Origin: Mucilaginibacter tolerans
GTDB taxonomy: Bacteria > Bacteroidota > Bacteroidia > Sphingobacteriales > Sphingobacteriaceae
NCBI RefSeq assembly: GCF_030519375.1
Contig: NZ_JAUMKB010000001.1
Coordinates: 1 to 64,000 of the forward strand
Length of the DNA stretch: 64,000 nucleotides
Direction of reading: 5' to 3'
In this document: positions 1 through 64,000 of the stretch, in pieces
Numbering within the stretch: position 1 is the first letter of the stretch
How the letters are laid out: each line of letters opens with the position of its first letter
Translations under genes and position numbers: made by a program
Notes under the pieces: model-generated
The model's input: the letters and a program-made list of their open reading frames with translations, nothing else
What the model was told of the DNA's origin: nothing
Database searches by the model: none

Positions 1-70
1 AAGGATAATCTTGCTGCTATTTGAATATTGTACTTTTATTTATTATTAATCCTGTATCGTTTTTTTAGGA

Positions 71-196
71 CTAGTCACGATGACGCACATGGTGACGATG
101 CATGAAATGATGATGACGAAAATGCGTTTGCGCGCGTGCAGCGGTAAACACCAACGTCATTAAAGTCATCATTGCTATTACTTTTAAACACTTCAT
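71..196 (-). CDS. Small secreted His-rich protein
   Basis: A 41-residue frame starts at the ATG complementary to 194-196 and stops at 71-73. Residues 1-22 look like a signal peptide (Lys near the N-terminus, a hydrophobic Met/Leu/Val run, then ARA-Q as a plausible cleavage site). The remaining 19 residues are almost only His, Arg, Met and Phe, with about eight histidines. I do not recognise a family. The composition suggests periplasmic metal binding, which is inference. The next gene upstream (213-374) is on the same strand and also makes a tiny His-rich exported protein, so the two may be co-transcribed. Confidence 0.5.
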   Translation of the reverse strand: MKCLKVIAMMTLMTLVFTAARAQTHFRHHHFMHRHHVRHRD

Positions 197-212
197 TCTA
201 TTTACGATTTAA

Positions 213-374
213 TTAGTAATTACGGTAATCATGGTCGTGGTCATCACGGTCATGATTGTGATCATGATCATCCCAATGACGCCTGTGATGTTCTCTGTAT
301 TCTATTGAACAGCTTGACATAGCTACTGATGCAAATATCAGCAAGGCTATTAATCTTATTATTTGCTTTTTCAT
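213..374 (-). CDS. Small His/Asp-rich lipoprotein
   Basis: A 53-residue protein. I chose the ATG at 372-374 over one 75 bases further upstream because it begins directly with a lipoprotein signal (MKKQ, hydrophobic stretch, then SSC lipobox around residues 20-22). The mature part alternates His, Asp and Arg (HDHNHD-like), giving a strongly metal-binding composition. No known domain is visible. It would sit in the periplasm, anchored by lipid to the inner or outer membrane. It lies 16 bases upstream of another His-rich exported peptide on the same strand, which points to a shared metal-related role (inference). Confidence 0.55.
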   Translation of the reverse strand: MKKQIIRLIALLIFASVAMSSCSIEYREHHRRHWDDHDHNHDRDDHDHDYRNY

Positions 375-727
375 GGTAGTAATATTTTGTATTACAGATG
401 TATAAATAAAACCATTCAGAATCGGAATAGTTTCTATTTTTCTTTTCATAGCAGCGTCGTACTGTCAATTAAACTTGAACCTGGCAGCAAGCGTTGGATA
501 TACCTGTAACAGGTTTTCGCTGGTCAGGGGATTCATGCATAGTACTGAAGCAATTCCCGCTCACTTTAACTTTTTTCGTATAGCAGCGAGTAACTGCAGG
601 CAATAGCTCCCATCGTATCTTCCTCTATCACCAGTAAATCGCTAATCGGTTTCCTGTGATCGGCGAGTCATTGTCAAATCCAAAAGGTAACCTATTTACG
701 CGCAATACCGTAATAATCTCATAATTC
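375..727. other. Intergenic region without a clear gene
   Basis: No convincing coding frame on either strand. The only structure I see is a short dyad ACCTG-TAA-CAGGT at 502-514. The part next to 374 must hold the promoter of the His-rich lipoprotein, but I find no good TAnnTTTG box there. Confidence 0.4.
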
Positions 728-997
728 ATGAGAGGCTATATTACCATACCTAAGTCTGTTCCATGCCGCAACTGCAAATATTGCGGGTCGCGCCCCATTG
801 TCGCTCTTAGCGGCAAAGATGGGTATGTGGTAAAATGCCCTGTGAACAGCAACCATTATCAAACACCGGCTGGACTGATTGATATTGACGATTGGAATGC
901 CTATAATATCCCAAATACAGAGCTTGAGCCAGAAAGAGACCAACTGGTTGCCTGCTACGACAGCAAACTCAACTATACTTTCTTTCTGCCTGTATAA
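728..997 (+). CDS. Small zinc-ribbon (Lar-like) protein
   Basis: An 89-residue cytoplasmic protein. The N-terminal part carries CRNCKYCG (C13, C16, C19), a later CP (C37) and H43, then a DDWNAYN segment around residues 54-60. That order, a CxxCG knuckle, a second Cys cluster and a conserved Trp-Asn, resembles the zinc ribbon of the Lar restriction-alleviation family. The match is to a pattern only, and function is not assigned. It stands alone between a non-coding stretch and the VOC gene on the same strand, 50 bases downstream. Confidence 0.5.
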   Translation: MRGYITIPKSVPCRNCKYCGSRPIVALSGKDGYVVKCPVNSNHYQTPAGLIDIDDWNAYNIPNTELEPERDQLVACYDSKLNYTFFLPV

Positions 998-1047
998 ATG
1001 TTACACAGATTTTAATTCAGTTATTAGCTTTTTTGTACATTGCTTGT

Positions 1048-1506
1048 ATGAAAAAGACCAATCTGTTAAACCTCGTACTATTACTGGCAACGCTTACATT
1101 TTCGGGAGTTTGCTACGCCCAGGACAATAAACCAACCATGAATCATGTGGCCATTTGTACACACGATTTAAAACGGAGTGTAGCTTTTTATAATGATGTA
1201 ATGGAACTGACCAAAATCCCCAATCCTTTTCATGACACAGTACACCAATGGTTTGCTATCGGCCCTGGCAATGCACTTCATGTGATTCAGGCTGATTGTC
1301 CAGCTGTAGCCCATGATATCAACAATCACCTGTGCTTTAGCGTCCCCTCAATTGAAGGCTTTATGAAACATCTCGATCAATTCAACATTAAATATGGTGA
1401 TTGGGCTGGCACCTACAAGAAAACCCAACTGAGAACCGACGGCGTAACCCAGATCTATTTTCAGGACCCGGATGGTTATTGGATAGAGGTTAATAATGCT
1501 AAATAG
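1048..1506 (+). CDS. Secreted VOC (glyoxalase-fold) family protein
   Basis: A 152-residue protein. The start at 1048 gives a clean signal peptide (MKKT, hydrophobic core, CYAQ cleavage). The mature protein is a single vicinal-oxygen-chelate domain: MNHVAICTHDL opens the first beta-alpha-beta-beta-beta unit, and FQDPDGYWIEV closes the second with its metal-ligand Glu. The His in NHVA and that Glu are the usual metal ligands of glyoxalase I and bleomycin-resistance proteins. Export is less usual for the fold. The substrate is unknown. It faces the methyltransferase gene tail to tail, two bases away. Confidence 0.8.
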   Translation: MKKTNLLNLVLLLATLTFSGVCYAQDNKPTMNHVAICTHDLKRSVAFYNDVMELTKIPNPFHDTVHQWFAIGPGNALHVIQADCPAVAHDINNHLCFSVPSIEGFMKHLDQFNIKYGDWAGTYKKTQLRTDGVTQIYFQDPDGYWIEVNNAK

Positions 1507-1508
1507 CT

Positions 1509-2378
1509 CTACTTTTCACCATAAATAATGGTCGTACCAAAATCAAGCAGCGCCCTTCTGTTGGTGCTATTTGCATTAATAACAGCGTAAACGTCATTTT
1601 TAATAGCTTCAATTGTGGTTTCATCCATTTTTGCCAGCGCAGCAATTACAGACTCTGAAACATCCGTCCTGTTTTGCCAGTAAGTATCAGCGTCAATAAA
1701 ATCGACCTTGCCGGTAAGCTCCTGTTCGCCAAGATGTTTAAAACCTGAATTTGCAAAAATATCAGTCATCAGTCCCGCTTTGGAACAACGGAACATGCCA
1801 GGCGCGCCTGTAGGAAGTTGTGGCAATTCGATATACTTATTGACAACGTCTATCATGGCGGTGTACCAAAAGTTTTTATCCGGAGCGCCCCAAACTGAAA
1901 TAGCCATGCGGCCGCCAGGTTTCAGCACACGGTACATTTCATTAGCAGCCACCTGCATATCCGGAAAAAACATAAAACCCATCCGGCAACTGATTTTGGT
2001 AAACGTATTATCATCAAAAGGCAATTGGCTAACATCCGCTGCTTTCGTGCTATAGTTTTTTAGCCCTTTGGCAGCAGCATTTGCCACAGCTATCCGCAAC
2101 ATTTCTTCAGCCAGATCGGTGCCTGTTACATTTCCTTTCCTGGCAATCGCAGCAATAGTCAGCCCCGGTTCGCCGGTACCGGCAGCAATATCCAAAACCA
2201 TATCGTCTTCTTTTATTTCGAGCCGTTCAATGATCGCCTCACCCACCGGACGCATAAATTGCATGATAAACTGATCCCATTTTTGCCACCCGGTTGAAAC
2301 TTTGTTCCACACCTGTTTTTGCTCTTCGCGAATTTGTTCTTGCTGAAGTCCCATAATACTTATTGTAAACTTAGACAT
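1509..2378 (-). CDS. Class I SAM-dependent methyltransferase
   Basis: A 289-residue cytoplasmic methyltransferase of the UbiE/Methyltransf_11 type. Motif I is VLDIAAGTGEPGL around residues 62-74, followed by an acidic loop (GTDLAEEML), DVSQLPFDDNTF (motif II region) and VLKPGGRMAISVWG (motif III). The acceptor substrate cannot be read from the sequence. A second Met eight codons in (codon 2352-2354) is an equally possible start because the first eight residues are not typical of the family. It is convergent with the VOC gene and has a single-gene appearance. Confidence 0.85.
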   Translation of the reverse strand: MSKFTISIMGLQQEQIREEQKQVWNKVSTGWQKWDQFIMQFMRPVGEAIIERLEIKEDDMVLDIAAGTGEPGLTIAAIARKGNVTGTDLAEEMLRIAVANAAAKGLKNYSTKAADVSQLPFDDNTFTKISCRMGFMFFPDMQVAANEMYRVLKPGGRMAISVWGAPDKNFWYTAMIDVVNKYIELPQLPTGAPGMFRCSKAGLMTDIFANSGFKHLGEQELTGKVDFIDADTYWQNRTDVSESVIAALAKMDETTIEAIKNDVYAVINANSTNRRALLDFGTTIIYGEK

Positions 2379-2532
2379 TTCAGCGCTTCGTTTTTAGCAT
2401 TGAATGTTTTGTGAGCCACAAATGACATAGAAATGTTATGTTTAAATTGATAGTTGACAAAGCCTATAACTTAAATAGAATTATTTTTACATTTACCAGA
2501 CTTTGTAATAATAAATGTTTAAACATATAATT

Positions 2533-2540
2533 ATACATTT
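2533..2540 (+). promoter_or_regulatory. Candidate -7 promoter element for yceI-like gene
   Basis: TACATTTG fits the Bacteroidota -7 consensus TAnnTTTG and lies 42 bases before the ATG at 2583. No good TTTG -33 box is present at the usual 19-21 base spacing, so support is partial. Confidence 0.4.
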
Positions 2541-2582
2541 GTCTCATAATTTTAAAACAGTCCATTAAAAAGAGATTAAAAA

Positions 2583-3155
2583 ATGAAAAAGATCATTCTA
2601 CTAGCTGCAGTTGCCTTAATGAACACCGCAGTATTTGCGCAGACATGGAAAGTAAATAAAGCACACTCGCATTTTACATTTACCATCACCCACTTAGCCG
2701 TGTCCGATGTTGACGGCGTATTTAAAGATTTTGATGCTACCATTACTGCTTCAAAACCTGATTTCAGCGACGCTAAAGTTGAATTTGTTGCGCAAACAGC
2801 TTCTGTAAACACTGGTGTTGATCAACGCGACGGTCACTTAAAAAGCCCTGATTTTTTTGATGTAGCTAAATACCCAACTGTTAACTTCGTTAGCACCGCC
2901 ATCAAAACAACTTCTCCTAGTCATTACAAACTAACTGGTAATTTAACTTTGAATGGCGTAACTAAACCAGTTACTCTTGACCTTGTATACCGCGGAACGA
3001 TTACCAACCCAATGACTAAGGCACCTGATGCTGGTTTCTCAGTTTCTGGATCTATTAATCGCTCTGATTTTACTTTCGGCAGCAAATTTGGTTCTCCAAT
3101 GCTGAGCGACGAAGTTACTTTCAAAGCCTCAGGTGAGTTTGACAAAGCAAACTAA
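2583..3155 (+). CDS. Secreted YceI family lipid-binding protein
   Basis: A 190-residue protein with an N-terminal signal peptide ending VFAQ (residues 1-20). The rest is a YceI beta-barrel of the lipocalin-like type: TWKVNKAHSHFTFTITHL, the central DQRDGHLKSPDFFDVAKYPTV segment (strongly conserved in YceI), and a final VTFKASGEF strand. YceI proteins bind polyisoprenoid or fatty-acid-like ligands in the periplasm. Which ligand applies here is unknown. It is monocistronic: there is its own promoter-like box upstream and a hairpin followed by a T run directly downstream. Confidence 0.9.
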   Translation: MKKIILLAAVALMNTAVFAQTWKVNKAHSHFTFTITHLAVSDVDGVFKDFDATITASKPDFSDAKVEFVAQTASVNTGVDQRDGHLKSPDFFDVAKYPTVNFVSTAIKTTSPSHYKLTGNLTLNGVTKPVTLDLVYRGTITNPMTKAPDAGFSVSGSINRSDFTFGSKFGSPMLSDEVTFKASGEFDKAN

Positions 3156-3184
3156 TAAGAAATTTAATAGCGATTAACCATTGT

Positions 3185-3217
3185 AAAAGCGTTCCGGTTC
3201 CCGGCGCGCTTTTTTTA
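3185..3217 (+). terminator. Rho-independent terminator after yceI-like gene
   Basis: Outer arms AAAAGCG / CGCTTTT (3185-3191 and 3207-3213) enclose an inner CCGG-TTC-CCGG hairpin, followed by a T run. It lies 30 bases after the stop at 3155 and also separates this gene from the convergent DUF2147 gene. Confidence 0.7.
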
Positions 3218-3655
3218 TACCCTTTTAAATACCATAGTGCGGCCAAGCAACTTTAGGTGCCAGTAGCCCTTCACCTTCATAGTGCCGTCTTTATCGATGT
3301 ATCCGGCAGCGTCCCATTCCTTACCGTGCTGGGCATCGTATATTTTTCCGCCTTCCCAGGTATGGCTATCCCAATCATAATGAAGACCTCGTAATATCTC
3401 CAGCCCCAATATTCTCCGATTGCGCAGGGCCGGGTCTGGATTATGCTTATCGCGCCATTCTTCCATAGGCTTGCTTGGATCATCATTAAACCATATTATT
3501 TTGGCCTTGAACTGTTCTTTTTCCTTATAAACCTCAACCATCAGCTTCTTATCGGCCGACAACCATTTACCCAATATCCTATCGTTCTCGGGCACAGCAG
3601 CATGAGATTGAAAGTTTAATCCGACAAAAAACAGGAGAGACAGAAATTTAAACAT
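3215..3655 (-). CDS. Secreted DUF2147 family protein
   Basis: A 146-residue protein with a signal peptide (residues about 1-19, ending SHAA). The mature part fits DUF2147: an early ILGKWLSADKKLMVEVYKE strand, then EWRDKHNPDPALRNRRILG, GLHYDWDSHTWEGGKIYDAQHGKEW and VKGYWHLKLLGRTMVFKRV. Family members are small periplasmic beta-sandwich proteins of unknown role, common in Bacteroidota and Proteobacteria. It ends just inside the T run of the facing terminator. Confidence 0.85.
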   Translation of the reverse strand: MFKFLSLLFFVGLNFQSHAAVPENDRILGKWLSADKKLMVEVYKEKEQFKAKIIWFNDDPSKPMEEWRDKHNPDPALRNRRILGLEILRGLHYDWDSHTWEGGKIYDAQHGKEWDAAGYIDKDGTMKVKGYWHLKLLGRTMVFKRV

Positions 3656-3715
3656 AGCAGATAAACGGATAACCGGCGCAGCGGTTTTGCAAATATCCGA
3701 TATAAAACGCGGATA

Positions 3716-4171
3716 TCAACGTTTCATTACACGCTCACATATTTCTATCCATTGCTGTGGTGTCAGTTTCCCCGCTAGTTCACCAATTAATTGGTACGGT
3801 ATATCGTCCATTTTTTTAAAGCGAATACAACCTGCACCCATATCCAACCTGGTTTTACAATGCTTTGGATATTCACTCACAAACCAGTCTTTCAGCTTCG
3901 AATCGCCATAAACGCATGTGGCATATAAAGCAATGTAATTCTTTTGCGATGCCAGGTTAATATACGGCAGCGGCACTTTCGGATTACAGTGATACCCCTT
4001 GGGATAAATGGAATGCGGCACCACATAGCCCAGCATACCATAGCCTATTGTTTCCTCAAAGCCAGCCGGAAGATTTTTCACTAATACGTCACGAATTTTA
4101 CTGATCACCTCCTTCCTGTCAGGCGGAAGCGAATCAATGTATTCCTGCGGTGTTTTAGCCGTGGATTGCAT
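3716..4171 (-). CDS. DUF1801 family protein
   Basis: A 151-residue cytoplasmic protein. It begins with the DUF1801 signature of about YIDSLPPDRKEVISKIRDVL, then GFEETIGYGMLGYVVP and a strand-rich middle (INLASQKNYIALYAT), ending with a helical FKKMDDIPYQLIGELAGK segment. The fold is that of YdhG/Fra-like proteins; some relatives have been linked to iron handling but no activity is established. It follows the DUF2147 gene on the same strand across a 60-base gap, with no sign of a shared task. Confidence 0.8.
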   Translation of the reverse strand: MQSTAKTPQEYIDSLPPDRKEVISKIRDVLVKNLPAGFEETIGYGMLGYVVPHSIYPKGYHCNPKVPLPYINLASQKNYIALYATCVYGDSKLKDWFVSEYPKHCKTRLDMGAGCIRFKKMDDIPYQLIGELAGKLTPQQWIEICERVMKR

Positions 4172-4200
4172 GGGAGTTGACTACGAATAGATAAATATAA

Positions 4201-4596
4201 TCATTCAGATAACACTTGAGGTAGCGCGTCAAACCATAGCCGATCTTTAGCCGCACCTATAATACTATGGTCAATTATTAAATAAAGTGTATTTAGCATT
4301 CCTCCATCATAATAACTTATCCTGAGCGGCTGCCAAAACACACCTGTATTTTTTACATAAGTAGATTTATATACTACATCGAAGCCAAGAAATAGCTGAC
4401 TAAGGTTAGTAAAAGGAATATTCAGTTCAATATCTCCATTTATAATTAAATTACTATCAGTCAGCAGCATCTCACCTTCATGATGGTGCAGGGGTTTCAC
4501 GAAAGAAAATAAGGCTCGTATCTCGCCTTTAAGTCCGCTTTCGGCAATCTCATCAGGATAACTCCACATTACCTGGCCGGTCATTAGTATATTCAT
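4201..4596 (-). CDS. Hypothetical beta-rich protein
   Basis: A 131-residue protein using the ATG at 4594-4596; an upstream Met at 4626 would add ten residues encoded partly by a repetitive CCGAAAT stretch, so I prefer the inner start. The protein is built of alternating hydrophobic strands (EGEMLLTDSNLIINGDIEL, FLGFDVVYKSTYV, LRISYYDGGMLNTLYLII) and would fit a PH/GRAM-like barrel, but no conserved motif identifies it. It has no signal peptide or membrane segment. It lies 29 bases before the DUF1801 gene on the same strand. Confidence 0.55.
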   Translation of the reverse strand: MNILMTGQVMWSYPDEIAESGLKGEIRALFSFVKPLHHHEGEMLLTDSNLIINGDIELNIPFTNLSQLFLGFDVVYKSTYVKNTGVFWQPLRISYYDGGMLNTLYLIIDHSIIGAAKDRLWFDALPQVLSE

Positions 4597-4610
4597 ATCA
4601 TAAATATAAA

Positions 4611-4641
4611 ATCCGAAATCGGACATCCGAAATTCGAAATC
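4611..4641. repeat. Short CCGAAAT-type intergenic repeat
   Basis: The units ATCCGAAATC, ATCCGAAATT and TTCGAAATC follow each other directly, with an internal CCGAAATCGG dyad. It is low-complexity intergenic DNA between divergent genes, of a type often scattered in Sphingobacteriaceae genomes (from memory, unchecked). Confidence 0.4.
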
Positions 4642-4668
4642 TATAATACGTATCTCTTACCGTCTTTA

Positions 4669-4676
4669 TATATTTG
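4669..4676 (+). promoter_or_regulatory. Candidate -7 promoter element of the GH3 gene
   Basis: TATATTTG matches TAnnTTTG exactly and lies 22 bases before the ATG at 4699, giving a short leader. No clear -33 box is seen. Confidence 0.45.
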
Positions 4677-4698
4677 ACCATAAACCTGTTTCTCCTCC

Positions 4699-7098
4699 AT
4701 GAAAAAACTGCCACTGCTACTACCAATACTACTATTATCATTAGATATGTCTGCTCAGCAAAAGAATATCTATCACAAGGGTTGGGTCGATTTTAACAAA
4801 AATGGCAAGATGGATGTATTTGAGGATCCATCGCAGCCCGTTGATAAACGCATCAATGATTTGCTAAACCAAATGACTGTTGAGGAAAAGACCTGCCAGT
4901 TAGCCACGCTTTATGGGTATAAACGGGTTTTGAAAGAGGAGATGCCTGCTGAATCATGGAAGCATGAGGTATGGAAAGATGGCATTGCCAATATTGATGA
5001 AGAACTGAACAATCTTACTTCGCATACTGACGATGCCCCAACCCAATATTCGTACCCATATAGTAAACATGCGGCCGCTATCAATACCATACAACGCTGG
5101 TTTGTGGAAGAAACCCGTATGGGCATCCCGGTTGATTTCACAAATGAAGGTATTCACGGCCTTAACCATGACCGTGCTACTCCTCTGCCTGCACCTATTG
5201 GCATAGGCAGCACCTGGGATAAGAGCCTGGTTCGGCAAGCTGGTCAAACTGTAGGGCGCGAGGCAAGGGCTTTAGGTTATACTAATGTATATGCTCCAAT
5301 CCTCGACCCAGCCCGCGACCAGCGCTGGGGTCGTGTAGTAGAATGTTATGGCGAAGATCCTTTCCTGATAGCCGAATTAGGCAAACAAATGACCCTCGGC
5401 ATACAAGAAGAGGGTGCCGCATCTACCTTAAAACATTTTGCCGTTTATAGTGTCCCTAAAGGCGGTCGTGATGGCGCAGCGCGTACCGATCCGCACGTAG
5501 CACCACGCGAAATGTACCAGATATATCTTTACCCTTTTCGTAGCGTGATACAGGAGGCCCACGCTATGGGTGTGATGAGTAGTTATAATGATTGGGACGG
5601 TCAGCCCATAACCGGGAGTTACTATTTCCTGACGGAATTGCTTCGTCAAAAATTTGGCTTTAATGGCTATGTGGTGTCCGATAGTGAAGCTGTTGAATAC
5701 CTTTATTCTAAACACCACGTCGCGGGAGATATTAAAGAAGCAGTTCGACAGGCGATAGAAGCGGGCTTGAACGTTAGGACCAACTTCACTATGCCACAAA
5801 CCTATATTTTGCCTTTACGCGAGTTGGTCAACGAGGGCAAAGTCTCCATGAAAACACTGGATTCACGCGTGGCTGATGTGCTGCGGGTAAAATTCAAGCT
5901 GGGTTTGTTTGATGATCCTTATGTGAAAGATCCAAAAGCAGCAGATAAAATTGTTCACACAGCAGAAGCTGAGGCAATGAGCCTGCAAATGAACCGCGAA
6001 AGTATGGTGTTATTGAAAAATACAAATAACCTGCTGCCATTGAATAAATCCGCCTTCAAAAAAATATTAGTAACAGGCCCATTGGCTGCTGAAACTAGCT
6101 ATGCGATCAGCCGCTATGGCCCGTCGCACAATCCTGTAACCAATGTGGTTGATGGTATCAAAAATTATGTAGGTAAGGGTACTCAGGTAAATTATGTAAA
6201 GGGTTGCGATGTTGTTGATGCTACCTGGCCAGAGAGCGAGATCATCGAAACCGCGCTTACTTCACAGGAACAAGCAGGGATCGACTCGGCGGTAAACCAG
6301 GCCAAACAATCGGATGTGATAATCGCCGTTGTTGGCGAAGATGTGGACCGTGTGGGTGAAAGCCTTTCACGTACAGGATTAAACCTGCCCGGTCGGCAGC
6401 TAAAGCTGATAGAGGCTTTGCAGGCAACTGGTAAGCCGGTTGTGATGGTCATGATCAACGGGCAACCGCTCACCATCAACTGGGAAAACAAATATGTACC
6501 TGCTATTCTCGAGGCCTGGTTCCCCGGGCCGCAAAGCGGCAAGGTAATAGCCGAAACGATCTTCGGAGATAATAATCCGGGTGGAAAGTTATCCATCACC
6601 TTTCCTAAAACTACCGGACAAATTGAATTCAACTTCCCATTTAAACCTGCTTCACAAGCCGGGCAAGGCGGTTCCAATAGCTGGGGCAAAACCAGTGTGA
6701 ATGGTGCACTATATCCTTTCGGGTACGGTTTAAGTTATACTACTTTCGACTTCAGCAACCTTCAGGTATCACCCGAAAAAGAACATCAGCAGGGAGATGT
6801 TAAAGTAATGGTTGATGTATCTAATACTGGTCAGCGCAAGGGCGACGAAGTAGTGCAACTATACCTGAAGCAGGAGATCAGCGATGTAACCACCTATGAG
6901 TATGACCTGCGCGGTTTCGAACGTGTAACTCTCCATCCTGGTGAAAAGAAGACAGTGGAATTTACGCTGCATCCCGATGACCTCGCCATTCTGGATAAAA
7001 ACATGAACTGGACAGTTGAACCAGGTAAATTCCAAGTCATGATTGGCAATTCGTCTGAGGATATTAAATTGAAGAAAGAGTTTGAGGTAGAGAAGTAA
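4699..7098 (+). CDS. Secreted glycoside hydrolase family 3 (beta-glucosidase/xylosidase type)
   Basis: A 799-residue periplasmic enzyme that releases terminal sugars from beta-linked oligosaccharides. A signal peptide (residues 1-20) is followed by an unusual DFNKNGKMDVFED stretch that resembles a calcium-binding EF loop. The GH3 N-terminal barrel (about 60-390) carries KHFAVYS and the nucleophile Asp328 in GYVVSDSEA. The alpha/beta sandwich (about 420-650) carries the acid/base region with Glu547 and Glu554 (VGESLSRTGLNLPG). A fibronectin-III-like domain closes the protein (about 690-790). Exact sugar specificity cannot be read. The ROK repressor gene 155 bases downstream is a plausible regulator. 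Confidence 0.92.
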   Translation: MKKLPLLLPILLLSLDMSAQQKNIYHKGWVDFNKNGKMDVFEDPSQPVDKRINDLLNQMTVEEKTCQLATLYGYKRVLKEEMPAESWKHEVWKDGIANIDEELNNLTSHTDDAPTQYSYPYSKHAAAINTIQRWFVEETRMGIPVDFTNEGIHGLNHDRATPLPAPIGIGSTWDKSLVRQAGQTVGREARALGYTNVYAPILDPARDQRWGRVVECYGEDPFLIAELGKQMTLGIQEEGAASTLKHFAVYSVPKGGRDGAARTDPHVAPREMYQIYLYPFRSVIQEAHAMGVMSSYNDWDGQPITGSYYFLTELLRQKFGFNGYVVSDSEAVEYLYSKHHVAGDIKEAVRQAIEAGLNVRTNFTMPQTYILPLRELVNEGKVSMKTLDSRVADVLRVKFKLGLFDDPYVKDPKAADKIVHTAEAEAMSLQMNRESMVLLKNTNNLLPLNKSAFKKILVTGPLAAETSYAISRYGPSHNPVTNVVDGIKNYVGKGTQVNYVKGCDVVDATWPESEIIETALTSQEQAGIDSAVNQAKQSDVIIAVVGEDVDRVGESLSRTGLNLPGRQLKLIEALQATGKPVVMVMINGQPLTINWENKYVPAILEAWFPGPQSGKVIAETIFGDNNPGGKLSITFPKTTGQIEFNFPFKPASQAGQGGSNSWGKTSVNGALYPFGYGLSYTTFDFSNLQVSPEKEHQQGDVKVMVDVSNTGQRKGDEVVQLYLKQEISDVTTYEYDLRGFERVTLHPGEKKTVEFTLHPDDLAILDKNMNWTVEPGKFQVMIGNSSEDIKLKKEFEVEK

Positions 7099-7253
7099 GA
7101 TGAAGTCGGAATAACAGCACAAAACCCACATCAAAAAAATTTAAGTGTGTATAGTACAACTAAACATTTGCAGATTATTTTCTAAATACATACTTTTATA
7201 AATATTTTAAGAAGTTTTAATGCTTTCTAAACCTGCATAACCTAGATTATTTG

Positions 7254-8471
7254 ATGGAAATAAAACCAAAGACTGTAAAAAGCGCTCAGTTAAAAAATCT
7301 GATCGTAAAACAGCTATATTTCGATAACGCATTATCCTGCGCAGAATTGAGTGAACTTTTTGATAAAAGTATCCCTTCAATCACAAAAGCAGTTAACGAA
7401 CTGATTACAGAAGGCTTTGTGGTGGAGCATGGCTATGCGCCTTCAAGCGGTGGCCGCCGTCCCCTTTTATATTCTATTAAGCCAGATGCTATGTACATCC
7501 TGGCTATCGCGATGGATCAGCTCTCGACACGTATACAGTTACTCGATCTTCTGAACAGGCCGGTTGCTGATTCATTGACCTTCGACCTGCGGCTGTTAAA
7601 TAACGATGCAGCATTGGCAACCCTGGTAAAAAGCATCAATAGTTATATCCTGAAGTCGGGGATACCAAAGGAAAAAATTGCGGGTATCGGTATGGGTATG
7701 CCTGGTTTCATCAATGTGCGCCAGGGCATTAATTACACCTATCTTAATGCAGGTAGCAAGAGTCTCGTACAATATTTACATGATGAGATCGGCTTGCCTG
7801 TTTATATCGACAACGACTCGAGCCTTATTGCACTTGCCGAACAGCGTTTTGGTATAGCCAAAGCCCAGCAAAATGTGATGGTGATCAATCTGGGCTGGGG
7901 TATTGGTCTGGGTATGATCGTTAACGGCGAAATATTCAGAGGGCATAACGGCTTTGCAGGTGAACTGAGCCATATCCCGTTATCCGACGATGATGCACTT
8001 TGTGCCTGCGGTAAAAGAGGCTGCCTTGAAACAGTAGCGTCGATGCAGGTTGTAGCCGAAAAAGCAATAGAAGGCATAAACAGCGGCAGGGCTACCAGTC
8101 TTAAAGACACCGGGGCTGCAGCGTCAAAGGCCTTGCTTGATGACATTCTGGATGCAGCCGGTAAGGGCGATCAGTTTGCTATCGAACTCCTTTCGGATGC
8201 TGCTTACAAAATAGGCAAGGCACTAGCTATCCTTATTCATATCATGAACCCACAAACCATTGTATTAAGTGGTCGCGGCGCACGTGCAGGAAAGATTCTG
8301 ATGGCTCCAATACAACAGGCTTTACACAAATACTGTATCCCCCGCCTGGCAGAAAGCACACAACTGCTGATATCAGATCTGGGTTTTGATGCCGAATTAA
8401 TAGGCGCGGCAGTTTTGATGATGGAAAATTTTGAAAAGGAAATAAAAAGCGTGTCCAGGCTCGAGGTTTAG
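7254..8471 (+). CDS. ROK family transcriptional regulator (NagC/XylR type)
   Basis: A 405-residue regulator. I use the ATG at 7254 rather than the TTG just before it. Residues about 10-70 form a winged helix (CAELSELFDKSIPSITKAVNEL). Then comes a ROK sugar-kinase-like domain with DNDSSLIAL, the glycine-rich GWGIGLGMIVNG, GELSHIPL and the zinc motif CACGKRGCLE. ROK regulators bind a sugar or sugar phosphate and leave DNA. Its place behind the GH3 gene on the same strand suggests it controls use of the released sugar (inference). No clear operator dyad was found in the 155-base gap. Confidence 0.9.
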   Translation: MEIKPKTVKSAQLKNLIVKQLYFDNALSCAELSELFDKSIPSITKAVNELITEGFVVEHGYAPSSGGRRPLLYSIKPDAMYILAIAMDQLSTRIQLLDLLNRPVADSLTFDLRLLNNDAALATLVKSINSYILKSGIPKEKIAGIGMGMPGFINVRQGINYTYLNAGSKSLVQYLHDEIGLPVYIDNDSSLIALAEQRFGIAKAQQNVMVINLGWGIGLGMIVNGEIFRGHNGFAGELSHIPLSDDDALCACGKRGCLETVASMQVVAEKAIEGINSGRATSLKDTGAAASKALLDDILDAAGKGDQFAIELLSDAAYKIGKALAILIHIMNPQTIVLSGRGARAGKILMAPIQQALHKYCIPRLAESTQLLISDLGFDAELIGAAVLMMENFEKEIKSVSRLEV

Positions 8472-8560
8472 TACCCAAGCAAACATATAACATAAGCTTT
8501 ATTTTGTCCTAATGGCATTTATGTTTAACTTGGTTGCGGTGAACCCTATTAATATCAACT

Positions 8561-9217
8561 ATGCGCATCCTCATCTTAGGTGCAACCGGTAGAACAGGGC
8601 GGGTTTTATTGCGCGAAGCTTTAAAACGCGGCCATCAGGTAACTATATTGATAAGCCATAAAGGTGCGCTAAAGATAAAACCCGAATTAGTCGAAGTATA
8701 TGAAGGGACACCGTTAAACAAATTTACCTTATCCGACGCCATGCGCGGTTGCGATGCCGTTTTAAGCAGCCTGAATATTTCCCGCGTTTCCGATTCACCG
8801 TGGTCAAAGCTGCGTACTTCAAAAGACTTCTTATCAGCATCTATGAAGCACATCATTCAAGCCGCAGGCGAGACTAATGTCAGGCGTGTTATTATCACTA
8901 CAGCATGGGGTGTGTCCGAAACACGTAAAGATACACCATTCTGGTTCCGGTGGCTGATAGATAACAGCAATGTCCGTTATCAATACCACGATCACGAGAA
9001 GCAGGAAGCTTTAATAAAAGCATCCAATCTGGATTGGACCATCATACGGCCCGTGGGCCTTACCGATTCTGAAAAAAAACGCGAAGTGAAAGTATCCTTC
9101 GACAATCAACCCAAACCATCGACAACCATCAGCAGAAAAAATGTTGCGCTGTTTATGCTGGATGTGCTGGAGAAAAATCTGTATACTAATCAAATCCCGG
9201 TGATATCAGAGAAGTGA
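8561..9217 (+). CDS. NAD(P)-binding SDR/NmrA-like oxidoreductase
   Basis: A 218-residue cytoplasmic protein with a Rossmann fold. The dinucleotide-binding motif GATGRTG is at residues 7-13, and the second half has LDWTIIRPVGLTD, typical of atypical short-chain dehydrogenases (NAD(P)H-binding, NmrA-like). The Tyr-Lys catalytic pair of classical SDRs is not evident, so it may be a binding or sensor-like member, or an isomerase/reductase of unknown substrate. It is monocistronic and convergent with the HAD phosphatase gene. Confidence 0.85.
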   Translation: MRILILGATGRTGRVLLREALKRGHQVTILISHKGALKIKPELVEVYEGTPLNKFTLSDAMRGCDAVLSSLNISRVSDSPWSKLRTSKDFLSASMKHIIQAAGETNVRRVIITTAWGVSETRKDTPFWFRWLIDNSNVRYQYHDHEKQEALIKASNLDWTIIRPVGLTDSEKKREVKVSFDNQPKPSTTISRKNVALFMLDVLEKNLYTNQIPVISEK

Positions 9218-9264
9218 AAGCTCTTCCGTTTTTACTTCGCTATCAATCGCAAAGACCTGTGTGG

Positions 9265-9918
9265 CTACAGCAACTCCATCAAATCGCCCAAACTGCCAAT
9301 CGTCGCGACAGCCCCCCCATCAATCCTTCCAAAACCGTAATCAGCGAAAATAAAGGGCACACCTGCTTTGGCTGCCGAATCGCGGTCGCCTTTGGTATCA
9401 CCAACATAAACTGATGCTTTCAGCTGATGGTCGCTTACAATATCTTTAATATTCTCGGCCTTAGGCTGACCCTTTGTTCCATAGCACTGATGGCCCGAAA
9501 AATACTCCGCGACAGGGCAATGGCTAAGGAAAGTCTCGATATACCCGCTCTGGCAATTACTAACAATGTATAGCTTGTATTTACCAGCAAGATATTTAAT
9601 GGTTTCTGCAAGCCCAGGATATAAATCGCCGCCTTTGGAATCGAGCATATCAATTTCGCTTTGCGCACATATAGCCTTAAAATGATCCCGTTTACTGGTT
9701 TCCAGATCAGGCAATAACACCTCAAATATCACATCATAGGCCATGCCTGTAATAGATTTAACACGTTCTACAGTAATTGCATCCTCCACGTAATCTACCT
9801 TTTTACGTGCTTCTTCCCAGGCCAGTGCCACATTGCCTGTTGAATCCCAAAGTGTACCGTCCAGATCGAATATAATGCTATCGAATGTGTTTTTTAATGA
9901 ATTGCTATCTGCTTGCAT
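9265..9918 (-). CDS. HAD family hydrolase (phosphoglycolate-phosphatase-like)
   Basis: A 217-residue phosphatase. I prefer the ATG at 9916-9918; a longer frame to 9990 would overlap the divergent DUF3347 gene. Motif I is IIFDLDGTLWDS (nucleophile and acid Asp around residues 15-17), motif II is YIVSNCQ (Ser), the Lys of motif III is in GQPKAENI, and motif IV is VYVGDTKGDRDSAAKAG. The cap is a small helical insert, as in Gph/PGMB enzymes. The substrate is a small phosphate ester, unidentified. Confidence 0.9.
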   Translation of the reverse strand: MQADSNSLKNTFDSIIFDLDGTLWDSTGNVALAWEEARKKVDYVEDAITVERVKSITGMAYDVIFEVLLPDLETSKRDHFKAICAQSEIDMLDSKGGDLYPGLAETIKYLAGKYKLYIVSNCQSGYIETFLSHCPVAEYFSGHQCYGTKGQPKAENIKDIVSDHQLKASVYVGDTKGDRDSAAKAGVPFIFADYGFGRIDGGAVATIGSLGDLMELL

Positions 9919-9961
9919 GGCCGCAAAAATAGTATATTTAGAGCCTAATAAAATCTGCAAA

Positions 9962-10474
9962 ATGAAAACTATAAAATACCTTACTGCCATTGTTCTGTTT
10001 ATAGCAGTACATACCGTAAAAGCTGCTCCTGCCGACCTTCATTCGGCTATTAACAATGTCTATAAAAGCTACCTGGGCATAAAAAATGCCCTGGCAACCG
10101 ATAACAGTAAAGCCGCAAATGATGAGGCTAGAAAATTCACCGCCGCATTAAAAGAAGTACCTGTAAGCTCGATGGACGCCAAACAAAAAGCTGCCTGGAC
10201 AAAATATGCTGAAAAATTGCGTTATGACGGCGAGCACATTGGCGAATCAACAGCTATTGATCACCAACGCGAGCATTTTGGTAGTTTATCAACCAATATG
10301 TACGAGGTGGTAAAGGCTTTCGAAATCAATGATATGGTGCTTTACAAGCAATACTGCCCAATGGAAAAGAAATCGTGGCTGAGTGAATCATCTGCCATTA
10401 AAAACCCTTACCTGGGTAAAAAGATGCTGGATTGCGGCACCACTAAAGAAACGATGAAGGCATCAGCTAACTAA
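9962..10474 (+). CDS. Secreted DUF3347 (copper-associated) protein
   Basis: A 170-residue protein with a signal peptide ending TVKAA (residues 1-20). The mature part fits DUF3347: a helical bundle (HSAINNVYKSYLGIKNALATD) and a C-terminal metal-like signature with YCPMEKKSWLSES, NPYLGKKMLDCG. DUF3347 often occurs alone or fused to CusB-like copper-efflux proteins, and its Cys-Pro-Met and late Cys are candidate copper ligands. The start at 9962 sits 43 bases from the divergent HAD gene. Copper handling in the periplasm is an inference from the family. Confidence 0.85.
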   Translation: MKTIKYLTAIVLFIAVHTVKAAPADLHSAINNVYKSYLGIKNALATDNSKAANDEARKFTAALKEVPVSSMDAKQKAAWTKYAEKLRYDGEHIGESTAIDHQREHFGSLSTNMYEVVKAFEINDMVLYKQYCPMEKKSWLSESSAIKNPYLGKKMLDCGTTKETMKASAN

Positions 10475-10494
10475 TCGCCGAAAAGCCCTTTGTT

Positions 10495-11211
10495 TTATGC
10501 CAAAACTTTAGTGGTCTCGGACAATCTTTTCCATTGTGCGAGATATTGTCTTCCTATTGGTATTTCGATTTTACCTATTTCGATATCATAATTGGTAAAA
10601 GCGGTAATTCTGTTAACAGAGACAATAAAAGACCGGTGCACCCTGACAAATAAATTACGTGGTAACTTAGCAGCCAAAGCTGTTAAAGAATACTTAACCA
10701 TCAAGGGTGCCGCAAGATGCCTGTAAATCTTTATATAATCTTTGGCGCTTTCTATGTAAATAATCTCGTCCAAAAAGATCTTAACTATTTTTCTGCTTGC
10801 TTTAAGATATAGGCATTCACGTTCAGCACGTACGGGTAGCTCTTTCTCATGGGGCGTGCCGGTTTCAATCACCTTATTTACAGCTTTAAAAAATCGTTCA
10901 GAGCTCATTGGCTTTAGTAAATAGTCTACGGCATTCAAATCAAAAGCCTCAGCAGCAAATTCTTTATAGGCAGTCATGAAAATTACCCGGGGAGGATGTT
11001 GTAAAGTTCTCAGAAAACTAGTCCCGGATAAATCGGGCATTTGTATATCCAGAAAGAGTAAATCTATTCTTTCTGTTTTCATAATCTCCATTGCCTGGAA
11101 AGCGGAGTTACATGCAGCCACAACTTCAAGTTGCTCCACCATGTCGGTCCACTTTTTAATTACCATTAAAACTATTGGATCATCATCTATGATTAAGCAC
11201 CTCCACCGCAT
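10495..11211 (-). CDS. LytTR-type response regulator
   Basis: A 238-residue regulator. I take the ATG at 11209-11211 rather than a TTG three codons upstream. The receiver domain (about 1-120) has the acidic pair LIIDDDP, phosphoacceptor Asp55 in LFLDIQMPDLSG, MTAYK and LLKPMS. The C-terminal half (about 135-238) is a LytTR DNA-binding domain (YIESAKDYIKIY, RVHRSFIVSVNRI). No LytS-like kinase lies next to it, so its partner is elsewhere. A perfect palindrome lies about 85 bases upstream. Confidence 0.93.
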   Translation of the reverse strand: MRWRCLIIDDDPIVLMVIKKWTDMVEQLEVVAACNSAFQAMEIMKTERIDLLFLDIQMPDLSGTSFLRTLQHPPRVIFMTAYKEFAAEAFDLNAVDYLLKPMSSERFFKAVNKVIETGTPHEKELPVRAERECLYLKASRKIVKIFLDEIIYIESAKDYIKIYRHLAAPLMVKYSLTALAAKLPRNLFVRVHRSFIVSVNRITAFTNYDIEIGKIEIPIGRQYLAQWKRLSETTKVLA

Positions 11212-11217
11212 ATTTAA

Positions 11218-11225
11218 CAAATTTA
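11218..11225 (-). promoter_or_regulatory. Candidate -7 element of the lytTR regulator
   Basis: TAAATTTG on the minus strand, ending six bases before the ATG at 11211. If used, the mRNA would have an almost absent leader. Confidence 0.35.
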
Positions 11226-11294
11226 TCTGATTACGTATTGTATATTCAGATAAGGAATAGATAACTGCAATAGTGTTTAAACCATCATCATTTG

Positions 11295-11311
11295 TTAGGG
11301 AGGTTCCCTAA
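11295..11311. promoter_or_regulatory. Palindromic candidate operator upstream of lytTR gene
   Basis: A perfect seven-base inverted repeat, TTAGGGA-GGT-TCCCTAA, in the shared upstream region of a response regulator and a secreted protein. The binding protein is unknown. Confidence 0.4.
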
Positions 11312-11681
11312 AGTTGTTAGTATTAATCTTTCGGGGTTGATGCAAATATCTGAATTACCAATGAATCAATAAAACATTTATTTCATTAAATACGCATCAT
11401 TGTACCAGCCATTTATATGACGTATTAGTCAGTGAATAGTTACAAAAAGAAATATGTTTTAGATAAAAGACCTTAAAAACGGAACCAACAACATAGTACA
11501 GCATCTAAACAACATATGCTGGTTAATAATGTATTTTATCTGCAAAACCCTGTTGTCTAAATCCCGAACCTATGTCTACAAACGCACAACTGTCTGACCG
11601 ATTGTAAACACTTTAGCTTTATATCGGATATATTAACTCTTCCTCGCACAACTTTATTCAACCAATTTAAATCAGGACATT

Positions 11682-12176
11682 ATGAAAAGGTTAATTATTC
11701 CTTTTTTGCTAAGCGGGTTAATATTAGCAATTGGGGCAAACAGCGTATTCGCTCAGATCCAACTAAAAGAAGTTACTATTTCGAGCGAACCAATCAAAGC
11801 AACAGTATCACAAAAGGTATCGGAGGCATTCGCCAGTTTATTTAAGGGTGCGGAGGCGCCCAAATGGTACCAGTCCGATCAAAATTATGTGGTAGATTTT
11901 ATTATGAATAACCAGATAAATAAGGCAGAGTTTACAAAAAAAGGTTACTTAGTATATCATATGGCTTTTGGAAACGAAAACCAAATGCCTGCCGATATAA
12001 GGACTATTGTAAAAAGTAAGTATTTCGATTTTACAATTAACTCTATCGTTAGGATAACCTATGATGAAAAAAGTGCCTGGATTGTTAATATTGAAGACGC
12101 CAAACAATTTTTGGTAGTACGGGTAGTAGATGGGGTCATGGATGTAGTTGATAAAATTGCAAAGACCGAAGTCTGA
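11682..12176 (+). CDS. Secreted PepSY-like protein
   Basis: A 164-residue protein with a signal peptide (residues 1-24, ending VFAQ). The mature part has a single-domain layout of helix, then strands with YVVDFIMNNQINKAEFTKKGYLVY, IRTIVKSKYFDFTINSIVRITYD and a closing VVDGVMDVVDKI. This matches the PepSY-like (DUF2874-type) secreted proteins that are abundant in Bacteroidota. Their role is unknown. A similar protein is encoded at 39331-39759. It is followed by a strong terminator and faces a small Cys-rich protein gene. Confidence 0.7.
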   Translation: MKRLIIPFLLSGLILAIGANSVFAQIQLKEVTISSEPIKATVSQKVSEAFASLFKGAEAPKWYQSDQNYVVDFIMNNQINKAEFTKKGYLVYHMAFGNENQMPADIRTIVKSKYFDFTINSIVRITYDEKSAWIVNIEDAKQFLVVRVVDGVMDVVDKIAKTEV

Positions 12177-12215
12177 AACAGCAGTCAATTGCTTGCTGTT
12201 ATAATAGCTGATCTT

Positions 12216-12249
12216 AAAAAAGGCTTCCGGAAAATCCGGAAGCCTTTTT
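12216..12249. terminator. Strong bidirectional terminator
   Basis: Ten-base arms GGCTTCCGGA / TCCGGAAGCC (12222-12231 and 12235-12244) with an AAA loop, an A run on the left and a T run on the right. It serves both convergent genes. Confidence 0.9.
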
Positions 12250-12262
12250 ATTTGACGCATTT

Positions 12263-12466
12263 TTATTTTGAACACGTTGCACCGCAGGTATTCATATCAG
12301 AGCAGGCATTTTTGCTGGTGCATTTACCTGTTTTGTTCTTTTTCAGGCAAGTACCCTGGCATCCCTGTTTAGCCTTTTTAGGCTGATTTTTTATTTCGAT
12401 ACCTTGTGCAAATACGGTTGCGCCGGCCAGTAATAAAGCCGCTACGCCTAAGCTTATTCTTTTCAT
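12263..12466 (-). CDS. Small secreted Cys-rich protein
   Basis: A 67-residue protein. A signal peptide (residues 1-20, ending VFAQ) precedes a 47-residue mature peptide rich in Lys and with seven Cys in the pattern CxxxC...C...C...C..C...C (GCQGTC, GKCTSKNAC, NTCGATC). Such a spacing suits disulfide knots or soft-metal binding. No family is recognised. It is followed by a second, longer Cys-rich exported protein gene on the same strand side (12528-12881), which lies upstream of it in transcription order. Confidence 0.65.
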   Translation of the reverse strand: MKRISLGVAALLLAGATVFAQGIEIKNQPKKAKQGCQGTCLKKNKTGKCTSKNACSDMNTCGATCSK

Positions 12467-12527
12467 TTTATTGAATTTTAAATGTTAAAAATTAATCCTG
12501 ATTGTTTTTCAGAGTGAGCTGGAATGA

Positions 12528-12881
12528 TCAGGATAAGCGCGGCGGTCGCCAGCAATCGGATAGATAGTTGGAAGTTATATGATCGTTTACTGCCGGCTTC
12601 TTACTCACAGAAAGTTCAAGGGCTGGATTGCTGAACTTAAACTGGATGACACGGGTAGCAACCGAAATGCCACATGGCACAAACGGGTTACAAAAATCGG
12701 TATTGCATGCAGAAGTATTATTGCAAGGCCTGACCGGTATATGGCGTTCCATTTTCTTGCAGCACATACCCGTACCACCCGCTTTTGCCGGGTTCGCTTT
12801 TACCACACTCATATGATAAAACGGTTGCATCATCAGCAGGCCAAAATAGAGTGTGAGTATAGACGCGATTAACTTCATCAT
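12528..12881 (-). CDS. Exported Cys/Met-rich protein
   Basis: A 117-residue protein. The hydrophobic N-terminus (residues 1-24, with MMQPF) is a signal or anchor segment. The middle contains TGMCCKKMERH, RPCNNTSACNTDFC and FVPCG, seven Cys with Met and His nearby. The last 45 residues are polar without pattern. I know similar small proteins only as uncharacterised Bacteroidota genes, sometimes close to copper genes. Metal binding in the periplasm is an inference. It is encoded 61 bases upstream of the smaller Cys-rich protein, and a DUF3347 gene lies 2 kb away. Confidence 0.6.
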   Translation of the reverse strand: MMKLIASILTLYFGLLMMQPFYHMSVVKANPAKAGGTGMCCKKMERHIPVRPCNNTSACNTDFCNPFVPCGISVATRVIQFKFSNPALELSVSKKPAVNDHITSNYLSDCWRPPRLS

Positions 12882-12941
12882 TACAAAGATAGATACAGGC
12901 GGGTCATCAAAAAATAACCTTAACCATTAATACGTTGTATT

Positions 12942-13877
12942 TTACTTTTCGAACCTTGAAAAATCACATTCCAATGACCTCCTGTCCCAGTGACCCGTAT
13001 TGGCTGCCGCCTCGTAAGTTGACTGCAGAAACTGCATTAATATTTCTTCAGGATTACCCGACCGCTGAACAACCTCATATAATAACATAAACTCGCCCAT
13101 TTCAGCGCTAAAGAATGCTTCATTCGGCTGTACTGGTTGTTTGCTGAATTCTGAAGGGGTTGGATAACAGTAGGAGTAAAATACCGGATGCGGGAACTGC
13201 TCGCTGCCTGGCCAGAAACCGCATGAACTTACCTCATGCGAATAAGCTTCCTGCATCACCGCCAGCGGGATATTAGGAGCCCCGCCAGGATGTACAGGCG
13301 CAGGTCTTCCTGAAAAGCGTGTAACGGCCATATCAAACGCGCCCCAGAAAAAGTGTACAGGACTGCATTTGCCCGTAAACCTTGCCCTGAATTTGGTAAA
13401 TACGTTATGAATTTTGACTAGTGCGTGGTAAAAATCGTGTATTCTTTCCGCATCGTAGGAACAATGAGTGTCATCCTCCTCAAAAGGAATAGCCGGATCT
13501 ATTTCATTTGGTGTTGCATAGATATAGGCATCAATCTCCACACTTTGCAGCTTATCAAATAATTCCCTGTAAAAACTGGCTACTGACCGGGGATAAAGAT
13601 CAACTTTTGCCATATTACCCTCACTGGTCGTAATATGCAGCACATGGTGAATAAAATCAAAATCTATCTGAAATACACCATTTTCGTAAGGAACGCTATG
13701 CGTTGATAAGCCATTGGCGCTAACGTAAAGTGTTACATGCCAGGAATGGTTGAGCCAGGGCATTTTTCTCAGCCTGATTTTCCCAACTATCTGCGTCCAT
13801 AGATGAATGGTGGCCAGGGTATTCTTCCAGTTCTCAAAAGCAAGGCTGGGCCACGCCAATTTTGTTTCTTCAAACAT
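12942..13877 (-). CDS. DUF5996 family protein
   Basis: A 311-residue cytoplasmic protein starting at the ATG complementary to 13875-13877; this start abuts the stop of the preceding oxidoreductase gene. It fits DUF5996: WPSLAFENWKNTLATIHLWTQIVGKIRL at the N-terminus, NHSWHVTLYVS, then SPVHFFWGAFDMAVTRFSGRPAP in the centre and SYCYPTP. The family's activity is unknown. One-base spacing to the Gfo/Idh gene makes a two-gene operon very likely. Confidence 0.88.
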   Translation of the reverse strand: MFEETKLAWPSLAFENWKNTLATIHLWTQIVGKIRLRKMPWLNHSWHVTLYVSANGLSTHSVPYENGVFQIDFDFIHHVLHITTSEGNMAKVDLYPRSVASFYRELFDKLQSVEIDAYIYATPNEIDPAIPFEEDDTHCSYDAERIHDFYHALVKIHNVFTKFRARFTGKCSPVHFFWGAFDMAVTRFSGRPAPVHPGGAPNIPLAVMQEAYSHEVSSCGFWPGSEQFPHPVFYSYCYPTPSEFSKQPVQPNEAFFSAEMGEFMLLYEVVQRSGNPEEILMQFLQSTYEAAANTGHWDRRSLECDFSRFEK

Positions 13878-13878
13878 T

Positions 13879-14982
13879 TTACACAATCCTTTCCTTCTTT
13901 CCCGAATCCAGGCTCCGGTAAATGGCATCTACCACCTTCATATCCTTGAGCCCTTCTTCACCCGGTACACGCGATTGTTTATTTTGTTGGACACAAGTGG
14001 CAAAATCATCCATCTGCGCAGCCTGCTGATTGATTTGTGGCATGTCCATCGGCCCTTTTGAGGTATAACCATCAATACCGCCATAACCAAATGCTGGCTC
14101 TAACCCGAATTTTCCGCGCTCAGCCTCTATGTGCAGATAGCTCCAGTCGTGGTTATAGCTCGATTTACCTTTAGCCACAAACCCACCCGGGAATTCCAGT
14201 TCCCAGAAAACAGTCTCATCTACTTCTTTAAAAAAGTCCGGCCGTGTTTTTTCCTGTGTAGCGGTAACAGCAATAGGTTCCTGTCCAAGGGTATATCTTG
14301 TCCCCTGTATCGAGTAAATGCCCATATCCATCAATCCACCACCACCTGCCATAGCTTTTTTCAAACGCCAAGCATTCGGATCGCCACGATAAGTAAAACC
14401 ATTGCCGGTATCAATAGATTTTACCTTGCCATAAATCTGTTTCTGCCCAAGGCGCATAATCTCCAGTGTATGCGGTTCAAAATGTAAACGGTAACCTATG
14501 GAGAGCAAACGGTCAGCCTTTTTACAGGCGGCTATCATGTCTGCGCATTCTTTTGCGTTCAGCGCCATTGGTTTTTCACAAATCACATGTTTGCCTGACT
14601 GTGCCGCCCTGATGGTATATTCTTTATGCATAGAGACCGGCAGAACTACATATACAATGTCAATGTCCGGGTTATGTGCTATCTGATCAAAATTCTGATA
14701 ATTATAAATGTTCTTCTCAGGTATATTGTATTGCTTTTTCCAGGCTTCAGCTTTTGCCGGATGCCCTGTAACAATTCCCGCCAGGTAACAATTGTTGGTA
14801 TGCTGTAAGGCAGGCGCTAACTGGCCAGCGCTATAACCACCAAGTCCCACCAATGCAATTCCCAGTTTTTTAGCAGGTTTGGCAGCAAAAAGCTCAAAAG
14901 GATGGCTTAAGGCCAGTGCCCCGGCGCCTAACATACCGGTTTTCAAAAAATCGCGGCGCGAGAAGTTATTTTGTGTCTTCAT
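13879..14982 (-). CDS. Tat-exported Gfo/Idh/MocA family oxidoreductase
   Basis: A 367-residue NAD(P)-dependent oxidoreductase. The N-terminus has a twin-arginine signal (SRRDFLKTG, residues 8-16) and a hydrophobic stretch, so it is exported folded with its cofactor. The Rossmann motif is IALVGLGGYSAG, the catalytic Lys is in CEKPMALN, and GGGLMDMGIYSIQGTRY belongs to the C-terminal sheet domain. This resembles glucose-fructose oxidoreductase and related periplasmic sugar dehydrogenases. The true sugar is unknown. It is the first gene of an operon with the DUF5996 gene. Confidence 0.92.
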   Translation of the reverse strand: MKTQNNFSRRDFLKTGMLGAGALALSHPFELFAAKPAKKLGIALVGLGGYSAGQLAPALQHTNNCYLAGIVTGHPAKAEAWKKQYNIPEKNIYNYQNFDQIAHNPDIDIVYVVLPVSMHKEYTIRAAQSGKHVICEKPMALNAKECADMIAACKKADRLLSIGYRLHFEPHTLEIMRLGQKQIYGKVKSIDTGNGFTYRGDPNAWRLKKAMAGGGGLMDMGIYSIQGTRYTLGQEPIAVTATQEKTRPDFFKEVDETVFWELEFPGGFVAKGKSSYNHDWSYLHIEAERGKFGLEPAFGYGGIDGYTSKGPMDMPQINQQAAQMDDFATCVQQNKQSRVPGEEGLKDMKVVDAIYRSLDSGKKERIV

Positions 14983-15055
14983 AAGTCAGGTTTATCATTA
15001 GTAAAGATAATAGCTAAATCCATAAAACGTCAATCGAAAAACATTAAAACGCTCG

Positions 15056-15169
15056 ATGGGTAATCCAAGCGTGTGCCCTTCATTGCCCGAAGATTACCCA
15101 TTTCAGATTCTTAATTATAACAGACACAACCTTAATATGTTATCACATTCTTTCAAAAGGGGGTTGTGA
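15056..15169 (+). other. Possible leader ORF and two hairpins upstream of the NRPS gene
   Basis: A 37-codon frame starts in the left arm of a perfect 10-base hairpin (ATGGGTAATC / GATTACCCAT, 15056-15065 and 15092-15101). It ends with TGA inside the loop of a second, terminator-like hairpin (CAAAAGGG / CCCTTTTG, 15154-15161 and 15170-15177, then ACTTTCTTTTC). The layout recalls an attenuator, but chance cannot be excluded. Confidence 0.3.
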
Positions 15170-15281
15170 CCCTTTTGACTTTCTTTTCAAGGAACTTTAA
15201 CAGGTTAATTTACGTATAGAAGCAATTACAACCCCTGTAGTTAATAATGCTATATATTTAAAGTCAGGGAAAGACCCCATA

Positions 15282-17867
15282 ATGCAAAATAATACCATAA
15301 CGTCGGTCAGCCTGGTTACCCGTAAACAAAAGCAGCAATTGCTGGAAGAGTTTAATGATATCAATACATTCTATACAGCCGACGAGACTATTATAACCCT
15401 GTTTGAAAGGCAGGCGGCACAAAATCCAGATATGAAAATTCTGGCCTTTGACGAGACTGCGCTAACCTATCAGGAACTCAACGAAAAAAGCAACCAACTC
15501 GCTAATTACCTCCGCACCAATTACGATATTAAAGCAGATGACCTGGTTGGCCTGTTGCTCGACCGGAGCGAGTGGATGGTCATAGCCATGCTAGGCGTAC
15601 TCAAATCGGGCGCGGCTTATGTCCCCGTTGATCCTGCCTACCCGGAAGAACGCATTGCCTATATGCTGGAAGACAGCAAGTGCAAAGTAATGATCACCCC
15701 TGGGGAACTTGAGAAGTTTAAACGACAACAAAATAATTACAGCAAACAGAATCTCCCACATATCAGCGGGCTTTCCAATTTAGCCTATGTGATCTACACA
15801 TCCGGCTCAACAGGCAAGCCCAAAGGGGTAATGGTGGAACACGGTAACCTCGCCTGTTTTAATCAAAATCTTACCGAACGTTATGGTTTTAAACCCGGTA
15901 TGAAGCTGGCGGCACTTACCACCTATACATTTGATATTTCCGTATTGGAACTCTTATGTACGTTAAGTATCGGTGTGTATGTGCGGGTGATGGACGAGAT
16001 CGATCCTTCACAGATTGTGGCCCAATTGCGCGACTATCAGATTAATATTTTTCAGCTTACACCTTCGCGCCTTAACCAGCTTACGGCAGCCACTTCAGAC
16101 TACAGCCCATTATCCTGTTTGGATATCCTGATGATTGGTGGCGAGGCCCTACCCGAAAAAATGTATAAGGGCCTGCGCAAGGAATTACAGCACGTGTCGG
16201 TACTTAATGTGTATGGCCCTACCGAGGCGACCATTTGGAGTACATGGTTGCCGATACATGACAGCACTAAAGTTAATATCGGCAAACCACTTATTGGCGA
16301 ATATGTATACATTTTAAATGAGCAGGGACAATTATTGCCTGTGGGCGCGGCCGGAGAGTTGCATATAGCAGGCACGGGCGTAACCAGGGGCTATCTGAAC
16401 CGGCCCGAACTAACCCGGGAAAAGTTTGTGGCCGATCCATTCAAGCCAGGCGAACGCATGTATAAAACAGGTGACATTGGCTGCTGGATGGAGGATGGCA
16501 ATATCGAATGTATGGGCCGGGTTGACGACCAGGTAAAAATACGTGGTTTCCGTATTGAGCTGGATGAGATATCGGCCGTGCTGCAAACGCACAACAAAGT
16601 AAAAGAAGCTGTTGTAATAGCCCGCGTGGTAAGCGGAGAGGAAAAAGAGCTGATAGCCTATACCACCGGAAATGCAAAAGCTGCCGAATTGCGGAATTTC
16701 CTTAAGGAACAACTCCCGGTATACATGGTACCAGCCTACTATGTAAACATCAAAGCGATCCCTTTAACTTCAAATGGCAAAATCGACCGTAAATCGTTGC
16801 CAACACCTAACGAAAGTCATCGCCCTAAACTTAAAAATTCTGCGGCTGCGGCTACCGGTACAGAAAAGAAACTGGCCGAAGCATGGCAGGAAGTTTTGAC
16901 TATAAGCAGTATTGGCATTGACGATAACTTCTTCGACCTTGGTGCAAGCTCTATGGTAGCCATCCGCCTTGTTAATAAGATAAATACCACATCAGGGGCC
17001 AGCTTAACGGTAGCGGCTTTATACCAGCTACCTACCATTCGTCAACTTGCAGAAAAGATAGATTCTAATGCGACTGATGACATAAGCCCTGTTTTACTTT
17101 TGAAAAAAGGTGAAGGAATGCCCATATTTATCTTCCCGCCATGGAGTAGCTATCCAACAATTTTTATTGAGTTTGTTAATAGTTTTAAGGGTAAAAATCC
17201 ACTGTACGGGATTATCTATACAGAAGATACCGAGCATTTCCCCTTTGATACTTTACAGGATTATGCGAAGTATATTATTCTCCATATCACAAAGCTCTAC
17301 CCTGAAGGTCCGTACGGGCTGATTGGCTATAGCATGGGTGCACGGACCATTCTGGAGGTTGCGGTGCAATTGCAGCAGGCCAATCACGAAATAGGGTTAC
17401 TGGCAGCTATAAGTTATTTCCCGGCGTTCCCTTCAAAAGGCGTGTTCCTAAGTCGCCGGATGCGCGATGAGATCAGGGTTTTCAAACACATCAACCTGCG
17501 CAATAAATTCAAATATCTGCATACCCGCATACCTCATCTTCTGAAATTGGCGGTTAAAGGGGAAAAAGAAGGGCAGGATGTAAAAGTAGATATCGAAACG
17601 CAGAAGAAGGTTTTGGCCTTACACGAGACCTACGAACCTGCATCGAAGTATAATGGCAACGTGATTTTGATCTACGAATCGAGCCCCGATGGCCACCCTT
17701 CAGAATATCAAAAGGTTCAGGTTTATCGTAATTCGATCTTCAAAAGATTATGGGCCAAACAGATCAACGGGCATGTCCTGGTTAATATAGTCGACACGAA
17801 GCACGTTGATTTCTTCAAGCTTCCTGTAGCGAAAAAAGTTGCAGGCATTATTGAATCGTTTTTGTAG
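15282..17867 (+). CDS. Single-module NRPS: adenylation - carrier - thioesterase
   Basis: An 861-residue cytoplasmic synthetase. The adenylation domain (about 18-505) has all core motifs: YTSGSTGKPKGVMVEH, YGPTEATIW, YKTGDIG, GRVDDQVKIRGFRIE and NGKIDRKSLP. By alignment with GrsA from memory the specificity residues read D-I-L-Q-M-G-V-I-W (the first Asp is D218), very close to the known glycine code. The carrier domain (about 530-595) has phosphopantetheine Ser557 in FFDLGASSM. The thioesterase (about 610-861) has Ser684 in GYSMG and a late His. There is no condensation domain, and no partner synthetase or phosphopantetheinyl transferase nearby. The product is unknown. Confidence 0.92.
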   Translation: MQNNTITSVSLVTRKQKQQLLEEFNDINTFYTADETIITLFERQAAQNPDMKILAFDETALTYQELNEKSNQLANYLRTNYDIKADDLVGLLLDRSEWMVIAMLGVLKSGAAYVPVDPAYPEERIAYMLEDSKCKVMITPGELEKFKRQQNNYSKQNLPHISGLSNLAYVIYTSGSTGKPKGVMVEHGNLACFNQNLTERYGFKPGMKLAALTTYTFDISVLELLCTLSIGVYVRVMDEIDPSQIVAQLRDYQINIFQLTPSRLNQLTAATSDYSPLSCLDILMIGGEALPEKMYKGLRKELQHVSVLNVYGPTEATIWSTWLPIHDSTKVNIGKPLIGEYVYILNEQGQLLPVGAAGELHIAGTGVTRGYLNRPELTREKFVADPFKPGERMYKTGDIGCWMEDGNIECMGRVDDQVKIRGFRIELDEISAVLQTHNKVKEAVVIARVVSGEEKELIAYTTGNAKAAELRNFLKEQLPVYMVPAYYVNIKAIPLTSNGKIDRKSLPTPNESHRPKLKNSAAAATGTEKKLAEAWQEVLTISSIGIDDNFFDLGASSMVAIRLVNKINTTSGASLTVAALYQLPTIRQLAEKIDSNATDDISPVLLLKKGEGMPIFIFPPWSSYPTIFIEFVNSFKGKNPLYGIIYTEDTEHFPFDTLQDYAKYIILHITKLYPEGPYGLIGYSMGARTILEVAVQLQQANHEIGLLAAISYFPAFPSKGVFLSRRMRDEIRVFKHINLRNKFKYLHTRIPHLLKLAVKGEKEGQDVKVDIETQKKVLALHETYEPASKYNGNVILIYESSPDGHPSEYQKVQVYRNSIFKRLWAKQINGHVLVNIVDTKHVDFFKLPVAKKVAGIIESFL

Positions 17868-17884
17868 AACCTCTACTACAGCAG

Positions 17885-18742
17885 TTATCTATTCTGCTCA
17901 AAACTCTCCCGGTACTTTTTGAGTGCACGGATAATGGATTGCACAATTTCAGACTGCCCCTCAGCGGAGTTAAGATAAGCCTCGTCTTTGGGATTATTGA
18001 TAAAGCCCGTTTCTATCAGTACAGCCGGCATGGCGCTTTGCTGTAACACCAGTACCCCCTGCTCCTTCACCCCTAAACTGTGGCGGCCGTCTTCTTTTTT
18101 AAATTCATGGTTTACCAGGTCGGCAAAGTGAATACACTCTTTACGGTATTTCTGCTGAAAATTACTCAGGACAATAGTATTGATAGCGCTGTTCTCGCCA
18201 TAACCATTGTACTTGGTCTTATAGTCTTTCTCAATAAATATGGATGCATTTTCCCGAAGCGCTTCAAATTGTTCACTCGCGCGGTGGTATCCGTAAACCA
18301 ACAATAATACGCCCCGTTCGGTGCTCACTTTTTCAGGCGATGCATTACAATGGATCGAGATAAACAGATTGCCCTTATGCTCGCTGGCAATAGCATCCCG
18401 GCGGTGCAATTCAATAAACTCATCGGTAGTACGCGTCATTACTGTATTCAGCGACGGCATTTGCTCGTTCAGCGCTGCCCGAAGTTTCTTGGCAATGGTC
18501 AGTGTAACATTTTTTTCTTTAGACCAGGCCCCGTGTGCACCCGGATCTTTACCCCCATGCCCAGGGTCGATGATAATGGTTTTGAACTTGAAAGCTGGCG
18601 CAGCACTATTCGCAGCCGGGGCTTTTTTATGGCGATGTTTCTTTTTAACCTGCTGTGAAAAAGCTGGTTGACAAAGTGTTATAATGATGATAAAACTTAG
18701 AAACGAAAATATCTTGCAGATGGCACAGTAATGTATAGTCAT
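17885..18742 (-). CDS. N-acetylmuramoyl-L-alanine amidase (Amidase_3)
   Basis: A 285-residue periplasmic zinc amidase that cuts the amide bond between MurNAc and the stem peptide. A hydrophobic signal (residues about 10-30) and a basic linker precede the catalytic domain. IIIDPGHGGKDPGAHG carries the first His ligand, FIELHRRDAIAS the Glu, and FISIHCNAS the second His. PAVLIETGFINNPKDE holds the catalytic Glu. Length and order match AmiC-type enzymes without an AMIN domain. It converges with the NRPS gene, 17 bases apart, with no clear terminator between. Confidence 0.93.
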   Translation of the reverse strand: MTIHYCAICKIFSFLSFIIIITLCQPAFSQQVKKKHRHKKAPAANSAAPAFKFKTIIIDPGHGGKDPGAHGAWSKEKNVTLTIAKKLRAALNEQMPSLNTVMTRTTDEFIELHRRDAIASEHKGNLFISIHCNASPEKVSTERGVLLLVYGYHRASEQFEALRENASIFIEKDYKTKYNGYGENSAINTIVLSNFQQKYRKECIHFADLVNHEFKKEDGRHSLGVKEQGVLVLQQSAMPAVLIETGFINNPKDEAYLNSAEGQSEIVQSIIRALKKYRESFEQNR

Positions 18743-18880
18743 ACCAATTTGGGTGCAATTTTAATCAATAAGCGTCTTATAGCTATTATGTTTTCGTTAA
18801 AAAAATAAAATCGGGTTGACTTCCTCATCCAAAAAATTCCTTCCCGCAAAGCAACCGTAAACTGAAGTACGGCGTAACCT

Positions 18881-18900
18881 ATGTAAAATACCTGTTACAA
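18881..18900 (+). promoter_or_regulatory. Shared motif, copy 1 (ATGTAAAA-N3-CTGTTACAA)
   Basis: First of three copies in front of three successive plus-strand genes. It ends 51 bases before the ATG at 18952. Invariant core in all copies: ATGTAAAA, four variable bases, TGTTAC. Confidence 0.5.
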
Positions 18901-18951
18901 AGCAGACATAAAACTAAACAAACATTATAAAAACTAAAACTTTAAGCAAGT

Positions 18952-19716
18952 ATGAGAACATTTAGAACAGGCATCTTTGCCGCGATGGTATTGACGTTAA
19001 CTGGATTGGCGGCATGCAAAAAATCAGGAAATTCACCATCATCAAAAACATCACAATTATCATTTCAATTGCAGGCCGATAATGCTACCTCAAATCTGGC
19101 TGCATCCAATACAGGCGGAAACTTATCAACCAATTCAACTTTCCAAAGCATCCCCGGGCTCACTTTTACAAGCGCTATTGCTAACATCAGCAGGTTTAAA
19201 CTAGAAGCCAAGAGAAATGGCGTTGAAATAGAAGTCACCTCAAAAAATCTTTCTAATGTTGATCTGTTTTCCATCGATCCGGCAGTTACCAGCGTTACCC
19301 TGGATACCGGCGTTTACCGGGAGATTGAAATCAAAGTGGAGTTAAAGCACACCACTGATACTTCCGCACTCCCACTAAAACTTAAAGGGACATTTACCAA
19401 TAGTGGCGGCACAACGATACCGATAGAGTTTGACCTCAACTCAGATGCCGTAATTAAAGCCGAGGCTGAAAATATTGATGTAAACAGTACCATTAATTTT
19501 GTTGCTCTGGTACATCTTCACCTCAATAAATTAGAGGCTGGTATTGTAGCAACAGACCTGGCTAACGCTACTCAGACTAATGGCGTCATCATCATCAGTC
19601 CCACTTCCAACACCAGCATTTACAATAAAGTATTGGCTAACCTGGCAGGCTGTGGTGAGAGCGAGTTTAAAGAACACCACAAAGACGGAAGCGACGATGG
19701 TGAAGGTCATCATTAA
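18952..19716 (+). CDS. Lipoprotein, paralog A (DUF4382-like)
   Basis: A 254-residue lipoprotein (signal with lipobox LAAC, Cys22). The mature domain is beta-rich, with SQLSFQLQADNAT at the start, NVDLFSIDPAVTSVTLDTGVYREIEIKVEL in pieces around residues 103-128, and VNSTINFVALVHLHLNKLEAG. The layout recalls DUF4382, but this is a weak likeness. The C-terminus ends CGESEFKEHH and then a His/Asp-rich tail. The gene at 20055 is a clear paralog with the same block order and the same CxxxEF[KR]E ending. Function is unknown. Confidence 0.7.
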   Translation: MRTFRTGIFAAMVLTLTGLAACKKSGNSPSSKTSQLSFQLQADNATSNLAASNTGGNLSTNSTFQSIPGLTFTSAIANISRFKLEAKRNGVEIEVTSKNLSNVDLFSIDPAVTSVTLDTGVYREIEIKVELKHTTDTSALPLKLKGTFTNSGGTTIPIEFDLNSDAVIKAEAENIDVNSTINFVALVHLHLNKLEAGIVATDLANATQTNGVIIISPTSNTSIYNKVLANLAGCGESEFKEHHKDGSDDGEGHH

Positions 19717-19802
19717 ATATCGCACAATTGAGGCAACCGGATACTGATATAAATCGTAATTATTATGGTTGAACGCTAATGGCACGACTGTCATTAATTA
19801 TG

Positions 19803-19853
19803 CGGCAGGGGTGAGAGGTTTATTGTGGTTCATAGTGGCCCCTGCCGTTTTTT
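19803..19853 (+). terminator. Terminator after lipoprotein A
   Basis: Arms CGGCAGGGG / CCCCTGCCG (19803-19811 and 19839-19847) with a long loop, followed by a T run. Confidence 0.75.
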
Positions 19854-20011
19854 CCCTCCCCTATACCTCAGCTTAACAAGCAATTATATATCAATTAGTT
19901 ACCTGCAAATTATTCAATCAAATTCAAAACTCAAATCTTAACAGTTTCTTTTAACGAGTTGTTAAAAAAATTTCAAAACATTTTTCATTATAATCTGTAG
20001 ATTTATGTACA

Positions 20012-20031
20012 ATGTAAAAAATCTGTTACAA
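20012..20031 (+). promoter_or_regulatory. Shared motif, copy 2
   Basis: Same pattern as 18881-18900; 17 of 20 bases are identical. It ends 23 bases before the ATG at 20055. Confidence 0.5.
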
Positions 20032-20054
20032 TAACCAATTGTAAAACCAAAACT

Positions 20055-20774
20055 ATGAAAACAGTCAGAACCAGCATTATTGCGGCTTTAGTGCTCGCAA
20101 TAATATCATTTGCTGCGTGTAAAAAGGGGAGCAACAAATCATCGGTAGTGCCGTCGTCGACGGCAAAATTATCGTTCCAAATGAAGGCGACCAACGCCAC
20201 TCTTGCCAGCTTGCCGGCAGACTCAACTTCAATAATTGCAGGATTAACATGGACCGCGGGCACTGCAAATATCGGCAAATTTGCATTTGAAGCCGCAAGA
20301 AGCGGAGTATCCATCAACATTTTTTCGCATAACCTGACCAACGTTGATCTTTTTGCGCTAACACCGCTGCAAACCTATGTAACCCTTGATACGGGGGTTT
20401 ACAAAGAAATTGAGATTACCGCTTTTCTGGAAAGTACAGATACTATTCCACCGTTAAAATTAAGCGGCACTTTTCTTAACGATAGTTCAAAAACCGTTCC
20501 TATCGAATTTGATCTGAGCGGCCACGCAACTGTAAAAGTCGAAGAAAAGAATGTCGATATTAACGGTACCACAGACTATACCGCACTTCTGGATATGCAA
20601 CTGAACAGGCTAACCAAGGGTGTCACTGCAGATGATCTGAATAAAGCAACATTAACAAATGGATCGATCATTATCAGCAAGACATCCAACACCGCACTTT
20701 ATTGGAAAATGAGATCAAACATTGCCCGTTGCGGATGGGGCGAATTCAGAGAATGGCGGCGTGATCATGATTGA
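20055..20774 (+). CDS. Lipoprotein, paralog B (DUF4382-like)
   Basis: A 239-residue lipoprotein (lipobox FAAC, Cys22) and a tandem paralog of 18952-19716. Shared blocks are AKLSFQMKATNAT, IPGLT versus IAGLTWT, NVDLFALTPLQTYVTLDTGVYKEIEI and VPIEFDLSGHA. The end is CGWGEFREWRRDHD in place of the His-rich tail of paralog A. Retention of the CxxxEF[KR]E end in both suggests a function for it. The role is unknown. It has its own upstream motif and its own terminator, so the pair are separate transcription units rather than one operon. Confidence 0.7.
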   Translation: MKTVRTSIIAALVLAIISFAACKKGSNKSSVVPSSTAKLSFQMKATNATLASLPADSTSIIAGLTWTAGTANIGKFAFEAARSGVSINIFSHNLTNVDLFALTPLQTYVTLDTGVYKEIEITAFLESTDTIPPLKLSGTFLNDSSKTVPIEFDLSGHATVKVEEKNVDINGTTDYTALLDMQLNRLTKGVTADDLNKATLTNGSIIISKTSNTALYWKMRSNIARCGWGEFREWRRDHD

Positions 20775-20794
20775 GTCACCTCTAATCTAACTTT

Positions 20795-20824
20795 AACGGC
20801 AGGATCCCCACCTGCCGTTTTTTG
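20795..20824 (+). terminator. Terminator after lipoprotein B
   Basis: Arms AACGGCAGG / CCTGCCGTT with a seven-base loop, then a T run; 20 bases after the stop. Confidence 0.85.
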
Positions 20825-20859
20825 TTTGTCAACACCCCAATAGAGGAGATTTTTTCCAT

Positions 20860-20879
20860 ATGTAAAATTTGTGTTACCC
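20860..20879 (+). promoter_or_regulatory. Shared motif, copy 3
   Basis: ATGTAAAA-TTT-GTGTTACCC, third copy of the motif, 108 bases before the small membrane protein start at 20988. Confidence 0.45.
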
Positions 20880-20987
20880 AAATTGGGGAAATTATTAAGC
20901 AGCTCATCTTTTGTGCTTTGCGAAAACATCCAAAACAGCAATGGCACTCTTATTGCCTTGATAATCACAAAACTAAATTATTGTCCC

Positions 20988-21140
20988 ATGAGAAAAATAA
21001 AGCAATCTTTTGAGGAGTTGGTTGCAGGCGAGCCACGGAAAGAACACTACGTAGTTGTGTGGTCCGTTATTGGTGTTACAGCAATTTCCGTTGGTATATG
21101 TATAACGGTGGTTTCCATGGTCTTTCACCTTTGGAAATAA
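20988..21140 (+). CDS. Small single-pass membrane protein
   Basis: A 50-residue protein starting at the ATG at 20988. Residues 1-20 are polar (KQSFEELVAGEPRKEH). Residues about 21-47 form one hydrophobic helix (VVVWSVIGVTAISVGICI and on). I do not recognise it. It lies 210 bases after paralog B and has the third copy of the motif shared with both lipoprotein genes, so it may belong to the same regulon. Confidence 0.5.
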   Translation: MRKIKQSFEELVAGEPRKEHYVVVWSVIGVTAISVGICITVVSMVFHLWK

Positions 21141-21190
21141 CAAAAAACAATTTAATCTTTTAACCTGAGATCTTATAAACATCAAAACAA

Positions 21191-21215
21191 AAGGGCCCTT
21201 TCCGGGCCCTCTGTT
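21191..21215 (-). terminator. Terminator of the carboxylesterase gene
   Basis: Arms AGGGCCC / GGGCCCT (21192-21198 and 21204-21210). On the minus strand a TTTTGTTTT tract follows, 45 bases after the esterase stop. It may also serve the small plus-strand gene. Confidence 0.7.
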
Positions 21216-21254
21216 AACCTTTATCTAAGCGTGAAAATCATCACTGCTCATTTA

Positions 21255-22817
21255 CTATTTTTCTGTTTTTGACAATAAAAACGCAAGCCCGTCTTTATCT
21301 GGCAGCGTTTTAGTTGTTGATTTTGCATCAAAAGCCTTTATCTTATAACCGGTAGTATTATATTTTGGCCATTGAGGTAATCCCGATCCGTTAGGGTTTC
21401 CGGTTTTGATAAAGTTTACCCAATAGCCCGACATCAATTTGGCCAGTTCCCTATCAGCAGGCTCAAATGGCCGGTTATTCAAAAACTTCAGGTTATCCAG
21501 CATATAAGGTACTTCAGCGGTGTGGAACGCACCATACTTTTTCATATCGCCTTCGGCAGGTACTTTACGGTCGAAGTTGTACACATACACTGGCGAATTG
21601 ATAGACTTGCTTTGCAGGGCAGCCCACTTAAATCCAGCCACGGCGAACACCTGGTCGCGTGAAAGTTTTGTTTGCGAGGCCTTAGCTTCTTCTTCAGTTT
21701 CAGCCGGGAAATACTTCAAAAAAGTTTCGGCATCTGCACCATATTGTGATCGAGCCTGCTTTTTAAAATCCTCCTTGCTCTTGGTCGGCCCGCCAAATTC
21801 ATCGTCGTTCCACCCGGTAATCAATGCAACGTGGTTTTGTTTATTGGCCGCGAAAATATCAGCTACCGCTTCGGGTAATACATATCCATCTACTATCGGC
21901 GCAAATCGTCCCTGGAATTTCTTCAGCACTTCTTCTGCCGGCATGGCCCGCATTTCTGCCAAGGTTTTTGCACCTGCCTTCTCTGCCAGTTTTGAACCCT
22001 GTTCTTCAGCTGACTGTAATGTACTGGATACAAGTAATGGATTTTTCACAACCAGCGAGCCGCTCTCAGCAATAGCCCTGTTAAACAAGCCTTTTGTCAA
22101 TGGCGATGCCACCAGGCTATTCACACTCATGGAGCCGGCCGATTGACCGCCAATAGTTACATTATTCGGGTCGCCGCCAAAGGCGGTAATATTTCGTTTT
22201 ACCCATTTCAGGGCCGCTATTTGGTCGAGCAGGGCATAATTTCCGGATGCTTTGCCACCAGCTTCTTTGGTCAATTCAGGATGTGCCAAAAACCCAAACG
22301 CTCCTACCCTGTAATTAATCGAAACAAACACAATACCTTTCTTCGCCATCGCCTCGCCGTCATATATCGGGCAGGCACTGCCACCGCTGGTAAATCCTCC
22401 GCCATATATCCACACAAACACTGCACGTTTATCTGCTTTGGTTTTAGCGCCCGTCCACACATTCAGGTACAGGCAATCCTCGCTTATGGGCGCCTCAGGT
22501 ATCAAAAATTCTGAGGTGTATACCATAAACGGCGTCGGTTTGGCTTGCATAGGGCTTGCGCTAAACGAGGTACATTTTCTTACGCCCTTCCAATGTATAG
22601 CAGGCTGGGGCGCTTTCCAGCGCAGGTCGCCAACCGGTGGCGCGGCGAACGGAATACCTTTATAAGCAGTTATTTCACCGCTTTTTGCACCCGAAACCAG
22701 CCCGGCCTCGGTAGGAACCACTGCCAAAAAATTGGCTTTATTCACGTTGAAAGAATAACAAATAACAGACGCCGCAAGCATGGCTGCGCCCAATGCAATT
22801 TTCAATTGTTTCTTCAT
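21255..22817 (-). CDS. Secreted type-B carboxylesterase
   Basis: A 520-residue alpha/beta hydrolase of the carboxylesterase/lipase type B family, cutting carboxylic esters in the periplasm or outside. A signal peptide (residues about 1-23) is followed by the family signature SEDCLYLNVW, the oxyanion loop VWIYGGGFTSGG, and the nucleophile Ser in TIGGQSAGSMSVN. The acid is probably in the GWNDDEFGG region and the catalytic His in GAFHTAEVPYM. Length is normal. It is monocistronic with its own terminator. Substrate is unknown. Confidence 0.93.
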   Translation of the reverse strand: MKKQLKIALGAAMLAASVICYSFNVNKANFLAVVPTEAGLVSGAKSGEITAYKGIPFAAPPVGDLRWKAPQPAIHWKGVRKCTSFSASPMQAKPTPFMVYTSEFLIPEAPISEDCLYLNVWTGAKTKADKRAVFVWIYGGGFTSGGSACPIYDGEAMAKKGIVFVSINYRVGAFGFLAHPELTKEAGGKASGNYALLDQIAALKWVKRNITAFGGDPNNVTIGGQSAGSMSVNSLVASPLTKGLFNRAIAESGSLVVKNPLLVSSTLQSAEEQGSKLAEKAGAKTLAEMRAMPAEEVLKKFQGRFAPIVDGYVLPEAVADIFAANKQNHVALITGWNDDEFGGPTKSKEDFKKQARSQYGADAETFLKYFPAETEEEAKASQTKLSRDQVFAVAGFKWAALQSKSINSPVYVYNFDRKVPAEGDMKKYGAFHTAEVPYMLDNLKFLNNRPFEPADRELAKLMSGYWVNFIKTGNPNGSGLPQWPKYNTTGYKIKAFDAKSTTKTLPDKDGLAFLLSKTEK

Positions 22818-22890
22818 AAGCAGGGAATGAATATTTGGTTTGTGTCGGTTTGACGCAATCTAATATTTGTTTGGCGGAAATCAAAATTTG

Positions 22891-22990
22891 GGAAGTTGAT
22901 TGAGTTAGATTCAGTTGAATGGTTGATTAGGTTAAAAATGCAAACTATTCATAACTCAATCGAACATAATCAACTCAATTAACCATTCAC
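22891..22990. repeat. Imperfect inverted repeat, GTT-rich and AAC-rich arms (copy a)
   Basis: The left part (GTTGAATGGTTGATTAGGTT, from 22914) is complementary with mismatches to the right part (about 22951-22990, AACTCAA and TTAACCATTCAC). One of several intergenic elements with the same layout in this window. Confidence 0.45.
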
Positions 22991-23053
22991 CTATATTTTC
23001 TCCCATATATTTTTTAGTTTGGTGGCTGATTTCTTCAGAACCAATTTTAGATC

Positions 23054-23539
23054 ATGGAAAATAACCGCAACAGCATTGTTTCTTCTATCTTGAATTTTTT
23101 ATTACAGCTATTAGGTGTTGCTTTATTTTATTGGGTATTGATATATACTACCATCTATTATTGGTTAAGTGGGTTCTTATACAGGATAGCAAAAGTGCGC
23201 TATGAAGCCGGCCCTAACTTCACAAAAGAGCTTTATTTAATACTGCTGATATTCACGATATTTTGTTACCTGGCAAATCGCTTCCTGCTCGATGTTTATC
23301 ACCGTAATACAGCCAAACAATTCATAATCTCGACTATTGCCGACTACCTGATCTGGCCGTTACAGCTTTTCATCATGATGTTTTGGGCCAATACGCACAT
23401 GGTTAGCGTAGTAGATGATATCACCACACTGTTGAATGTATATGTGCTGACCGGGTTGCTGATAGTAAAAAATATAATTGCAGTAATGCTGATCAACAAA
23501 AACGATAATATCAGCGCTAAAACAAAAGCGGTTAAATAA
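23054..23539 (+). CDS. Multi-pass membrane protein of unknown function
   Basis: A 161-residue protein with about four hydrophobic helices (around residues 10-35, 58-80, 92-112 and 125-147). There is no signature motif that I recognise, and no catalytic residues can be proposed. A short Lys-rich tail ends the protein. It converges with the histidine kinase gene at a 13-base distance; no shared role is evident. Confidence 0.6.
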   Translation: MENNRNSIVSSILNFLLQLLGVALFYWVLIYTTIYYWLSGFLYRIAKVRYEAGPNFTKELYLILLIFTIFCYLANRFLLDVYHRNTAKQFIISTIADYLIWPLQLFIMMFWANTHMVSVVDDITTLLNVYVLTGLLIVKNIIAVMLINKNDNISAKTKAVK

Positions 23540-23552
23540 CCAAAGGAAGAAA

Positions 23553-24989
23553 TCAGGAGAACGGGATAGTCACCCTGAATTTACTGCATACACCGGGTTC
23601 GGAGCGCACTTCTATTTTTCCGTCAAGCTGCGTAACTGCATCTTTAACCAGGTATAATCCTATACCCGAGCTTTTTTTGTTATCGCCAGACATGTAGAAC
23701 TTATCAAATATCCGGTCCTGGTCTTTAGGCCGTATGCCCAAACCGTTATCTTCAACCTCTATCACCATCTCTTTGTCTGAACGGTACGATTTTACTTTCA
23801 CCCATTGCTCCGGCTTTTTAACATCGCTGTATTTGATGGAGTTTGACACAAGATTGTTCAGTATCACCTGCAGTTTAAGAGCATCGGTTTGTATCTGCGT
23901 AAGTTCCAGCTCCTTGTAAAAATGCACCCTCTTCCCTCCGTTATGGTAGCTGTTTTGGGCTATCACATTGTCCACAATATTGTTCAGGCTGCATTCGGTT
24001 TTACTTACACCGGTATGCTTGCTCTTAATAAAGGCGAGCATTTCGTTTATAAAGCGGTCTTGCCTTTCAAGGCTATCCTTTATCATCAGCGTGTATTCTT
24101 TTATTTGTTCAAGGTCGGTTTCGTCATCCATCAGGTTGATCAATCCCATAATGGAAGCCAGCGGCGACCGCAAATCGTGTGTTACGTTGAATACGAACTT
24201 GTCCAGCCCTGCATTGATCAGTTGCAGCTTTTCGTTTTGTTCGATGATCTTCTTTTTGGAATTGGATAACGTCCGGATCATAATAGCAGCCGACGTTAAT
24301 GAGCAGAAAACTATGATCAGCGTAATAAACACGTTGGCAGCAAATACATAAGTATTAATCTGTCGACTAATATTTCCCAACGTTTCAGAAAACGTCTCCT
24401 CTTTTATAGTAAGAGCAGCCGAATTGTTATTGATGGCTGCTATCATCGCCTTTTTTTCATCGCCTGACATGCCGCCCCGTATAATTTCTGCATGAGCTGC
24501 CGTACCAATCTGATCAAGATCATTGATCATCTCGTCACCTTCGGTCCATATCTGTATGGCCTTTTCGAACATCGATACATTCTTAAAAGTTTCAAATAGC
24601 CATATCATATTATTAATATCTGCCGGGTGATTTTTACCCGCTAAGAATCCCTGGCTTACTGCCTTATGATCAACAGGAGGAGACATTAACCCAATTCTGG
24701 CAGCATGGTCGCCTTTGGGTATGGAGATAGAATTTTTGAATGCGAAATAGTCGGATTTGTTATGAAATGTAATATAATTGATCAAATAGGCCGAAGCATC
24801 TTTCTGACCTTTGGAATATTCCGATTCACCGTTAACATACGCCCGGGCGCCTGAAAGTATTTTTACAGAATAGATATTGACCACAATAATTCCGGCAGAA
24901 GCCAGGCTCATCACCAATAACAAAATAAGTGATGTCCGCCTTCGGAAAGCAAGCAAGCCGTTAATTGTATCTATTATTTTGCCTTTCAA
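23553..24989 (-). CDS. Membrane sensor histidine kinase
   Basis: A 478-residue kinase. One TM segment lies near residues 20-42 and a second near 215-238, enclosing a mostly helical periplasmic sensor domain. The HisKA domain has phosphoacceptor His271 in NVTHDLRSPLASIMG. The ATPase has N box NNLVSNSIKYS, G1 VEDNGLGI and G2 SSGIGLYLVKD. The start codon is TTG (24987-24989): a stop precedes it in frame and no ATG is available before the first TM segment. No response regulator is adjacent, so the partner is unknown. Confidence 0.9.
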   Translation of the reverse strand: MKGKIIDTINGLLAFRRRTSLILLLVMSLASAGIIVVNIYSVKILSGARAYVNGESEYSKGQKDASAYLINYITFHNKSDYFAFKNSISIPKGDHAARIGLMSPPVDHKAVSQGFLAGKNHPADINNMIWLFETFKNVSMFEKAIQIWTEGDEMINDLDQIGTAAHAEIIRGGMSGDEKKAMIAAINNNSAALTIKEETFSETLGNISRQINTYVFAANVFITLIIVFCSLTSAAIMIRTLSNSKKKIIEQNEKLQLINAGLDKFVFNVTHDLRSPLASIMGLINLMDDETDLEQIKEYTLMIKDSLERQDRFINEMLAFIKSKHTGVSKTECSLNNIVDNVIAQNSYHNGGKRVHFYKELELTQIQTDALKLQVILNNLVSNSIKYSDVKKPEQWVKVKSYRSDKEMVIEVEDNGLGIRPKDQDRIFDKFYMSGDNKKSSGIGLYLVKDAVTQLDGKIEVRSEPGVCSKFRVTIPFS

Positions 24990-25245
24990 ATCAGTATTTG
25001 GGTTTAATTAATAAGAAATATTACAATTACTGTTTATATAATTTTCCGAAGCAAGCACGGTCTGGCAAAAAAGTCAATCTATAAACAAATCCCTCTATAT
25101 CAGTACAATTCAAAAAAAGTATTTTTTTTATAAAACCCTCCAAAACAAAAAAAGTGTTCCCGGAGATATAGATTTATACTCAGTGCTCCTGATTTTTGTT
25201 GCGCTTTAGGCAAATAAATATTACCGCCGGTTGCTTAAAAAAAAA

Positions 25246-25276
25246 TTTGCACTTTCATTAATTAATCGTAATATTG
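25246..25276 (+). promoter_or_regulatory. Promoter of arsR overlapping its operator
   Basis: TTTG (25246-25249), 19 bases, then TAATATTG (25269-25276), one mismatch from TAnnTTTG. The -7 box lies inside the first ArsR dyad, so bound ArsR would block it. Confidence 0.55.
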
Positions 25277-25281
25277 CGATT
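25264..25281. promoter_or_regulatory. ArsR operator, site 1
   Basis: AATCGTAATATTGCGATT is an 18-base near-palindrome (16 of 18 positions symmetric) ending three bases before the arsR ATG. Confidence 0.7.
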
Positions 25282-25284
25282 GAT

Positions 25285-25614
25285 ATGGGACTTACCAAAA
25301 CTGAAATCTTCACCGATGAGCAAAACCGCCTTGCTACCATGATCAAGGCATTGGCGCATCCTGCCCGGATAGCCATATTGCAGCACTTGATCAAAACAAA
25401 TGCCTGTGTTTGCGGCAGCATTGTAGAAGAATTGGGATTAGCGCAGGCCACCATATCTCAACATTTAAAAGAATTAAAAAATGCAGGACTGATACAAGGT
25501 ACTATTGAAGGAGTAAGTGTCTGCTACTGCATTGAACCCAATGCCTGGGAATTATTGCACAAAGAATTGAATGCATTTTTTGCATTATACACCTGTAACG
25601 GAAAGTGTTGTTAA
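25285..25614 (+). CDS. arsR: ArsR family arsenic-responsive repressor
   Basis: A 109-residue winged-helix repressor. I use the ATG at 25285; a longer frame upstream would run through the promoter. ALAHPARIAILQHL opens the DNA-binding fold. The recognition helix region is LAQATISQHLKELKNAGLI. The arsenite site is the CVC pair Cys41/Cys43, as in the ELCVCDL type of ArsR; extra Cys occur at 80, 82, 104, 108 and 109, including the terminal CNGKCC. As(III) or Sb(III) binding should release the operator copies at 25264 and 25632. It heads the arsenic operon. Confidence 0.93.
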   Translation: MGLTKTEIFTDEQNRLATMIKALAHPARIAILQHLIKTNACVCGSIVEELGLAQATISQHLKELKNAGLIQGTIEGVSVCYCIEPNAWELLHKELNAFFALYTCNGKCC

Positions 25615-25631
25615 AAAAATTTATCGTCATC

Positions 25632-25649
25632 AATCGTAATATTGCAATG
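25632..25649. promoter_or_regulatory. ArsR operator, site 2
   Basis: AATCGTAATATTGCAATG repeats the first 14 bases of site 1 exactly, 17 bases after the arsR stop and 128 bases before the DUF6428 ATG. It suggests an internal ArsR-controlled promoter for the rest of the operon. Confidence 0.6.
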
Positions 25650-25650
25650 A

Positions 25651-25762
25651 ATTGGTTGTGGAAGTTATAAAAGTTTAATGGTTAATGCACTGAAATGGCA
25701 CACTAAGTGAAGACTATTCTTCCCCTTACAGCTTCTACATCCATTACAACCTCTACAACAAA
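25651..25762. repeat. Imperfect inverted repeat, GTT-rich and AAC-rich arms (copy b)
   Basis: Left part ATTGGTTGTGGAAGTTATAA, right part CATTACAACCTCTACAACA. It lies between ArsR site 2 and the DUF6428 gene, in the likely leader of the arsenic operon. Confidence 0.45.
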
Positions 25763-25776
25763 AAAGAAAAACTAAC

Positions 25777-26307
25777 ATGAACAAGCAAGAAACCATCACC
25801 TGGGGAACATTTAAGCAAATGTTATTGCAAAACCCGGAACTCGATCTGCAATTTCAGTATGCAGCCGATAAATGGGTGGCCCCCTCTTATCATATTACCG
25901 AGATCAAGCAGGCGCCAATAACATCTGTAGATTGCGGAGGAGTAAAAAATGAGTGGACAGAAATCATTGTTCAATTAATGGAGCCCGCCAGTCAGCAACA
26001 ATTGCGTGCGATGAAAGTGCGTAAAGCATTGTCTATAATTGATATTGTAGAAAAAGTTTTGCCACTGGATGTAAATGCGGAGGTAAAGGTTGAATTTGGC
26101 AACAATGAATTTGATACGCGCCAGCTTTCGCCTACTGCGTTGGTAATTGATGGAGAAAATTTGATTATTGACCTTCAGCCCGTTTCAGTTCAATGTAAGG
26201 CGAATGACCGTGGTGGTAGTTGTGGAACTCCTGTAAAACAAAAGGTAGAATTAAAAAACCTTGCTGTTGACAATTCCTGCTGCACACCCGGCGGGGGATG
26301 TTGCTAA
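25777..26307 (+). CDS. DUF6428 family protein of the arsenic operon
   Basis: A 176-residue cytoplasmic protein. The N-terminal and central part (TWGTFKQMLLQNPELDLQF, SYHITEIKQAPITSVDCGG, EWTEIIVQL) fits DUF6428, a family I know mainly from arsenic gene clusters. The last 25 residues add a separate Cys tail: GGSCGTP and a final CCTPGGGCC. Two vicinal Cys pairs could bind As(III) and act as a scavenger or chaperone (inference). It is followed at seven bases by arsN2, so co-transcription is certain enough. Confidence 0.8.
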   Translation: MNKQETITWGTFKQMLLQNPELDLQFQYAADKWVAPSYHITEIKQAPITSVDCGGVKNEWTEIIVQLMEPASQQQLRAMKVRKALSIIDIVEKVLPLDVNAEVKVEFGNNEFDTRQLSPTALVIDGENLIIDLQPVSVQCKANDRGGSCGTPVKQKVELKNLAVDNSCCTPGGGCC

Positions 26308-26314
26308 TTCTTAT

Positions 26315-26743
26315 ATGATGCAGATTATTAAAGCAATAAATTACAGGGAAAATATCATTGCCCTGCTCTCGGCTGAAAAACTGCCAAGTGACGATCTCCC
26401 TTCATCATTGGATAATTTTCTGGTGATGACGGAGGGTGATGAATTGGTTGGAGTGGTTGGATTAGAAATGTATGGAGGCTACGGGCTTTTGCGTTCGCTG
26501 GCTGTTAACCCAGATTACAGGAGCAAAAACATTGCTGGTAAATTAGTGGAGGAAATAGAAAAATTTGCTGTCTCAAAAGACTTAAAATCGATCATCCTTT
26601 TGACCGAAACTGCCCCGGATTATTTCTCCCGTAAAGGATATAGCCGGATCGCGCGAGCAGAAGTGCCTGCCGAAGTGCAGCAATCATCAGAATTCCGCCA
26701 TGTGTGCCCGCAGTCGGCAATTGCAATGAAAAAAGATTTATAA
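26315..26743 (+). CDS. arsN2: ArsN2-type GNAT N-acetyltransferase
   Basis: A 142-residue acetyltransferase. The ATG at 26315 comes just after the DUF6428 stop. The acetyl-CoA site is in LAVNPDYRSKNIAGKLVEE (R-x-x-x-x-G-K variant of the Q/RxxGxG/A loop), and TETAPDYFSRKGYSRI closes the domain. ArsN2-like proteins accompany arsenic operons; ArsN1 relatives acetylate phosphinothricin-like and organoarsenical compounds such as arsinothricin. Its stop overlaps the ATG of arsC by one base. Confidence 0.82.
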   Translation: MMQIIKAINYRENIIALLSAEKLPSDDLPSSLDNFLVMTEGDELVGVVGLEMYGGYGLLRSLAVNPDYRSKNIAGKLVEEIEKFAVSKDLKSIILLTETAPDYFSRKGYSRIARAEVPAEVQQSSEFRHVCPQSAIAMKKDL

Positions 26744-27162
26744 TGAAGAACATATTAGTATTATGCACCGGCAACAGCTGCCGCAGCCAGATAGCCGAAG
26801 GTTATCTGCAATATTTTGCCGGCGATAAAGCCAAAGTTTACAGCGCAGGAATAGAAACTCATGGCGTAAACCCCAAAGCCATACAGGTAATGGCCGAGGA
26901 TCATATCAATATATCTCACCATACCTCAAACAATGTGGATGAGTACATCAGCATCCCTTTTGATTATGTGATCACCGTTTGTGATAATGCAAAGGAGAAT
27001 TGCCCTTATTTGCCCGGCAATTTCAAACGCTTTCATTTTAACTTTCCTGATCCTGCCAAAGCGCAGGGTACACCACAAGAGATCATGGACGAATTCAGGC
27101 GTGTGCGCGATATGGTAAAGGTGTATAGCAAAGATTTTGTATCTGAACACCTGCCCGTATGA
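26743..27162 (+). CDS. arsC: Arsenate reductase, thioredoxin-coupled LMW-phosphatase type
   Basis: A 139-residue enzyme that reduces arsenate to arsenite. The P-loop CTGNSCRS gives catalytic Cys8 and Cys13-Arg14. The relay cysteines lie in TVCDNAKENCP (about residues 82 and 89). The general acid is in FNFPDPAKA. This is the thioredoxin-linked class (as in S. aureus pI258 and B. subtilis), not the glutaredoxin class. Start overlaps the arsN2 stop; stop overlaps the aquaporin ATG by four bases (ATGA), so translation is coupled. Confidence 0.93.
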   Translation: MKNILVLCTGNSCRSQIAEGYLQYFAGDKAKVYSAGIETHGVNPKAIQVMAEDHINISHHTSNNVDEYISIPFDYVITVCDNAKENCPYLPGNFKRFHFNFPDPAKAQGTPQEIMDEFRRVRDMVKVYSKDFVSEHLPV

Positions 27163-27809
27163 AGAAATATGTAGCTGAATTTCTGGGCACCTATGCTTTG
27201 GTATTTGCCGGAACCGGGGCTATCGTTATCGACCAGGAAACACATGGCAGTATTACCCACATTGGTGTTGCGATAACTTTTGGCCTTATTGTAATGAGTA
27301 TGATCTATGCACTGGGTGATATTTCAGGGGCTCATTTTAATCCTGCAGTAAGCATAGCCTTTGCCACAGCAAAAAAATTCCCCGCAAAGGAGCTTATTCC
27401 ATATATCATCAGTCAGTTATCAGGCGCTGTGACCGCAAGTCTCACTCTAAAATATTTGTTCCCATCCAACCAGTTTTTGGGAGCAACCATTCCCGCCGGC
27501 AGCGATTCGCAATCCTTTATATTAGAGTTTATACTCACCTTTTTTCTGATGCTGGTTATCATCAATGTAGCCAAAGGCAGTAAGGAACAGGGGATGTTTG
27601 CAGGTTTAGCTATTGGCTCTGTCGTGGCATTGGAGGCGATGTTTGCAGGACCAATATGTGGCGCTTCCATGAACCCGGCCAGATCATTCGGCCCGGCCGT
27701 AGTATCCGGGCACACGGAGCATCTTTGGATATATTTGGTTGCCACTACACTTGGAGCAATCCTGGCCATTCCAATTTGGAGCTTCTTAAAAACCAAGTCA
27801 TTACAATAG
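27159..27809 (+). CDS. MIP/aquaporin family channel of the arsenic operon
   Basis: A 216-residue inner-membrane channel with six TM helices and the two half-helix motifs HFNPAVSIA and SMNPARSFGP. In ars operons such channels (AqpS of Sinorhizobium meliloti) let uncharged arsenite, made by ArsC, flow out down its gradient. No ArsB or Acr3 pump and no ArsA occur in the window, so this channel is the likely exit route here. It is the last gene; the next gene converges from the other strand 34 bases away. Confidence 0.9.
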   Translation: MKKYVAEFLGTYALVFAGTGAIVIDQETHGSITHIGVAITFGLIVMSMIYALGDISGAHFNPAVSIAFATAKKFPAKELIPYIISQLSGAVTASLTLKYLFPSNQFLGATIPAGSDSQSFILEFILTFFLMLVIINVAKGSKEQGMFAGLAIGSVVALEAMFAGPICGASMNPARSFGPAVVSGHTEHLWIYLVATTLGAILAIPIWSFLKTKSLQ

Positions 27810-27843
27810 CCCCCTTGCACCTGGTCAGTATTGAAACGGCTGT

Positions 27844-28299
27844 TTACAATGTCACAGGAAAAGTGATATGTGAGGTCCCGATTATCACAAGGGCAGCCAA
27901 ACCCACACATGCTATAACAAGCCCTATTGTTGCACCCGTATCCTTCTTTTTCACCGTCAGATCAACACCTGTATAATCGCATCGCACCACGTTCCCTGAC
28001 TTGTCAAATGAAAACAGCAGATACCGGTCATATTTGCTAAAATCACTAACAGTCGCCGATTGCGCATTATGATGCAATTCAACATAATGCTTGTTAAATG
28101 AGTCGTGCCTGTCGTACTGATACAGCCATCGTTCGGAAGTATCACTTACCTGCTTTTCGGTAGGTATGCCGAACGATTTCTGAACATCGTTCCTGGTTTT
28201 ATAACGACCCATTACTTCTTCATGTGTGTAAAGCACTTTGGTACAACCGAATAATGATACCATACTCAATAGCACTATTCCTTTGATCAGCTTTTTCAT
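27844..28299 (-). CDS. Lipoprotein with C-terminal membrane segment
   Basis: A 151-residue protein. The N-terminus is a lipoprotein signal (lipobox LFGC, Cys19). The middle has RNDVQKSFGIPTEKQ, an SmpA/OmlA-like turn, and SERWLYQYD, typical of small outer-membrane lipoproteins that assess protein folding partners. A hydrophobic helix (about residues 124-145) close to the C-terminus is odd for a lipoprotein. I cannot name a function. It converges with the arsenic operon. Confidence 0.6.
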   Translation of the reverse strand: MKKLIKGIVLLSMVSLFGCTKVLYTHEEVMGRYKTRNDVQKSFGIPTEKQVSDTSERWLYQYDRHDSFNKHYVELHHNAQSATVSDFSKYDRYLLFSFDKSGNVVRCDYTGVDLTVKKKDTGATIGLVIACVGLAALVIIGTSHITFPVTL

Positions 28300-28339
28300 T
28301 GGGTGAGTTATTTAGTTAGTTTTGATAATGATAAATAAA

Positions 28340-28367
28340 GAGACCGGGTGAACAGCAACCCGGCCTC
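28340..28367 (-). terminator. Terminator of the beta-barrel gene
   Basis: Arms CCGGGT / ACCCGG (28344-28349 and 28358-28363) with flanking GAG/CTC pairing; CTCTTTATTT follows on the minus strand. Confidence 0.55.
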
Positions 28368-28385
28368 CCGCTAAACTACCTAAGG

Positions 28386-28907
28386 TTAAAACCTGTAGGC
28401 AATTCTTGCACTGATCTGACCTACTGTACCGTCATTTGTCCAACCTTCATAACGGGCACCAATTTCGAAGCCTTTGTTAAAGGTGTAGCCAATGCCTGGC
28501 GACCAGGCAAATGCATGCCCACCGCCACTTTCTGTGGACCAAACAATCCCTGCCTGTGCCTCGAAAAAGAAATTACTTGTATAACATTTAAGCCCGGCCT
28601 TCACAGGAACGAATCCAGATGTTGACGGTACGTCAAACCCTTTAAACTCGCTTTTTAAGAAAAAGGCATTATACCCGGCTGACAAGGTAAGGTATGTACT
28701 GGTCGTTGTCGGCACCTCTAATTTGACCGAACCGCCAAGCACAAGGTTATACCCATCGCTTGCCTGATCCACAGGTAACCCTGCTTCGGCACCGATACTG
28801 AATTTGACACCAGATTTTGCAGCTGTTGATGAATCTGATTTAGATTGCGCGAAACCGCTCACGGCAATTCCGGCCACCAATAATAGAGTTAATAATTGCG
28901 TTTTCAT
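28386..28907 (-). CDS. Small outer-membrane beta-barrel protein
   Basis: A 173-residue protein with a signal peptide (residues 1-20, ending GFAQ). The mature chain alternates hydrophobic and polar residues in strand pairs (FSIGAEAGLPV, YNLVLGGSVKLEVP, TYLTLSAGYNAFFL, FEIGARYEGWT) and ends with the aromatic IAYRF, a Bam recognition-type end. It should form a small 8-stranded barrel in the outer membrane. The gene is divergent from the HTH regulator at 29174 across a region holding two strong dyads, so regulation by that protein is possible. Confidence 0.8.
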   Translation of the reverse strand: MKTQLLTLLLVAGIAVSGFAQSKSDSSTAAKSGVKFSIGAEAGLPVDQASDGYNLVLGGSVKLEVPTTTSTYLTLSAGYNAFFLKSEFKGFDVPSTSGFVPVKAGLKCYTSNFFFEAQAGIVWSTESGGGHAFAWSPGIGYTFNKGFEIGARYEGWTNDGTVGQISARIAYRF

Positions 28908-29064
28908 GATAATAAGTTTTAGCGTTAATAATTTGATTATTTGTTACCAGCTGATATTTATGAAGTAAAACTACAACAGGTATTAACAGCATAAAAACTA
29001 CAAAATCAGCAACTTACAACAGTATATGCAATTAGCAATTATATAGGTGGGGTATTGTATTTCA

Positions 29065-29104
29065 GCGGTAATAATTTACTATATTTAATAATTATTATTA
29101 CCGC
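29065..29104. promoter_or_regulatory. Dyad GCGGTAATAAT-N18-ATTATTACCGC
   Basis: Perfect 11-base arms (29065-29075 and 29094-29104). The spacer holds TATATTTA, one base from a -7 box. It lies between the divergent beta-barrel and HTH genes. Confidence 0.5.
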
Positions 29105-29110
29105 ATTTGC

Positions 29111-29126
29111 ATTTTTTGCAAAAAAT
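29111..29126. promoter_or_regulatory. Perfect 16-base palindrome ATTTTTTGCAAAAAAT
   Basis: Seven bases after the GCGGTAATAAT dyad and 47 bases before the HTH gene start. Fully symmetric, so a good operator candidate for a dimeric regulator. Confidence 0.45.
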
Positions 29127-29173
29127 AAAAAGGCAATTAATAAATAACACCAAAATCCCCTAAAGTTTAGCTG

Positions 29174-30172
29174 ATGAATACCAGTGACGTACAGGCTATG
29201 CTATTTAATCATGTCCGGGCACGTCTGCCCGAACATCTGTCGCTGGTTGATGAAGTTGCCGAACTGCTGAATATTAGCAATGATAGTGCCTACAGGCGAA
29301 TCCGCGGAGAAAAAACCATCGCACTTGATGAATTGAGAGTCATATGCAATACATACCATATCTCGCTTGATCAGCTATTGTTTATCCAAAACAACACGGT
29401 GATTTTTTCGGGGAATAAGGTAGATAGCGCTTCCTTTGGCTTTAACGAGTACCTAAAGGATATCATCCATAATCTGGAACTTTTCAAATCCTTAAGCAAT
29501 CCGCACATCTATTTTTATAACAAGGACATACCAATCTTTCATTTTATGCCTTTCCCGGAGCTGCGGGCCTTCAAATTCTTTTTCTGGAAACGGACTCTTT
29601 TGGGTTATTCCGAATTAGCAAAACAGCAGTTCAATGGCCTGGGAACAGATGAAGAAAGCGCTGAATTGGGAAAACGGATCATTCGTCTGTATAGCGATAT
29701 TCCGTCAACCGAAATATGGAATGAGGAGAATGTGCACAGCACCATCAGGCAGATTGAGTTTTACAGGCAATCAAATATATTTTCCGACAGATATATTCTT
29801 ACGAAAGTATATGAGCAGCTGGATGAACTGCTTAATCAGCTTGATATACAGGCTGAAGCCGGTAAAAAATCCTTGTTTGGCCATCAACCGGCGCACAATG
29901 CCCCCGGCTATGATATTTATGTAAACGAATGTTTGATAGGTGATAATACTATTTTTGTCGACAGCGACAAGCGGCAGATCACCTGCCTTAATCACAACGG
30001 GCTCAATTTCACCTCAACACAAGACAAGGATTTTTGCGATTATACCTCCCGGAATCTGCAAAACATTATCCGTAAATCGGCACACATCAGCCGTGTTGGC
30101 GAAAAGGAACGCAACATGTTCTTCAACACTCTTCATCAAAAAATACACAGTAAAATGTCGAACATAGTGTAG
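29174..30172 (+). CDS. Helix-turn-helix regulator with unknown C-terminal domain
   Basis: A 332-residue protein. Residues about 18-70 form a helix-turn-helix (LVDEVAELLNISNDSAYRRIRGEKTIALDEL in pieces). The long remainder is helical with aromatic residues and no known signature; it may sense a signal. Proteins of this build are widespread and unstudied in Bacteroidota. The TAG stop is followed immediately by the ATG of the TlpA-like gene, so the two are translated together. The upstream palindromes are possible binding sites. Confidence 0.75.
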   Translation: MNTSDVQAMLFNHVRARLPEHLSLVDEVAELLNISNDSAYRRIRGEKTIALDELRVICNTYHISLDQLLFIQNNTVIFSGNKVDSASFGFNEYLKDIIHNLELFKSLSNPHIYFYNKDIPIFHFMPFPELRAFKFFFWKRTLLGYSELAKQQFNGLGTDEESAELGKRIIRLYSDIPSTEIWNEENVHSTIRQIEFYRQSNIFSDRYILTKVYEQLDELLNQLDIQAEAGKKSLFGHQPAHNAPGYDIYVNECLIGDNTIFVDSDKRQITCLNHNGLNFTSTQDKDFCDYTSRNLQNIIRKSAHISRVGEKERNMFFNTLHQKIHSKMSNIV

Positions 30173-30793
30173 ATGAACGTAAATTGCAGCGTTCAATCAC
30201 CATCCATGCGGCTTAAAAAAATTTCTCTTTCCGATGCTGCCACTATCCTGCTGGTGCTTTTTACAATTGCCATGTTGTTTAGCATAAAGGCGCGCACTTG
30301 GGTAATAATGGGTTTGATGTCGCTCGGCTTTTACAATCCCAAAATACCGATAATAAAACCAGGTGAAAAGCTGATGCCTGCTCCTGCCATGGTGGTACAA
30401 ACCGTTGACGGCAAAACGATAGACCTGCAGCAGCAAAAAGGCAAGGTCGTTTTTATCAACTTTTGGGCGACCTGGTGCCCACCCTGCCGGGCAGAAATGC
30501 CATCGGTAAACGAGTTTTATGAGAAAGTGAAAAATGATCCGAACATCGTTTTCCTGTCTGTAGATGTAGATAACAGGCTGAATAACTCATCAGCTTTTAT
30601 GAAAAAACAAGATTACCATATACCGGTTTATGGAGGTAACCTGGACGGACTGCCGGCCACATTTTATTCGGGTACCATACCCACCACTTTGGTAATAGAT
30701 AAGCATGGACTGGTAGTATTTAACCACGCCGGCAAAGCCAGCTATGATGGCGAGGCATTTGTCAAATTCGTATTGGGATTGACAGAACAATAA
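30173..30793 (+). CDS. Membrane-anchored TlpA-like thioredoxin
   Basis: A 206-residue protein. The start directly after the previous stop gives an N-terminal polar piece, then one TM helix (about 20-40). An inner Met at 30206 is an alternative start. The thioredoxin domain faces the periplasm and has the active site WATWCPPCRAEMP (Cys pair around residues 102-105) and the cis-Pro region GTIPTTLVID. TlpA/ResA proteins reduce periplasmic disulfides. Pairing with an HTH regulator, ahead of two more redox-type signalling genes, gives the locus its redox theme. Confidence 0.88.
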   Translation: MNVNCSVQSPSMRLKKISLSDAATILLVLFTIAMLFSIKARTWVIMGLMSLGFYNPKIPIIKPGEKLMPAPAMVVQTVDGKTIDLQQQKGKVVFINFWATWCPPCRAEMPSVNEFYEKVKNDPNIVFLSVDVDNRLNNSSAFMKKQDYHIPVYGGNLDGLPATFYSGTIPTTLVIDKHGLVVFNHAGKASYDGEAFVKFVLGLTEQ

Positions 30794-30865
30794 GAATCTT
30801 CATCCGAATTTCATTATTGATTGCTTATCTATCATCCTGTGCCTAAAAATGTCTAATTTTAACCC

Positions 30866-32266
30866 ATGGTAGAATGTACACCTGCATTATTTAAAACATT
30901 TGAGGCACTGGTGGATGTGCCGGAAGCCCAGCTGCAATGGCTGATCGATCAGAGTGATTGTCGCGAATATCCGGATGGTGAATTATTAGCTGAACCGGGC
31001 CGACCTATCGTTGGCACGCACTTTATCATCAGCGGCAAACTGCGCTTATATGTCCCGATTGGCGGTGTAAAGCGTGAGCTGGGCGATTTTAAACCCGGTA
31101 GTATCACCGGTTACATGCCCTATTCTCGTGCAACGGTAAGCACAGGCTATGGGCGCACCATTGGTGTAACACAGATCATGACCTTTCCGATTGGAAAGAT
31201 TGAAGAAATGATCAGGCATCATTTTGAACTCACCCAGGCGCTGGTTCATGTTATGACCAACCGCGTGCGCACCTTCACCGCATTACAGCAGCAAAACGAG
31301 AAAATGCTGGCACTGGGAAAATTATCGGCAGGTCTGACGCATGAGCTGAACAACCCGGCATCGGCTATTGTGCGCGATTCGGAGTCATTACTAAAACATT
31401 TACAGCTGGAGCCTGACACGTTCAAATCGATGATCGCCATCAGGATGGAGCCTGAAGAGGTTGATGCAGTTACCCATGAGTTTTTCCGCTTCTTAACAGA
31501 GCGCAAGGGGGTCGATCTTACCATCCGCCAACGTGCGGAAAAGGAAGATGAACTGACTGATCTGTTCGATGAAATGGGCATGCAGTATGACCCCGAATTG
31601 GTTGAGAATTTTGTTGAGTTTGGGATAGAACCTAAGGATGTACAATCATTCCGCAAGCATATTCCGGAGCAGTTTCTTGAACCGGTATTTAACTGGATGA
31701 ACACGCTCCTGGTCACCGATAGGATGGTACAGGATATTGGGGAATCTGCCCGTCGCATTGCAACGCTGGTTAACTCGGTAAAAACCTATACCCATATGGA
31801 CCAGGGTCAGGAAAAGCAATATGCCGACATACGTATCGGAATAAAAAACACATTCCAGATGCTGATCTATAAGATCAAAAAAGGAAATATTACCGTGGTG
31901 AAGCAATTTGATGAAACCCTGCCACCGGTAAAAGCTCAAATAGGCGAACTGAACCAGGTATGGACCAATTTGATAGACAACGCCCTGGATGCTATGGAGC
32001 CTAACGGCAAGGGGACACTAACCATTAAAACAGAAAGGGATAAAGAATTTGTACAGGTAACCATTGCAGATGATGGCGTTGGCATACCCGAGGAAATATC
32101 CTCGCGTATCTTCGATCCGTTTTTTACAACTAAAGAAATGGGAAAAGGCACCGGGATGGGTCTCGAAGTAGTACAGCGCATAGTACAACAACACAATGGT
32201 TCTATAAAAGTTATATCAGAACCGGGGCATACAGCGTTTGTAGTATGCTTCCCAATTGACGGATAA
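30866..32266 (+). CDS. Sensor kinase with N-terminal cyclic-nucleotide-binding (CRP-type) domain
   Basis: A 466-residue soluble kinase. Residues about 10-135 form a cNMP-binding barrel (YPDGELLAEPGRPIVGTHFIISG). Then comes the phosphoacceptor helix with His159 in GLTHELNNPASAI, an unusually long helical insert (about 175-300), and the ATPase with N box LIDNALDAM, G1 ADDGVGIP and G2 GKGTGMGLEV. No membrane segment or DNA-binding part is present. It lies 175 bases upstream of a receiver-flavoprotein fusion, its probable target. Whether the barrel binds cAMP or another ligand is not visible. Confidence 0.9.
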   Translation: MVECTPALFKTFEALVDVPEAQLQWLIDQSDCREYPDGELLAEPGRPIVGTHFIISGKLRLYVPIGGVKRELGDFKPGSITGYMPYSRATVSTGYGRTIGVTQIMTFPIGKIEEMIRHHFELTQALVHVMTNRVRTFTALQQQNEKMLALGKLSAGLTHELNNPASAIVRDSESLLKHLQLEPDTFKSMIAIRMEPEEVDAVTHEFFRFLTERKGVDLTIRQRAEKEDELTDLFDEMGMQYDPELVENFVEFGIEPKDVQSFRKHIPEQFLEPVFNWMNTLLVTDRMVQDIGESARRIATLVNSVKTYTHMDQGQEKQYADIRIGIKNTFQMLIYKIKKGNITVVKQFDETLPPVKAQIGELNQVWTNLIDNALDAMEPNGKGTLTIKTERDKEFVQVTIADDGVGIPEEISSRIFDPFFTTKEMGKGTGMGLEVVQRIVQQHNGSIKVISEPGHTAFVVCFPIDG

Positions 32267-32287
32267 TTGTTGTAAATGATGGAATGG

Positions 32288-32430
32288 GTGGGGAGGTTTT
32301 AAAGGTTGTAATTATTGCATTGGTTGAAGTGGCTGAAACATTTAACTAATCAATCAGTCTAACCATTACAGCTAATAGAACTTTTTCAACATCTACAACT
32401 AATACAACTTAATCCAACCTCATCAACCAA
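32288..32430. repeat. Imperfect inverted repeat, GTT-rich and AAC-rich arms (copy c)
   Basis: The left half contains AAAGGTTGTAATTATTGCAT and TGGTTGAAGTGG. The right half contains TTTTTCAACATCTACAAC and CAACCTCATCAACC. It fills the gap between the kinase and its likely partner. Confidence 0.45.
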
Positions 32431-32441
32431 AAAAAACTACC

Positions 32442-34103
32442 ATGATCAAACCCATTATATTTTCAATAGACGACGACCCCCAGGTATTGCGCGCCATAAA
32501 CCGCGACCTGAAATCGCAATATAATTCCGAATACAAGATCATCAGTACTACCTCGGCAAATGAGGCATTAGAAGCTATTGCCGAAATGAAAAATGCAGGC
32601 GATCCGGTGGCGATGTTCCTTGTAGATCAGCGTATGCCCGAAATGGAGGGGGTAGACTTTCTGCAAAAGGCTATCAAAATTTATCCCGATGCCAAACGGG
32701 TATTACTTACTGCCTACTCTGATACCGTTGCTGCAATTAAAGCAATCAACGTGGTACAGCTTGACTATTATCTAACCAAGCCATGGAACCCGCCCGAAGA
32801 AAAGCTATACCCGGTGATAAACGACCTGCTCGACGATTGGCAAAGCCATTACACGCCCGATTTTAAAGGCATTAAGCTGGTTGGCTATCAATACAACCCA
32901 AAATCGCACGAGATAAAGGACTACCTGGCGGGCAACCTTATCCCTTACCGATGGTTTGATATAGAAAGCAACCCGGAGGCTAAAACATTGCTCGAGGCCA
33001 ACAATCTGGACAGAACTGCCTTGCCGGTGATTGTTTTTGAAAACGGGGAATGTGCCTGCCAACCAACTATAAGGCAAATAGCTGAAAAAGCCGGACTACA
33101 ACCGGAGATACAAAACGATATTTATGACGTGGTGATTATTGGTGCGGGCCCTGCCGGTTTGGCTGCCGCTGTGTACGGATCATCCGAAGGATTGAAAACC
33201 TTACTGGTAGAGCGCAGGGCGCCGGGCGGTCAGGCCGGTACAAGTTCACGTATCGAGAACTATCTGGGCTTCCCGGCGGGCTTAAGCGGTGCCGATCTGA
33301 CACGGCGGGCCATTAGCCAGGCTACCCGTTTGGGAGCGCAGTTCCTGTCACCGCATTCTGTAAACGACATACGCGAGAAAGATGGTTATAAAAAGATCAT
33401 ACTGGATGACGGTCCGCATATTATGAGCCGGTCGGTAGTAATCACCACAGGAGTTGATTACCGCAAGCTTGAAGTAGAAGGTGTGGATAATTTCACCGGG
33501 GCAGGTGTTTATTACGGTGCCGCCACTACCGAAGCCAGTGCCTGCAAGGATAAGGATGTATTTATCATTGGCGGCGGTAACTCAGCCGGTCAGGCAGCTA
33601 TGTACCTGTCCAAATTTGCACGCCAGGTGTATATTATCATCCGCCGCGACGATCTGACAGCAACGATGTCGGCTTATTTAATCGATCAGATCAAAAATTC
33701 GCCCAATATCGAGGTATTGCCAAATACAGAAGTATGCAAGGCCTGCGGCAACAGTTACCTTGAAAAACTGACGTTGCTTAACGTAAAAACACAGGAAAAG
33801 AAGGACTATGATGCCAATGCATTATACATTTTCATCGGCGCAAAACCATTTACAGATTGGATAAAGCTCGACATCATTAAAAACAACAAGGAATTTATCG
33901 AAACCGGCCGCGACCTGGCTGCCTACGATAATTTCAAAAAGATATGGAAGCTTAACCGCGACCCATACTTACTTGAAACCAGTTGCCCGGGCATATTTGC
34001 AGCAGGCGATGTTCGCGCCGGTGCCATGAATCGCGTTGCATCAGCTGTAGGCGAAGGATCAATGGCTATCAGTTTTGTGCATAAGTATTTGGCGGAGGTG
34101 TAA
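32442..34103 (+). CDS. Response regulator receiver fused to thioredoxin-reductase-like flavoprotein
   Basis: A 553-residue fusion. Receiver (1-130): SIDDDP, phosphoacceptor Asp62 in LVDQRMPEMEG, LLTAYS, LTKPW. Middle (about 140-220): a glutaredoxin-like fold without its CPYC. C-terminal part (about 225-553): thioredoxin-reductase type, with FAD motif VIIGAGPAGLAA, NAD(P)H motif IIGGGNSAGQAA and the FAD-binding GIFAAGDVR. Where TrxR has YCATC this protein has YGAAT, so the disulfide relay is lost; Cys368 and a CKAC pair (432, 435) are elsewhere. The family is known as fused response regulator/thioredoxin-disulfide reductase. The phosphodonor is probably the preceding kinase. The electron acceptor is unknown. 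Confidence 0.92.
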   Translation: MIKPIIFSIDDDPQVLRAINRDLKSQYNSEYKIISTTSANEALEAIAEMKNAGDPVAMFLVDQRMPEMEGVDFLQKAIKIYPDAKRVLLTAYSDTVAAIKAINVVQLDYYLTKPWNPPEEKLYPVINDLLDDWQSHYTPDFKGIKLVGYQYNPKSHEIKDYLAGNLIPYRWFDIESNPEAKTLLEANNLDRTALPVIVFENGECACQPTIRQIAEKAGLQPEIQNDIYDVVIIGAGPAGLAAAVYGSSEGLKTLLVERRAPGGQAGTSSRIENYLGFPAGLSGADLTRRAISQATRLGAQFLSPHSVNDIREKDGYKKIILDDGPHIMSRSVVITTGVDYRKLEVEGVDNFTGAGVYYGAATTEASACKDKDVFIIGGGNSAGQAAMYLSKFARQVYIIIRRDDLTATMSAYLIDQIKNSPNIEVLPNTEVCKACGNSYLEKLTLLNVKTQEKKDYDANALYIFIGAKPFTDWIKLDIIKNNKEFIETGRDLAAYDNFKKIWKLNRDPYLLETSCPGIFAAGDVRAGAMNRVASAVGEGSMAISFVHKYLAEV

Positions 34104-34116
34104 TCGCCCGGATAAA

Positions 34117-35820
34117 ATGATAAAAAGAGAGCTACTATACAAAATGCTTCTGCTGCTTAGTATGGTGGCTCTCTCTGCTTTAAACGGATTTGCCCAGCAA
34201 CTTGCCGGTACAAGTTGGAAATCATCTGGCGTGGCATCGGCCCAATTACACTTTGCAAAAGATACTGTTTGGATAAATAGTCACAAAAACTCGCCGCTCA
34301 GCTTTTCATTTTCTCAAAAACGAGATACCTTATTTCTATATGGCAGTTCAAAGAAAGACAATCACTTGGAGTCTGATACGTCTTACTATAAAGTTCGCTA
34401 TACTAACAACAGTCAGCATCTGACGCTGTCAGCAATTAAAGGGCACCATGCCGATAGAGAAAAAAATTTCACGGGCAGGTTCAATTATGTTCCCGAAGAA
34501 GATGGGGCACCGCGCGACTGGTCGTATATGGATGCCATGAGCGATTCCATTGCGGGGATCAGCCTGTATAAAGCTTATGAACTATTAAAGGTTAAAAAAC
34601 TAAAACCTGCCCCTGTGATAGTTGCTGTGATTGACAATGGATTTGATATTGGGCATGAAGACCTGAAAGGCTCAATCTGGACCAACACCAGGGAAATCCC
34701 GGGCAACGGAATTGATGACGATCACAATGGCTATGTAGATGATGTGCATGGATGGAACTTCAGGGGCGATAAGAACGGGCACATTGTGGATGCTGAGCAA
34801 TCGGGAGCTACCCAAACCTATGCTGCGTTTAAAAGCAAATATGAAAATGCTGACACCAGCCATTTGACTGATAGAGAAAAGAAATTGTTTTCCATCTACA
34901 AAAAAGCCAGGGCGAAATATTTTGAGACACTTAAGACCACCAAGGATTCTGTTGATCTGAAATATGCATACAATGTAGACTATATCTCGGCCAAATTGAT
35001 CCAAAACGATAATGGCCAAATTCATAATCATTCGTATGGAAGCGCCGTTATTACTTCAACGGAAGCACTAAGCCATGGCACTCATGTCGCTGGCATCATT
35101 GCAGCAAAAAGGAATAATGGCAAAGGAGTCGATGGCATTGCCGACAATGTCCGGATCATGCCGATAATTGCTACCACAGGACCCGGCGATGAAAGAGACA
35201 AAGATATTGCCAACGGTATTTTCTACGCTGTGAATAACGGTGCGCGCATCATCAATATGAGTTTCTCAAAAAGATACTCGCCTTATAAAAAACTGGTTGA
35301 CAGCGCGGTGCAATATGCTGAACTAAAACATGTCCTGATCATTCATGCTGCCGGCAACGATGGCAACAACAACGATACGGCCAATTACTACCCCATTGCT
35401 TATTATCAAAACGGGCATAAAGCTTCCAATTTTATTACTGTTGGTTGGAGCAGGCCCTTATTTAACTACAGGCTTGCACATCCATATTCCGGGTACGGCA
35501 AAAACAATGTAGATCTTTTTGCACCTGGCAGTGATATATTCTCAACTGTACCCGGCGATTTGTATGATTATAAATCGGGCTCGAGCATGTCGACCCCATG
35601 TGTTACGGGAGTTGCTGCGTTACTGCTGTCCTACTTTCCTGACCTGACTGCTGAACAGGTAAAAGATATTCTTCTACTGTCAAGCTTTAAGCCCAATATC
35701 ATGGTGAACCGGCCCGGCGGATCAAAAATACAGGTGCCATTTAGTAGCCTGTCCGTTTCGGGTGGCATAGTTAACGCCCATAAGGCCGTTCAAATGGCAA
35801 TAGAACTGTCGGGGAAATAA
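34117..35820 (+). CDS. Secreted subtilisin-like serine protease (S8)
   Basis: A 567-residue exported protease. I use the ATG at 34117, 13 bases after the previous stop, because it opens a signal peptide ending GFAQ. Residues about 25-145 look like a prodomain. The catalytic triad is Asp in VIDNGFDIGHEDL, His in SHGTHVAGIIAA and Ser in SGSSMSTPCVTG. The NGIDDDHNGYVDDVHGWNF stretch is typical of Bacteroidota subtilases. The spacing says it is transcribed with the flavoprotein, though a link in function is not obvious. Confidence 0.93.
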   Translation: MIKRELLYKMLLLLSMVALSALNGFAQQLAGTSWKSSGVASAQLHFAKDTVWINSHKNSPLSFSFSQKRDTLFLYGSSKKDNHLESDTSYYKVRYTNNSQHLTLSAIKGHHADREKNFTGRFNYVPEEDGAPRDWSYMDAMSDSIAGISLYKAYELLKVKKLKPAPVIVAVIDNGFDIGHEDLKGSIWTNTREIPGNGIDDDHNGYVDDVHGWNFRGDKNGHIVDAEQSGATQTYAAFKSKYENADTSHLTDREKKLFSIYKKARAKYFETLKTTKDSVDLKYAYNVDYISAKLIQNDNGQIHNHSYGSAVITSTEALSHGTHVAGIIAAKRNNGKGVDGIADNVRIMPIIATTGPGDERDKDIANGIFYAVNNGARIINMSFSKRYSPYKKLVDSAVQYAELKHVLIIHAAGNDGNNNDTANYYPIAYYQNGHKASNFITVGWSRPLFNYRLAHPYSGYGKNNVDLFAPGSDIFSTVPGDLYDYKSGSSMSTPCVTGVAALLLSYFPDLTAEQVKDILLLSSFKPNIMVNRPGGSKIQVPFSSLSVSGGIVNAHKAVQMAIELSGK

Positions 35821-35889
35821 AATACGGGATGCACAATAACCATTACATTCTGTTATTTTTTTCCTAATTTTCTACCCAAATCAATCCTA

Positions 35890-36159
35890 ATGGAAGACAA
35901 AATCTGCGAGCATCTTGCAGCTATCAAAAAGCTGAAACATGCAAAAGAATATGTATGCGAAGAGTGTATTAAACACGGTGGTAGCTGGGTGCACCTTCGC
36001 ACCTGCCAAACCTGTGGTGTAACCTTGTGCTGCGATAGTTCACCCGAAAAACATGCCTCAAAACATGCCCATGAAGCCGGTCACCCGGTAGTTATCTCTG
36101 CTGAGCCCGGCGAAAGGTGGCTGTGGTGTTATGTGGATGAAGAATTTGCAGAGTATTGA
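35890..36159 (+). CDS. UBP-type zinc finger protein
   Basis: An 89-residue single-domain protein. All metal ligands of the ZnF-UBP fold are in place: CEH near residue 6, CEEC at 23-26, CQTCG around 39, CC around 47 and the HASKHAHEAGH cluster. The closing WCYVDEEF is also typical. In eukaryotes this domain binds the free Gly-Gly end of ubiquitin. Bacterial single-domain forms have no proven ligand. From memory they often lie close to receiver-TrxR fusions, as here. It follows the protease gene by 69 bases. Confidence 0.9.
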   Translation: MEDKICEHLAAIKKLKHAKEYVCEECIKHGGSWVHLRTCQTCGVTLCCDSSPEKHASKHAHEAGHPVVISAEPGERWLWCYVDEEFAEY

Positions 36160-36164
36160 GAGTG

Positions 36165-36226
36165 GAGAATCAAGAACCAGAAGCAAAATTATTTTCTTGG
36201 TTCCTGACTCTTGCCTCTTGGTTCTC
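36165..36226. repeat. Hairpin-forming intergenic repeat
   Basis: GAGAATCAAGA (36165-36175) pairs with TCTTGGTTCTC (36216-36226), one mismatch. TTGGTTC occurs twice in the right half. It may end both convergent transcripts. Confidence 0.5.
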
Positions 36227-36785
36227 AATCAATATGCACCGTCAACGGCTGAAAACGTGGCTGCAATCTTTTCACCGACTCAGCCATACGCTTGATGAAC
36301 AAGTAATTGGTTGTACCGCCAATCACTGCTCCTACTACCGGAATCAGTCGTGCAGCAGTTTTTGAACCCAGGCGTAGTAATATGCGTTCAGACCCACGCT
36401 CCAGTATGTTTTTGGTGATCATAATTCCGGCCTCTACCTGCATGGCAGCCGCCATAATAGACACAAACTCGTCGAAAGTAATCTGGTAAGTCCCCCGGTT
36501 ATAATACATAATGCCCAGCGTTACCCTGATCTGCTGCGTAAGCATATTGATCAGGTCGAAAGGAATGCCGATGGCCATTGTGAGCGCTCCGCCACCGCCG
36601 GAAATGACTCCGGTAGTGGCAGATAGACGCGCACATTGCTCTATAAATCGTTCCAATCCCAATTTATCAACCCCTTGTTTAATGCCAAGCTGGTCGATGT
36701 GGGTGAATATTTTTCTGAACGTATCCTGCTGCAGGTCGTCAAAGCTGAGCCGGATATTTGATATGGTCTGTTTTAAGGTGTCCAT
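36225..36785 (-). CDS. EcsC-like family protein
   Basis: A 186-residue protein. The central glycine-rich segment SATTGVISGGGGALTMAIGIPFDLINMLTQQI (in pieces, about 55-85) and the later AARLIPVVGAVIGGTTNYLFIKRMAE match the EcsC family, which has amphipathic or weakly hydrophobic helices. The family is named after B. subtilis EcsC, found beside an ABC transporter, but no ABC genes are near. Function is unknown. It is monocistronic, facing the zinc finger gene. Confidence 0.75.
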   Translation of the reverse strand: MDTLKQTISNIRLSFDDLQQDTFRKIFTHIDQLGIKQGVDKLGLERFIEQCARLSATTGVISGGGGALTMAIGIPFDLINMLTQQIRVTLGIMYYNRGTYQITFDEFVSIMAAAMQVEAGIMITKNILERGSERILLRLGSKTAARLIPVVGAVIGGTTNYLFIKRMAESVKRLQPRFQPLTVHID

Positions 36786-36849
36786 AATCGTAATGATGTT
36801 ACCTGTATAACATCATTTTTCTGTTATTGTTGTTGGCGGGCAAATGTCA

Positions 36850-36993
36850 TTAAACAAAGTGACAAATAACCAACACCAGGAACATCAAAGGGACATCTAA
36901 TAAGACAAGCACACGAGCCATTTGCTGACTTTTAGCGTCACCATCTATAAACACATGGTGTAAATCATTTTTGAGGTTTTTCAAGGTTTTCAT
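36850..36993 (-). CDS. Small tail-anchored membrane protein
   Basis: A 47-residue protein reading from the ATG complementary to 36991-36993 to the TAA at 36850-36852. Residues 1-27 are polar (MKTLKNLKNDLHHVFIDGD and on). Residues about 28-46 form one hydrophobic helix rich in Val and Leu. The clear split between a charged head and a terminal helix, and a start preceded by an AT-rich region, argue for a real gene. No family is recognised. It lies in a gap otherwise empty of genes. Confidence 0.5.
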   Translation of the reverse strand: MKTLKNLKNDLHHVFIDGDAKSQQMARVLVLLDVPLMFLVLVICHFV

Positions 36994-37377
36994 AAGACAA
37001 TATTTTTAATTAACAAAATGGTTATCAACAGGTTAACTATATTTACCTGCTATTTATCAATATGACAATATTGGCTAAGGAAGGTTTAAAAAGATGAAAG
37101 AATTATTTTTGAAAGGCAGCTCAAACCCGAAGAAAAGGGGTTAAAGTAAAGTTCTGCATTGAAATTATACATCAAACTCTGTCAAAGGCATGCCTGACTG
37201 TCGCATTTTCGACCTAAATGAGCAGAAAAAGAACTTTTCTATCGTTTTAGTTAAACTTTTTCATTTAACGGTTGTTATACAACTATACCATCAGCAATGA
37301 TAGTATGCCTTTTAAATAATTAATTAGGGGAAATAGCCGGGTTCAATGCCCGGCTATTGTTTTTTTCTGAAATCTGG
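36994..37377. other. Intergenic region with orphan plus-strand terminator
   Basis: No convincing protein gene. It holds a TATATTTA box (37038-37045) and a strong plus-strand terminator at 37332-37366, with no plus-strand gene to end. A small RNA is possible. Confidence 0.35.
37332..37366 (+). terminator. Strong terminator without an upstream gene
   Basis: Ten-base arms AATAGCCGGG / CCCGGCTATT (37332-37341 and 37349-37358), loop TTCAATG, then GTTTTTTT. On the minus strand the tail is TTTCCCC, so termination of the TetR transcript would be weaker. Confidence 0.75.
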
Positions 37378-37971
37378 TTATTTCTTAAGCTGTAGGTCTA
37401 TCTGTTTTTCCAGCAGATCCAGACTTTGATTCAAATAACTGATATCACCTGAAATTTTGGATACGGTAATGCCACCCTCAATCATGGCAATCATCAGCGA
37501 AGCGAATGCTGCCACATCTACATGCTCTTTTATCTCGCCTGAACGTATGCCCTGGTGAATAATGGCCGATATGCTGCGGTGCCACGAGTTTACGGCTTCA
37601 CCAACTTTCTTTTTCAGCTGCGGGTGGGTATCATCAGCCTCTACTCCGGTGTTTATAATAGGGCACCCTGCCGATAGCGTCGGATTAAAAAGCCCCTTAC
37701 GATAAACATTAACGTAAGCGCGTAATTTGCCCAAAGCAGTAGGGTCTTCACTTTGAAGGGCCATTACCCGCTGCCGCATTCTACCCAAATTGTAATCAAA
37801 AGCAGCCAGCGCCACTTCGTCCTTATTTTCGAAATTGCCGTAAATAGCCCCTTTTGTGAGACCCGTGGTCTCTGTCAGATCCGACATCGATGTGCCGGCA
37901 TAACCCTTACGATTAAATACGGGAGCAGTCTTCTCAACTATATATTCCCGTGTACGCTCTGCTTTTCCCAT
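37378..37971 (-). CDS. TetR/AcrR family repressor
   Basis: A 197-residue repressor. I use the second Met (codon 37969-37971), where a leaderless transcript would start; the first is at 37977. The DNA-binding domain is ENKDEVALAA preceded by GTSMSDLTETTGLTKGAIYGNF (recognition helix TKGAIYGNF). The C-terminal ligand domain is of the TetR_C type with a buried Cys-Pro (AGCPIINTGVEADDTHP) as in the YxaF/AcrR group. An operator dyad overlaps its promoter. No target enzyme or pump gene is next to it. Confidence 0.9.
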   Translation of the reverse strand: MGKAERTREYIVEKTAPVFNRKGYAGTSMSDLTETTGLTKGAIYGNFENKDEVALAAFDYNLGRMRQRVMALQSEDPTALGKLRAYVNVYRKGLFNPTLSAGCPIINTGVEADDTHPQLKKKVGEAVNSWHRSISAIIHQGIRSGEIKEHVDVAAFASLMIAMIEGGITVSKISGDISYLNQSLDLLEKQIDLQLKK

Positions 37972-37974
37972 ATA

Positions 37975-37982
37975 CAAATATA
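37975..37982 (-). promoter_or_regulatory. -7 element of the tetR-like gene
   Basis: TATATTTG on the minus strand, an exact TAnnTTTG match, ending four bases before the ATG at 37971, which would make a leaderless mRNA. Confidence 0.5.
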
Positions 37983-37988
37983 ATAAAT

Positions 37989-38004
37989 TATACCGATGGG
38001 TATA
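37989..38004. promoter_or_regulatory. TetR operator dyad
   Basis: TATACC-GATG-GGTATA, perfect six-base arms, just upstream of the -7 box. A bound repressor would cover the promoter. Confidence 0.65.
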
Positions 38005-38013
38005 TCGTGGTAA

Positions 38014-38205
38014 TTATTTTGACAATAAGATAGATAACACGACACTTCCTATTATTAACGCGACAAACGCATAGCTTTTCCATTTTGCGAAATTTAGCGT
38101 CCAACCAAATGCTTTTGTTCGTTTAGGAACAACTGTGCGGATATCATTTCGGTTAACATAAAAAACTCCAAATTTATAATTAAGTGGATCTTCCGTTGGT
38201 TCCAT
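38014..38205 (-). CDS. DUF5808 small membrane protein
   Basis: A 63-residue protein. FGVFYVNRNDIRTVVPKRTKAFGWTLNFA (in pieces) is the DUF5808 signature: an aromatic-Asn-x-x-D segment, VPKR and GWTLNF. One TM helix follows (about 43-61). Function is unknown. It lies upstream of the TetR gene on the same strand with the operator between them. Confidence 0.75.
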   Translation of the reverse strand: MEPTEDPLNYKFGVFYVNRNDIRTVVPKRTKAFGWTLNFAKWKSYAFVALIIGSVVLSILLSK

Positions 38206-38363
38206 TCTAGGGTATTTAATCTATTATTTGCTTACAGCTTCCCAATCTCCCCTATCATCCAGGGTCTCCTTCAGCTTCAGCTACTTCATTAAGAGGCTAA
38301 GTTTATAATAACCAATTTACCAATTTTTAATGGCTATTAAAAGAATATAAGATGATAATTTAG

Positions 38364-39251
38364 CTAATTTACAGGCAGTTTCTCCAAAAGCTGCATGCCA
38401 TCATAAGCGGTTTTCATGGCTACCGAATCATGGCTGTCCTGATCGTAAAATTTGTAGCTGAAATGTAAGCCATTACCGGGGTTTTGCTGTAATATATCTC
38501 CCAGCTCAAAAATACTGCGGACATGGTTGGTTTTGGCCGAGGTATCATTGTGGATGTGTTCAATCTCATTAAAAGGCGGCGTGGCATTGGCTATGCTGAA
38601 GTACAGCCATTTTCCATCAAATTTTTCTTTGCTCAATATTTCCCGGGCTTCATTCAGCATAAATTTATCATCCCACCACATGCTGGGGTCGCTGGCTATG
38701 TAGCCAGTAAACATTTCGGGATGATGGAGGAGGATATTGATCGTGGTCAATCCGCCTAACGAATGCCCCATCAAAATACGTTCGGACGAGACGGGATATT
38801 TTGCTTCGATATAAGGAAACAGTTCCTCCTGGATAAATGCAATAAACTTATCGCCGCCACCCGAAGGCTTAAAGCCTCTTGTTTTTTTGCCTTTGGAGTC
38901 GATTACGGAATGCGTTGGCGTCAGGTCTCGGCTGCGATTTGTATTGCGTATACCAACAATGATAGTATCCCTGAACACTTTACGCCCATCTGCATTTTCG
39001 CACTGCATCAGCTCGCGAAAGCCCGCATACTGTTCCTCGGCATCAAACAGGTATACCACAGGGTATTGATGTTTGTTTAATTCAGGGTCATCCTCCGTTT
39101 TGGGGAGATAGATCCAGATATCGCGCTTCTCATTCAGTATCTCCGAGAAAATGCAATCACCCTTGCAGATAAAAACCGGCTTGCGCTTAAGCGTACGCGC
39201 ACTGACGAGGATCATGATGAGTATTACGGCCAGAAATATCGCAAGCGCCAT
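38364..39251 (-). CDS. Membrane-anchored esterase (Fes/IroE-like)
   Basis: A 295-residue alpha/beta hydrolase. An N-terminal hydrophobic helix (residues about 2-18) anchors or exports it. The hydrolase part has WIYLPKTEDDP, YPVVYLFDAEEQYAGF, the nucleophile Ser in LMGHSLGGLTT, a likely acid in the SDPSMWWD region and the His in DQDSHDSVA. This is the putative esterase family that includes enterobactin esterases IroE and Fes, but no siderophore genes are near. The substrate is unknown. Confidence 0.85.
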   Translation of the reverse strand: MALAIFLAVILIMILVSARTLKRKPVFICKGDCIFSEILNEKRDIWIYLPKTEDDPELNKHQYPVVYLFDAEEQYAGFRELMQCENADGRKVFRDTIIVGIRNTNRSRDLTPTHSVIDSKGKKTRGFKPSGGGDKFIAFIQEELFPYIEAKYPVSSERILMGHSLGGLTTINILLHHPEMFTGYIASDPSMWWDDKFMLNEAREILSKEKFDGKWLYFSIANATPPFNEIEHIHNDTSAKTNHVRSIFELGDILQQNPGNGLHFSYKFYDQDSHDSVAMKTAYDGMQLLEKLPVN

Positions 39252-39330
39252 ACAGTTAATTGAAACCCTAAACTATGGATTTTTGAGAAGAATAGAAAAT
39301 GAGCGTTGACTCACCCGGTCATCCCGAAGC

Positions 39331-39759
39331 TCAATCTACTTTCACAAAATTTCCGCTTTGATCAAAGATCAGATCTTCCCCTTTAATCTCAGCTTCAAAA
39401 AAATGTTTGCCGGCTGCATCTGTTACTTTTCCAGCTTCCTTTATCCGCGCACCATTATAATGACTCTTCACATACGGTGCGACGTTCGCCGGCAACTGAC
39501 TTACATTGATAGCATTTACCTCCTCAACAAATGCGCCAGCTGGCGTAAATTGCACCGAAGTCTCCTCGCCCGACTTGCCGCCCCAGTTCGCCTCATAATT
39601 ACCCTTTTCCTTTTCCCAAGTTACTTTTGAGGTTTTAGGGTATTTTTTTGCTAATGCTTGTTTAACTATCTCCGGAACATCCTTAGTCTTGATGTCCTGA
39701 GCTTGTGCTTTGATGGCAAAGAACACTACAACCGGCGCAACAAATAATACTTTTTTCAT
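39331..39759 (-). CDS. Secreted PepSY-like protein
   Basis: A 142-residue protein. The ATG at 39757-39759 is preferred over an earlier one because it opens a signal peptide (ending AQAQ). The mature domain has VPEIVKQALAKKYPKTSKVTWEKEKGNYEANW, a pattern typical of PepSY-like (DUF2874) secreted proteins: helix, then a four-stranded sheet, repeated as VAPYVKSHYNGARIKEAGKV. Such proteins are small periplasmic folds of unknown role. A relative is encoded at 11682. Confidence 0.8.
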   Translation of the reverse strand: MKKVLFVAPVVVFFAIKAQAQDIKTKDVPEIVKQALAKKYPKTSKVTWEKEKGNYEANWGGKSGEETSVQFTPAGAFVEEVNAINVSQLPANVAPYVKSHYNGARIKEAGKVTDAAGKHFFEAEIKGEDLIFDQSGNFVKVD

Positions 39760-39920
39760 AATAAATCTGCGTTTGATTTTTCCCAATTATAAGGTTACAA
39801 TCTGGATGAATACAGGATATTAGCTGGATAAAAACTGCAAATTAGGAAATAGTCAGTAAATTGTCTTTGCGCACGCGATAGATCTAGATACTATGATATT
39901 CTAAGCGCAAAATAAACGGC

Positions 39921-39952
39921 ATAAAAAAAGAGAAAGTTTTGGGGCTTTCTCT
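39921..39952 (-). terminator. Terminator of the RNA candidate
   Basis: Eight-base stem with T7 tail on the minus strand (39945-39952 pairs with 39929-39936). Confidence 0.8.
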
Positions 39953-40031
39953 CTTCTTCTCAATAATTAACTGAACTCATAATTAAATCATAAAGAACGA
40001 GGTTTTTGTTTTAGATTGATAATTAAGAATC
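39921..40031 (-). ncRNA. Candidate small RNA (promoter plus terminator, no ORF)
   Basis: On the minus strand an exact -7 box TATATTTG (40036-40043) is followed after about 90 bases by a terminator: arms AGAGAAAG / CTTTCTCT, loop CCCCAAAA, then seven T. The inferred transcript is about 110 bases and has no coding frame of note. An alternative is that the hairpin ends a long 3' tail of cysM, whose stop is 340 bases upstream. Confidence 0.45.
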
Positions 40032-40035
40032 AGGA

Positions 40036-40065
40036 CAAATATAAAGTCTATCGGGTAATTAGACT
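40036..40065 (-). promoter_or_regulatory. Promoter of the RNA candidate with small dyad
   Basis: -7 box TATATTTG at 40036-40043; directly upstream a dyad AGTCTA-N9-TAGACT (40045-40050 and 40060-40065) where a regulator could sit. No clear -33 box. Confidence 0.4.
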
Positions 40066-40293
40066 AATATTTTTTTATTTTTTTCTGCCTATTTTTTTAA
40101 CATTTATATTAAAATACTCCATTTTTTGGAAAAAATGTTAATAACTTTATTTAACTGTAGGAATTTGAGTAAAAATGTCGTTTCATCCAGCTTAAAATTA
40201 CCACAATTGCCATTTTTTTAATATTTTATGATTATTGATAAAATATTTATTTTTAAACTAGCCTTTCATGGATAAATTTTCAATAAAACTCTT

Positions 40294-41166
40294 TTAACCG
40301 AATAAGTTACTGCTCAGGTAGCGGTCGCCGCGATCACATACTATAAATACAATAACGCCCTGTTTCAGCTCCTGTGCCAGCCTGATACTGGCTGCTGCTG
40401 CGCCACCGCTGCTCATCCCTGCGGATATGCCTTCAAGTTTGGCCAGTTTGCGCGTTACCTCAATTGCTTCGGCTTCGGCAACGTCCATCACGCGATCGAC
40501 CCTTGCAGGTTCAAATATCTTGGGCAAATAAGCCTCGGGCCAGCGCCTGATACCTGGAATTGACGATCCTTCGGTTGGCTGACAACCTACAATCTGCACA
40601 TTGCTGTTTTGTTCTTTTAAGTATCGTGAGCATCCCATTATAGTTCCGGTGGTACCCATCGCACTTACAAAGTGGGTTATTTTTCCTTCTGTATCCCGCC
40701 ATATTTCGGGCCCCGTGGTTTTAACGTGTGCCTTATAATTATCCGGGTTGGCAAACTGGTTCAAAATAAAATATTCACCGGTAGCTGCTTTTTCTTCGGC
40801 ATAATCGCGACAGGCTTCAATACCATCCAGCAGGGTGACTTTCGCCCCAAAAGCTTCCATTGCCAGCGTACGTTCTTTGGTAGAGCTTGATGGCAACGCC
40901 AGTTCCATTTCTAAACCATATAAACATGCTATCATTGCCAGGGCTATGCCGGTGTTTCCGCTTGTCGCTTCAATCAGCTTCATACCTGGTTTAATCTCGC
41001 CACGTTCAAGCGCACTGCGGATCATATTTAGTGCCGCGCGGTCCTTTACACTCCCGCCGGGATTATTACCCTCCAGCTTGGCATAAATGGTTACATTAGG
41101 ATTTGGATTAAGTTTTTTTAGTTCTACAAGGGGCGTATTGCCAATCAGATCAATTATGGTAGACAT
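40294..41166 (-). CDS. cysM: Cysteine synthase B type (O-acetylserine sulfhydrylase)
   Basis: A 290-residue PLP enzyme making L-cysteine from O-acetylserine and sulfide or thiosulfate. The PLP Lys is K41 in PGGSVKDRAAL. The substrate loop is EATSGNTGIALA and the phosphate-binding loop is GTTGTIMGCSRYL. EGSSIPGIRRWPEAYLP and CDRGDRYLSSNLFG closely follow E. coli CysM rather than CysK. It lies downstream of cysE on the same strand, so the two form the last two steps of cysteine synthesis. The intergenic spacer carries a long inverted repeat. Confidence 0.93.
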   Translation of the reverse strand: MSTIIDLIGNTPLVELKKLNPNPNVTIYAKLEGNNPGGSVKDRAALNMIRSALERGEIKPGMKLIEATSGNTGIALAMIACLYGLEMELALPSSSTKERTLAMEAFGAKVTLLDGIEACRDYAEEKAATGEYFILNQFANPDNYKAHVKTTGPEIWRDTEGKITHFVSAMGTTGTIMGCSRYLKEQNSNVQIVGCQPTEGSSIPGIRRWPEAYLPKIFEPARVDRVMDVAEAEAIEVTRKLAKLEGISAGMSSGGAAAASIRLAQELKQGVIVFIVCDRGDRYLSSNLFG

Positions 41167-41170
41167 TTTT

Positions 41171-41332
41171 TTGTTGTATTGGTTGTAGTTGTTGTAAAGG
41201 TTGTAGAAATTGTTTTGGTTGCAGAGTTTGTATAGGTTGGACGGTAATGAGTAGACTGATTGTATTAGTTAGTAAAGGTTTAAATCACTTCAACTATTAC
41301 AACTTCTACAACCTTTACAACCTCTTTAATAA
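41171..41332. repeat. Long inverted repeat with perfect 18-base core (copy d)
   Basis: GTTGTAAAGGTTGTAGAA (41191-41208) is exactly complementary to 41304-41321. The 95-base spacer is also GTT-rich and partly pairs with flanking AAC-rich bases. It lies between cysE and cysM. Confidence 0.75.
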
Positions 41333-41337
41333 ATCAA

Positions 41338-42156
41338 CTACTCCTTAATTTTTTCTTTCAAAAGGCTTACCTCATGCGTATGGTATACTTTTGAAAATGC
41401 TGGTACCGACTTGGTGAGCCATACGTTACCACCGATAATACTGCCCTCGCCTATCACTGTGCGCCCGCCAAGTATAGTGGCTCCTGCGTAAATCACCACA
41501 TCATCTTCTACTGTCGGGTGGCGTTTGGCGTTTGCAGGGGTTTTGCTTACGCTTAATGCACCTAAAGTTACACCCTGAAATAATTTCACATGACGGCCTA
41601 TAATACAGGTTTCACCGATAACTACTCCCGTGCCGTGGTCGATATGAAAATACTCTCCTATCTGCGCAGCGGGGTGAATGTCAATACCTGTTTTGGAGTG
41701 AGCATATTCGGTTAATATACGCGGGATAAGCGGCACACCCAATTGGTACAATGAATGCGCCAAACGATAGAATGAAATTGCATAAAAGCCTGGATAAGCC
41801 CTTATTACTTCAAATTCGCTTTTTGCAGCAGGGTCACCATCAAAAGTAGCCTGGATATCCGTATTTAATATGCGGTACAATTCTGGAAGACCATTAAAAA
41901 AAGTAATGGATAGTTGTTCGTTTTTTTCGTCGAGCGTGCCACGGGTTGCATTCAGTATATCATAAAGCATATGCTCCAGCTTCTTGAATTCTGATTCAAG
42001 CTGATGAACATAGGTAAACAACCTGTTGGATTGTTCAGGATAAAGCAAACGGATAACCTGCAGGGCCCAGTCAGCTATCTCCTTATTGGACGGCACGGCT
42101 CCGGTAATTTGCTGTTTATCTAATATATGCTGATAAAATGATTTATCTATCGTCAT
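41338..42156 (-). CDS. cysE: Serine O-acetyltransferase (EpsC type)
   Basis: A 272-residue enzyme that acetylates L-serine with acetyl-CoA, the first step to cysteine. The start at the ATG complementary to 42154-42156 avoids a non-homologous 19-residue extension. A helical N-terminal domain (1-150) is followed by the left-handed beta helix: GIDIHPAAQIGEYFHIDHGTGVVIGE (catalytic His-Asp), CIIGRHVKLFQGVTLGAL, HPTVEDDVVIYAGATILGG. The longer N-terminal domain is of the EpsC type. It is the first gene of the cysE-cysM operon. Confidence 0.92.
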   Translation of the reverse strand: MTIDKSFYQHILDKQQITGAVPSNKEIADWALQVIRLLYPEQSNRLFTYVHQLESEFKKLEHMLYDILNATRGTLDEKNEQLSITFFNGLPELYRILNTDIQATFDGDPAAKSEFEVIRAYPGFYAISFYRLAHSLYQLGVPLIPRILTEYAHSKTGIDIHPAAQIGEYFHIDHGTGVVIGETCIIGRHVKLFQGVTLGALSVSKTPANAKRHPTVEDDVVIYAGATILGGRTVIGEGSIIGGNVWLTKSVPAFSKVYHTHEVSLLKEKIKE

Positions 42157-42528
42157 TTTTTCTACTCTCTTAGCTTTAAAAATACAATCGCTCTGCGAAA
42201 CAATTTTAATCAAAAACCGCCTCTGCCTGGTCGCCTAAATGTCAAAAACAGAGGTTGATTGCAAGGATTTTTGCGACCTGCTGCGGGGTAAATCAGACTA
42301 TTTCAGGCTCATAAAACACTTGCTCCTATGAACGTATGGTTGAGCCATAAAGTTACACATTATATATAATACCCCGCATGTTCTACCTATTTAATAGTTA
42401 AAAATGGGTGTTTTTACGGTACCGGTATTCGGGTTTTACTTAATATAAAAACAAACAAAACACTGCTGACATAAGGCTGTCACTCGCGCGCAGTTACTTT
42501 GAATTGTAAATCAAAAAACAGAAACGCT
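42157..42528. other. Intergenic region between divergent cysE and dinB-like genes
   Basis: No gene found. It holds CGGTACCG at about 42418-42425 next to TTTTTACGGTACC. Read on the minus strand this gives TACCGTAAAAACACCC, which resembles the TACCGTTAAAA motif at 43101 and 46048. Confidence 0.35.
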
Positions 42529-43026
42529 ATGACAACTATCGAATCACTATTAAAAGAAATGCACCAGGAAGCCGAAACTACCCGCAAAATGTTATCACGC
42601 ATACCGGATGATAAATACGACTGGCAACCACACGAAAAAAGCATGACCATTCGTCGTTTGGCTACTCACCTGGCCGACATCCCGTCATGGCTAGAAATTA
42701 CGATTGACGATGACGGGCTCAACTTTGCTACCACTACTCATAAAGAGCCCGTAATTAATAATACTGCCGAGCTTTTGCAATTTCTGGATGAAAGCGTGAG
42801 AAAAGGCGGCGAGGCACTAAGTAAAGCAAATGAGGAATTGCTGAAACAAGAGTGGACACTGGCTAATGGCGACCAGGTATTGAGCGTACGGCCTAAAAGC
42901 GAAGTAATACGTATGGCCTATTGCCAGATCGTGCATCATCGCGCGCAATTAGGTGTTTATTTGCGTTTGTTAAATGTCCCTATTCCAGGCAGCTACGGAC
43001 CAAGTGCCGATGAAATGAATTTCTGA
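42529..43026 (+). CDS. DinB family putative metalloenzyme
   Basis: A 165-residue four-helix-bundle protein; the ATG at 42529 begins the conserved first helix (IESLLKEMHQEAETTRKML). The three His of the DinB metal site can be placed: His in IRRLATHLADIPSW and the pair in QIVHHRAQLGVYLR. DYDWQPHEKSMTI-type residues between helices are standard. DinB/YfiT proteins include thiol transferases and nickel-bound enzymes; the substrate here is unknown. A terminator follows. Confidence 0.88.
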   Translation: MTTIESLLKEMHQEAETTRKMLSRIPDDKYDWQPHEKSMTIRRLATHLADIPSWLEITIDDDGLNFATTTHKEPVINNTAELLQFLDESVRKGGEALSKANEELLKQEWTLANGDQVLSVRPKSEVIRMAYCQIVHHRAQLGVYLRLLNVPIPGSYGPSADEMNF

Positions 43027-43047
43027 GTTTACCAAAAACTTTAATAG

Positions 43048-43078
43048 GCAGGAGAAATAAACCAACTCCTGCTTTTTT
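43048..43078 (+). terminator. Terminator after dinB-like gene
   Basis: Arms GCAGGAG / CTCCTGC (43048-43054 and 43066-43072) then six T. Confidence 0.8.
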
Positions 43079-43100
43079 AGTTTTCCACATTTTCACCTGC

Positions 43101-43124
43101 TAAAAATACCGTTAAAAAACGGGG
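43101..43124 (+). promoter_or_regulatory. Motif TAAAAATACCGTTAAAA, copy 1
   Basis: Contains the dyad CCGT-N6-ACGG. It lies 64 bases before the DUF3892 gene. A copy with identical first 17 bases lies at 46048. Confidence 0.5.
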
Positions 43125-43188
43125 TGCTTTTCTTTTTTTTTCAGCGTAATTTAGCATTGTGCTGTAGGGGATATTACATTTACGAGGT

Positions 43189-43539
43189 ATGGAAAATTGG
43201 GACTATTATATTTCCGGTATCTGGAAGCTGAAGACCGGCGATGAGGAATATATTACCGACGTATTTCTGCACAACGCAAGTAATGGGTTTGGCAAAGGCA
43301 TAAAAACCAGCACAGATGACGTAGCAGAACTGCTTAAGAATGGCGCCAGGATAACTACTATTACCTGGAACTATCATTTGATACAGTGGCGCTTTGGTGC
43401 AAAGGTTGAATATGAGAAAATAGATGGTGCAACTATCCTGCGTACCTCGGCTGAGGCCAGCACGTTTGACGACCTGGAAAGCGCTATACAGATGCAGTAT
43501 CTGATGGCCGAGGAGCCGAACATAAGCTTTAATGGCTAA
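43189..43539 (+). CDS. DUF3892-like protein
   Basis: A 116-residue protein. YYISGIWKL, the middle GKGIKTSTDDVAELLKNGARITTITWN and the end ILRTSAEASTFDDLESA follow the DUF3892 plan: an opening strand, a helix with a conserved Gly, and a closing RT...dnL motif. The family has no known function. It is flanked upstream by the CCGT-N6-ACGG motif and downstream by a perfect hairpin terminator, so it is a single-gene unit. Confidence 0.65.
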   Translation: MENWDYYISGIWKLKTGDEEYITDVFLHNASNGFGKGIKTSTDDVAELLKNGARITTITWNYHLIQWRFGAKVEYEKIDGATILRTSAEASTFDDLESAIQMQYLMAEEPNISFNG

Positions 43540-43597
43540 AACTGCGATATAAATATCTGAATTTTATCTGTGAATATAAATTGGTTAATTAGTGGTG

Positions 43598-43627
43598 TGC
43601 CGTTCTTTAAAGAACGGCATTTTTTTA
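43598..43627. terminator. Perfect hairpin terminator
   Basis: Eleven-base arms TGCCGTTCTTT / AAAGAACGGCA without a loop spacer (43598-43608 and 43609-43619), then a T run on the plus strand. Confidence 0.85.
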
Positions 43628-43648
43628 TTTATTACCTTTTACAGCCAT

Positions 43649-43864
43649 TTAATGACAACAAGACCCGGAAGCCTGCACCGGAGGACACTTAACGCTTCCA
43701 AAACTGCAAAAAACACAGCAGTCTCCTTTACGAGGCTTCAGAACTGTTTTACAATTTTCGCACTCATAAAAATACATGCAGGAATCTCCAGGCATTGTCT
43801 CTTCTTTTATATAGCCGCATACCGGGCAGGTAATAACCGATAATAAGTTGATCTTTGGCGTCAT
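43649..43864 (-). CDS. GDCCVxC motif small Cys-rich protein
   Basis: A 71-residue protein with twelve Cys: CPVCG near residue 13, MPGDSCMYFYECENC, and the hallmark GDCCVFCSFGSVKCPPVQ, ending GSCCH. The GDCCVxC family is named for that motif and some members carry selenocysteine at one position; here all codons are Cys. The pattern suggests two or three metal sites. No activity is known; such genes often accompany mercury or other metal genes (from memory). It stands alone, convergent with the DUF3892 gene. Confidence 0.85.
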   Translation of the reverse strand: MTPKINLLSVITCPVCGYIKEETMPGDSCMYFYECENCKTVLKPRKGDCCVFCSFGSVKCPPVQASGSCCH

Positions 43865-43991
43865 ATCAAACTGCGCAATTGGATCGATGCTGATCAGGCA
43901 GCAAATATAATAGCCTATGTGATAACGTGATATCAGTTATTAAAACATATATAAGCGCTTATCAGTTGTAATAATAACCAACTATCTACCT

Positions 43992-45626
43992 ATGATCAGT
44001 ATTTATGTACCCCTTGCGGTGGTAATATATATTTTATTGCTCTACCGCATACCCAATCGTTTATCGCGGATAATGATATTTGTCTTTCTGTTCGTCACGT
44101 TTATTCTTAATAACGTATCTGCCCAAAAAACCACCACACATCTTGATACGATAGTACCAGGAAAGGGCACTCCCAAACAGCAGATCAAACAATTCAAACA
44201 AATAAAAAAGCAGCAATTAAGCGACTCAACCGGAAAAAATGAGCCGGCAAAGAGCCCATTGGTGGATACTACCGTAAAGAATAAATATGGCGACCTGTTA
44301 AATGACGACATCAAGTTCAACCAAAAGTACCCGGCCTGGAAACCTGCCGTTGAAGTAGTGGGCATCAATGTTTTTGTCTGGTCCCTGGACAGGCTTGCAT
44401 TGAATGAAAGCTATTCGCATATAAGTCCCACTACCTGGAAATATAATATCCAGAAGGGATGGGAATGGGATGACGACCGGTTTGGTATCAACTTTGTTGG
44501 CCATCCTTATACCGGATCGTTGTATTTCAATGCTGCCCGGTCGCAGGGATACAACTATTTACAATCTTTCCCTTATGCTGTGGCGGGTAGCCTGATGTGG
44601 GAATATTTCGGAGAAAACACCCGTCCCTCATATAACGACATCATTAATACTCCGGTAAATGGCGCTTTTTTAGGAGAAATATTTTACAGGGTGAGTTCCA
44701 ATATTCTCGACGACCGTATATCCGGCGGCAACAGAACCTTCAGGGAAATTGCAGCAGGCATTATCAACCCGGTAAGAGGGCTCAACCGACTGTTGGAAGG
44801 CAAAACTTTCAGGCATACCAAAACGCAGGTATATCAACAGGAGCCATTAAATGTAACGGTATCCGGCGGTATTCATAAAATAAACCAGGATAACAAAACC
44901 ATATTCGGTGCCGGGCCAACTAATGCTATGATCAACGTACAGCTCGATTATGGTAACCCGTTTGAAATACGTAAACGCAAACCTTTTGATATTTTCAGGT
45001 TTAAAACGGAGTTTAGCTTTGGCACCGGACGCAAAATGCTTGATAATATTTTAGGATACGGATTGCTGTTTGGCAAAAGCACTAATTGGGGAAAGCTTTC
45101 TGTACTATATGGTGCATTCCAGTACTATGATTACTGGGATAACAAAACTTTTGAGCTCGGCGCATTGGGCTTTGGCGGTGGATTAATCACCAAGTATCCG
45201 ATAACTAAAACGATTGATCTCTTCACCAATATTCATATAGCAGGAGTACCCTTAGCAGGTAACAGTACCCGCTATGGCCCCGATTCCACACAGGTGAGGG
45301 ATTATACTTACAACAATGGTGTCGAAGCAAAATTCGAAGCCAGGCTCAATATCGGGACTATAGTAAGCACGTCGTTGTCATACTATTATTATATCCTGCA
45401 TACATTTGACGGGCCTCCCGGAAACAATTATGTAGCCATACTAAGGCCGCGCGTTGACGTCCGCCTGTATAAAAATTTAAGCATCGGCTTCGAACATTTC
45501 CAATATTATGACGATCGTTATTTGAAAAATTATCCGGCAATATTTTCAGACAGGACCGAGCAAAAAATATTCCTGACGTACTTTTTTAAAGACTCCCAGC
45601 GCAAGGAGGAGTATAATGCCTATTAG
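43992..45626 (+). CDS. DUF3943 outer-membrane protein
   Basis: A 544-residue exported protein. The N-terminus has a hydrophobic stretch (residues about 5-40). Then comes a Lys/Gln-rich linker and the DUF3943 domain starting near PAVEVVGINVFVWSLDRLAL, with WEWDDDRFGINFVGHPYTGSLYFNAARSQGYNY (in pieces), the family's hallmark. The second half (from about residue 290) reads as beta-barrel strands ending in YFF. Location is outer membrane by inference; role unknown. Monocistronic. Confidence 0.85.
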   Translation: MISIYVPLAVVIYILLLYRIPNRLSRIMIFVFLFVTFILNNVSAQKTTTHLDTIVPGKGTPKQQIKQFKQIKKQQLSDSTGKNEPAKSPLVDTTVKNKYGDLLNDDIKFNQKYPAWKPAVEVVGINVFVWSLDRLALNESYSHISPTTWKYNIQKGWEWDDDRFGINFVGHPYTGSLYFNAARSQGYNYLQSFPYAVAGSLMWEYFGENTRPSYNDIINTPVNGAFLGEIFYRVSSNILDDRISGGNRTFREIAAGIINPVRGLNRLLEGKTFRHTKTQVYQQEPLNVTVSGGIHKINQDNKTIFGAGPTNAMINVQLDYGNPFEIRKRKPFDIFRFKTEFSFGTGRKMLDNILGYGLLFGKSTNWGKLSVLYGAFQYYDYWDNKTFELGALGFGGGLITKYPITKTIDLFTNIHIAGVPLAGNSTRYGPDSTQVRDYTYNNGVEAKFEARLNIGTIVSTSLSYYYYILHTFDGPPGNNYVAILRPRVDVRLYKNLSIGFEHFQYYDDRYLKNYPAIFSDRTEQKIFLTYFFKDSQRKEEYNAY

Positions 45627-45688
45627 CTATCAATAAGCTGATACACTATTGGAGCTAAAACGAACAACTTGAGACTCAAAACTTATAA

Positions 45689-45904
45689 CTACCGCCGTTT
45701 CTTATCTGTAATAACAAGTATAATTCCACCGGCAATTAGTGCACCACCCAAATATGGTGGCCATGTAAGTTGTTGTTTCTTATCAACCGAAACCTGGAGC
45801 GGGCCAATATCTACTACTTTCTCTCTTTTCGTAAAGGAAACACCCGACCATATGAGCATTATAGCCCCGGCGATGATTAAAATAATTCCAAGATTTCTAT
45901 TCAT
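45689..45904 (-). CDS. Small two-helix membrane protein (DUF3185-like)
   Basis: A 71-residue protein with TM helices at about 5-23 and 48-65. The loop between them has TKREKVVDIGPLQVSVDKKQQLTWPP (in pieces), a layout shared by the DUF3185-like small membrane proteins found in many bacteria. KKRR ends the protein on the cytoplasmic side. Function is unknown. It is convergent with the DUF3943 gene. Confidence 0.7.
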   Translation of the reverse strand: MNRNLGIILIIAGAIMLIWSGVSFTKREKVVDIGPLQVSVDKKQQLTWPPYLGGALIAGGIILVITDKKRR

Positions 45905-46047
45905 GACAAGTTTCTTTAAGTGTATCTAACAAGCAATTAACAGCCAACTATTTACTTCTTATTTTCCGATGGTAAAAAACAATTTCCTACTATCAAAAAG
46001 ACTTAAATCTACGGTTGTTACGTCGTTTTACCGGGTTTAAACCTACA

Positions 46048-46070
46048 TAAAAATACCGTTAAAACACGGG
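46048..46070 (+). promoter_or_regulatory. Motif TAAAAATACCGTTAAAA, copy 2
   Basis: Identical to the first 17 bases of the element at 43101, with the same CCGT-N6-ACGG dyad. It directly precedes the promoter of the 46133 gene. Confidence 0.55.
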
Positions 46071-46101
46071 TTTCATGGTGTTATCATATGGCTTAAATTT
46101 G
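46071..46101 (+). promoter_or_regulatory. Promoter of the 46133 gene
   Basis: TTTC (46071-46074, one mismatch to TTTG), 19 bases, then TAAATTTG (46094-46101), an exact -7 box. The leader would be about 28 bases. Confidence 0.65.
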
Positions 46102-46132
46102 TATCAATACAACTGTATATCATATTGTGACT

Positions 46133-46495
46133 ATGACTTCTTTTACAACACGTTCTAACAAAGATTTAAAAAAGGCATCTGAATATTTTCAGAAAATGCA
46201 TAGTGAGCTTGGCATAGAAAAGTATAAACTTGCCAAATATCAGGAATTGTTTAATCTGGCCAGTTTTCAGGCAATGCATGATGCTGACCTGGCATATTAT
46301 TGTATTTACCGTAAATGCTCGGAGCATTCCAGTTCAAAAGAAGATTTACTGAATTGCCTTGCACAGGAGGAGTTATTTCTACCCAGACATCCTGATGCGT
46401 TTAATCATGAGATTTTTCGCAGGCACGCATTGAATGCCATAAGCGAAATAAGGGAGCATCTGGAGAATGGGCAATTGGATTATTTATACTATTGA
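46133..46495 (+). CDS. Hypothetical helical protein
   Basis: A 120-residue protein. I take the ATG at 46133 rather than the GTG six bases earlier. It is all-helical by composition (LKKASEYFQKMHSELGIEKYKLAKYQELF, AISEIREHLENG in pieces) with many aromatic residues (DADLAYYCIYRKC) and no known motif. Its good promoter and the conserved upstream motif support it as a real, regulated gene. A receiver protein gene follows 136 bases downstream on the same strand but has its own promoter-like box. Confidence 0.6.
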   Translation: MTSFTTRSNKDLKKASEYFQKMHSELGIEKYKLAKYQELFNLASFQAMHDADLAYYCIYRKCSEHSSSKEDLLNCLAQEELFLPRHPDAFNHEIFRRHALNAISEIREHLENGQLDYLYY

Positions 46496-46503
46496 TAGGT
46501 TTG
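46496..46503 (+). promoter_or_regulatory. Candidate -7 element of the receiver gene
   Basis: TAGGTTTG, exact TAnnTTTG, one base after the preceding stop. TTG at 46475-46477 is a possible -33 box at 18 bases. Leader about 125 bases. Confidence 0.4.
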
Positions 46504-46631
46504 ACCGATCTCCTTTAATAATATCGGTTAAAATACTTTTAAATTAACTAAAACAAATCAGTAGTTAATTTATTTATTGATTGATAGTTAACTGTATAAA
46601 ACATAAGGAAAACACACATCTACATCTACCT

Positions 46632-47036
46632 ATGCGAAAACTTGTATTTATCGACGACGATCCGATCGACCATTTCCTCATGAAACACATCTTAAGGGGA
46701 AAGAATTATTTCGATATTACCACGTATACCATTTATGGTTCGCTGGTGCTTGATTATATTGAAGAATATAAATCGCAGCCCGAAAAACTTCCCGACATGA
46801 TATTCGTCGACCTGAATATGCCTTTGTTTAGCGGTTGGGATTTTTTGAAAAGGATGGAAAAAATGTATAATGAAATTTCGAAAGAGATACCCGTTTTTGT
46901 AATATCTTCATCCTTGCGCCCTGACGACAGGGCCACATCATCAAAGTATTCTTTTGTGCAGGATTTTATAAGCAAGCCGGTAAATGGCGAAGAAATTGAG
47001 CGGATAATACACACTCAAAATGTTACAGGTTCGTGA
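46632..47036 (+). CDS. Single-domain response regulator
   Basis: A 134-residue receiver domain of the Rcp1-like type. The start at 46632 gives MRKLVFIDDDPIDHFL. The phosphoacceptor is Asp60 in MIFVDLNMPLFSGWDFL, followed by VFVISSS and the conserved Lys in FISKPVN. There is no output domain, so it probably works in a phosphorelay or by protein contact. Its last 22 bases overlap the end of the convergent PAS protein gene, a natural candidate partner. Confidence 0.9.
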   Translation: MRKLVFIDDDPIDHFLMKHILRGKNYFDITTYTIYGSLVLDYIEEYKSQPEKLPDMIFVDLNMPLFSGWDFLKRMEKMYNEISKEIPVFVISSSLRPDDRATSSKYSFVQDFISKPVNGEEIERIIHTQNVTGS

Positions 47037-47842
47037 GCTGGATCATCATGCTCTTTTAATTCATCAACACGTTTATTGGTTTTTATAAGCACATCGTCAA
47101 GTTCGCCTGTGCATTGCTCCATCATGGTGATATATTGCCTCCGCTCCAACTCGCTCTGACTATCTTTCGTTAGCTGAATAAGACTGATAACCGAGCATAA
47201 CGATTTACGCACCTCGTGCGAATTTAGCCAGGCAATCTCATGAAGGGCGGCATTTTGCGCTTTAATCCGTTCTTCTTTAAGTATGGTATCCGTAATATCG
47301 GTCGCCATTACCATGCGGCACTCCTTGCCTTCAAAATAAAGGTCGTTGGTAAATATAGAGGCATATATAAGTTTACCGTGCTTGGTTCTATGTTTCCAAA
47401 CTCCCTGATCACTCAGATCGGCTGAAAAATTATTTACAGAATGTATAAGTTTTTCTACCTCTTTTTCAGGACGGATATCCATTACTGACATCGATAGAAA
47501 TTCGTATTCACTGTACCCATACATTTTGGTTGCCGCTTTATTCACTTTCACAAAGCGAAAATTATCGGTCCTGAATATCCACAGCGGGCTCGGATTGCGT
47601 TCAAACAAATTGCGGTATTGCTCCTCTGAAAACAGGATAGTTTTCTGCTGTTTCTTAATCTGGAAATACAAAACTATGGCTGTTACTGCCACAAAACCCA
47701 AATGGTTGAGGCTCCTTACAATTTCCCGGCCGGTAGCATTAAGATGTTTGTCTAAATTAGCCAGTAAAGGGTGACTGTATAATGCCCACAATATACCCAC
47801 AATTAAAAAACCAACAGGGATTTTAAACAGTCTTAAATTCAT
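47015..47842 (-). CDS. Membrane PAS protein with H-box but no ATPase domain
   Basis: A 275-residue protein. TM segments lie at about 8-25 and 45-65. A PAS domain (about 75-195) has YRNLFERNPSPLWIF, VNKAATKMYGYSEYEFL and VMATDITD. The end is a phosphoacceptor-type helix pair, IAWLNSHEVRKSLCSVISLIQL, with His209, and then a second helix and stop. The usual HATPase_c domain is absent, and the gene has no frameshift that would hide one. It could act as a phosphotransfer dimer or as a decoy. It ends inside the convergent receiver gene. Confidence 0.82.
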   Translation of the reverse strand: MNLRLFKIPVGFLIVGILWALYSHPLLANLDKHLNATGREIVRSLNHLGFVAVTAIVLYFQIKKQQKTILFSEEQYRNLFERNPSPLWIFRTDNFRFVKVNKAATKMYGYSEYEFLSMSVMDIRPEKEVEKLIHSVNNFSADLSDQGVWKHRTKHGKLIYASIFTNDLYFEGKECRMVMATDITDTILKEERIKAQNAALHEIAWLNSHEVRKSLCSVISLIQLTKDSQSELERRQYITMMEQCTGELDDVLIKTNKRVDELKEHDDPAHEPVTF

Positions 47843-47986
47843 GCTACGGGGGATGAGGCGGCCAAACTAAACGATAAATTTATCTTGTTTTACGCCCAAA
47901 ACCCGCAAATAGTTATACTGAGGCCCGATTATTGTGTAACGCCTTTGTTACTTCGGGGATTTAGGTTAATAGTCGTCTTTTCTCCC

Positions 47987-48994
47987 TCACTTCACACATT
48001 CCTGCAACATCTCAGTTTGTTTAACGCCTACCGGCCCGTCTGTAGCTTCAGCAATAGCTTCGTTTTTTGTCTTGCGGTATTTTGAAAGATTGATGAGCAG
48101 CACGCTACCCAGTATGATGACCAAGCCGGTTATTTGCAACAATGATACATGCTCGTGCGCAAAAAACATTCCTAAAATCACCGCTATCACCGGGTTTACA
48201 TAGGCATACGTACTTACCTGCGTAGCTGGCCTAACCTGCAGTAACCATACATAAGCGCTGAAGGCCGCTATCGACCCAAAAACTACCAGGTAGCCCAATG
48301 CGCCCCACGCCCTTAGCGGCACTTGGGATAGGTTTAGATGATCAAACTCATGGTTAAGTAAACTACCGGGCAGGAAGATCAGTCCGGCAATGATCATTTG
48401 CCAGGCTACGTTGACAGCTCCCGAACCTTCCGACGGGTGATGTTTAGAATATAACGATCCCGACGACCATGCTATTGAACCCAGGATCAGCAGCAACATA
48501 CCGACAAGTTTGGACGCTACTGACCCACCATCAAATATGGCGCCCAATTGCTCACCAAATAACAGGATCACCCCGGCAAAACCAATAATAAGTCCGGCTA
48601 TAGTTGATTTATTTTTAAAATTGACACGCCAATTCTGCGTATCCAGCAACACAAACCAGATTGGTGCAGCCGATACCAGTATAGCTACCATAGCGCTGGG
48701 TAGTTTCTGCTCAACCCATATCACCGCACCGTTACCACCGCACAGTAATAATATACCAGTTACCGCCGATGTAACAATACTTCTTCGGTTAAATAATTTT
48801 TCGCCCTTTATAGCACACCAGGTCAGCATCAGCAAACCTGCGGTAAAAAATCGCATAGCACCCATCAGCAGTGGTGGAATGCCGTGGATGGCCATTTGTA
48901 TGAAAAAGTAAGTAGAGCCCCAAACAATGTAAACTGTAGCAAAGGCTATAATAACCAATACAGGTGAGGCAGATTTGTTGGTAGCAGGTGTCAT
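47987..48994 (-). CDS. EamA/DMT family transporter
   Basis: A 335-residue inner-membrane protein with about ten TM helices in two EamA repeats. The first begins YIVWGSTYFFIQMAIHGIPPLLMGAMRF, typical of the RhaT/YedA-like group, and the second includes GSIAWSSGSLYSKHHP. Family members export amino acids or metabolites. The Lrp-type regulator gene starts its transcript five bases before this gene, so an amino-acid or related compound is a fair guess for the cargo. The last 35 residues are a polar cytoplasmic tail. Confidence 0.9.
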   Translation of the reverse strand: MTPATNKSASPVLVIIAFATVYIVWGSTYFFIQMAIHGIPPLLMGAMRFFTAGLLMLTWCAIKGEKLFNRRSIVTSAVTGILLLCGGNGAVIWVEQKLPSAMVAILVSAAPIWFVLLDTQNWRVNFKNKSTIAGLIIGFAGVILLFGEQLGAIFDGGSVASKLVGMLLLILGSIAWSSGSLYSKHHPSEGSGAVNVAWQMIIAGLIFLPGSLLNHEFDHLNLSQVPLRAWGALGYLVVFGSIAAFSAYVWLLQVRPATQVSTYAYVNPVIAVILGMFFAHEHVSLLQITGLVIILGSVLLINLSKYRKTKNEAIAEATDGPVGVKQTEMLQECVK

Positions 48995-48999
48995 ATTTA

Positions 49000-49479
49000 T
49001 CAGTTTTCAGGTATTACTAATTGTTGTTGTTCTTTCACAGTTTCCAATACGATGGTGGTACGCGTGCTGAGCAGGTTGGGTATCTGGCTAAAGTTGTTAC
49101 GCATCAGGCTTACCAGGGTCGACGAATCGTATGTGCGTACCTTCACCAAGTAGCAGTCATCGCCGGCTATGTGGTGCACTTCCTGTACCTCGGGTATTTT
49201 GGCTAAGGCCTCGGCCGTATCCGTACACCCCGGGCCATCGTTTGCTTTCAGAAAAATAAAGGCCAGCATTTTTTGCTGCAACGCCACTGGATTGATACGG
49301 GTAGTATATTGTTGTATCACCCCTTTTTGCTCCAGTTTTTTTACGCGCTCCAATACACCAGATGGTGCCATGCCCAGCTCGCGGGCCATATCGGCATTGC
49401 TAATGCGGGCGTTGTCCTGCATCAGCCGCAGGATATTCAGGTCTATTTTATCCAGTACTAATTCCGTCTCCGTTATCAT
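49000..49479 (-). CDS. Lrp/AsnC family regulator
   Basis: A 159-residue regulator. The N-terminal winged helix has LDKIDLNILRLMQDNARISNADMARELGMAPSGVLERVKKLEQKGVI (in pieces). The C-terminal RAM domain (about 70-150) has VHHIAGDDCYLVKVRTYDSSTL, where small molecules, usually amino acids, bind. It is the first gene of an operon with the EamA exporter (five-base gap). Two matching AT-rich sites 31 bases apart lie just upstream, in keeping with an octameric Lrp wrapping DNA. Confidence 0.92.
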   Translation of the reverse strand: MITETELVLDKIDLNILRLMQDNARISNADMARELGMAPSGVLERVKKLEQKGVIQQYTTRINPVALQQKMLAFIFLKANDGPGCTDTAEALAKIPEVQEVHHIAGDDCYLVKVRTYDSSTLVSLMRNNFSQIPNLLSTRTTIVLETVKEQQQLVIPEN

Positions 49480-49853
49480 ACAGTAAATTTACCTACAAAC
49501 AGAATATAATTCAAAGCACAATAACAAAAAATGAATTTAATTCGACAAAACTATCGATTATGTGTTTAAACGTGTAAATAGGAGCATAAAAGGAGGTAGT
49601 ACTGGTGTAGGGGTATCTGCTTTCTTGGCTAGAGTTAAATTAAAAAAATGTCGTTGATGCTGGTGCTATGGGCTATTCCTTTCTTGGTGGATTGGGCCTC
49701 TTTTTTTGCTCCAGCAGTTCGCCCAGGTAATTGAAACACCGATTCAATATTCTTGACGTGATATGTTGTTGGGAAGGTATCAAATTTGTGATACCACTGC
49801 TTCAAGCTCTAGCGGTGTCAGTTCAAAGCTGTGAGTAAAAATTTACGAAATTC
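49480..49853. other. Intergenic region with Lrp sites and a decayed coding trace
   Basis: Next to the Lrp gene are two GAATWTAATTC sites. Further on (about 49640-49830, minus strand) there are protein-like stretches in shifted frames broken by stops, for example a frame with NRCFNYLGELLEQKKRPNPP. This looks like an old gene remnant. No intact gene. Confidence 0.35.
49502..49543. promoter_or_regulatory. Two phased Lrp-type sites
   Basis: GAATATAATTC (49502-49512) and GAATTTAATTC (49533-49543), one mismatch apart, each nearly palindromic, 31 bases centre to centre (about three helical turns), 23 and 54 bases before the Lrp ATG. Confidence 0.55.
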
Positions 49854-50921
49854 TCAATGTAATAGTGCGAAGATGTTTCCATCATATATGCCAATACCGT
49901 CATTTTGTGTAACAATCATTAGGACATTTTTCCCGATAAATTGCATTTTCAACACATTCATAGGTGATCCAACCGCGTCATGTTGCCCACTGGCCCAATT
50001 CAATTTAAGCTGAACAACTTTCTGCCAGTCTCCGATTGTGGATAGATTTTTATTCGGATCGCCTTTATATATACTATTTTGAGAATAAAAATAGATACAA
50101 CCGTCAACCGGATTAAATGTAGCTGGGCCAATATATTGAGGATCTGGATTACGATGTGACTTACCATCCGCCTCATGAAAATAAGATGATGACACAAAAA
50201 TATTATCCCCTTTAAAGTCATTTACTTTTATTATACTTCCACTAAGTAGCATATGCATCAGTCCTGTCGAAATATAAACATTACTATTCCCCTCAAATAT
50301 TGATTTCACGGGCTCAATTCCATCTTTGAAAAAACCATCTGTCAACTGGATGAATTCTTTTCTTTTTGTACTAAACACATACAAATCACCGCCCCACTCG
50401 CCGTATCCGTAACCCATCCATATATTATCATCCTTATCAATAAAATAAGTGTATGGTTTACCTATTTTGCCAGGCAAATATTTGACACTTTTATTTAAAG
50501 AAAATCTTGGCAGATATTTATGATCATGATATATATCAATTATACCACCGGCCGTTATGCTATAGCAATTATTATGGCTATCGAATACTACAGCAAAAAT
50601 ATCTGTATCGCATCTGGCTATTCTTTTTAATTTTAATGTTACCGTATCAACCGCCTTTATCTGATGGAATGAGTCAGCTACCACTATATTCCCATTATGG
50701 TCTTTTGCAATTGCGACTATATCTTGCAAATTATTCGTATTCTTCCCAAGCGATAAATTGGTGTTCAAATCAAATATCTTGATCTTACCGCCTGTTGTGA
50801 GCCCCCATAAATTTTTGCCTGTCACAACCGCGTCAACATACTGTTTGACTGATTCATTAGGTTGTCCTTTACAAGAAGACAAAAAAAACAGGGAGATGAA
50901 AAGGGTAAAAAACAAACGCAT
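49854..50921 (-). CDS. Lipoprotein with beta-propeller-like repeats
   Basis: A 355-residue lipoprotein. I start at the ATG complementary to 50919-50921 rather than the TTG two codons before it. The lipobox is LSSC (Cys about residue 17). The mature part has blocks such as DIVAIAKDHNGNIVVADS, DIFAVVFDSHNNCYSITAGG and YFIDKDDNIWMGYG, which recur about every 40-45 residues and resemble the two-component-regulator-propeller or NHL blades. It would bind protein or sugar ligands at the cell surface. Function is unknown; monocistronic. Confidence 0.7.
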   Translation of the reverse strand: MRLFFTLFISLFFLSSCKGQPNESVKQYVDAVVTGKNLWGLTTGGKIKIFDLNTNLSLGKNTNNLQDIVAIAKDHNGNIVVADSFHQIKAVDTVTLKLKRIARCDTDIFAVVFDSHNNCYSITAGGIIDIYHDHKYLPRFSLNKSVKYLPGKIGKPYTYFIDKDDNIWMGYGYGEWGGDLYVFSTKRKEFIQLTDGFFKDGIEPVKSIFEGNSNVYISTGLMHMLLSGSIIKVNDFKGDNIFVSSSYFHEADGKSHRNPDPQYIGPATFNPVDGCIYFYSQNSIYKGDPNKNLSTIGDWQKVVQLKLNWASGQHDAVGSPMNVLKMQFIGKNVLMIVTQNDGIGIYDGNIFALLH

Positions 50922-50991
50922 ATTCAATAAGGTTTATCTATTTCTAATATACGGCTTTTTAATCTATCAATGACCGATTTATAGAGTTTTA

Positions 50992-51357
50992 TCACCCCGC
51001 CGCTTTTCGTTCTTCCGAGTCCTTATTCCCCTGCACCTCTTTCAATTGCAGTTCGAATACACGCATACGGGCATGAAGTATGTCTACCTCGGTGCGCAGC
51101 ATTTGTATTTCGGTGATAAGCTTGGCCGAATCCGGTTTATTGATCTTTTTTTCACCAGTACCAAGTATGAGCCATTCGGGAGAGTATTTTAGCTGAAAGC
51201 AAAGCTTTTTTATGAGGTAATAGCTTACCTCCTGTTTTCTGTTGATCACTTTGCTGATAAAGCCCTGATCGACGCCAATCTCATTGGCAAGCGCAAGCTG
51301 ACCGCCGTGATCTTTTACAATTACCTTTAAGCGTTTTACTATTGCGTCGTCAGACAT
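50992..51357 (-). CDS. XRE-type HTH protein with coiled-coil tail
   Basis: A 121-residue DNA-binding protein. Residues about 8-65 form an HTH_3/XRE-like domain (ALANEIGVDQGFISKVINRKQEVSYYLIKKLC). Residues about 80-108 form a coiled coil (AKLITEIQMLRTEVDILHARMRVFELQLKEV in pieces) that would hold a dimer or higher form. The structure resembles a small phage-type repressor, but no phage genes are near. A perfect nine-base dyad ten bases upstream of the start is a likely self-binding site. Confidence 0.82.
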   Translation of the reverse strand: MSDDAIVKRLKVIVKDHGGQLALANEIGVDQGFISKVINRKQEVSYYLIKKLCFQLKYSPEWLILGTGEKKINKPDSAKLITEIQMLRTEVDILHARMRVFELQLKEVQGNKDSEERKAAG

Positions 51358-51366
51358 GGGTGCGGT

Positions 51367-51399
51367 TTTTCTGCAATAATAATCAAAGTGTGCAGAAAA
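51367..51399. promoter_or_regulatory. Dyad TTTTCTGCA-N15-TGCAGAAAA
   Basis: Perfect nine-base arms (51367-51375 and 51391-51399), ten bases upstream of the XRE gene start. Likely autoregulatory operator. Confidence 0.55.
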
Positions 51400-51401
51400 C
51401 A

Positions 51402-51437
51402 GGAAAGGTTGAAAAAGTAAAACTTAATCAACCTTCC
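51402..51437. repeat. Short inverted repeat, GGTTGA / TCAACC (copy e)
   Basis: GGAAAGGTTGA pairs with TCAACCTTCC, one bulge. Same composition as the longer elements a-d. Confidence 0.4.
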
Positions 51438-51483
51438 AATCAATCAACCAACTAACTGATATTGTGATAATAGAATTATTAAA

Positions 51484-51858
51484 TTAGGCATGTACCTGAA
51501 CCACCGAGCCAGATACTGTGGCCCTGAACTTGTTTACGCTGATTAGCAGCGAGCCAAGTTTGGCGTAATATGCAGTAAGCGGCATTTCGCGGTTTTTATA
51601 ACCGGCAACCAGCCTATCCAACTGTTTCATCAGGTTTTCCTTAGCCTGTTCTGTTTCCACATCCCCGTAATCCGGGATATTCAACGCCGACCTGATAGCG
51701 GCAATTTTTAACTCAGCCGACCGCAGCATAAACAACGGCGGCACATTTTTATTATGCCTTAATATCTCATTAACTTTCTTCTTGTTTTGGATATCATATA
51801 TGATAATCAACAAAACGATGAAAGACCCAGCTCCTAAAAACAAGTAAAAATAGTTCAT
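51484..51858 (-). CDS. Hypothetical protein with N-terminal membrane helix
   Basis: A 124-residue protein. One TM helix (about 4-22) is followed by a helical cytoplasmic domain (VNEILRHNKNVPPLFMLRSAELKIAAIRSAL, AKENLMKQLDRLVAGY in pieces). No signature is recognised. It lies upstream of the XRE gene on the same strand, 126 bases away with a dyad between, so the two are probably separate units. Confidence 0.6.
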   Translation of the reverse strand: MNYFYLFLGAGSFIVLLIIIYDIQNKKKVNEILRHNKNVPPLFMLRSAELKIAAIRSALNIPDYGDVETEQAKENLMKQLDRLVAGYKNREMPLTAYYAKLGSLLISVNKFRATVSGSVVQVHA

Positions 51859-51978
51859 AACAGCGTAAATTAATTAAGTGAAATGATTGCCCAAACCCTG
51901 TGTTGAAGAAACACAATAGATAGTTTTACGCAATTAGAGCTGAACTAGTTACGCTGTTTTTTAAGAATTTATTAACAA

Positions 51979-52773
51979 TTACGGAAAATTCGCCGGGAAA
52001 GATACATTCCACCCGTTGGTGGTTACGGTTTCGTCGCCCGAAGCGCTGATATCACCGGTTATTGGCAGGCCGTCAACATAGGCATTTATAGCGGTATGAA
52101 GGACATTGCCCAATACATCTACCTTTAAATGATCTCCTGCTTGCGCGGGTACCGCCAACAGATAAGGGTGACTGATATTAGACACACTATCAACCATTTT
52201 CGTAGTTCCGCTATGAGTGAGGTATACTTTGACACTGTATAGAGAATCATGCGATACAGCAACGCGCACCAACTGCCCGTTTATATCCGATGAGTTGAGG
52301 CGCTGCATGGCAGTACTGGTTACGGCAACCGTTGGTAACAATACCCCATTGTGGTAATAAACATAAGGCTCTGATGACGCTATGGTAAGTAAAGTAGCCG
52401 TAAGTTGTGTTATTTTAAAGTCCTGCGTCGTATTATCGGCATAAGTCACATGGATATTCAGTTTGCCATCAGAGGTGCCTGATAAAACATAAGTACCTTT
52501 TTGAATGGTACCAGGATCGGGCCTGATGGTTACAGTGTTTAGCCCGTCAAACGCAAAGGCAGCCGCGGGCAGATTCTGGCCCGGCAATAATGGATTACCC
52601 ATACTGTCGACCACCGTAAGTGTTTTAACAGGGAACACCCAGCTACCCTTAAGTTGGGTATTTACTACCGCAATATCAGCTTGCGACAGCGTGATGGAAG
52701 ATTTTGCTGAGTCCTTTTTACAACCGCTCAATATAGCTCCCGCTACCAGCAAAACAAATAATAGTTTTTTCAA
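51979..52773 (-). CDS. Lipoprotein of unknown function
   Basis: A 264-residue lipoprotein with TTG as start codon (52771-52773); no ATG precedes it in frame before the lipobox LSGC (Cys18). The mature part is beta-rich with Ser/Thr and Val repeats (GTSDGKLNIHVTYADNTTQDFKITQL) and resembles two Ig-like or lipocalin-like sandwiches. No family is recognised. It is monocistronic; the DUF1080 gene on the same strand starts about 800 bases upstream of it. Confidence 0.6.
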   Translation of the reverse strand: MKKLLFVLLVAGAILSGCKKDSAKSSITLSQADIAVVNTQLKGSWVFPVKTLTVVDSMGNPLLPGQNLPAAAFAFDGLNTVTIRPDPGTIQKGTYVLSGTSDGKLNIHVTYADNTTQDFKITQLTATLLTIASSEPYVYYHNGVLLPTVAVTSTAMQRLNSSDINGQLVRVAVSHDSLYSVKVYLTHSGTTKMVDSVSNISHPYLLAVPAQAGDHLKVDVLGNVLHTAINAYVDGLPITGDISASGDETVTTNGWNVSFPANFP

Positions 52774-52880
52774 AACGATTCGAATATTAATATTCGGTGT
52801 ATAATTTGTAAAGGCAAACCAGGGTGTTGCCCGGCCTGCCTTTATACGTATAAACAGATCTATTGTTTCAGCGTATCTAC

Positions 52881-53585
52881 CTACAGCTCACGCACTTTTA
52901 CATTTCTGAATTCGATGTGGTGACCGTGATCCTGCAAAGCAATGTGCCCTTTGTGATACTCGGCAAAGCCTTTCCACCCTTTAAATTTACTGCCCGCAAC
53001 CAGCTCTTTCCATTTATCATCCCACAAGTGGGTTTGTACGGTTTGCACACCATTCAGCCAAAAAGTAAGCTCGCCGTTTTTTAGTTTTATAACGGTATGG
53101 TTCCATTCGCCTGCAGGTTTTTCAACTTCCTTTGCAGGTGCTATCATGTCATACAAAGATGCCGCCAAATGGTTTGCTTTCTTATTGTCCTCAGCCTTTT
53201 TATCATCAAGCAATTGATACTCGGGGCCAGTCAGATACGTCGCATCAAAAGCCTTATCCTCGTGCACGATGAAGATAATACCGCTGTTACCCCCTTCCGA
53301 AATATTCCAGTCAATCGATAACTCGAAATTCTCATACTCCTTATCGGTTACTATATCACCCCTGCCCTCTTTTACCGCCGGGTCAAGTTGTAAGGTGCCG
53401 TCTTTAACGGTCCAGGCAGGTGTAGCTTCCGTTTTCAGATAGCTGTGCCAGCCTTTTGTTGTATTACCATCAAACAGTAATTGCCAGCCTTCTTTTTTCT
53501 CTTTAGCTGTAAGAGTATTGTTGGTTTGGGCCATCAGGCTGCTACCAGCCAGCAAAAGGGCGGGCAGAATAAGCATTGTTTTCAT
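52881..53585 (-). CDS. Secreted DUF1080 (3-keto-disaccharide hydrolase) protein
   Basis: A 234-residue exported protein (signal ending LMAQ, residues 1-19). The DUF1080 hallmark GWQLLFDGNTTKGWHSY opens a concanavalin-like sandwich; NFELSIDWNISEGGNSGIIF and EWNHTVIKLKNGELTFWLNG follow. Members of the family cut 3-keto-glycosides made by Gfo/Idh-type dehydrogenases in Bacteroidota. A Tat-exported Gfo/Idh enzyme is encoded at 13879, 38 kb away, and may supply the substrate (inference). Confidence 0.9.
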   Translation of the reverse strand: MKTMLILPALLLAGSSLMAQTNNTLTAKEKKEGWQLLFDGNTTKGWHSYLKTEATPAWTVKDGTLQLDPAVKEGRGDIVTDKEYENFELSIDWNISEGGNSGIIFIVHEDKAFDATYLTGPEYQLLDDKKAEDNKKANHLAASLYDMIAPAKEVEKPAGEWNHTVIKLKNGELTFWLNGVQTVQTHLWDDKWKELVAGSKFKGWKGFAEYHKGHIALQDHGHHIEFRNVKVREL

Positions 53586-53732
53586 TTACTTAGCTTTTTT
53601 AAAGGTATTTGTTTAAAAAGGTAAATGTAAATAAATAAGGATTGTTTGAAAGCCTTGTGGGTAAAAAGTGCAAATGTGGAATGTTATTGTTACTTAAACA
53701 GTCTTCTTTAGGATGGTCGCAGAGAAGATCGA

Positions 53733-53754
53733 CCGTCCGCCAGTTAGCGGACGG
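53733..53754. repeat. REP-like palindrome
   Basis: CCGTCCGC-CAGTTA-GCGGACGG, perfect eight-base arms, in the gap between the DUF1080 and FtsX genes. Same kind of element as REP units in related genomes (from memory); it may end the FtsX transcript. Confidence 0.5.
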
Positions 53755-53804
53755 GTCAAAATGAGTTGAATATCAGATTAGTTTAGCTTGATTAAATTGC
53801 AATC

Positions 53805-56207
53805 CTACTCCGTCCTCAAACTCTTTACCGGATTCGCCAACGCCGCTTTTATCGCAGTATAACTTACCGTTAGCCATGCAATAAATATGGAAGATAAAAT
53901 GGTTACAGCAAAAAACCACACCCCAATTGTAATATGGAAGGTATACCCCTGGAGCCAGTTATGCATAAAATACCAGGCAATAGGCGCAGCAATCAAAAAC
54001 GCCAGGATCACCAGTATGGTAAACTCTTTGGATAACAGGATCAGGATATCTTTTACAGGTGCACCAAGCACTTTGCGTATGCCGATCTCCTTTTTGCGTT
54101 GTAATGCCATAAATGATATCAACCCATACAGGCCCAGGCAGGAAATAAAAATAGCGATCCCCGAAAATACTTTGTAAAGCATTGAAAGCTGATTTTCCTG
54201 CTGGTAGTATTCGGCAATGGCCTCGTCCATAAATTTATACTCGAATGTAAATTCCGGGAAATTTTTATTCCATAAAGCTTGCATGGCGGCTATCGCTTGA
54301 TTTTTCTTCCGGAGGTCGATCTTCATATTTACAAATTGGTAACCACCTTTTGCAGTTGTTAGTACGATGGGATCAATAGGGTCACGGAGTGAGTTATTAT
54401 GAAAATCCTTTACCACCCCTACAATCGGGAAAGTTTTTCCGTTTACATTGATCATTTTACCAATAGCCTCCTTCGGATTCCGTATCCCCAACTTTTTTAT
54501 TACGGTTTCATTCACCACAAATTCGCGCATAGTGTCTGACGCGAAATAAACCCTGCCGGCTACAAGAGGCAGATTGTATACACGAAAATAATTGGTATCG
54601 GCTACTTTCATGCTAACAATCATATCCGCGTTTTTACTATGCGGATCGGCACGCAAGTCAGTAGCCCAGCCGCCATCGATAGTTGAAGGTGTATGCGCGC
54701 TGAAGCTCAGCAGTTCAATACCCGGAGTCTGCAGCAGTTCATTGCGCAAATAATCCCATTTCAGGCGCGAAACGCTATCGCCCGGAAACGCGGCATACAC
54801 TATTGCATCCTTCCTGAATCCCATATTTGCCGTACGGAAATAATTCATCTGGGAGGCCACCACCAGCGTACCGATGATAAGTACCTGTGCTATAACAAAC
54901 TGAAAAACAACAAGTCCCCTCCTGAATAAAACGCCCTTTCGGTGATCTGACCCTGAAGCGCTTTTTAAAACACTTACCGGTTTAAATCCTGAGAGTACGA
55001 GCGCCGGATAAAATCCTGAGAGCAATGACACCAACAACCAACTCCCCAAAAGAACTGCGATCATTAACAGACTATAAAGTATCGAGGCCGACAGATGAAT
55101 ATTAAGCAGATTATTACAGGCAGGGATAACCGAAACAACAATCAGCAATGAGATAACCATGGCCGTCAAACTGGTAATGCTTGTTTCACCTAAAAATTGC
55201 GCAATGAGTTGCCCGCGGCTACCTCCAAGTACTTTTCTTACCCCTACTTCACGGGCACGGTTAACCGCCTGTGCAATAGTAAGGTTGATGAAGTTCACAC
55301 AGGCTACAATAAGCAGGAAGAACCCTATCAGGCTAAGAGCAAGAATCAGGTCCTTACTAAATGTGCGCCCGGTATAATTGCCCAGGCGTTCGTCGTAATG
55401 CACCTCGCTTAGCAATTGAGGCACAAGATTATATCCAGGGTTTATGGGTGTTATATGTTTTGCCGTGAAACCGGCCAGCAACTTACTTAGCTCGCTCTGG
55501 GTATGGCCTTCTCTTAGCTCTACAAAACAATAATTGCCGTCATTAATGTTACCCCAGTTTTTTACATCCATGTATTTTTTAAGCGTGACATAAGAGATGA
55601 TGGCCTTTATCGGAAAATCAGTGTTAACGGGCATGTCATTCAACACGCCGGTAACCTTTACGTCGATGCCGTCCATTTTTAGTGTTTTGCCTATCACCCC
55701 TCTCCAGTCGCCAAAATATTTTGAGGCGGTGTTTTTGGTGAGCAAAACACTGTTGGGTTCACTTATAGCCGATGTGATATTACCATCGGCCAGGCCAAAG
55801 TTGAAAATGTTAAAGAATTGGGGTTCGGCAAAGAAAAGGCCGTTAACCTCTTTAAAGCGTTTAACCGCACCGTTCTTTCCCGCCGGAATGATCACCTGTA
55901 CGTTATTATCATCCACAATAGCAGCTGAATTGGCCAACTGTGATAGTTCGGCCCGTAGTGCTGGTGTTACCGGTACTGGTACCCCGGTGCGATACTCACG
56001 GTTAGTGGCATTTTTCCCTACACGCACCACACGATATATTCTATCCTTTTTGGGGTGAAAATTGTCAAAGCTTTGTTCATATTGAATTACCAGGAATATT
56101 AAAAGGAAGGCGGCAAAACCCACTGCAAGGCCTGCGATATTGATAATGGCATTCCCTTTTTGTCTAAACAGGTTCCGGATGGCTGTTTTAAGGTAGTTTT
56201 TTAACAT
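53805..56207 (-). CDS. FtsX/MacB-type ABC permease
   Basis: An 800-residue inner-membrane protein with two copies of the MacB periplasmic core plus FtsX unit. TM segments are near residue 20-42, then about 285-425 (three helices), then about 430-450 and again about 675-795 (three helices). AVNRAREVGVRKVLGGSRGQL and LQRKKEIGIRKVLGAPVKDI are the two coupling loops that touch an ATPase. No ABC ATPase gene is adjacent, which is usual for this Bacteroidota family. Such proteins move lipoproteins or peptides, or transmit force in the envelope. Confidence 0.92.
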   Translation of the reverse strand: MLKNYLKTAIRNLFRQKGNAIINIAGLAVGFAAFLLIFLVIQYEQSFDNFHPKKDRIYRVVRVGKNATNREYRTGVPVPVTPALRAELSQLANSAAIVDDNNVQVIIPAGKNGAVKRFKEVNGLFFAEPQFFNIFNFGLADGNITSAISEPNSVLLTKNTASKYFGDWRGVIGKTLKMDGIDVKVTGVLNDMPVNTDFPIKAIISYVTLKKYMDVKNWGNINDGNYCFVELREGHTQSELSKLLAGFTAKHITPINPGYNLVPQLLSEVHYDERLGNYTGRTFSKDLILALSLIGFFLLIVACVNFINLTIAQAVNRAREVGVRKVLGGSRGQLIAQFLGETSITSLTAMVISLLIVVSVIPACNNLLNIHLSASILYSLLMIAVLLGSWLLVSLLSGFYPALVLSGFKPVSVLKSASGSDHRKGVLFRRGLVVFQFVIAQVLIIGTLVVASQMNYFRTANMGFRKDAIVYAAFPGDSVSRLKWDYLRNELLQTPGIELLSFSAHTPSTIDGGWATDLRADPHSKNADMIVSMKVADTNYFRVYNLPLVAGRVYFASDTMREFVVNETVIKKLGIRNPKEAIGKMINVNGKTFPIVGVVKDFHNNSLRDPIDPIVLTTAKGGYQFVNMKIDLRKKNQAIAAMQALWNKNFPEFTFEYKFMDEAIAEYYQQENQLSMLYKVFSGIAIFISCLGLYGLISFMALQRKKEIGIRKVLGAPVKDILILLSKEFTILVILAFLIAAPIAWYFMHNWLQGYTFHITIGVWFFAVTILSSIFIAWLTVSYTAIKAALANPVKSLRTE

Positions 56208-56414
56208 AGCTCAGAACTTAAGGTGTTTGGTGATGACCTTAAATACCAAAATAAATGCCATTATTTTAAATAATTGATAATAAGCGAATTAACAATAATA
56301 ATCTTTGATATCAGTGTCCGCTTATGATGCAGCGGATGTACGGTTTTAACGATTTATAAGACAAAAACCGATACACACGAATATAACAAGCTAATTTTTC
56401 GGAGTAATACCAGA

Positions 56415-56609
56415 CTAGTAAACAGGCTCAAATTGTTTGCTCTTAGCCCGCGATAAAAGCCTGACCAGGTAATCGCATTGCTTTTGAAATTGTGCACAGC
56501 AACACTTCACGCAAACTTGATCTCCATTATTAACTGAAACATGCGGGTGCTCTTTGTGAGTGGTGCAATAGATCGACCCTATAAACGATTTTACCTTTGT
56601 TGTTTCCAT
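56415..56609 (-). CDS. Small Cys/His-rich cytoplasmic protein
   Basis: A 64-residue protein. The ATG at 56607-56609 has GGGAGA eight bases upstream, one of the few good Shine-Dalgarno matches in the window, and is preferred over an upstream TTG. Cys and His cluster as YCTTHKEHPH and VCVKCCCAQFQKQC, which could form a zinc site. The end is helical and basic. No family is recognised. Confidence 0.6.
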   Translation of the reverse strand: METTKVKSFIGSIYCTTHKEHPHVSVNNGDQVCVKCCCAQFQKQCDYLVRLLSRAKSKQFEPVY

Positions 56610-56883
56610 ACTAATTCTCCCTTTTTTAGTGAAACCTCCCTTGGGTAACAAACAACTTTTGGAGAATGTTTTCGTTAGTGTTAATTTTTTTTAACACAGG
56701 CTATAATTAAGTTAAAATCATTTTAACTGTTTTCAGCGCTTTAACTAACTGATATTCAACGGATAATCACATACATCTCATCAACACGCATAAAAATGCT
56801 CGTATCTTTTCTAAAACACCCTTCGTATAAGCCTCTGAAAATCAGATAATATTTTTTAATATAAATCTAAACCCGAATTTGAT

Positions 56884-57213
56884 ATGCGTAAAAATGAAGT
56901 GACCCGGTTTTTACAACTGGTAACGTATTACGAGGTATTACCCCTGAATGCCGGAAAAACAGATTACAGCGAGATTGGGAAATATTGCCTCCGTACCGGC
57001 TTTGTTAACGCGACGCCCGATGGCAATTATATTATTGCAACCAAAGGCTGGGATTTGCTGAACGGCAAAATTCAATGGGACGACCAGCTCCCGTTATTAA
57101 CTACCTATCCTCCGGTAAATGATAAAACCATAAAGACAACTTACGTGCTTGCAGGAGCAGCCGTTGGCGGAATACTGGTTTATGAACTGGTAATAAAAGT
57201 ACTTCTCAGGTAA
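56884..57213 (+). CDS. Hypothetical protein with C-terminal membrane helix
   Basis: A 109-residue protein. Residues 1-75 look like a winged-helix-sized domain (VTRFLQLVTYYEVLPLNA, YIIATKGWDLLNGKIQWDD). Residues about 88-106 form a TM helix (YVLAGAAVGGILVYELVIKV) at the C-terminus. No known family. It converges with the kinase gene at 57225 with an 11-base gap. Confidence 0.6.
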   Translation: MRKNEVTRFLQLVTYYEVLPLNAGKTDYSEIGKYCLRTGFVNATPDGNYIIATKGWDLLNGKIQWDDQLPLLTTYPPVNDKTIKTTYVLAGAAVGGILVYELVIKVLLR

Positions 57214-57224
57214 ATACGTTTCGT

Positions 57225-58664
57225 TTAAACAGGTAATGTAAACCAAAATGTGCTCCCCTCCCCGGGCTTGCTTTCTACCCCTATTTGCCCGCCGTGCTTT
57301 TTTATAATTTCGGAACTGATGTATAACCCCAGGCCGAGCCCTGTGCTGTTAAAGTTATTTACTTCGGCGCGATAATAACGGTCGAACACATAAGGTAGCT
57401 TTTCAGGCGCCACGCCCGGACCATTGTCTTTTACCGAAACTTTTGCTTCATCATACACCCGCTCAACAGATAAAATTATATCCTTTGACTGCGGCGCATA
57501 TTTAATGGCGTTGTTTACAAAATTTACCACCACCTGATCAATCCGGCCTTTATCAGCACAAACCCTTATCTCTTTATCACCCTGAATAACCAGTTTGTAT
57601 TTATCTACTGCATGAATATGGTGGCAGCATTCAACCAGCAAGTCGGCTATTACAAAATTTGTTTTATGCAGGTGGAGATGCCCCTGCCCGATATTGCTGG
57701 CATTAAGAAGTTCGTCAACCAGTTCGGTCAGCTTCTCAACACTTCGTTTTGACCTGGTTATCAGCTTTGGCACCATATCGTGCGATGGTTCAGCTTTCAT
57801 CCTGTCTAATAACTGAATAGATGCTTTTAAACTGGTAATAGGTGTTTTGAGTTCATGGCTGGCAATGCCTATAAAATCATCCTTTTTCTGCTCCAGTATC
57901 ACTCTATCGGTTACGTTATAAAAATTTGCTACTACAGCGCATACCGACTCATCATCCAGCAAGTTAGTAATCGAGTTTTCTATCCATATCCATCGGCCAT
58001 CTTTATGCTTCATACGATGAGTAAATGAAATATTTTTACCCGGATGTGCCAGCAGGTCTTCCATATAAGCCTTCATTTCGGGCAGTTCCTCCGGGTCGGC
58101 TAATATCCAGGGCTCCATTACCAAAAACTCGTCGGCAGTATAGCCAATTACCCGCTCGATCGACGGACTAACGTATACCCTTTTCCCCTCGCGGTTGGTC
58201 AGCACTATGCCCTCTGATCCCTTTTCAATCATTGCCCTGAACAGCGCCTGTATTTGATTCACTCGCCGGTAAGCGGACATAATAACCGAACTTATAAGGA
58301 TAATAAAGGTAGACTCGGCAAAAAAAATGGAAATTTTATATAGTGCCAGGCTGGTAAACTTGAACTCGCTATTTGGCGCAAGGAAAAAATAATCAGCTGT
58401 CACCGCTGCCAAAATAATAGCCACTATAGCCGGACCAATGCCTGCCATAATAGTACACAGGCAAACAATGGCAAAGTATAGTAAAAAGGGACTGCTTGCA
58501 TTGATAAAACCCAGAAACTGCAACTTAAAAAGGGTGGCAATTATTACCAGGATTAACGGCAAACTATACCTGGCGTAAAAGGGGCGGTTCTTACGCTGCT
58601 CAGACCATATCAGAAACCTGTGTATAGCGCTTTTTTCGGCAAAAAATGGTCTGTTCCTTCTCAT
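57225..58664 (-). CDS. DUF4118-PAS sensor histidine kinase
   Basis: A 479-residue kinase. Four TM helices (about 30-125) form a DUF4118 (KdpD-like) domain with TADYFFLAPN. A PAS domain (about 130-255) has GIVLTNREGKRVYVSPSIERVIGYTADEFL (in pieces). The HisKA domain has His270 in GIASHELKTPITSLKASI. The ATPase has NNAIKYAPQ, DNGPGVAPEKL and STGLGLGLYIS. Length is complete. No response regulator is adjacent. Confidence 0.93.
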   Translation of the reverse strand: MRRNRPFFAEKSAIHRFLIWSEQRKNRPFYARYSLPLILVIIATLFKLQFLGFINASSPFLLYFAIVCLCTIMAGIGPAIVAIILAAVTADYFFLAPNSEFKFTSLALYKISIFFAESTFIILISSVIMSAYRRVNQIQALFRAMIEKGSEGIVLTNREGKRVYVSPSIERVIGYTADEFLVMEPWILADPEELPEMKAYMEDLLAHPGKNISFTHRMKHKDGRWIWIENSITNLLDDESVCAVVANFYNVTDRVILEQKKDDFIGIASHELKTPITSLKASIQLLDRMKAEPSHDMVPKLITRSKRSVEKLTELVDELLNASNIGQGHLHLHKTNFVIADLLVECCHHIHAVDKYKLVIQGDKEIRVCADKGRIDQVVVNFVNNAIKYAPQSKDIILSVERVYDEAKVSVKDNGPGVAPEKLPYVFDRYYRAEVNNFNSTGLGLGLYISSEIIKKHGGQIGVESKPGEGSTFWFTLPV

Positions 58665-58800
58665 TTTGCAGGAGTATTGGCAGATAAGGCTAATTACAAA
58701 TATAAGTATTTAAGGCACTTAAATGTTTTAGTAAGAGCATGTAGATAGTATAGATTCAATTGTATAATTTCACACCTGTAACTAAAATCTCTTCCAATAA

Positions 58801-59277
58801 ATGGCCGTTACTTATCGAATCGCGAATACAAATGAAGAATTTGAAATGGGCAGGAAACTTTTTGAAGAATATGCCCGTTCGTTGAATGTTGATCTCTCAT
58901 TTCAGAATTTCTCAAAAGAACTGGAAGCCATCAGCCAACAATATTACAAGCCATCAGGTGGTCTGCTGCTTGCATTTGGCAGTGGTTTACCTATTGGCTG
59001 TGCCGGTGTAAGGCTATTGGATAAAGATACGGCCGAGCTAAAACGTATGTATGTAAAAGATGAATATCGTGGACTAAAAATTGGCGTAGCGCTTTTACAA
59101 CGCTCTATTGATCTGGCTAAAACATTAGGATACAAAAAGCTCAGATTAGACACCCTGGCAAACATGGCAAAAGCCCAACAACTTTATCATTCATTTGGCT
59201 TTTACGAGATCAATGCCTATCGCCATAACCCTCTTCCAGGGACAATTTATATGGAAAAAGATTTATCTCGTGCGTAA
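58801..59277 (+). CDS. GNAT family N-acetyltransferase
   Basis: A 158-residue acetyltransferase. The acetyl-CoA loop is in ELKRMYVKDEYRGLKIGVALLQRSIDLA (the RGxxIG pattern) and the last strand is SFGFYEINAYR. The group is close to YjgM/YjaB-like GNATs of unspecified amine substrate. It is monocistronic and divergent from the kinase gene. Confidence 0.9.
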   Translation: MAVTYRIANTNEEFEMGRKLFEEYARSLNVDLSFQNFSKELEAISQQYYKPSGGLLLAFGSGLPIGCAGVRLLDKDTAELKRMYVKDEYRGLKIGVALLQRSIDLAKTLGYKKLRLDTLANMAKAQQLYHSFGFYEINAYRHNPLPGTIYMEKDLSRA

Positions 59278-59307
59278 TGGTACATGATTGCACATAAAAA
59301 GATATCA

Positions 59308-60030
59308 TTAAATAACCTCATCCCCAAAAACTTCCCAGGTAAGCGGTTCAGTTATTTCGCTCAGTTTTTTGAGTACATGCGGAGGTAAACTTTTTTTCTT
59401 TATTCTATGAGCCCTGCTATAGCCATTCGGGAAGCTTGATTTATAGATGTACTTTCTGCTTGAAAAATTAAAATCCGAAGAGCGCTCGTATCCGCCATTT
59501 GAACGGCTTCTGCGCGTAGCCCCTATCAAATAAAAATCATTCATCTGGTAGCCGACCATATATACCAGTTCATCTTCCCCATCATGAAGCAGGTCGAAAT
59601 GAATACCCAGCACCCCTTTCGAAATCGTTATATCGCGGTACGGATCGGCATCATAAATCTCCCTGCTGCGCAATATAAAAGTATTGTGCTGTAGTTTCAG
59701 CTCGTAATGATTGCCCGCGTTAAACGCTATCATCAATATCCTTGGGTGAGTGTCCTCCCCGTGTTCTGCAATTCTTTGGCGGCATTCCAATATCATTACC
59801 AAATCTGCCGCTTTATCATTATTAAGGTCGCCTGTTACAGTGTCTTTTATTTTCCAGCCTTTAGGTACAAAGCCCGCAACACTTTTGGCATTTTTAGGAA
59901 GTGTCGGAAATACGTAGGATTTTATTTTGGTATGATGTTTCGTTTTCCGGTGGGCTTGTCCGGTGACAACCTGCATATTCATTATCTGAATAGCAACTAG
60001 CCAAATCAATAAAAAGGGGGCTCGTTTCAT
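59308..60030 (-). CDS. Secreted hypothetical protein
   Basis: A 240-residue protein with a signal peptide (residues about 1-25, ending VTGQ). The mature part begins with basic HRKTKHHTK and has an FG-GAP/VCBS-like stretch DTVTGDLNNDKAADLVMILE, followed by strand-rich ILMIAFNAGNHYELKLQHN and LGIHFDLLHDGEDELVYMVGYQ. I do not recognise a specific family, although similar secreted proteins with one EF-like Asp/Asn loop are common in Bacteroidota. It is convergent with the GNAT gene. Confidence 0.65.
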   Translation of the reverse strand: MKRAPFLLIWLVAIQIMNMQVVTGQAHRKTKHHTKIKSYVFPTLPKNAKSVAGFVPKGWKIKDTVTGDLNNDKAADLVMILECRQRIAEHGEDTHPRILMIAFNAGNHYELKLQHNTFILRSREIYDADPYRDITISKGVLGIHFDLLHDGEDELVYMVGYQMNDFYLIGATRRSRSNGGYERSSDFNFSSRKYIYKSSFPNGYSRAHRIKKKSLPPHVLKKLSEITEPLTWEVFGDEVI

Positions 60031-60308
60031 TGGAAAGGTTACTGGCTGATTAACATCGTCGCTTTGTCAACACCCTGATGCTTTAATGTTATACGATGTT
60101 CCCATCTGCAAGGTTTAGTTTTGAATAGCTACAACTCAGCCGCCTGTCATTCATGCTGTTAAGTGAGTATCCAATACAATTTTCAACCCGTTTTACCCCT
60201 CATGTTAACCTAAAAGTTAATAATTGTTAAATTTCAATATTATGACGTTTAAGGTATTGCGAAAACTATTTATTTAGCTAAATTTAATCTATTACAAAGA
60301 ACGTGCTT

Positions 60309-60881
60309 ATGGTGAGGCTTTCCATACGTGTTTTAGGGTTTTTCATACTGGTATCGGCGGTAATAACTGCCTGCCAGAAGGATGAAAACGTAAAGCAGGC
60401 AGCCACCCAGACAACCGACACCACCAAGGTAAGCACGATGCCCACCACGGGTAATTTTCTTGCCAGCAAAGGCACCCTGACCGTTAAATTCAAGGATTCT
60501 ACTTACACTTTTGATGCTGAACAGGACTCTATTGCCTTCGTGAACATCAACATAGACGACGAACAATACTATGGTCTTACAGCCATAAATAAGGCCCATA
60601 CCGTGAGCTTTGGTATCAGTTCGTCCGGTGCTCCTATTGACGATGTAGCCAGCGATATATCAGGAGCTCAGTTTTTGCTAAAAGGAACAGGCAAAAAAAA
60701 CCTGGAGTACACGTTAATTCAAAGCGAGCAACCACAAAAACCGGGCACCATATCTATCGAGAAATACAACCAGGAGCTTACCCTTGCCAAAGGTACCTTT
60801 CATACCCTGCTTGCCACCGAGACCAAAGGTAACTCGCCTAAATACGTAGTAGAGGGCAGCTTTGAGCTAAAGATACAGTAA
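60309..60881 (+). CDS. Lipoprotein of unknown function
   Basis: A 190-residue lipoprotein. I use the ATG at 60309 rather than the GTG six bases earlier. The lipobox is VITAC (Cys about residue 20), followed by a Thr/Gln-rich linker. The domain (about 45-190) is all-strand (GTLTVKFKDSTYTFDAEQDSI, YYGLTAINKAHTVSFGISS) with a closing VVEGSFELKI. This is the layout of many Bacteroidota surface lipoproteins. No ligand is visible. Confidence 0.65.
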   Translation: MVRLSIRVLGFFILVSAVITACQKDENVKQAATQTTDTTKVSTMPTTGNFLASKGTLTVKFKDSTYTFDAEQDSIAFVNINIDDEQYYGLTAINKAHTVSFGISSSGAPIDDVASDISGAQFLLKGTGKKNLEYTLIQSEQPQKPGTISIEKYNQELTLAKGTFHTLLATETKGNSPKYVVEGSFELKIQ

Positions 60882-60980
60882 GACACGTTAACATTTTTGA
60901 GTGAGTGAATGAGTGAGGGGTGAATGGTGAATTTGTTTGCAATGACAATTTTACACCTTGGCTATTGACCATTGACCAAA

Positions 60981-62009
60981 CTACTCCCCCTCCAGCGCCA
61001 CCACAATAGCAGTACGCATCTGCGGGTCATTAAAATCTGGCGCAACATGCCCGCGGTCGCTGTCCATTACCAGCAATTTAGCAGGCAATAATTTAGAAAA
61101 CTCTATGGCAGGCGTCGGGTTAACCAGGTGATCCTGCCTGGAGCTGATGATCAGCATTTTTGCCTTCACATGCTTGGCCGCTTCCTGCATAGAACCGCCG
61201 TAAGGTTTGGAAATATCATGCCCGATTACTGCTTTAGTTTGATACAGATAGTCGTTCCAATCGCGGGTTTTTGTAATTTGAACCTTCTTCATCCACACGG
61301 CGAAGCTATCTCGCGACATGGTTTTCACCTTATGTTCAGGCGTGGTTGAGGCAAACTCTGACAGCATTACTGCCGGCACTATGATGGGGTTCTGCTTATA
61401 GTTTCCATGTTGAAATGCCGGATCATTCTCGATCACCCTGGCGTAGATATTGTAACCCATCAGATCATAGCTGCTTGGCCGCGGACTGCCTACTATGGGT
61501 ATGAGTACTTCCATAAAACTAGGGTGACTTACCGCCCACTGAAAAGTTTGTATGCCGCCCATGGATATCCCCATCACCGCATGCAGATGCACAATGTCCA
61601 TCTTGCCGACCAGCAGCCGGTATTGGCTTTCCACCATATCCCTGATGCTGAAATGCGGGAAACGTGGCCCATGCTGCTTCAAGCTGTTTGAAGGTGATGA
61701 CGACACCCCATCGCCCAGGGCATCTGCAATGATCAGGCAGTATTTCGTGGTATCAATGGCTTTCCAAGGTTCGGCATATTCTACATCCTTTGCCGTACCG
61801 CCATACCAGCTCGGGAACAGGATGCCATTGTTTTTGGCGCTGTTCAGTTTGCCATAAATGCGGTAACCAATGCGGCAGTCCTTTATCACCTGTCCAGATT
61901 CTACTTTAAAATCGCCCAATGTGGCAAATTGTTGTCTGTCAGGGGCTTTCTGAGCATGGCAAATGCCAACGCAAGTAAGAAGTAAGAAGGCAAGAATGCA
62001 GGTTTTCAT
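60981..62009 (-). CDS. Secreted MetX-like alpha/beta hydrolase
   Basis: A 342-residue exported hydrolase (signal ending CHAQ). The fold is that of homoserine O-acetyltransferase: GILFPSWYGGTAKD, IIADALGDGVSSSPSNS, the nucleophile Ser in AVMGISMGGIQTFQWAVSHP, Asp in MLIISSRQDHLVNP and His in DRGHVAPDF. A signal peptide and loss of the biosynthetic context speak against a role in methionine synthesis; it is more likely a periplasmic esterase. Confidence 0.85.
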   Translation of the reverse strand: MKTCILAFLLLTCVGICHAQKAPDRQQFATLGDFKVESGQVIKDCRIGYRIYGKLNSAKNNGILFPSWYGGTAKDVEYAEPWKAIDTTKYCLIIADALGDGVSSSPSNSLKQHGPRFPHFSIRDMVESQYRLLVGKMDIVHLHAVMGISMGGIQTFQWAVSHPSFMEVLIPIVGSPRPSSYDLMGYNIYARVIENDPAFQHGNYKQNPIIVPAVMLSEFASTTPEHKVKTMSRDSFAVWMKKVQITKTRDWNDYLYQTKAVIGHDISKPYGGSMQEAAKHVKAKMLIISSRQDHLVNPTPAIEFSKLLPAKLLVMDSDRGHVAPDFNDPQMRTAIVVALEGE

Positions 62010-62016
62010 AAGCGGA

Positions 62017-62238
62017 TTAAGAAGCTATGTTATCCAGTTCATCAATATGTATCAGCAGATCCTGGTGAAAAGTATCGCGCTTAAAACCATCAGGGGTGTA
62101 ATAAACCACGTTCACATATTCATCGCTTTCAATAAAGCCGCCTTTGCCGTCATCATCTACCACATAACCCTCCACTGCCATCTTTGGCCCATCGGCAATC
62201 ATCACCACAATATCACCTAAAATGAATTTCTTTTCCAT
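62017..62238 (-). CDS. DUF2158/YodC-like small protein
   Basis: A 73-residue cytoplasmic protein. The ATG at 62236-62238 gives KFILGDIVVMIADGPKMAVEGYV, the standard YodC opening (Phe-x-x-Gly-Asp-x-V-x-L-x-S/D-G-G/P), followed by acidic linker and VNVVYYTPDGFKRDTFHQDLL. The family is unstudied. It lies eight bases before the hydrolase gene on the same strand, so they are likely co-transcribed. It is divergent from the peptide deformylase gene. Confidence 0.75.
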   Translation of the reverse strand: MEKKFILGDIVVMIADGPKMAVEGYVVDDDGKGGFIESDEYVNVVYYTPDGFKRDTFHQDLLIHIDELDNIAS

Positions 62239-62296
62239 GATGGTAAAGATATTAAGCCTGCTACATATTTCATAAAAGCAGGTATTTTTGACCTTA

Positions 62297-62782
62297 ATGA
62301 AAACCATTGACGATCTTCTCCACCTAGGCGACCCGCGCTTATACCAAATATGCGAACCTGTTTTGCCGGGCGACCTGCCGATGGTAAGCACCTGGGTGGC
62401 CGACTTGCATAATGTAATGCAGCAGATACGTGAGCGTTATCATTTTGGCCGTGCCATTGCCGCTCCGCAACTGGGTATTATGAAACGATTGATCTACATG
62501 AATATCGACCGGCCAGTGGTAATCATTAATCCTGTTTTGAGCAATCTGAGTGATGAAAAATTTGAATTATGGGACGATTGCATGAGCTTCCCTAATCTAC
62601 TGGTAAAAGTATTGCGTCACCGCGAAATCACTATTGATTACCTGGACGAAAACGGGCAACCACAGCAATGGCACCTGAGAGGCGACCTGTCTGAATTGTT
62701 GCAGCATGAATACGACCATCTGGAGGGTATCTTATGCACTATGCGCGCAGTGAGTGAGAAGGCATTTAAGTGGAGGAAGTGA
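62297..62782 (+). CDS. Peptide deformylase-like protein with variant motif
   Basis: A 161-residue metalloenzyme-like protein. Motif 1 GRAIAAPQLG replaces the canonical GxGxAAxQ; motif 2 is WDDCMSF, with the metal Cys kept but Glu-Gly before it changed to Asp-Asp; motif 3 LQHEYDHLEG has both His and the catalytic Glu. Metal binding should be intact. Changes in motifs 1 and 2 suggest a divergent deformylase, perhaps secondary to a housekeeping copy. Start at ATG 62297 rather than TTG nine bases before. Confidence 0.85.
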   Translation: MKTIDDLLHLGDPRLYQICEPVLPGDLPMVSTWVADLHNVMQQIRERYHFGRAIAAPQLGIMKRLIYMNIDRPVVIINPVLSNLSDEKFELWDDCMSFPNLLVKVLRHREITIDYLDENGQPQQWHLRGDLSELLQHEYDHLEGILCTMRAVSEKAFKWRK

Positions 62783-62826
62783 AACTGGCTAATCTACTCA
62801 CCTGGTCTATGCACTTATGTAATTAA

Positions 62827-63183
62827 TCAGCTCAATGCTATCCGGTGCACCAGGTACACAAAATCGTCGAGCTGCATAGGCTTGGCTACGTAGCCATCGG
62901 CGCATCCACATTTTGATATTTCGTCTACGGTTTTAGTTGGCGAATACAGAATAATGGGGATCTTCCCGGTTTGCACGTTTGCTTTCAGTTTGGCACACAG
63001 GTCATTGCCCTGGGTATTGCCCAGTTGATCGCCTACCACAACAATATGCGGCCTGATGCGGCTTATGTCTTCAATGGCAGTTTCCTTCTTGCATCTAAAC
63101 ACTTCGTATCCGCTATTTTCAAACGTAAAGGCCGACATCTCGCGGGCATCGCTATCTTCTTCAACTATGGCTAATTTTTTCAC
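62827..63183 (-). CDS. Single-domain response regulator, GTG start
   Basis: A 118-residue receiver. The start codon is GTG (63181-63183) and no ATG in frame precedes it. The acidic pocket is VEEDSD, the phosphoacceptor Asp52 is in VVVGDQLGNTQG, followed by IILYSPT and the Lys of YVAKPM. No output domain. The motif around Asp52 (GDQ in place of the usual D-x-x-M-P) is divergent, so phosphorylation is likely but not certain. No kinase is adjacent. Confidence 0.85.
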   Translation of the reverse strand: MKKLAIVEEDSDAREMSAFTFENSGYEVFRCKKETAIEDISRIRPHIVVVGDQLGNTQGNDLCAKLKANVQTGKIPIILYSPTKTVDEISKCGCADGYVAKPMQLDDFVYLVHRIALS

Positions 63184-63418
63184 TTTTTTATGAATTGATG
63201 AATGCTAATTTATGCAATTAAATGGAATGTTGCATAGTCAACAGCAATGTTTCCCGCTTGTTTTCCATCTAAAAAAGGCAACTACTAACAATCTGTAAAA
63301 CCTGCTGATATTCAAAAATTTATGTTAAGAAACCGGCCAAAATTTTATTTAATTTTATACTGCAATTATAAACCAACCACAACTGTATTCCTGCGCTAAA
63401 CACTTAAACAAACACATT

Positions 63419-63739
63419 ATGACGAAGTACCTGATTAGAGCCTCTTACACACCTGAGGGTGTAAAGGGAATGCTTCGCTCCGGCGGCACTGCACGGAAGC
63501 AAGCTGTTGAAAAAACGTTGAGTGAAATGGGCGGCAAGCTTGAGGCATTTTATTTTGCCTTTGGCGACGCTGATGCCTATGTGATCGTTTCACTGCCGGA
63601 TCATATAACGGCCGCAGCCCTGGCGTTGAATATCAATACAACGGCACTGGTATCAATTAACACTACCGTTTTACTAGATCCCGAAGATATTGACGAAGCA
63701 GCGAAAAAAACGGTACACTACCGCGCTCCTGGCAGTTGA
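63419..63739 (+). CDS. GYD family protein
   Basis: A 106-residue protein of the GYD family: KYLIRASYTPEGVKGMLRSGG, EKTLSEMGGKLEAFYFAFGDADAYVIVSLPD (in pieces) with FGDADAY in place of the name-giving Gly-Tyr-Asp, and INTTALVSINTTVLLDPEDI. It has a dimeric ferredoxin-like fold. Role unknown. It is followed by a hairpin. Confidence 0.9.
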   Translation: MTKYLIRASYTPEGVKGMLRSGGTARKQAVEKTLSEMGGKLEAFYFAFGDADAYVIVSLPDHITAAALALNINTTALVSINTTVLLDPEDIDEAAKKTVHYRAPGS

Positions 63740-63750
63740 CCAGCTTATCT

Positions 63751-63786
63751 GCGTCTCCCGCTAATTTAAGGTGGGAGATGCCTTTT
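63751..63786 (+). terminator. Terminator after GYD gene
   Basis: Arms GCGTCTCCC / GGGAGATGC (63751-63759 and 63773-63781, one G-T pair), then CTTTTG; the T run is short. Confidence 0.55.
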
Positions 63787-63823
63787 GCGCAAGTCGTCCG
63801 CCAGGCAAACTTTAGCACAAATT

Positions 63824-63852
63824 CATTAATAGCTGATTTTTAGCTATTAATG
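63824..63852. promoter_or_regulatory. Perfect 11-base inverted repeat
   Basis: CATTAATAGCT-GATTTTT-AGCTATTAATG, 58 bases upstream of the last gene. No T run follows, so an operator or leader hairpin is more likely than a terminator. Confidence 0.4.
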
Positions 63853-63909
63853 CAACCTATTTAATGTGTTAACGTAAAAGGCAGTCAACCTTGAGCAATT
63901 AATAATTTT

Positions 63910-64000
63910 ATGAGAAAGACCCTTCTCACGTTCCTTTTTATCATTCCGTCATTTTTTGTTTTTGGCCAGGCGGTTCATTTTGGATTCAAAGCCGGCGCCA
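63910..64000 (+). CDS. Outer-membrane beta-barrel protein (partial, cut by window end)
   Basis: Thirty codons are visible. A signal peptide (MRKT, hydrophobic core, VFGQ cleavage near residue 20) is followed by AVHFGFKAGA, the usual first strand of PorT/OMP_b-brl-type barrels in Bacteroidota. The rest is outside the window. Confidence 0.6.
   Translation, partial: MRKTLLTFLFIIPSFFVFGQAVHFGFKAGA

Follow-up and report, generated by a model that had tools for sequence, protein, structure and literature searches.

Conserved association of a CRP-type histidine kinase with a CxxC-less receiver-thioredoxin reductase-like flavoprotein and a UBP zinc finger in Bacteria

A soluble histidine kinase with an N-terminal CRP-type barrel, a flavoprotein composed of a receiver domain followed by glutaredoxin-like and thioredoxin reductase (TrxR)-like parts that have both lost the CxxC motif, and a zf-UBP zinc-finger protein are encoded close together in the window (the whole 64-kb stretch of Mucilaginibacter tolerans DNA analysed here), and they form a unit that is conserved, whose genes co-occur in different phyla and whose zinc finger is found in several gene fusions. 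The kinase and the receiver-flavoprotein are very probably partners, and the UBP protein probably belongs to the same unit. The complete reading, i.e. a two-component unit in which the flavoprotein is the output and the UBP protein provides the coupling to membrane targets, often an antiporter, is in our estimation evenly poised. The proposal that control of antiporters is the general output falls slightly short of that, and it is rather doubtful that an antiporter is the target in M. tolerans itself.

Domain composition of the kinase and the flavoprotein

The kinase, flavoprotein, subtilase and zf-UBP genes described below are on the forward strand. The kinase gene (30866..32266) encodes a protein of 466 aa with Pfam matches to cNMP_binding (2.2e-6) and HATPase_c (1.1e-26), and its homologues adjoin nearly all receiver-type flavoproteins. 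The cNMP-binding-like barrel (residues 33-119, 30962..31222) precedes the predicted phospho-acceptor His159 (31340..31342), which lies in the HELNNP motif and is invariant in two alignments, A2 (20 rows) and A5 (22 rows). According to the predicted model, a helical insert (residues ~182-267, 31409..31666) separates the two DHp helices (120-180 and 268-312), and the HATPase_c domain occupies residues 361-464 (31946..32257). Like H159, residues N368/N372, D402, G404 and G428/G430/G432 show little or no variation in A2 and A5, i.e. the His, N and G boxes are in place. The initial annotation, made from the sequence alone, had described a kinase with a cNMP-binding barrel and His159, and the Pfam matches and the position of the HELNNP codon at 31340 bear this out. 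Sensing of cAMP by the kinase is not supported, as the canonical Glu and Arg of the pocket (we take the CRP motif to be FGE...R) are not conserved at the aligned positions of the family kinases (22 rows, A5); FGE is present in the kinase-UBP fusion proteins. One kinase of 55 (L069) has another N-terminus without a match to the cNMP barrel, and two further ones (L088, L090) fall below the profile threshold in the same scan.

The flavoprotein (553 aa, 32442..34103) was delineated by Pfam, profile scores, the predicted fold and Foldseek, and its ORF matches Response_reg (1.3e-13) and Pyr_redox_2 (7.7e-37). In the receiver domain (residues 6-118, 32457..32795) the acidic residues at positions 10-12, D62, T90 and K113 are kept in all 55 relatives with an intact receiver (residue 12 is Glu in L068), and from this conservation Asp62 in VDQRMP (32625..32627) is predicted to be the phospho-acceptor. 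For the following segment (32871..33092) a glutaredoxin-like fold is supported by the succession of secondary-structure elements predicted for residues 144-217 (b-a-b-a-b-b-a), by an invariant Pro195 and by a precomputed match to Glutaredoxin (PF00462) in a 78% identical homologue, P0060. This part was previously called Cys-less, which is correct for the active site, where NPKS (residues 152-155) replaces CxxC, and incorrect in the strict sense, since C204 and C206 (in ECAC) are present away from the active-site position. The TrxR-like FAD/NAD(P)H domain (residues 228-552, 33123..34097) is identified by Pfam, by relatives of solved structure and by Foldseek. It carries YYGAAT (residues 357-362, 33510..33527) at the place where, in an alignment made by eye, the ordinary TrxR of the same genome has SACAVC. 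The fusion of the receiver to these two parts and the replacement of the TrxR motif by YGAAT, both proposed in the initial annotation, are therefore upheld.

The GAGPAG, GGGNSA and AAGD motifs are conserved in the flavoprotein family, which thus retains the motifs for FAD and NAD(P)H, while CxxC is found at neither site, reductase or glutaredoxin-like, in any of the 96 aligned rows. Because both CxxC sites are lost, dithiol exchange is unlikely, in agreement with the loss of disulfide exchange suggested earlier. Databases label such proteins "thioredoxin reductase" or "FAD-dependent oxidoreductase"; the missing CxxC and the separate ordinary TrxR encoded in the genome led us to reject the former function for the window protein.

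Co-occurrence of the kinase and the flavoprotein

Among 247 Bacteroidota genomes, 36 hold the flavoprotein. The kinase is present in all 32 genomes with a receiver-type flavoprotein, in one of the 215 without it (a partial match) and in none of the four that hold only receiver-less flavoproteins. Counting as neighbours those kinases that score above 150 bits to the profile, 53 of the 55 fetched intact-receiver flavoproteins have a kinase at a distance of about 4 kb or less, versus 0/40 loci of flavoproteins whose receiver is missing or degenerate; the members with degenerate receivers and no kinase nearby include four from actinobacteria. The pair is found in Bacteroidota, Cyanobacteriota, Gemmatimonadota, Pseudomonadota, Actinomycetota, Acidobacteriota and Verrucomicrobiota, with varying gene order. 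At ordinary TrxR loci a cNMP kinase was found in 0/21, with two weak single-domain matches (L153, L154). The Fisher tests of co-occurrence ignore relatedness, and their values overstate the evidence, because the presence of receiver and kinase varies at the level of clades and has seldom changed independently.

The UBP zinc finger and its neighbourhood

The zf-UBP protein (89 aa, 35890..36159) carries the subfamily signature CCDSSxxxHA and matches the zf-UBP profile within the ORF 35857-36159 (7.1e-11; 42.6 bits versus a cut-off of 22.7; the ATG at 35890 is used), which agrees with the ZnF-UBP protein noted earlier in this locus. Its Cys/His pattern of zinc ligands is invariant (12 rows), and the closest solved structure is 2ida. 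Genes of this type occur in 27 of the 247 Bacteroidota genomes, 25 of which carry the flavoprotein, and in 19 of the 23 flavoprotein-containing genomes of the cross-phylum set. Three quarters of the Bacteroidota UBP genes (21/28) lie within ~6 kb of the flavoprotein. Seen from the fetched flavoprotein loci, a UBP gene is within ~8 kb in 37/95 and out of reach in 58/95, versus 0/21 ordinary TrxR loci in the same scan. The tabulation of neighbourhoods across phyla thus substantiates both the proposed conserved unit of kinase, receiver-flavoprotein and UBP protein, and the earlier statement that fused response regulator (RR)/TrxR proteins often neighbour UBP zinc fingers. Moreover, among the 120 matches listed are seven proteins, from metagenomes, in which UBP is fused to the cNMP kinase; one of the seven, P0157, aligns with the window kinase over 464 positions at 33% identity.

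A subtilase gene (34117..35820, Peptidase_S8) separates the flavoprotein and UBP genes. Its ATG does follow the flavoprotein stop codon by 13 bases, as noted initially, but its membership in the unit was rejected: no homologue was found at 1e-10 in 142 fetched loci. Two upstream genes (29174-30793), one TlpA-like and one encoding an HTH protein, were rejected as well; in 36 Bacteroidota loci no homologue of the latter was found, and TlpA-like matches are on the opposite strand wherever they are near the flavoprotein. A defence system is not indicated, as PADLOC yielded only a weak kinase match and a subtilase match. No viral carriers of the unit were found.

Linkage of UBP proteins to antiporters

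Absent from the initial annotation are the link of UBP proteins to cation:proton antiporters and the fusion of UBP with either an antiporter or the kinase; it should be kept in mind that the search for UBP fusions used an antiporter-fused query, which favours such matches. Fusions of UBP with Na_H_Exchanger and TrkA_N adjoin the kinase and the flavoprotein in three loci (L064, L065 and, by profile, L067), and UBP is fused to a second class of antiporters in Actinomycetota (L161, L163). Ten of 17 actinobacterial UBP genes located away from the flavoprotein share a locus of ~8 kb with a second-class antiporter, and seven have none nearby. The order Kef-UBP-kinase-flavoprotein is found in 13 loci of the family f23, and Kef genes stand beside the unit in f23, f29 and f41; linkage of an antiporter to the flavoprotein was observed in no more than three families of Bacteroidota. 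Altogether, a Na_H_Exchanger + TrkA_N antiporter is present in 18/31 fetched Bacteroidota receiver-type loci. No Kef- or CPA1-like match was found within the 64-kb window, in the eight UBP loci of the window's class, or near the flavoprotein in 63 further loci (L071-L133). The M. tolerans genome encodes three PF00999 antiporters, none of which adjoins UBP, and its TrkA_N matches are weak only.

Proposed mechanism and alternative explanations

We propose that the soluble CRP-type kinase passes phosphate from His159 to Asp62 of the flavoprotein receiver, and that phosphorylation may alter either the NAD(P)H/FAD state of the flavoprotein or the surface through which it binds. Docking of the kinase-flavoprotein pair on a membrane target, which in many relatives is likely to be a cation:proton antiporter, would fall to the zinc finger, and the output would be post-translational. 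Members of another branch of the family carry the CRP-type domain on the flavoprotein itself and have no kinase in the vicinity, which suggests that the phosphorelay likely replaces a direct fusion of sensor and enzyme. It is tempting, albeit speculative, to go further and consider a His-Asp phosphorelay that drives a cysteine-less TrxR-like flavoprotein, docked by UBP, to gate cation:proton antiporters; this would be a Kef-like redox gate invented independently and present in several phyla, and the first function of a bacterial UBP protein, as an antiporter adaptor unrelated to ubiquitin. We regard this strongest version as rather improbable.

Alternatively, the flavoprotein could be an NAD(P)H oxidoreductase that is controlled by phosphorylation and passes electrons to a soluble acceptor such as quinone, ferredoxin, flavodoxin or oxygen; the zinc finger would then only localise or stabilise it, and antiporters would be separate clients of other UBP proteins. 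Its intact FAD and NAD(P)H motifs and the loss of both CxxC sites are indeed as in the TrxR-like ferredoxin-NADP reductases, which have no CxxC and are among its solved relatives, and the antiporter-free UBP loci of the window's class and flavoprotein loci L071-L133 point the same way; however, the existence of UBP-antiporter and UBP-kinase fusions and the Kef genes beside the unit in f23, f29 and f41 argue against this explanation, to which we give only a minor, though appreciable, chance. In a still less probable scenario the flavoprotein acts as a sensor and not as an enzyme: its FAD/NAD(P)H state would feed back on the receiver and the kinase, and the unit would report the redox poise with the kinase as its output. 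The absence of CxxC from all 96 rows and the fusion, in another branch, of CRP-type sensor domains to this core would fit, as would the activation of KefC by KefF without a need for KefF enzymatic activity, as stated in the available part of PMC10224563. Yet no further conserved receiver or phosphotransfer neighbour stood out in the Bacteroidota gene orders, and since the receiver sits on the flavoprotein, a flow from kinase to flavoprotein is favoured.

Chance or lineage-inherited synteny, i.e. shared history without shared function, could draw on the tree (calculated by a quick method), in which the receiver changes three times and the kinase five times, with two independent receiver-kinase pairs. 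It is largely refuted by the different gene order between phyla, by the genome G133, which keeps the kinase on a separate contig from the flavoprotein, by about 20 changes of UBP adjacency on the tree and the repeated fusions, and by the ordinary TrxR loci, 0/21 of which have UBP or a cNMP kinase (the weak single-domain matches aside); we consider it very improbable.

Most response regulators studied so far act through DNA binding or a second messenger. In this unit the output is a flavoenzyme fold that has lost its disulfide chemistry, and phosphorylation would therefore act directly on a binding surface or on the cofactors of redox chemistry. We know of no ligand of a bacterial zf-UBP domain, and the conserved UBP partner and the fusions offer a concrete, testable role for these proteins. 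The data point to a widespread system that may couple redox to ion homeostasis; if so, ion exchange would be set by the redox state, with gene expression untouched.

Comparison with known systems

The window flavoprotein shares the receiver-TrxR architecture of the fused RR/TrxR proteins and belongs to this kind; the accessible part of their description is silent on the loss of both CxxC motifs, the CRP-type kinase, the UBP protein and antiporters. Our literature search found no description of the kinase-flavoprotein-UBP unit, and the receiver-TrxR type of architecture does not appear in the portion of PMC8945050 that was available. The fold is shared with low-Mr TrxR (Foldseek match to 3r9u, target TM 0.92), which differs in having CxxC, as does the CAVC-containing TrxR of the window genome; with TRX_reduct (TIGR01292) the flavoprotein scores 241.6 bits, below the cut-off of 343. 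Full-length AhpF is a further Foldseek match, with thioredoxin folds likewise placed ahead of its reductase, but the score to its profile (162.2 bits) is far from the cut-off (502.9), and the window protein has a single thioredoxin-type fold without CxxC.

The window UBP protein belongs to the same zf-UBP family as 2ida (94 bits over 80 residues); the deposition names the latter a hypothetical protein, and we know of no function or partner for it. zf-UBP domains bind C-terminal Gly-Gly peptides; HDAC6 has GRY, whose Arg presumably binds ubiquitin, where the window protein has the CDSS signature.

The nearest working model is KefC, an antiporter whose cytosolic domain is activated through the operon-encoded flavin oxidoreductase subunit KefF, according to the accessible parts of PMC10224563 and PMC11150392; the former also describes a KefC-KefF crystal interface that coordinates zinc ions. 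The antiporters linked in the relatives of our unit have the Na_H_Exchanger + TrkA_N composition. KefF, an FMN quinone reductase, is of a different type, and these parts report no receiver, kinase or UBP for it; a Na_H_Exchanger + TrkA_N antiporter is absent from the window; Kef is thus an analogy rather than a system to which the unit belongs. A second parallel is PtsN-YcgO, in which, as far as the available text of PMC11808508 goes, a phosphorelay protein inhibits a CPA1 K+/H+ antiporter. PtsN is a PTS protein and not a receiver-flavoprotein, and no zinc finger is described there, but as in our proposal an antiporter is controlled by the state of a phosphorelay through direct binding, with no transcriptional step.

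Gene arrangement

At the locus the genes all lie on the + strand, in the order CRP-type histidine kinase (466 aa), receiver-Grx-TrxR flavoprotein (32442-34103, 553 aa), subtilase, with what looks by eye like an N-terminal signal peptide, and zf-UBP (UBP) protein (89 aa), with successive intergenic gaps of 175, 13 and 69 bases. The source genome belongs to Bacteroidota; among named organisms, Mucilaginibacter and Dinghuibacter have the closest homologues of the flavoprotein. The genome carries a single full-length copy of the flavoprotein and, at another location, an ordinary TrxR with CAVC. Elsewhere in the window, at 25231-27809, genes for an ArsR-like regulator, an unclassified protein, an acetyltransferase-like protein, an ArsC-like phosphatase and an aquaporin-like channel follow each other (as judged by eye), and this stretch looks like an arsenic-resistance cluster.

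The REC-TrxR combination has already been published (PMC5847659). Within an open-licence literature library we found no paper on a unit with the kinase, UBP and the antiporter. We regard the unit as a variant of the two-component system, with an output of enzymatic fold.

Pairing of the receiver with the kinase

The flavoprotein core was found in 36 of 247 Bacteroidota genomes (E <= 1e-60), with the receiver present in 32 of these 36. The kinase occurs in 33 of the 247 (E <= 1e-45, a count for which a few first-look candidates were scored per genome), namely all 32 with the receiver-type flavoprotein and one with a partial match (G192); in one genome (G133) it lies on a different contig from the flavoprotein. 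For 30 of the 31 fetched receiver-type cores from Bacteroidota and 23 of the 24 from the cross-phylum set (the 24th, L096, is severed by the contig end), a kinase scoring >150 bits is encoded no more than about 4 kb away. No such kinase was found within this distance in any of the 40 fetched loci whose core lacks an intact receiver (5 receiver-less ones from the Bacteroidota sample and 35 cross-phylum ones, four of the latter with degenerate receivers). According to profile searches, 28 of these 40 cores have a cNMP domain fused straight onto them. The kinase of locus L066 is divergent.

In four actinobacterial flavoproteins (L107, L109, L111 and L130) most of the receiver phosphorylation residues are lost, the Asp being absent in 3 of the 4. 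In the tree these pseudo-receiver proteins fall together on one side of a split, and no kinase was found near them.

On a tree built by a quick method, the receiver has to change 3 times, the kinase 5 times and UBP adjacency 20 times; the receiver-kinase correlation thus rests on few independent events. The strongest argument for the pairing is its recurrence in seven phyla with varying gene order.

Structure of the flavoprotein and the kinase

By its sequence and its structure model (mean pLDDT 89.5, pTM 0.75), the flavoprotein consists of a receiver followed by a glutaredoxin-type fold and then a TrxR-type reductase, and Foldseek matches the model to TrxR chains (3r9u, target TM 0.92) and AhpF. 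We aligned it with 95 fetched relatives, leaving out as ordinary TrxRs those below 240 bits to the reductase profile; three of the 96 rows are truncated at contig ends. In all 96, CxxC is absent both from the reductase site and from the Grx part; a lone Cys is present in the Grx site region in five rows and near the reductase site in one. Cys368 of the window protein, a few residues past the lost CxxC, is kept as Cys in 70% of the 96 rows, and its Cys204 and Cys206 lie in the Grx part, distant from the active site. Three cNMP-fused relatives (L113, L116 and L133) display CxxT in the Grx part, a motif similar to a monothiol site.

The kinase model (mean pLDDT 83.8, pTM 0.45) runs from a CRP-type barrel through a long DHp helix with His159, extra helices and a second DHp helix to the ATPase, and solved kinases match its DHp/ATPase part. 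The DHp is predicted to be split by a helical insert of about 85 residues (31409-31666), all-helical in the model; to our knowledge, extra residues between the DHp helices are unusual among histidine kinases. The cNMP-barrel profile matches 52 of the 55 kinases found, the others being one with a different N-terminus (L069) and two below threshold (L088, L090). What we take to be the cAMP-pocket signature of CRP-type barrels is not conserved in 22 aligned rows, and FGE is present at the pocket position in kinase-UBP fusions.

Association of UBP with the flavoprotein and with antiporters

UBP exceeded the cut-off in 27 of the 247 Bacteroidota genomes, 25 of which possess the core; comparison by eye places 21 of the 28 matches no further than about 6 kb from it. 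In the cross-phylum receiver-type set, 19 of the 23 genomes that could be searched have a UBP gene, against 2 of 14 control genomes. UBP was found near the core in 37 of 95 fetched loci; the same scan gave 21 ordinary TrxR genes, none of which has UBP nearby.

A Kef-like antiporter (Na_H_Exchanger+TrkA_N) is fused to or near UBP in 19 of the 28 Bacteroidota matches. One Bacteroidota family (f23; examples checked by Pfam, the remainder by profile or cluster) contributes 13 loci with the order antiporter, DsbA-like protein (present in 8 of these loci), UBP, kinase and flavoprotein, and in families f41 and f29 an antiporter-UBP fusion stands beside kinase and flavoprotein (L064, L065, L067). Among all 17 actinomycetotal UBP matches of the cross-phylum genome search located away from the flavoprotein, 10 have a CPA1-type antiporter, either fused to UBP (L161 2607-4475, L163 4146-6002) or unfused in the roughly 8-kb locus (L162, L164, L169, L170, L181, L183, L184, L186), and seven loci have none (L165, L166, L167, L182, L185, L187, L188). 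The genomes with these two fusions also carry a separate UBP gene with kinase and flavoprotein. No such antiporter was found in the fetched cross-phylum UBP loci beyond Actinomycetota (L168, L171, L172, L173, L180). Several results speak against the antiporter link: none of the 8 UBP loci of the window's class has such an antiporter, nor does any of the numbered flavoprotein loci L071-L133, and the antiporters of the window genome are located elsewhere, not at the unit. In one of those 8 loci, L177 (3927-6714), a UBP gene is followed by a gene for a Kup-type K+ transporter.

The UBP part of L064, used as a query, retrieved 704 proteins; among the 120 matches listed, 7 are kinase-UBP fusions and the others, as we read the domain column, antiporter or TrkA_N fusions, towards which this query and the length window bias the search. 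One listed protein (P0157) is homologous to the window kinase over its full length and has a C-terminal UBP.

Proposed mechanism and comparison with known systems

We propose that the kinase would sense a ligand and phosphorylate Asp62 of the receiver, and that this phosphorylation would alter the flavoprotein. Because the CxxC is lost, the latter may reduce a non-disulfide acceptor or serve as a regulatory subunit that depends on NAD(P)H/FAD. UBP occurs both in fusions with the kinase and, in other proteins, in fusions with antiporters, which makes it the best candidate for the component that couples them.

A precedent for a flavoprotein acting on an antiporter may be seen, by analogy, in KefF, described in two reports as a flavin oxidoreductase that is encoded in an operon and activates the antiporter (PMC10224563, PMC11150392); in the former, zinc is found at the crystal interface and the catalytic activity of KefF is dispensable (PMC10224563). 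Likewise by analogy, the unit may be compared to PtsN-YcgO, an example of a phosphorelay protein that is reported to control an antiporter through binding (PMC11808508).
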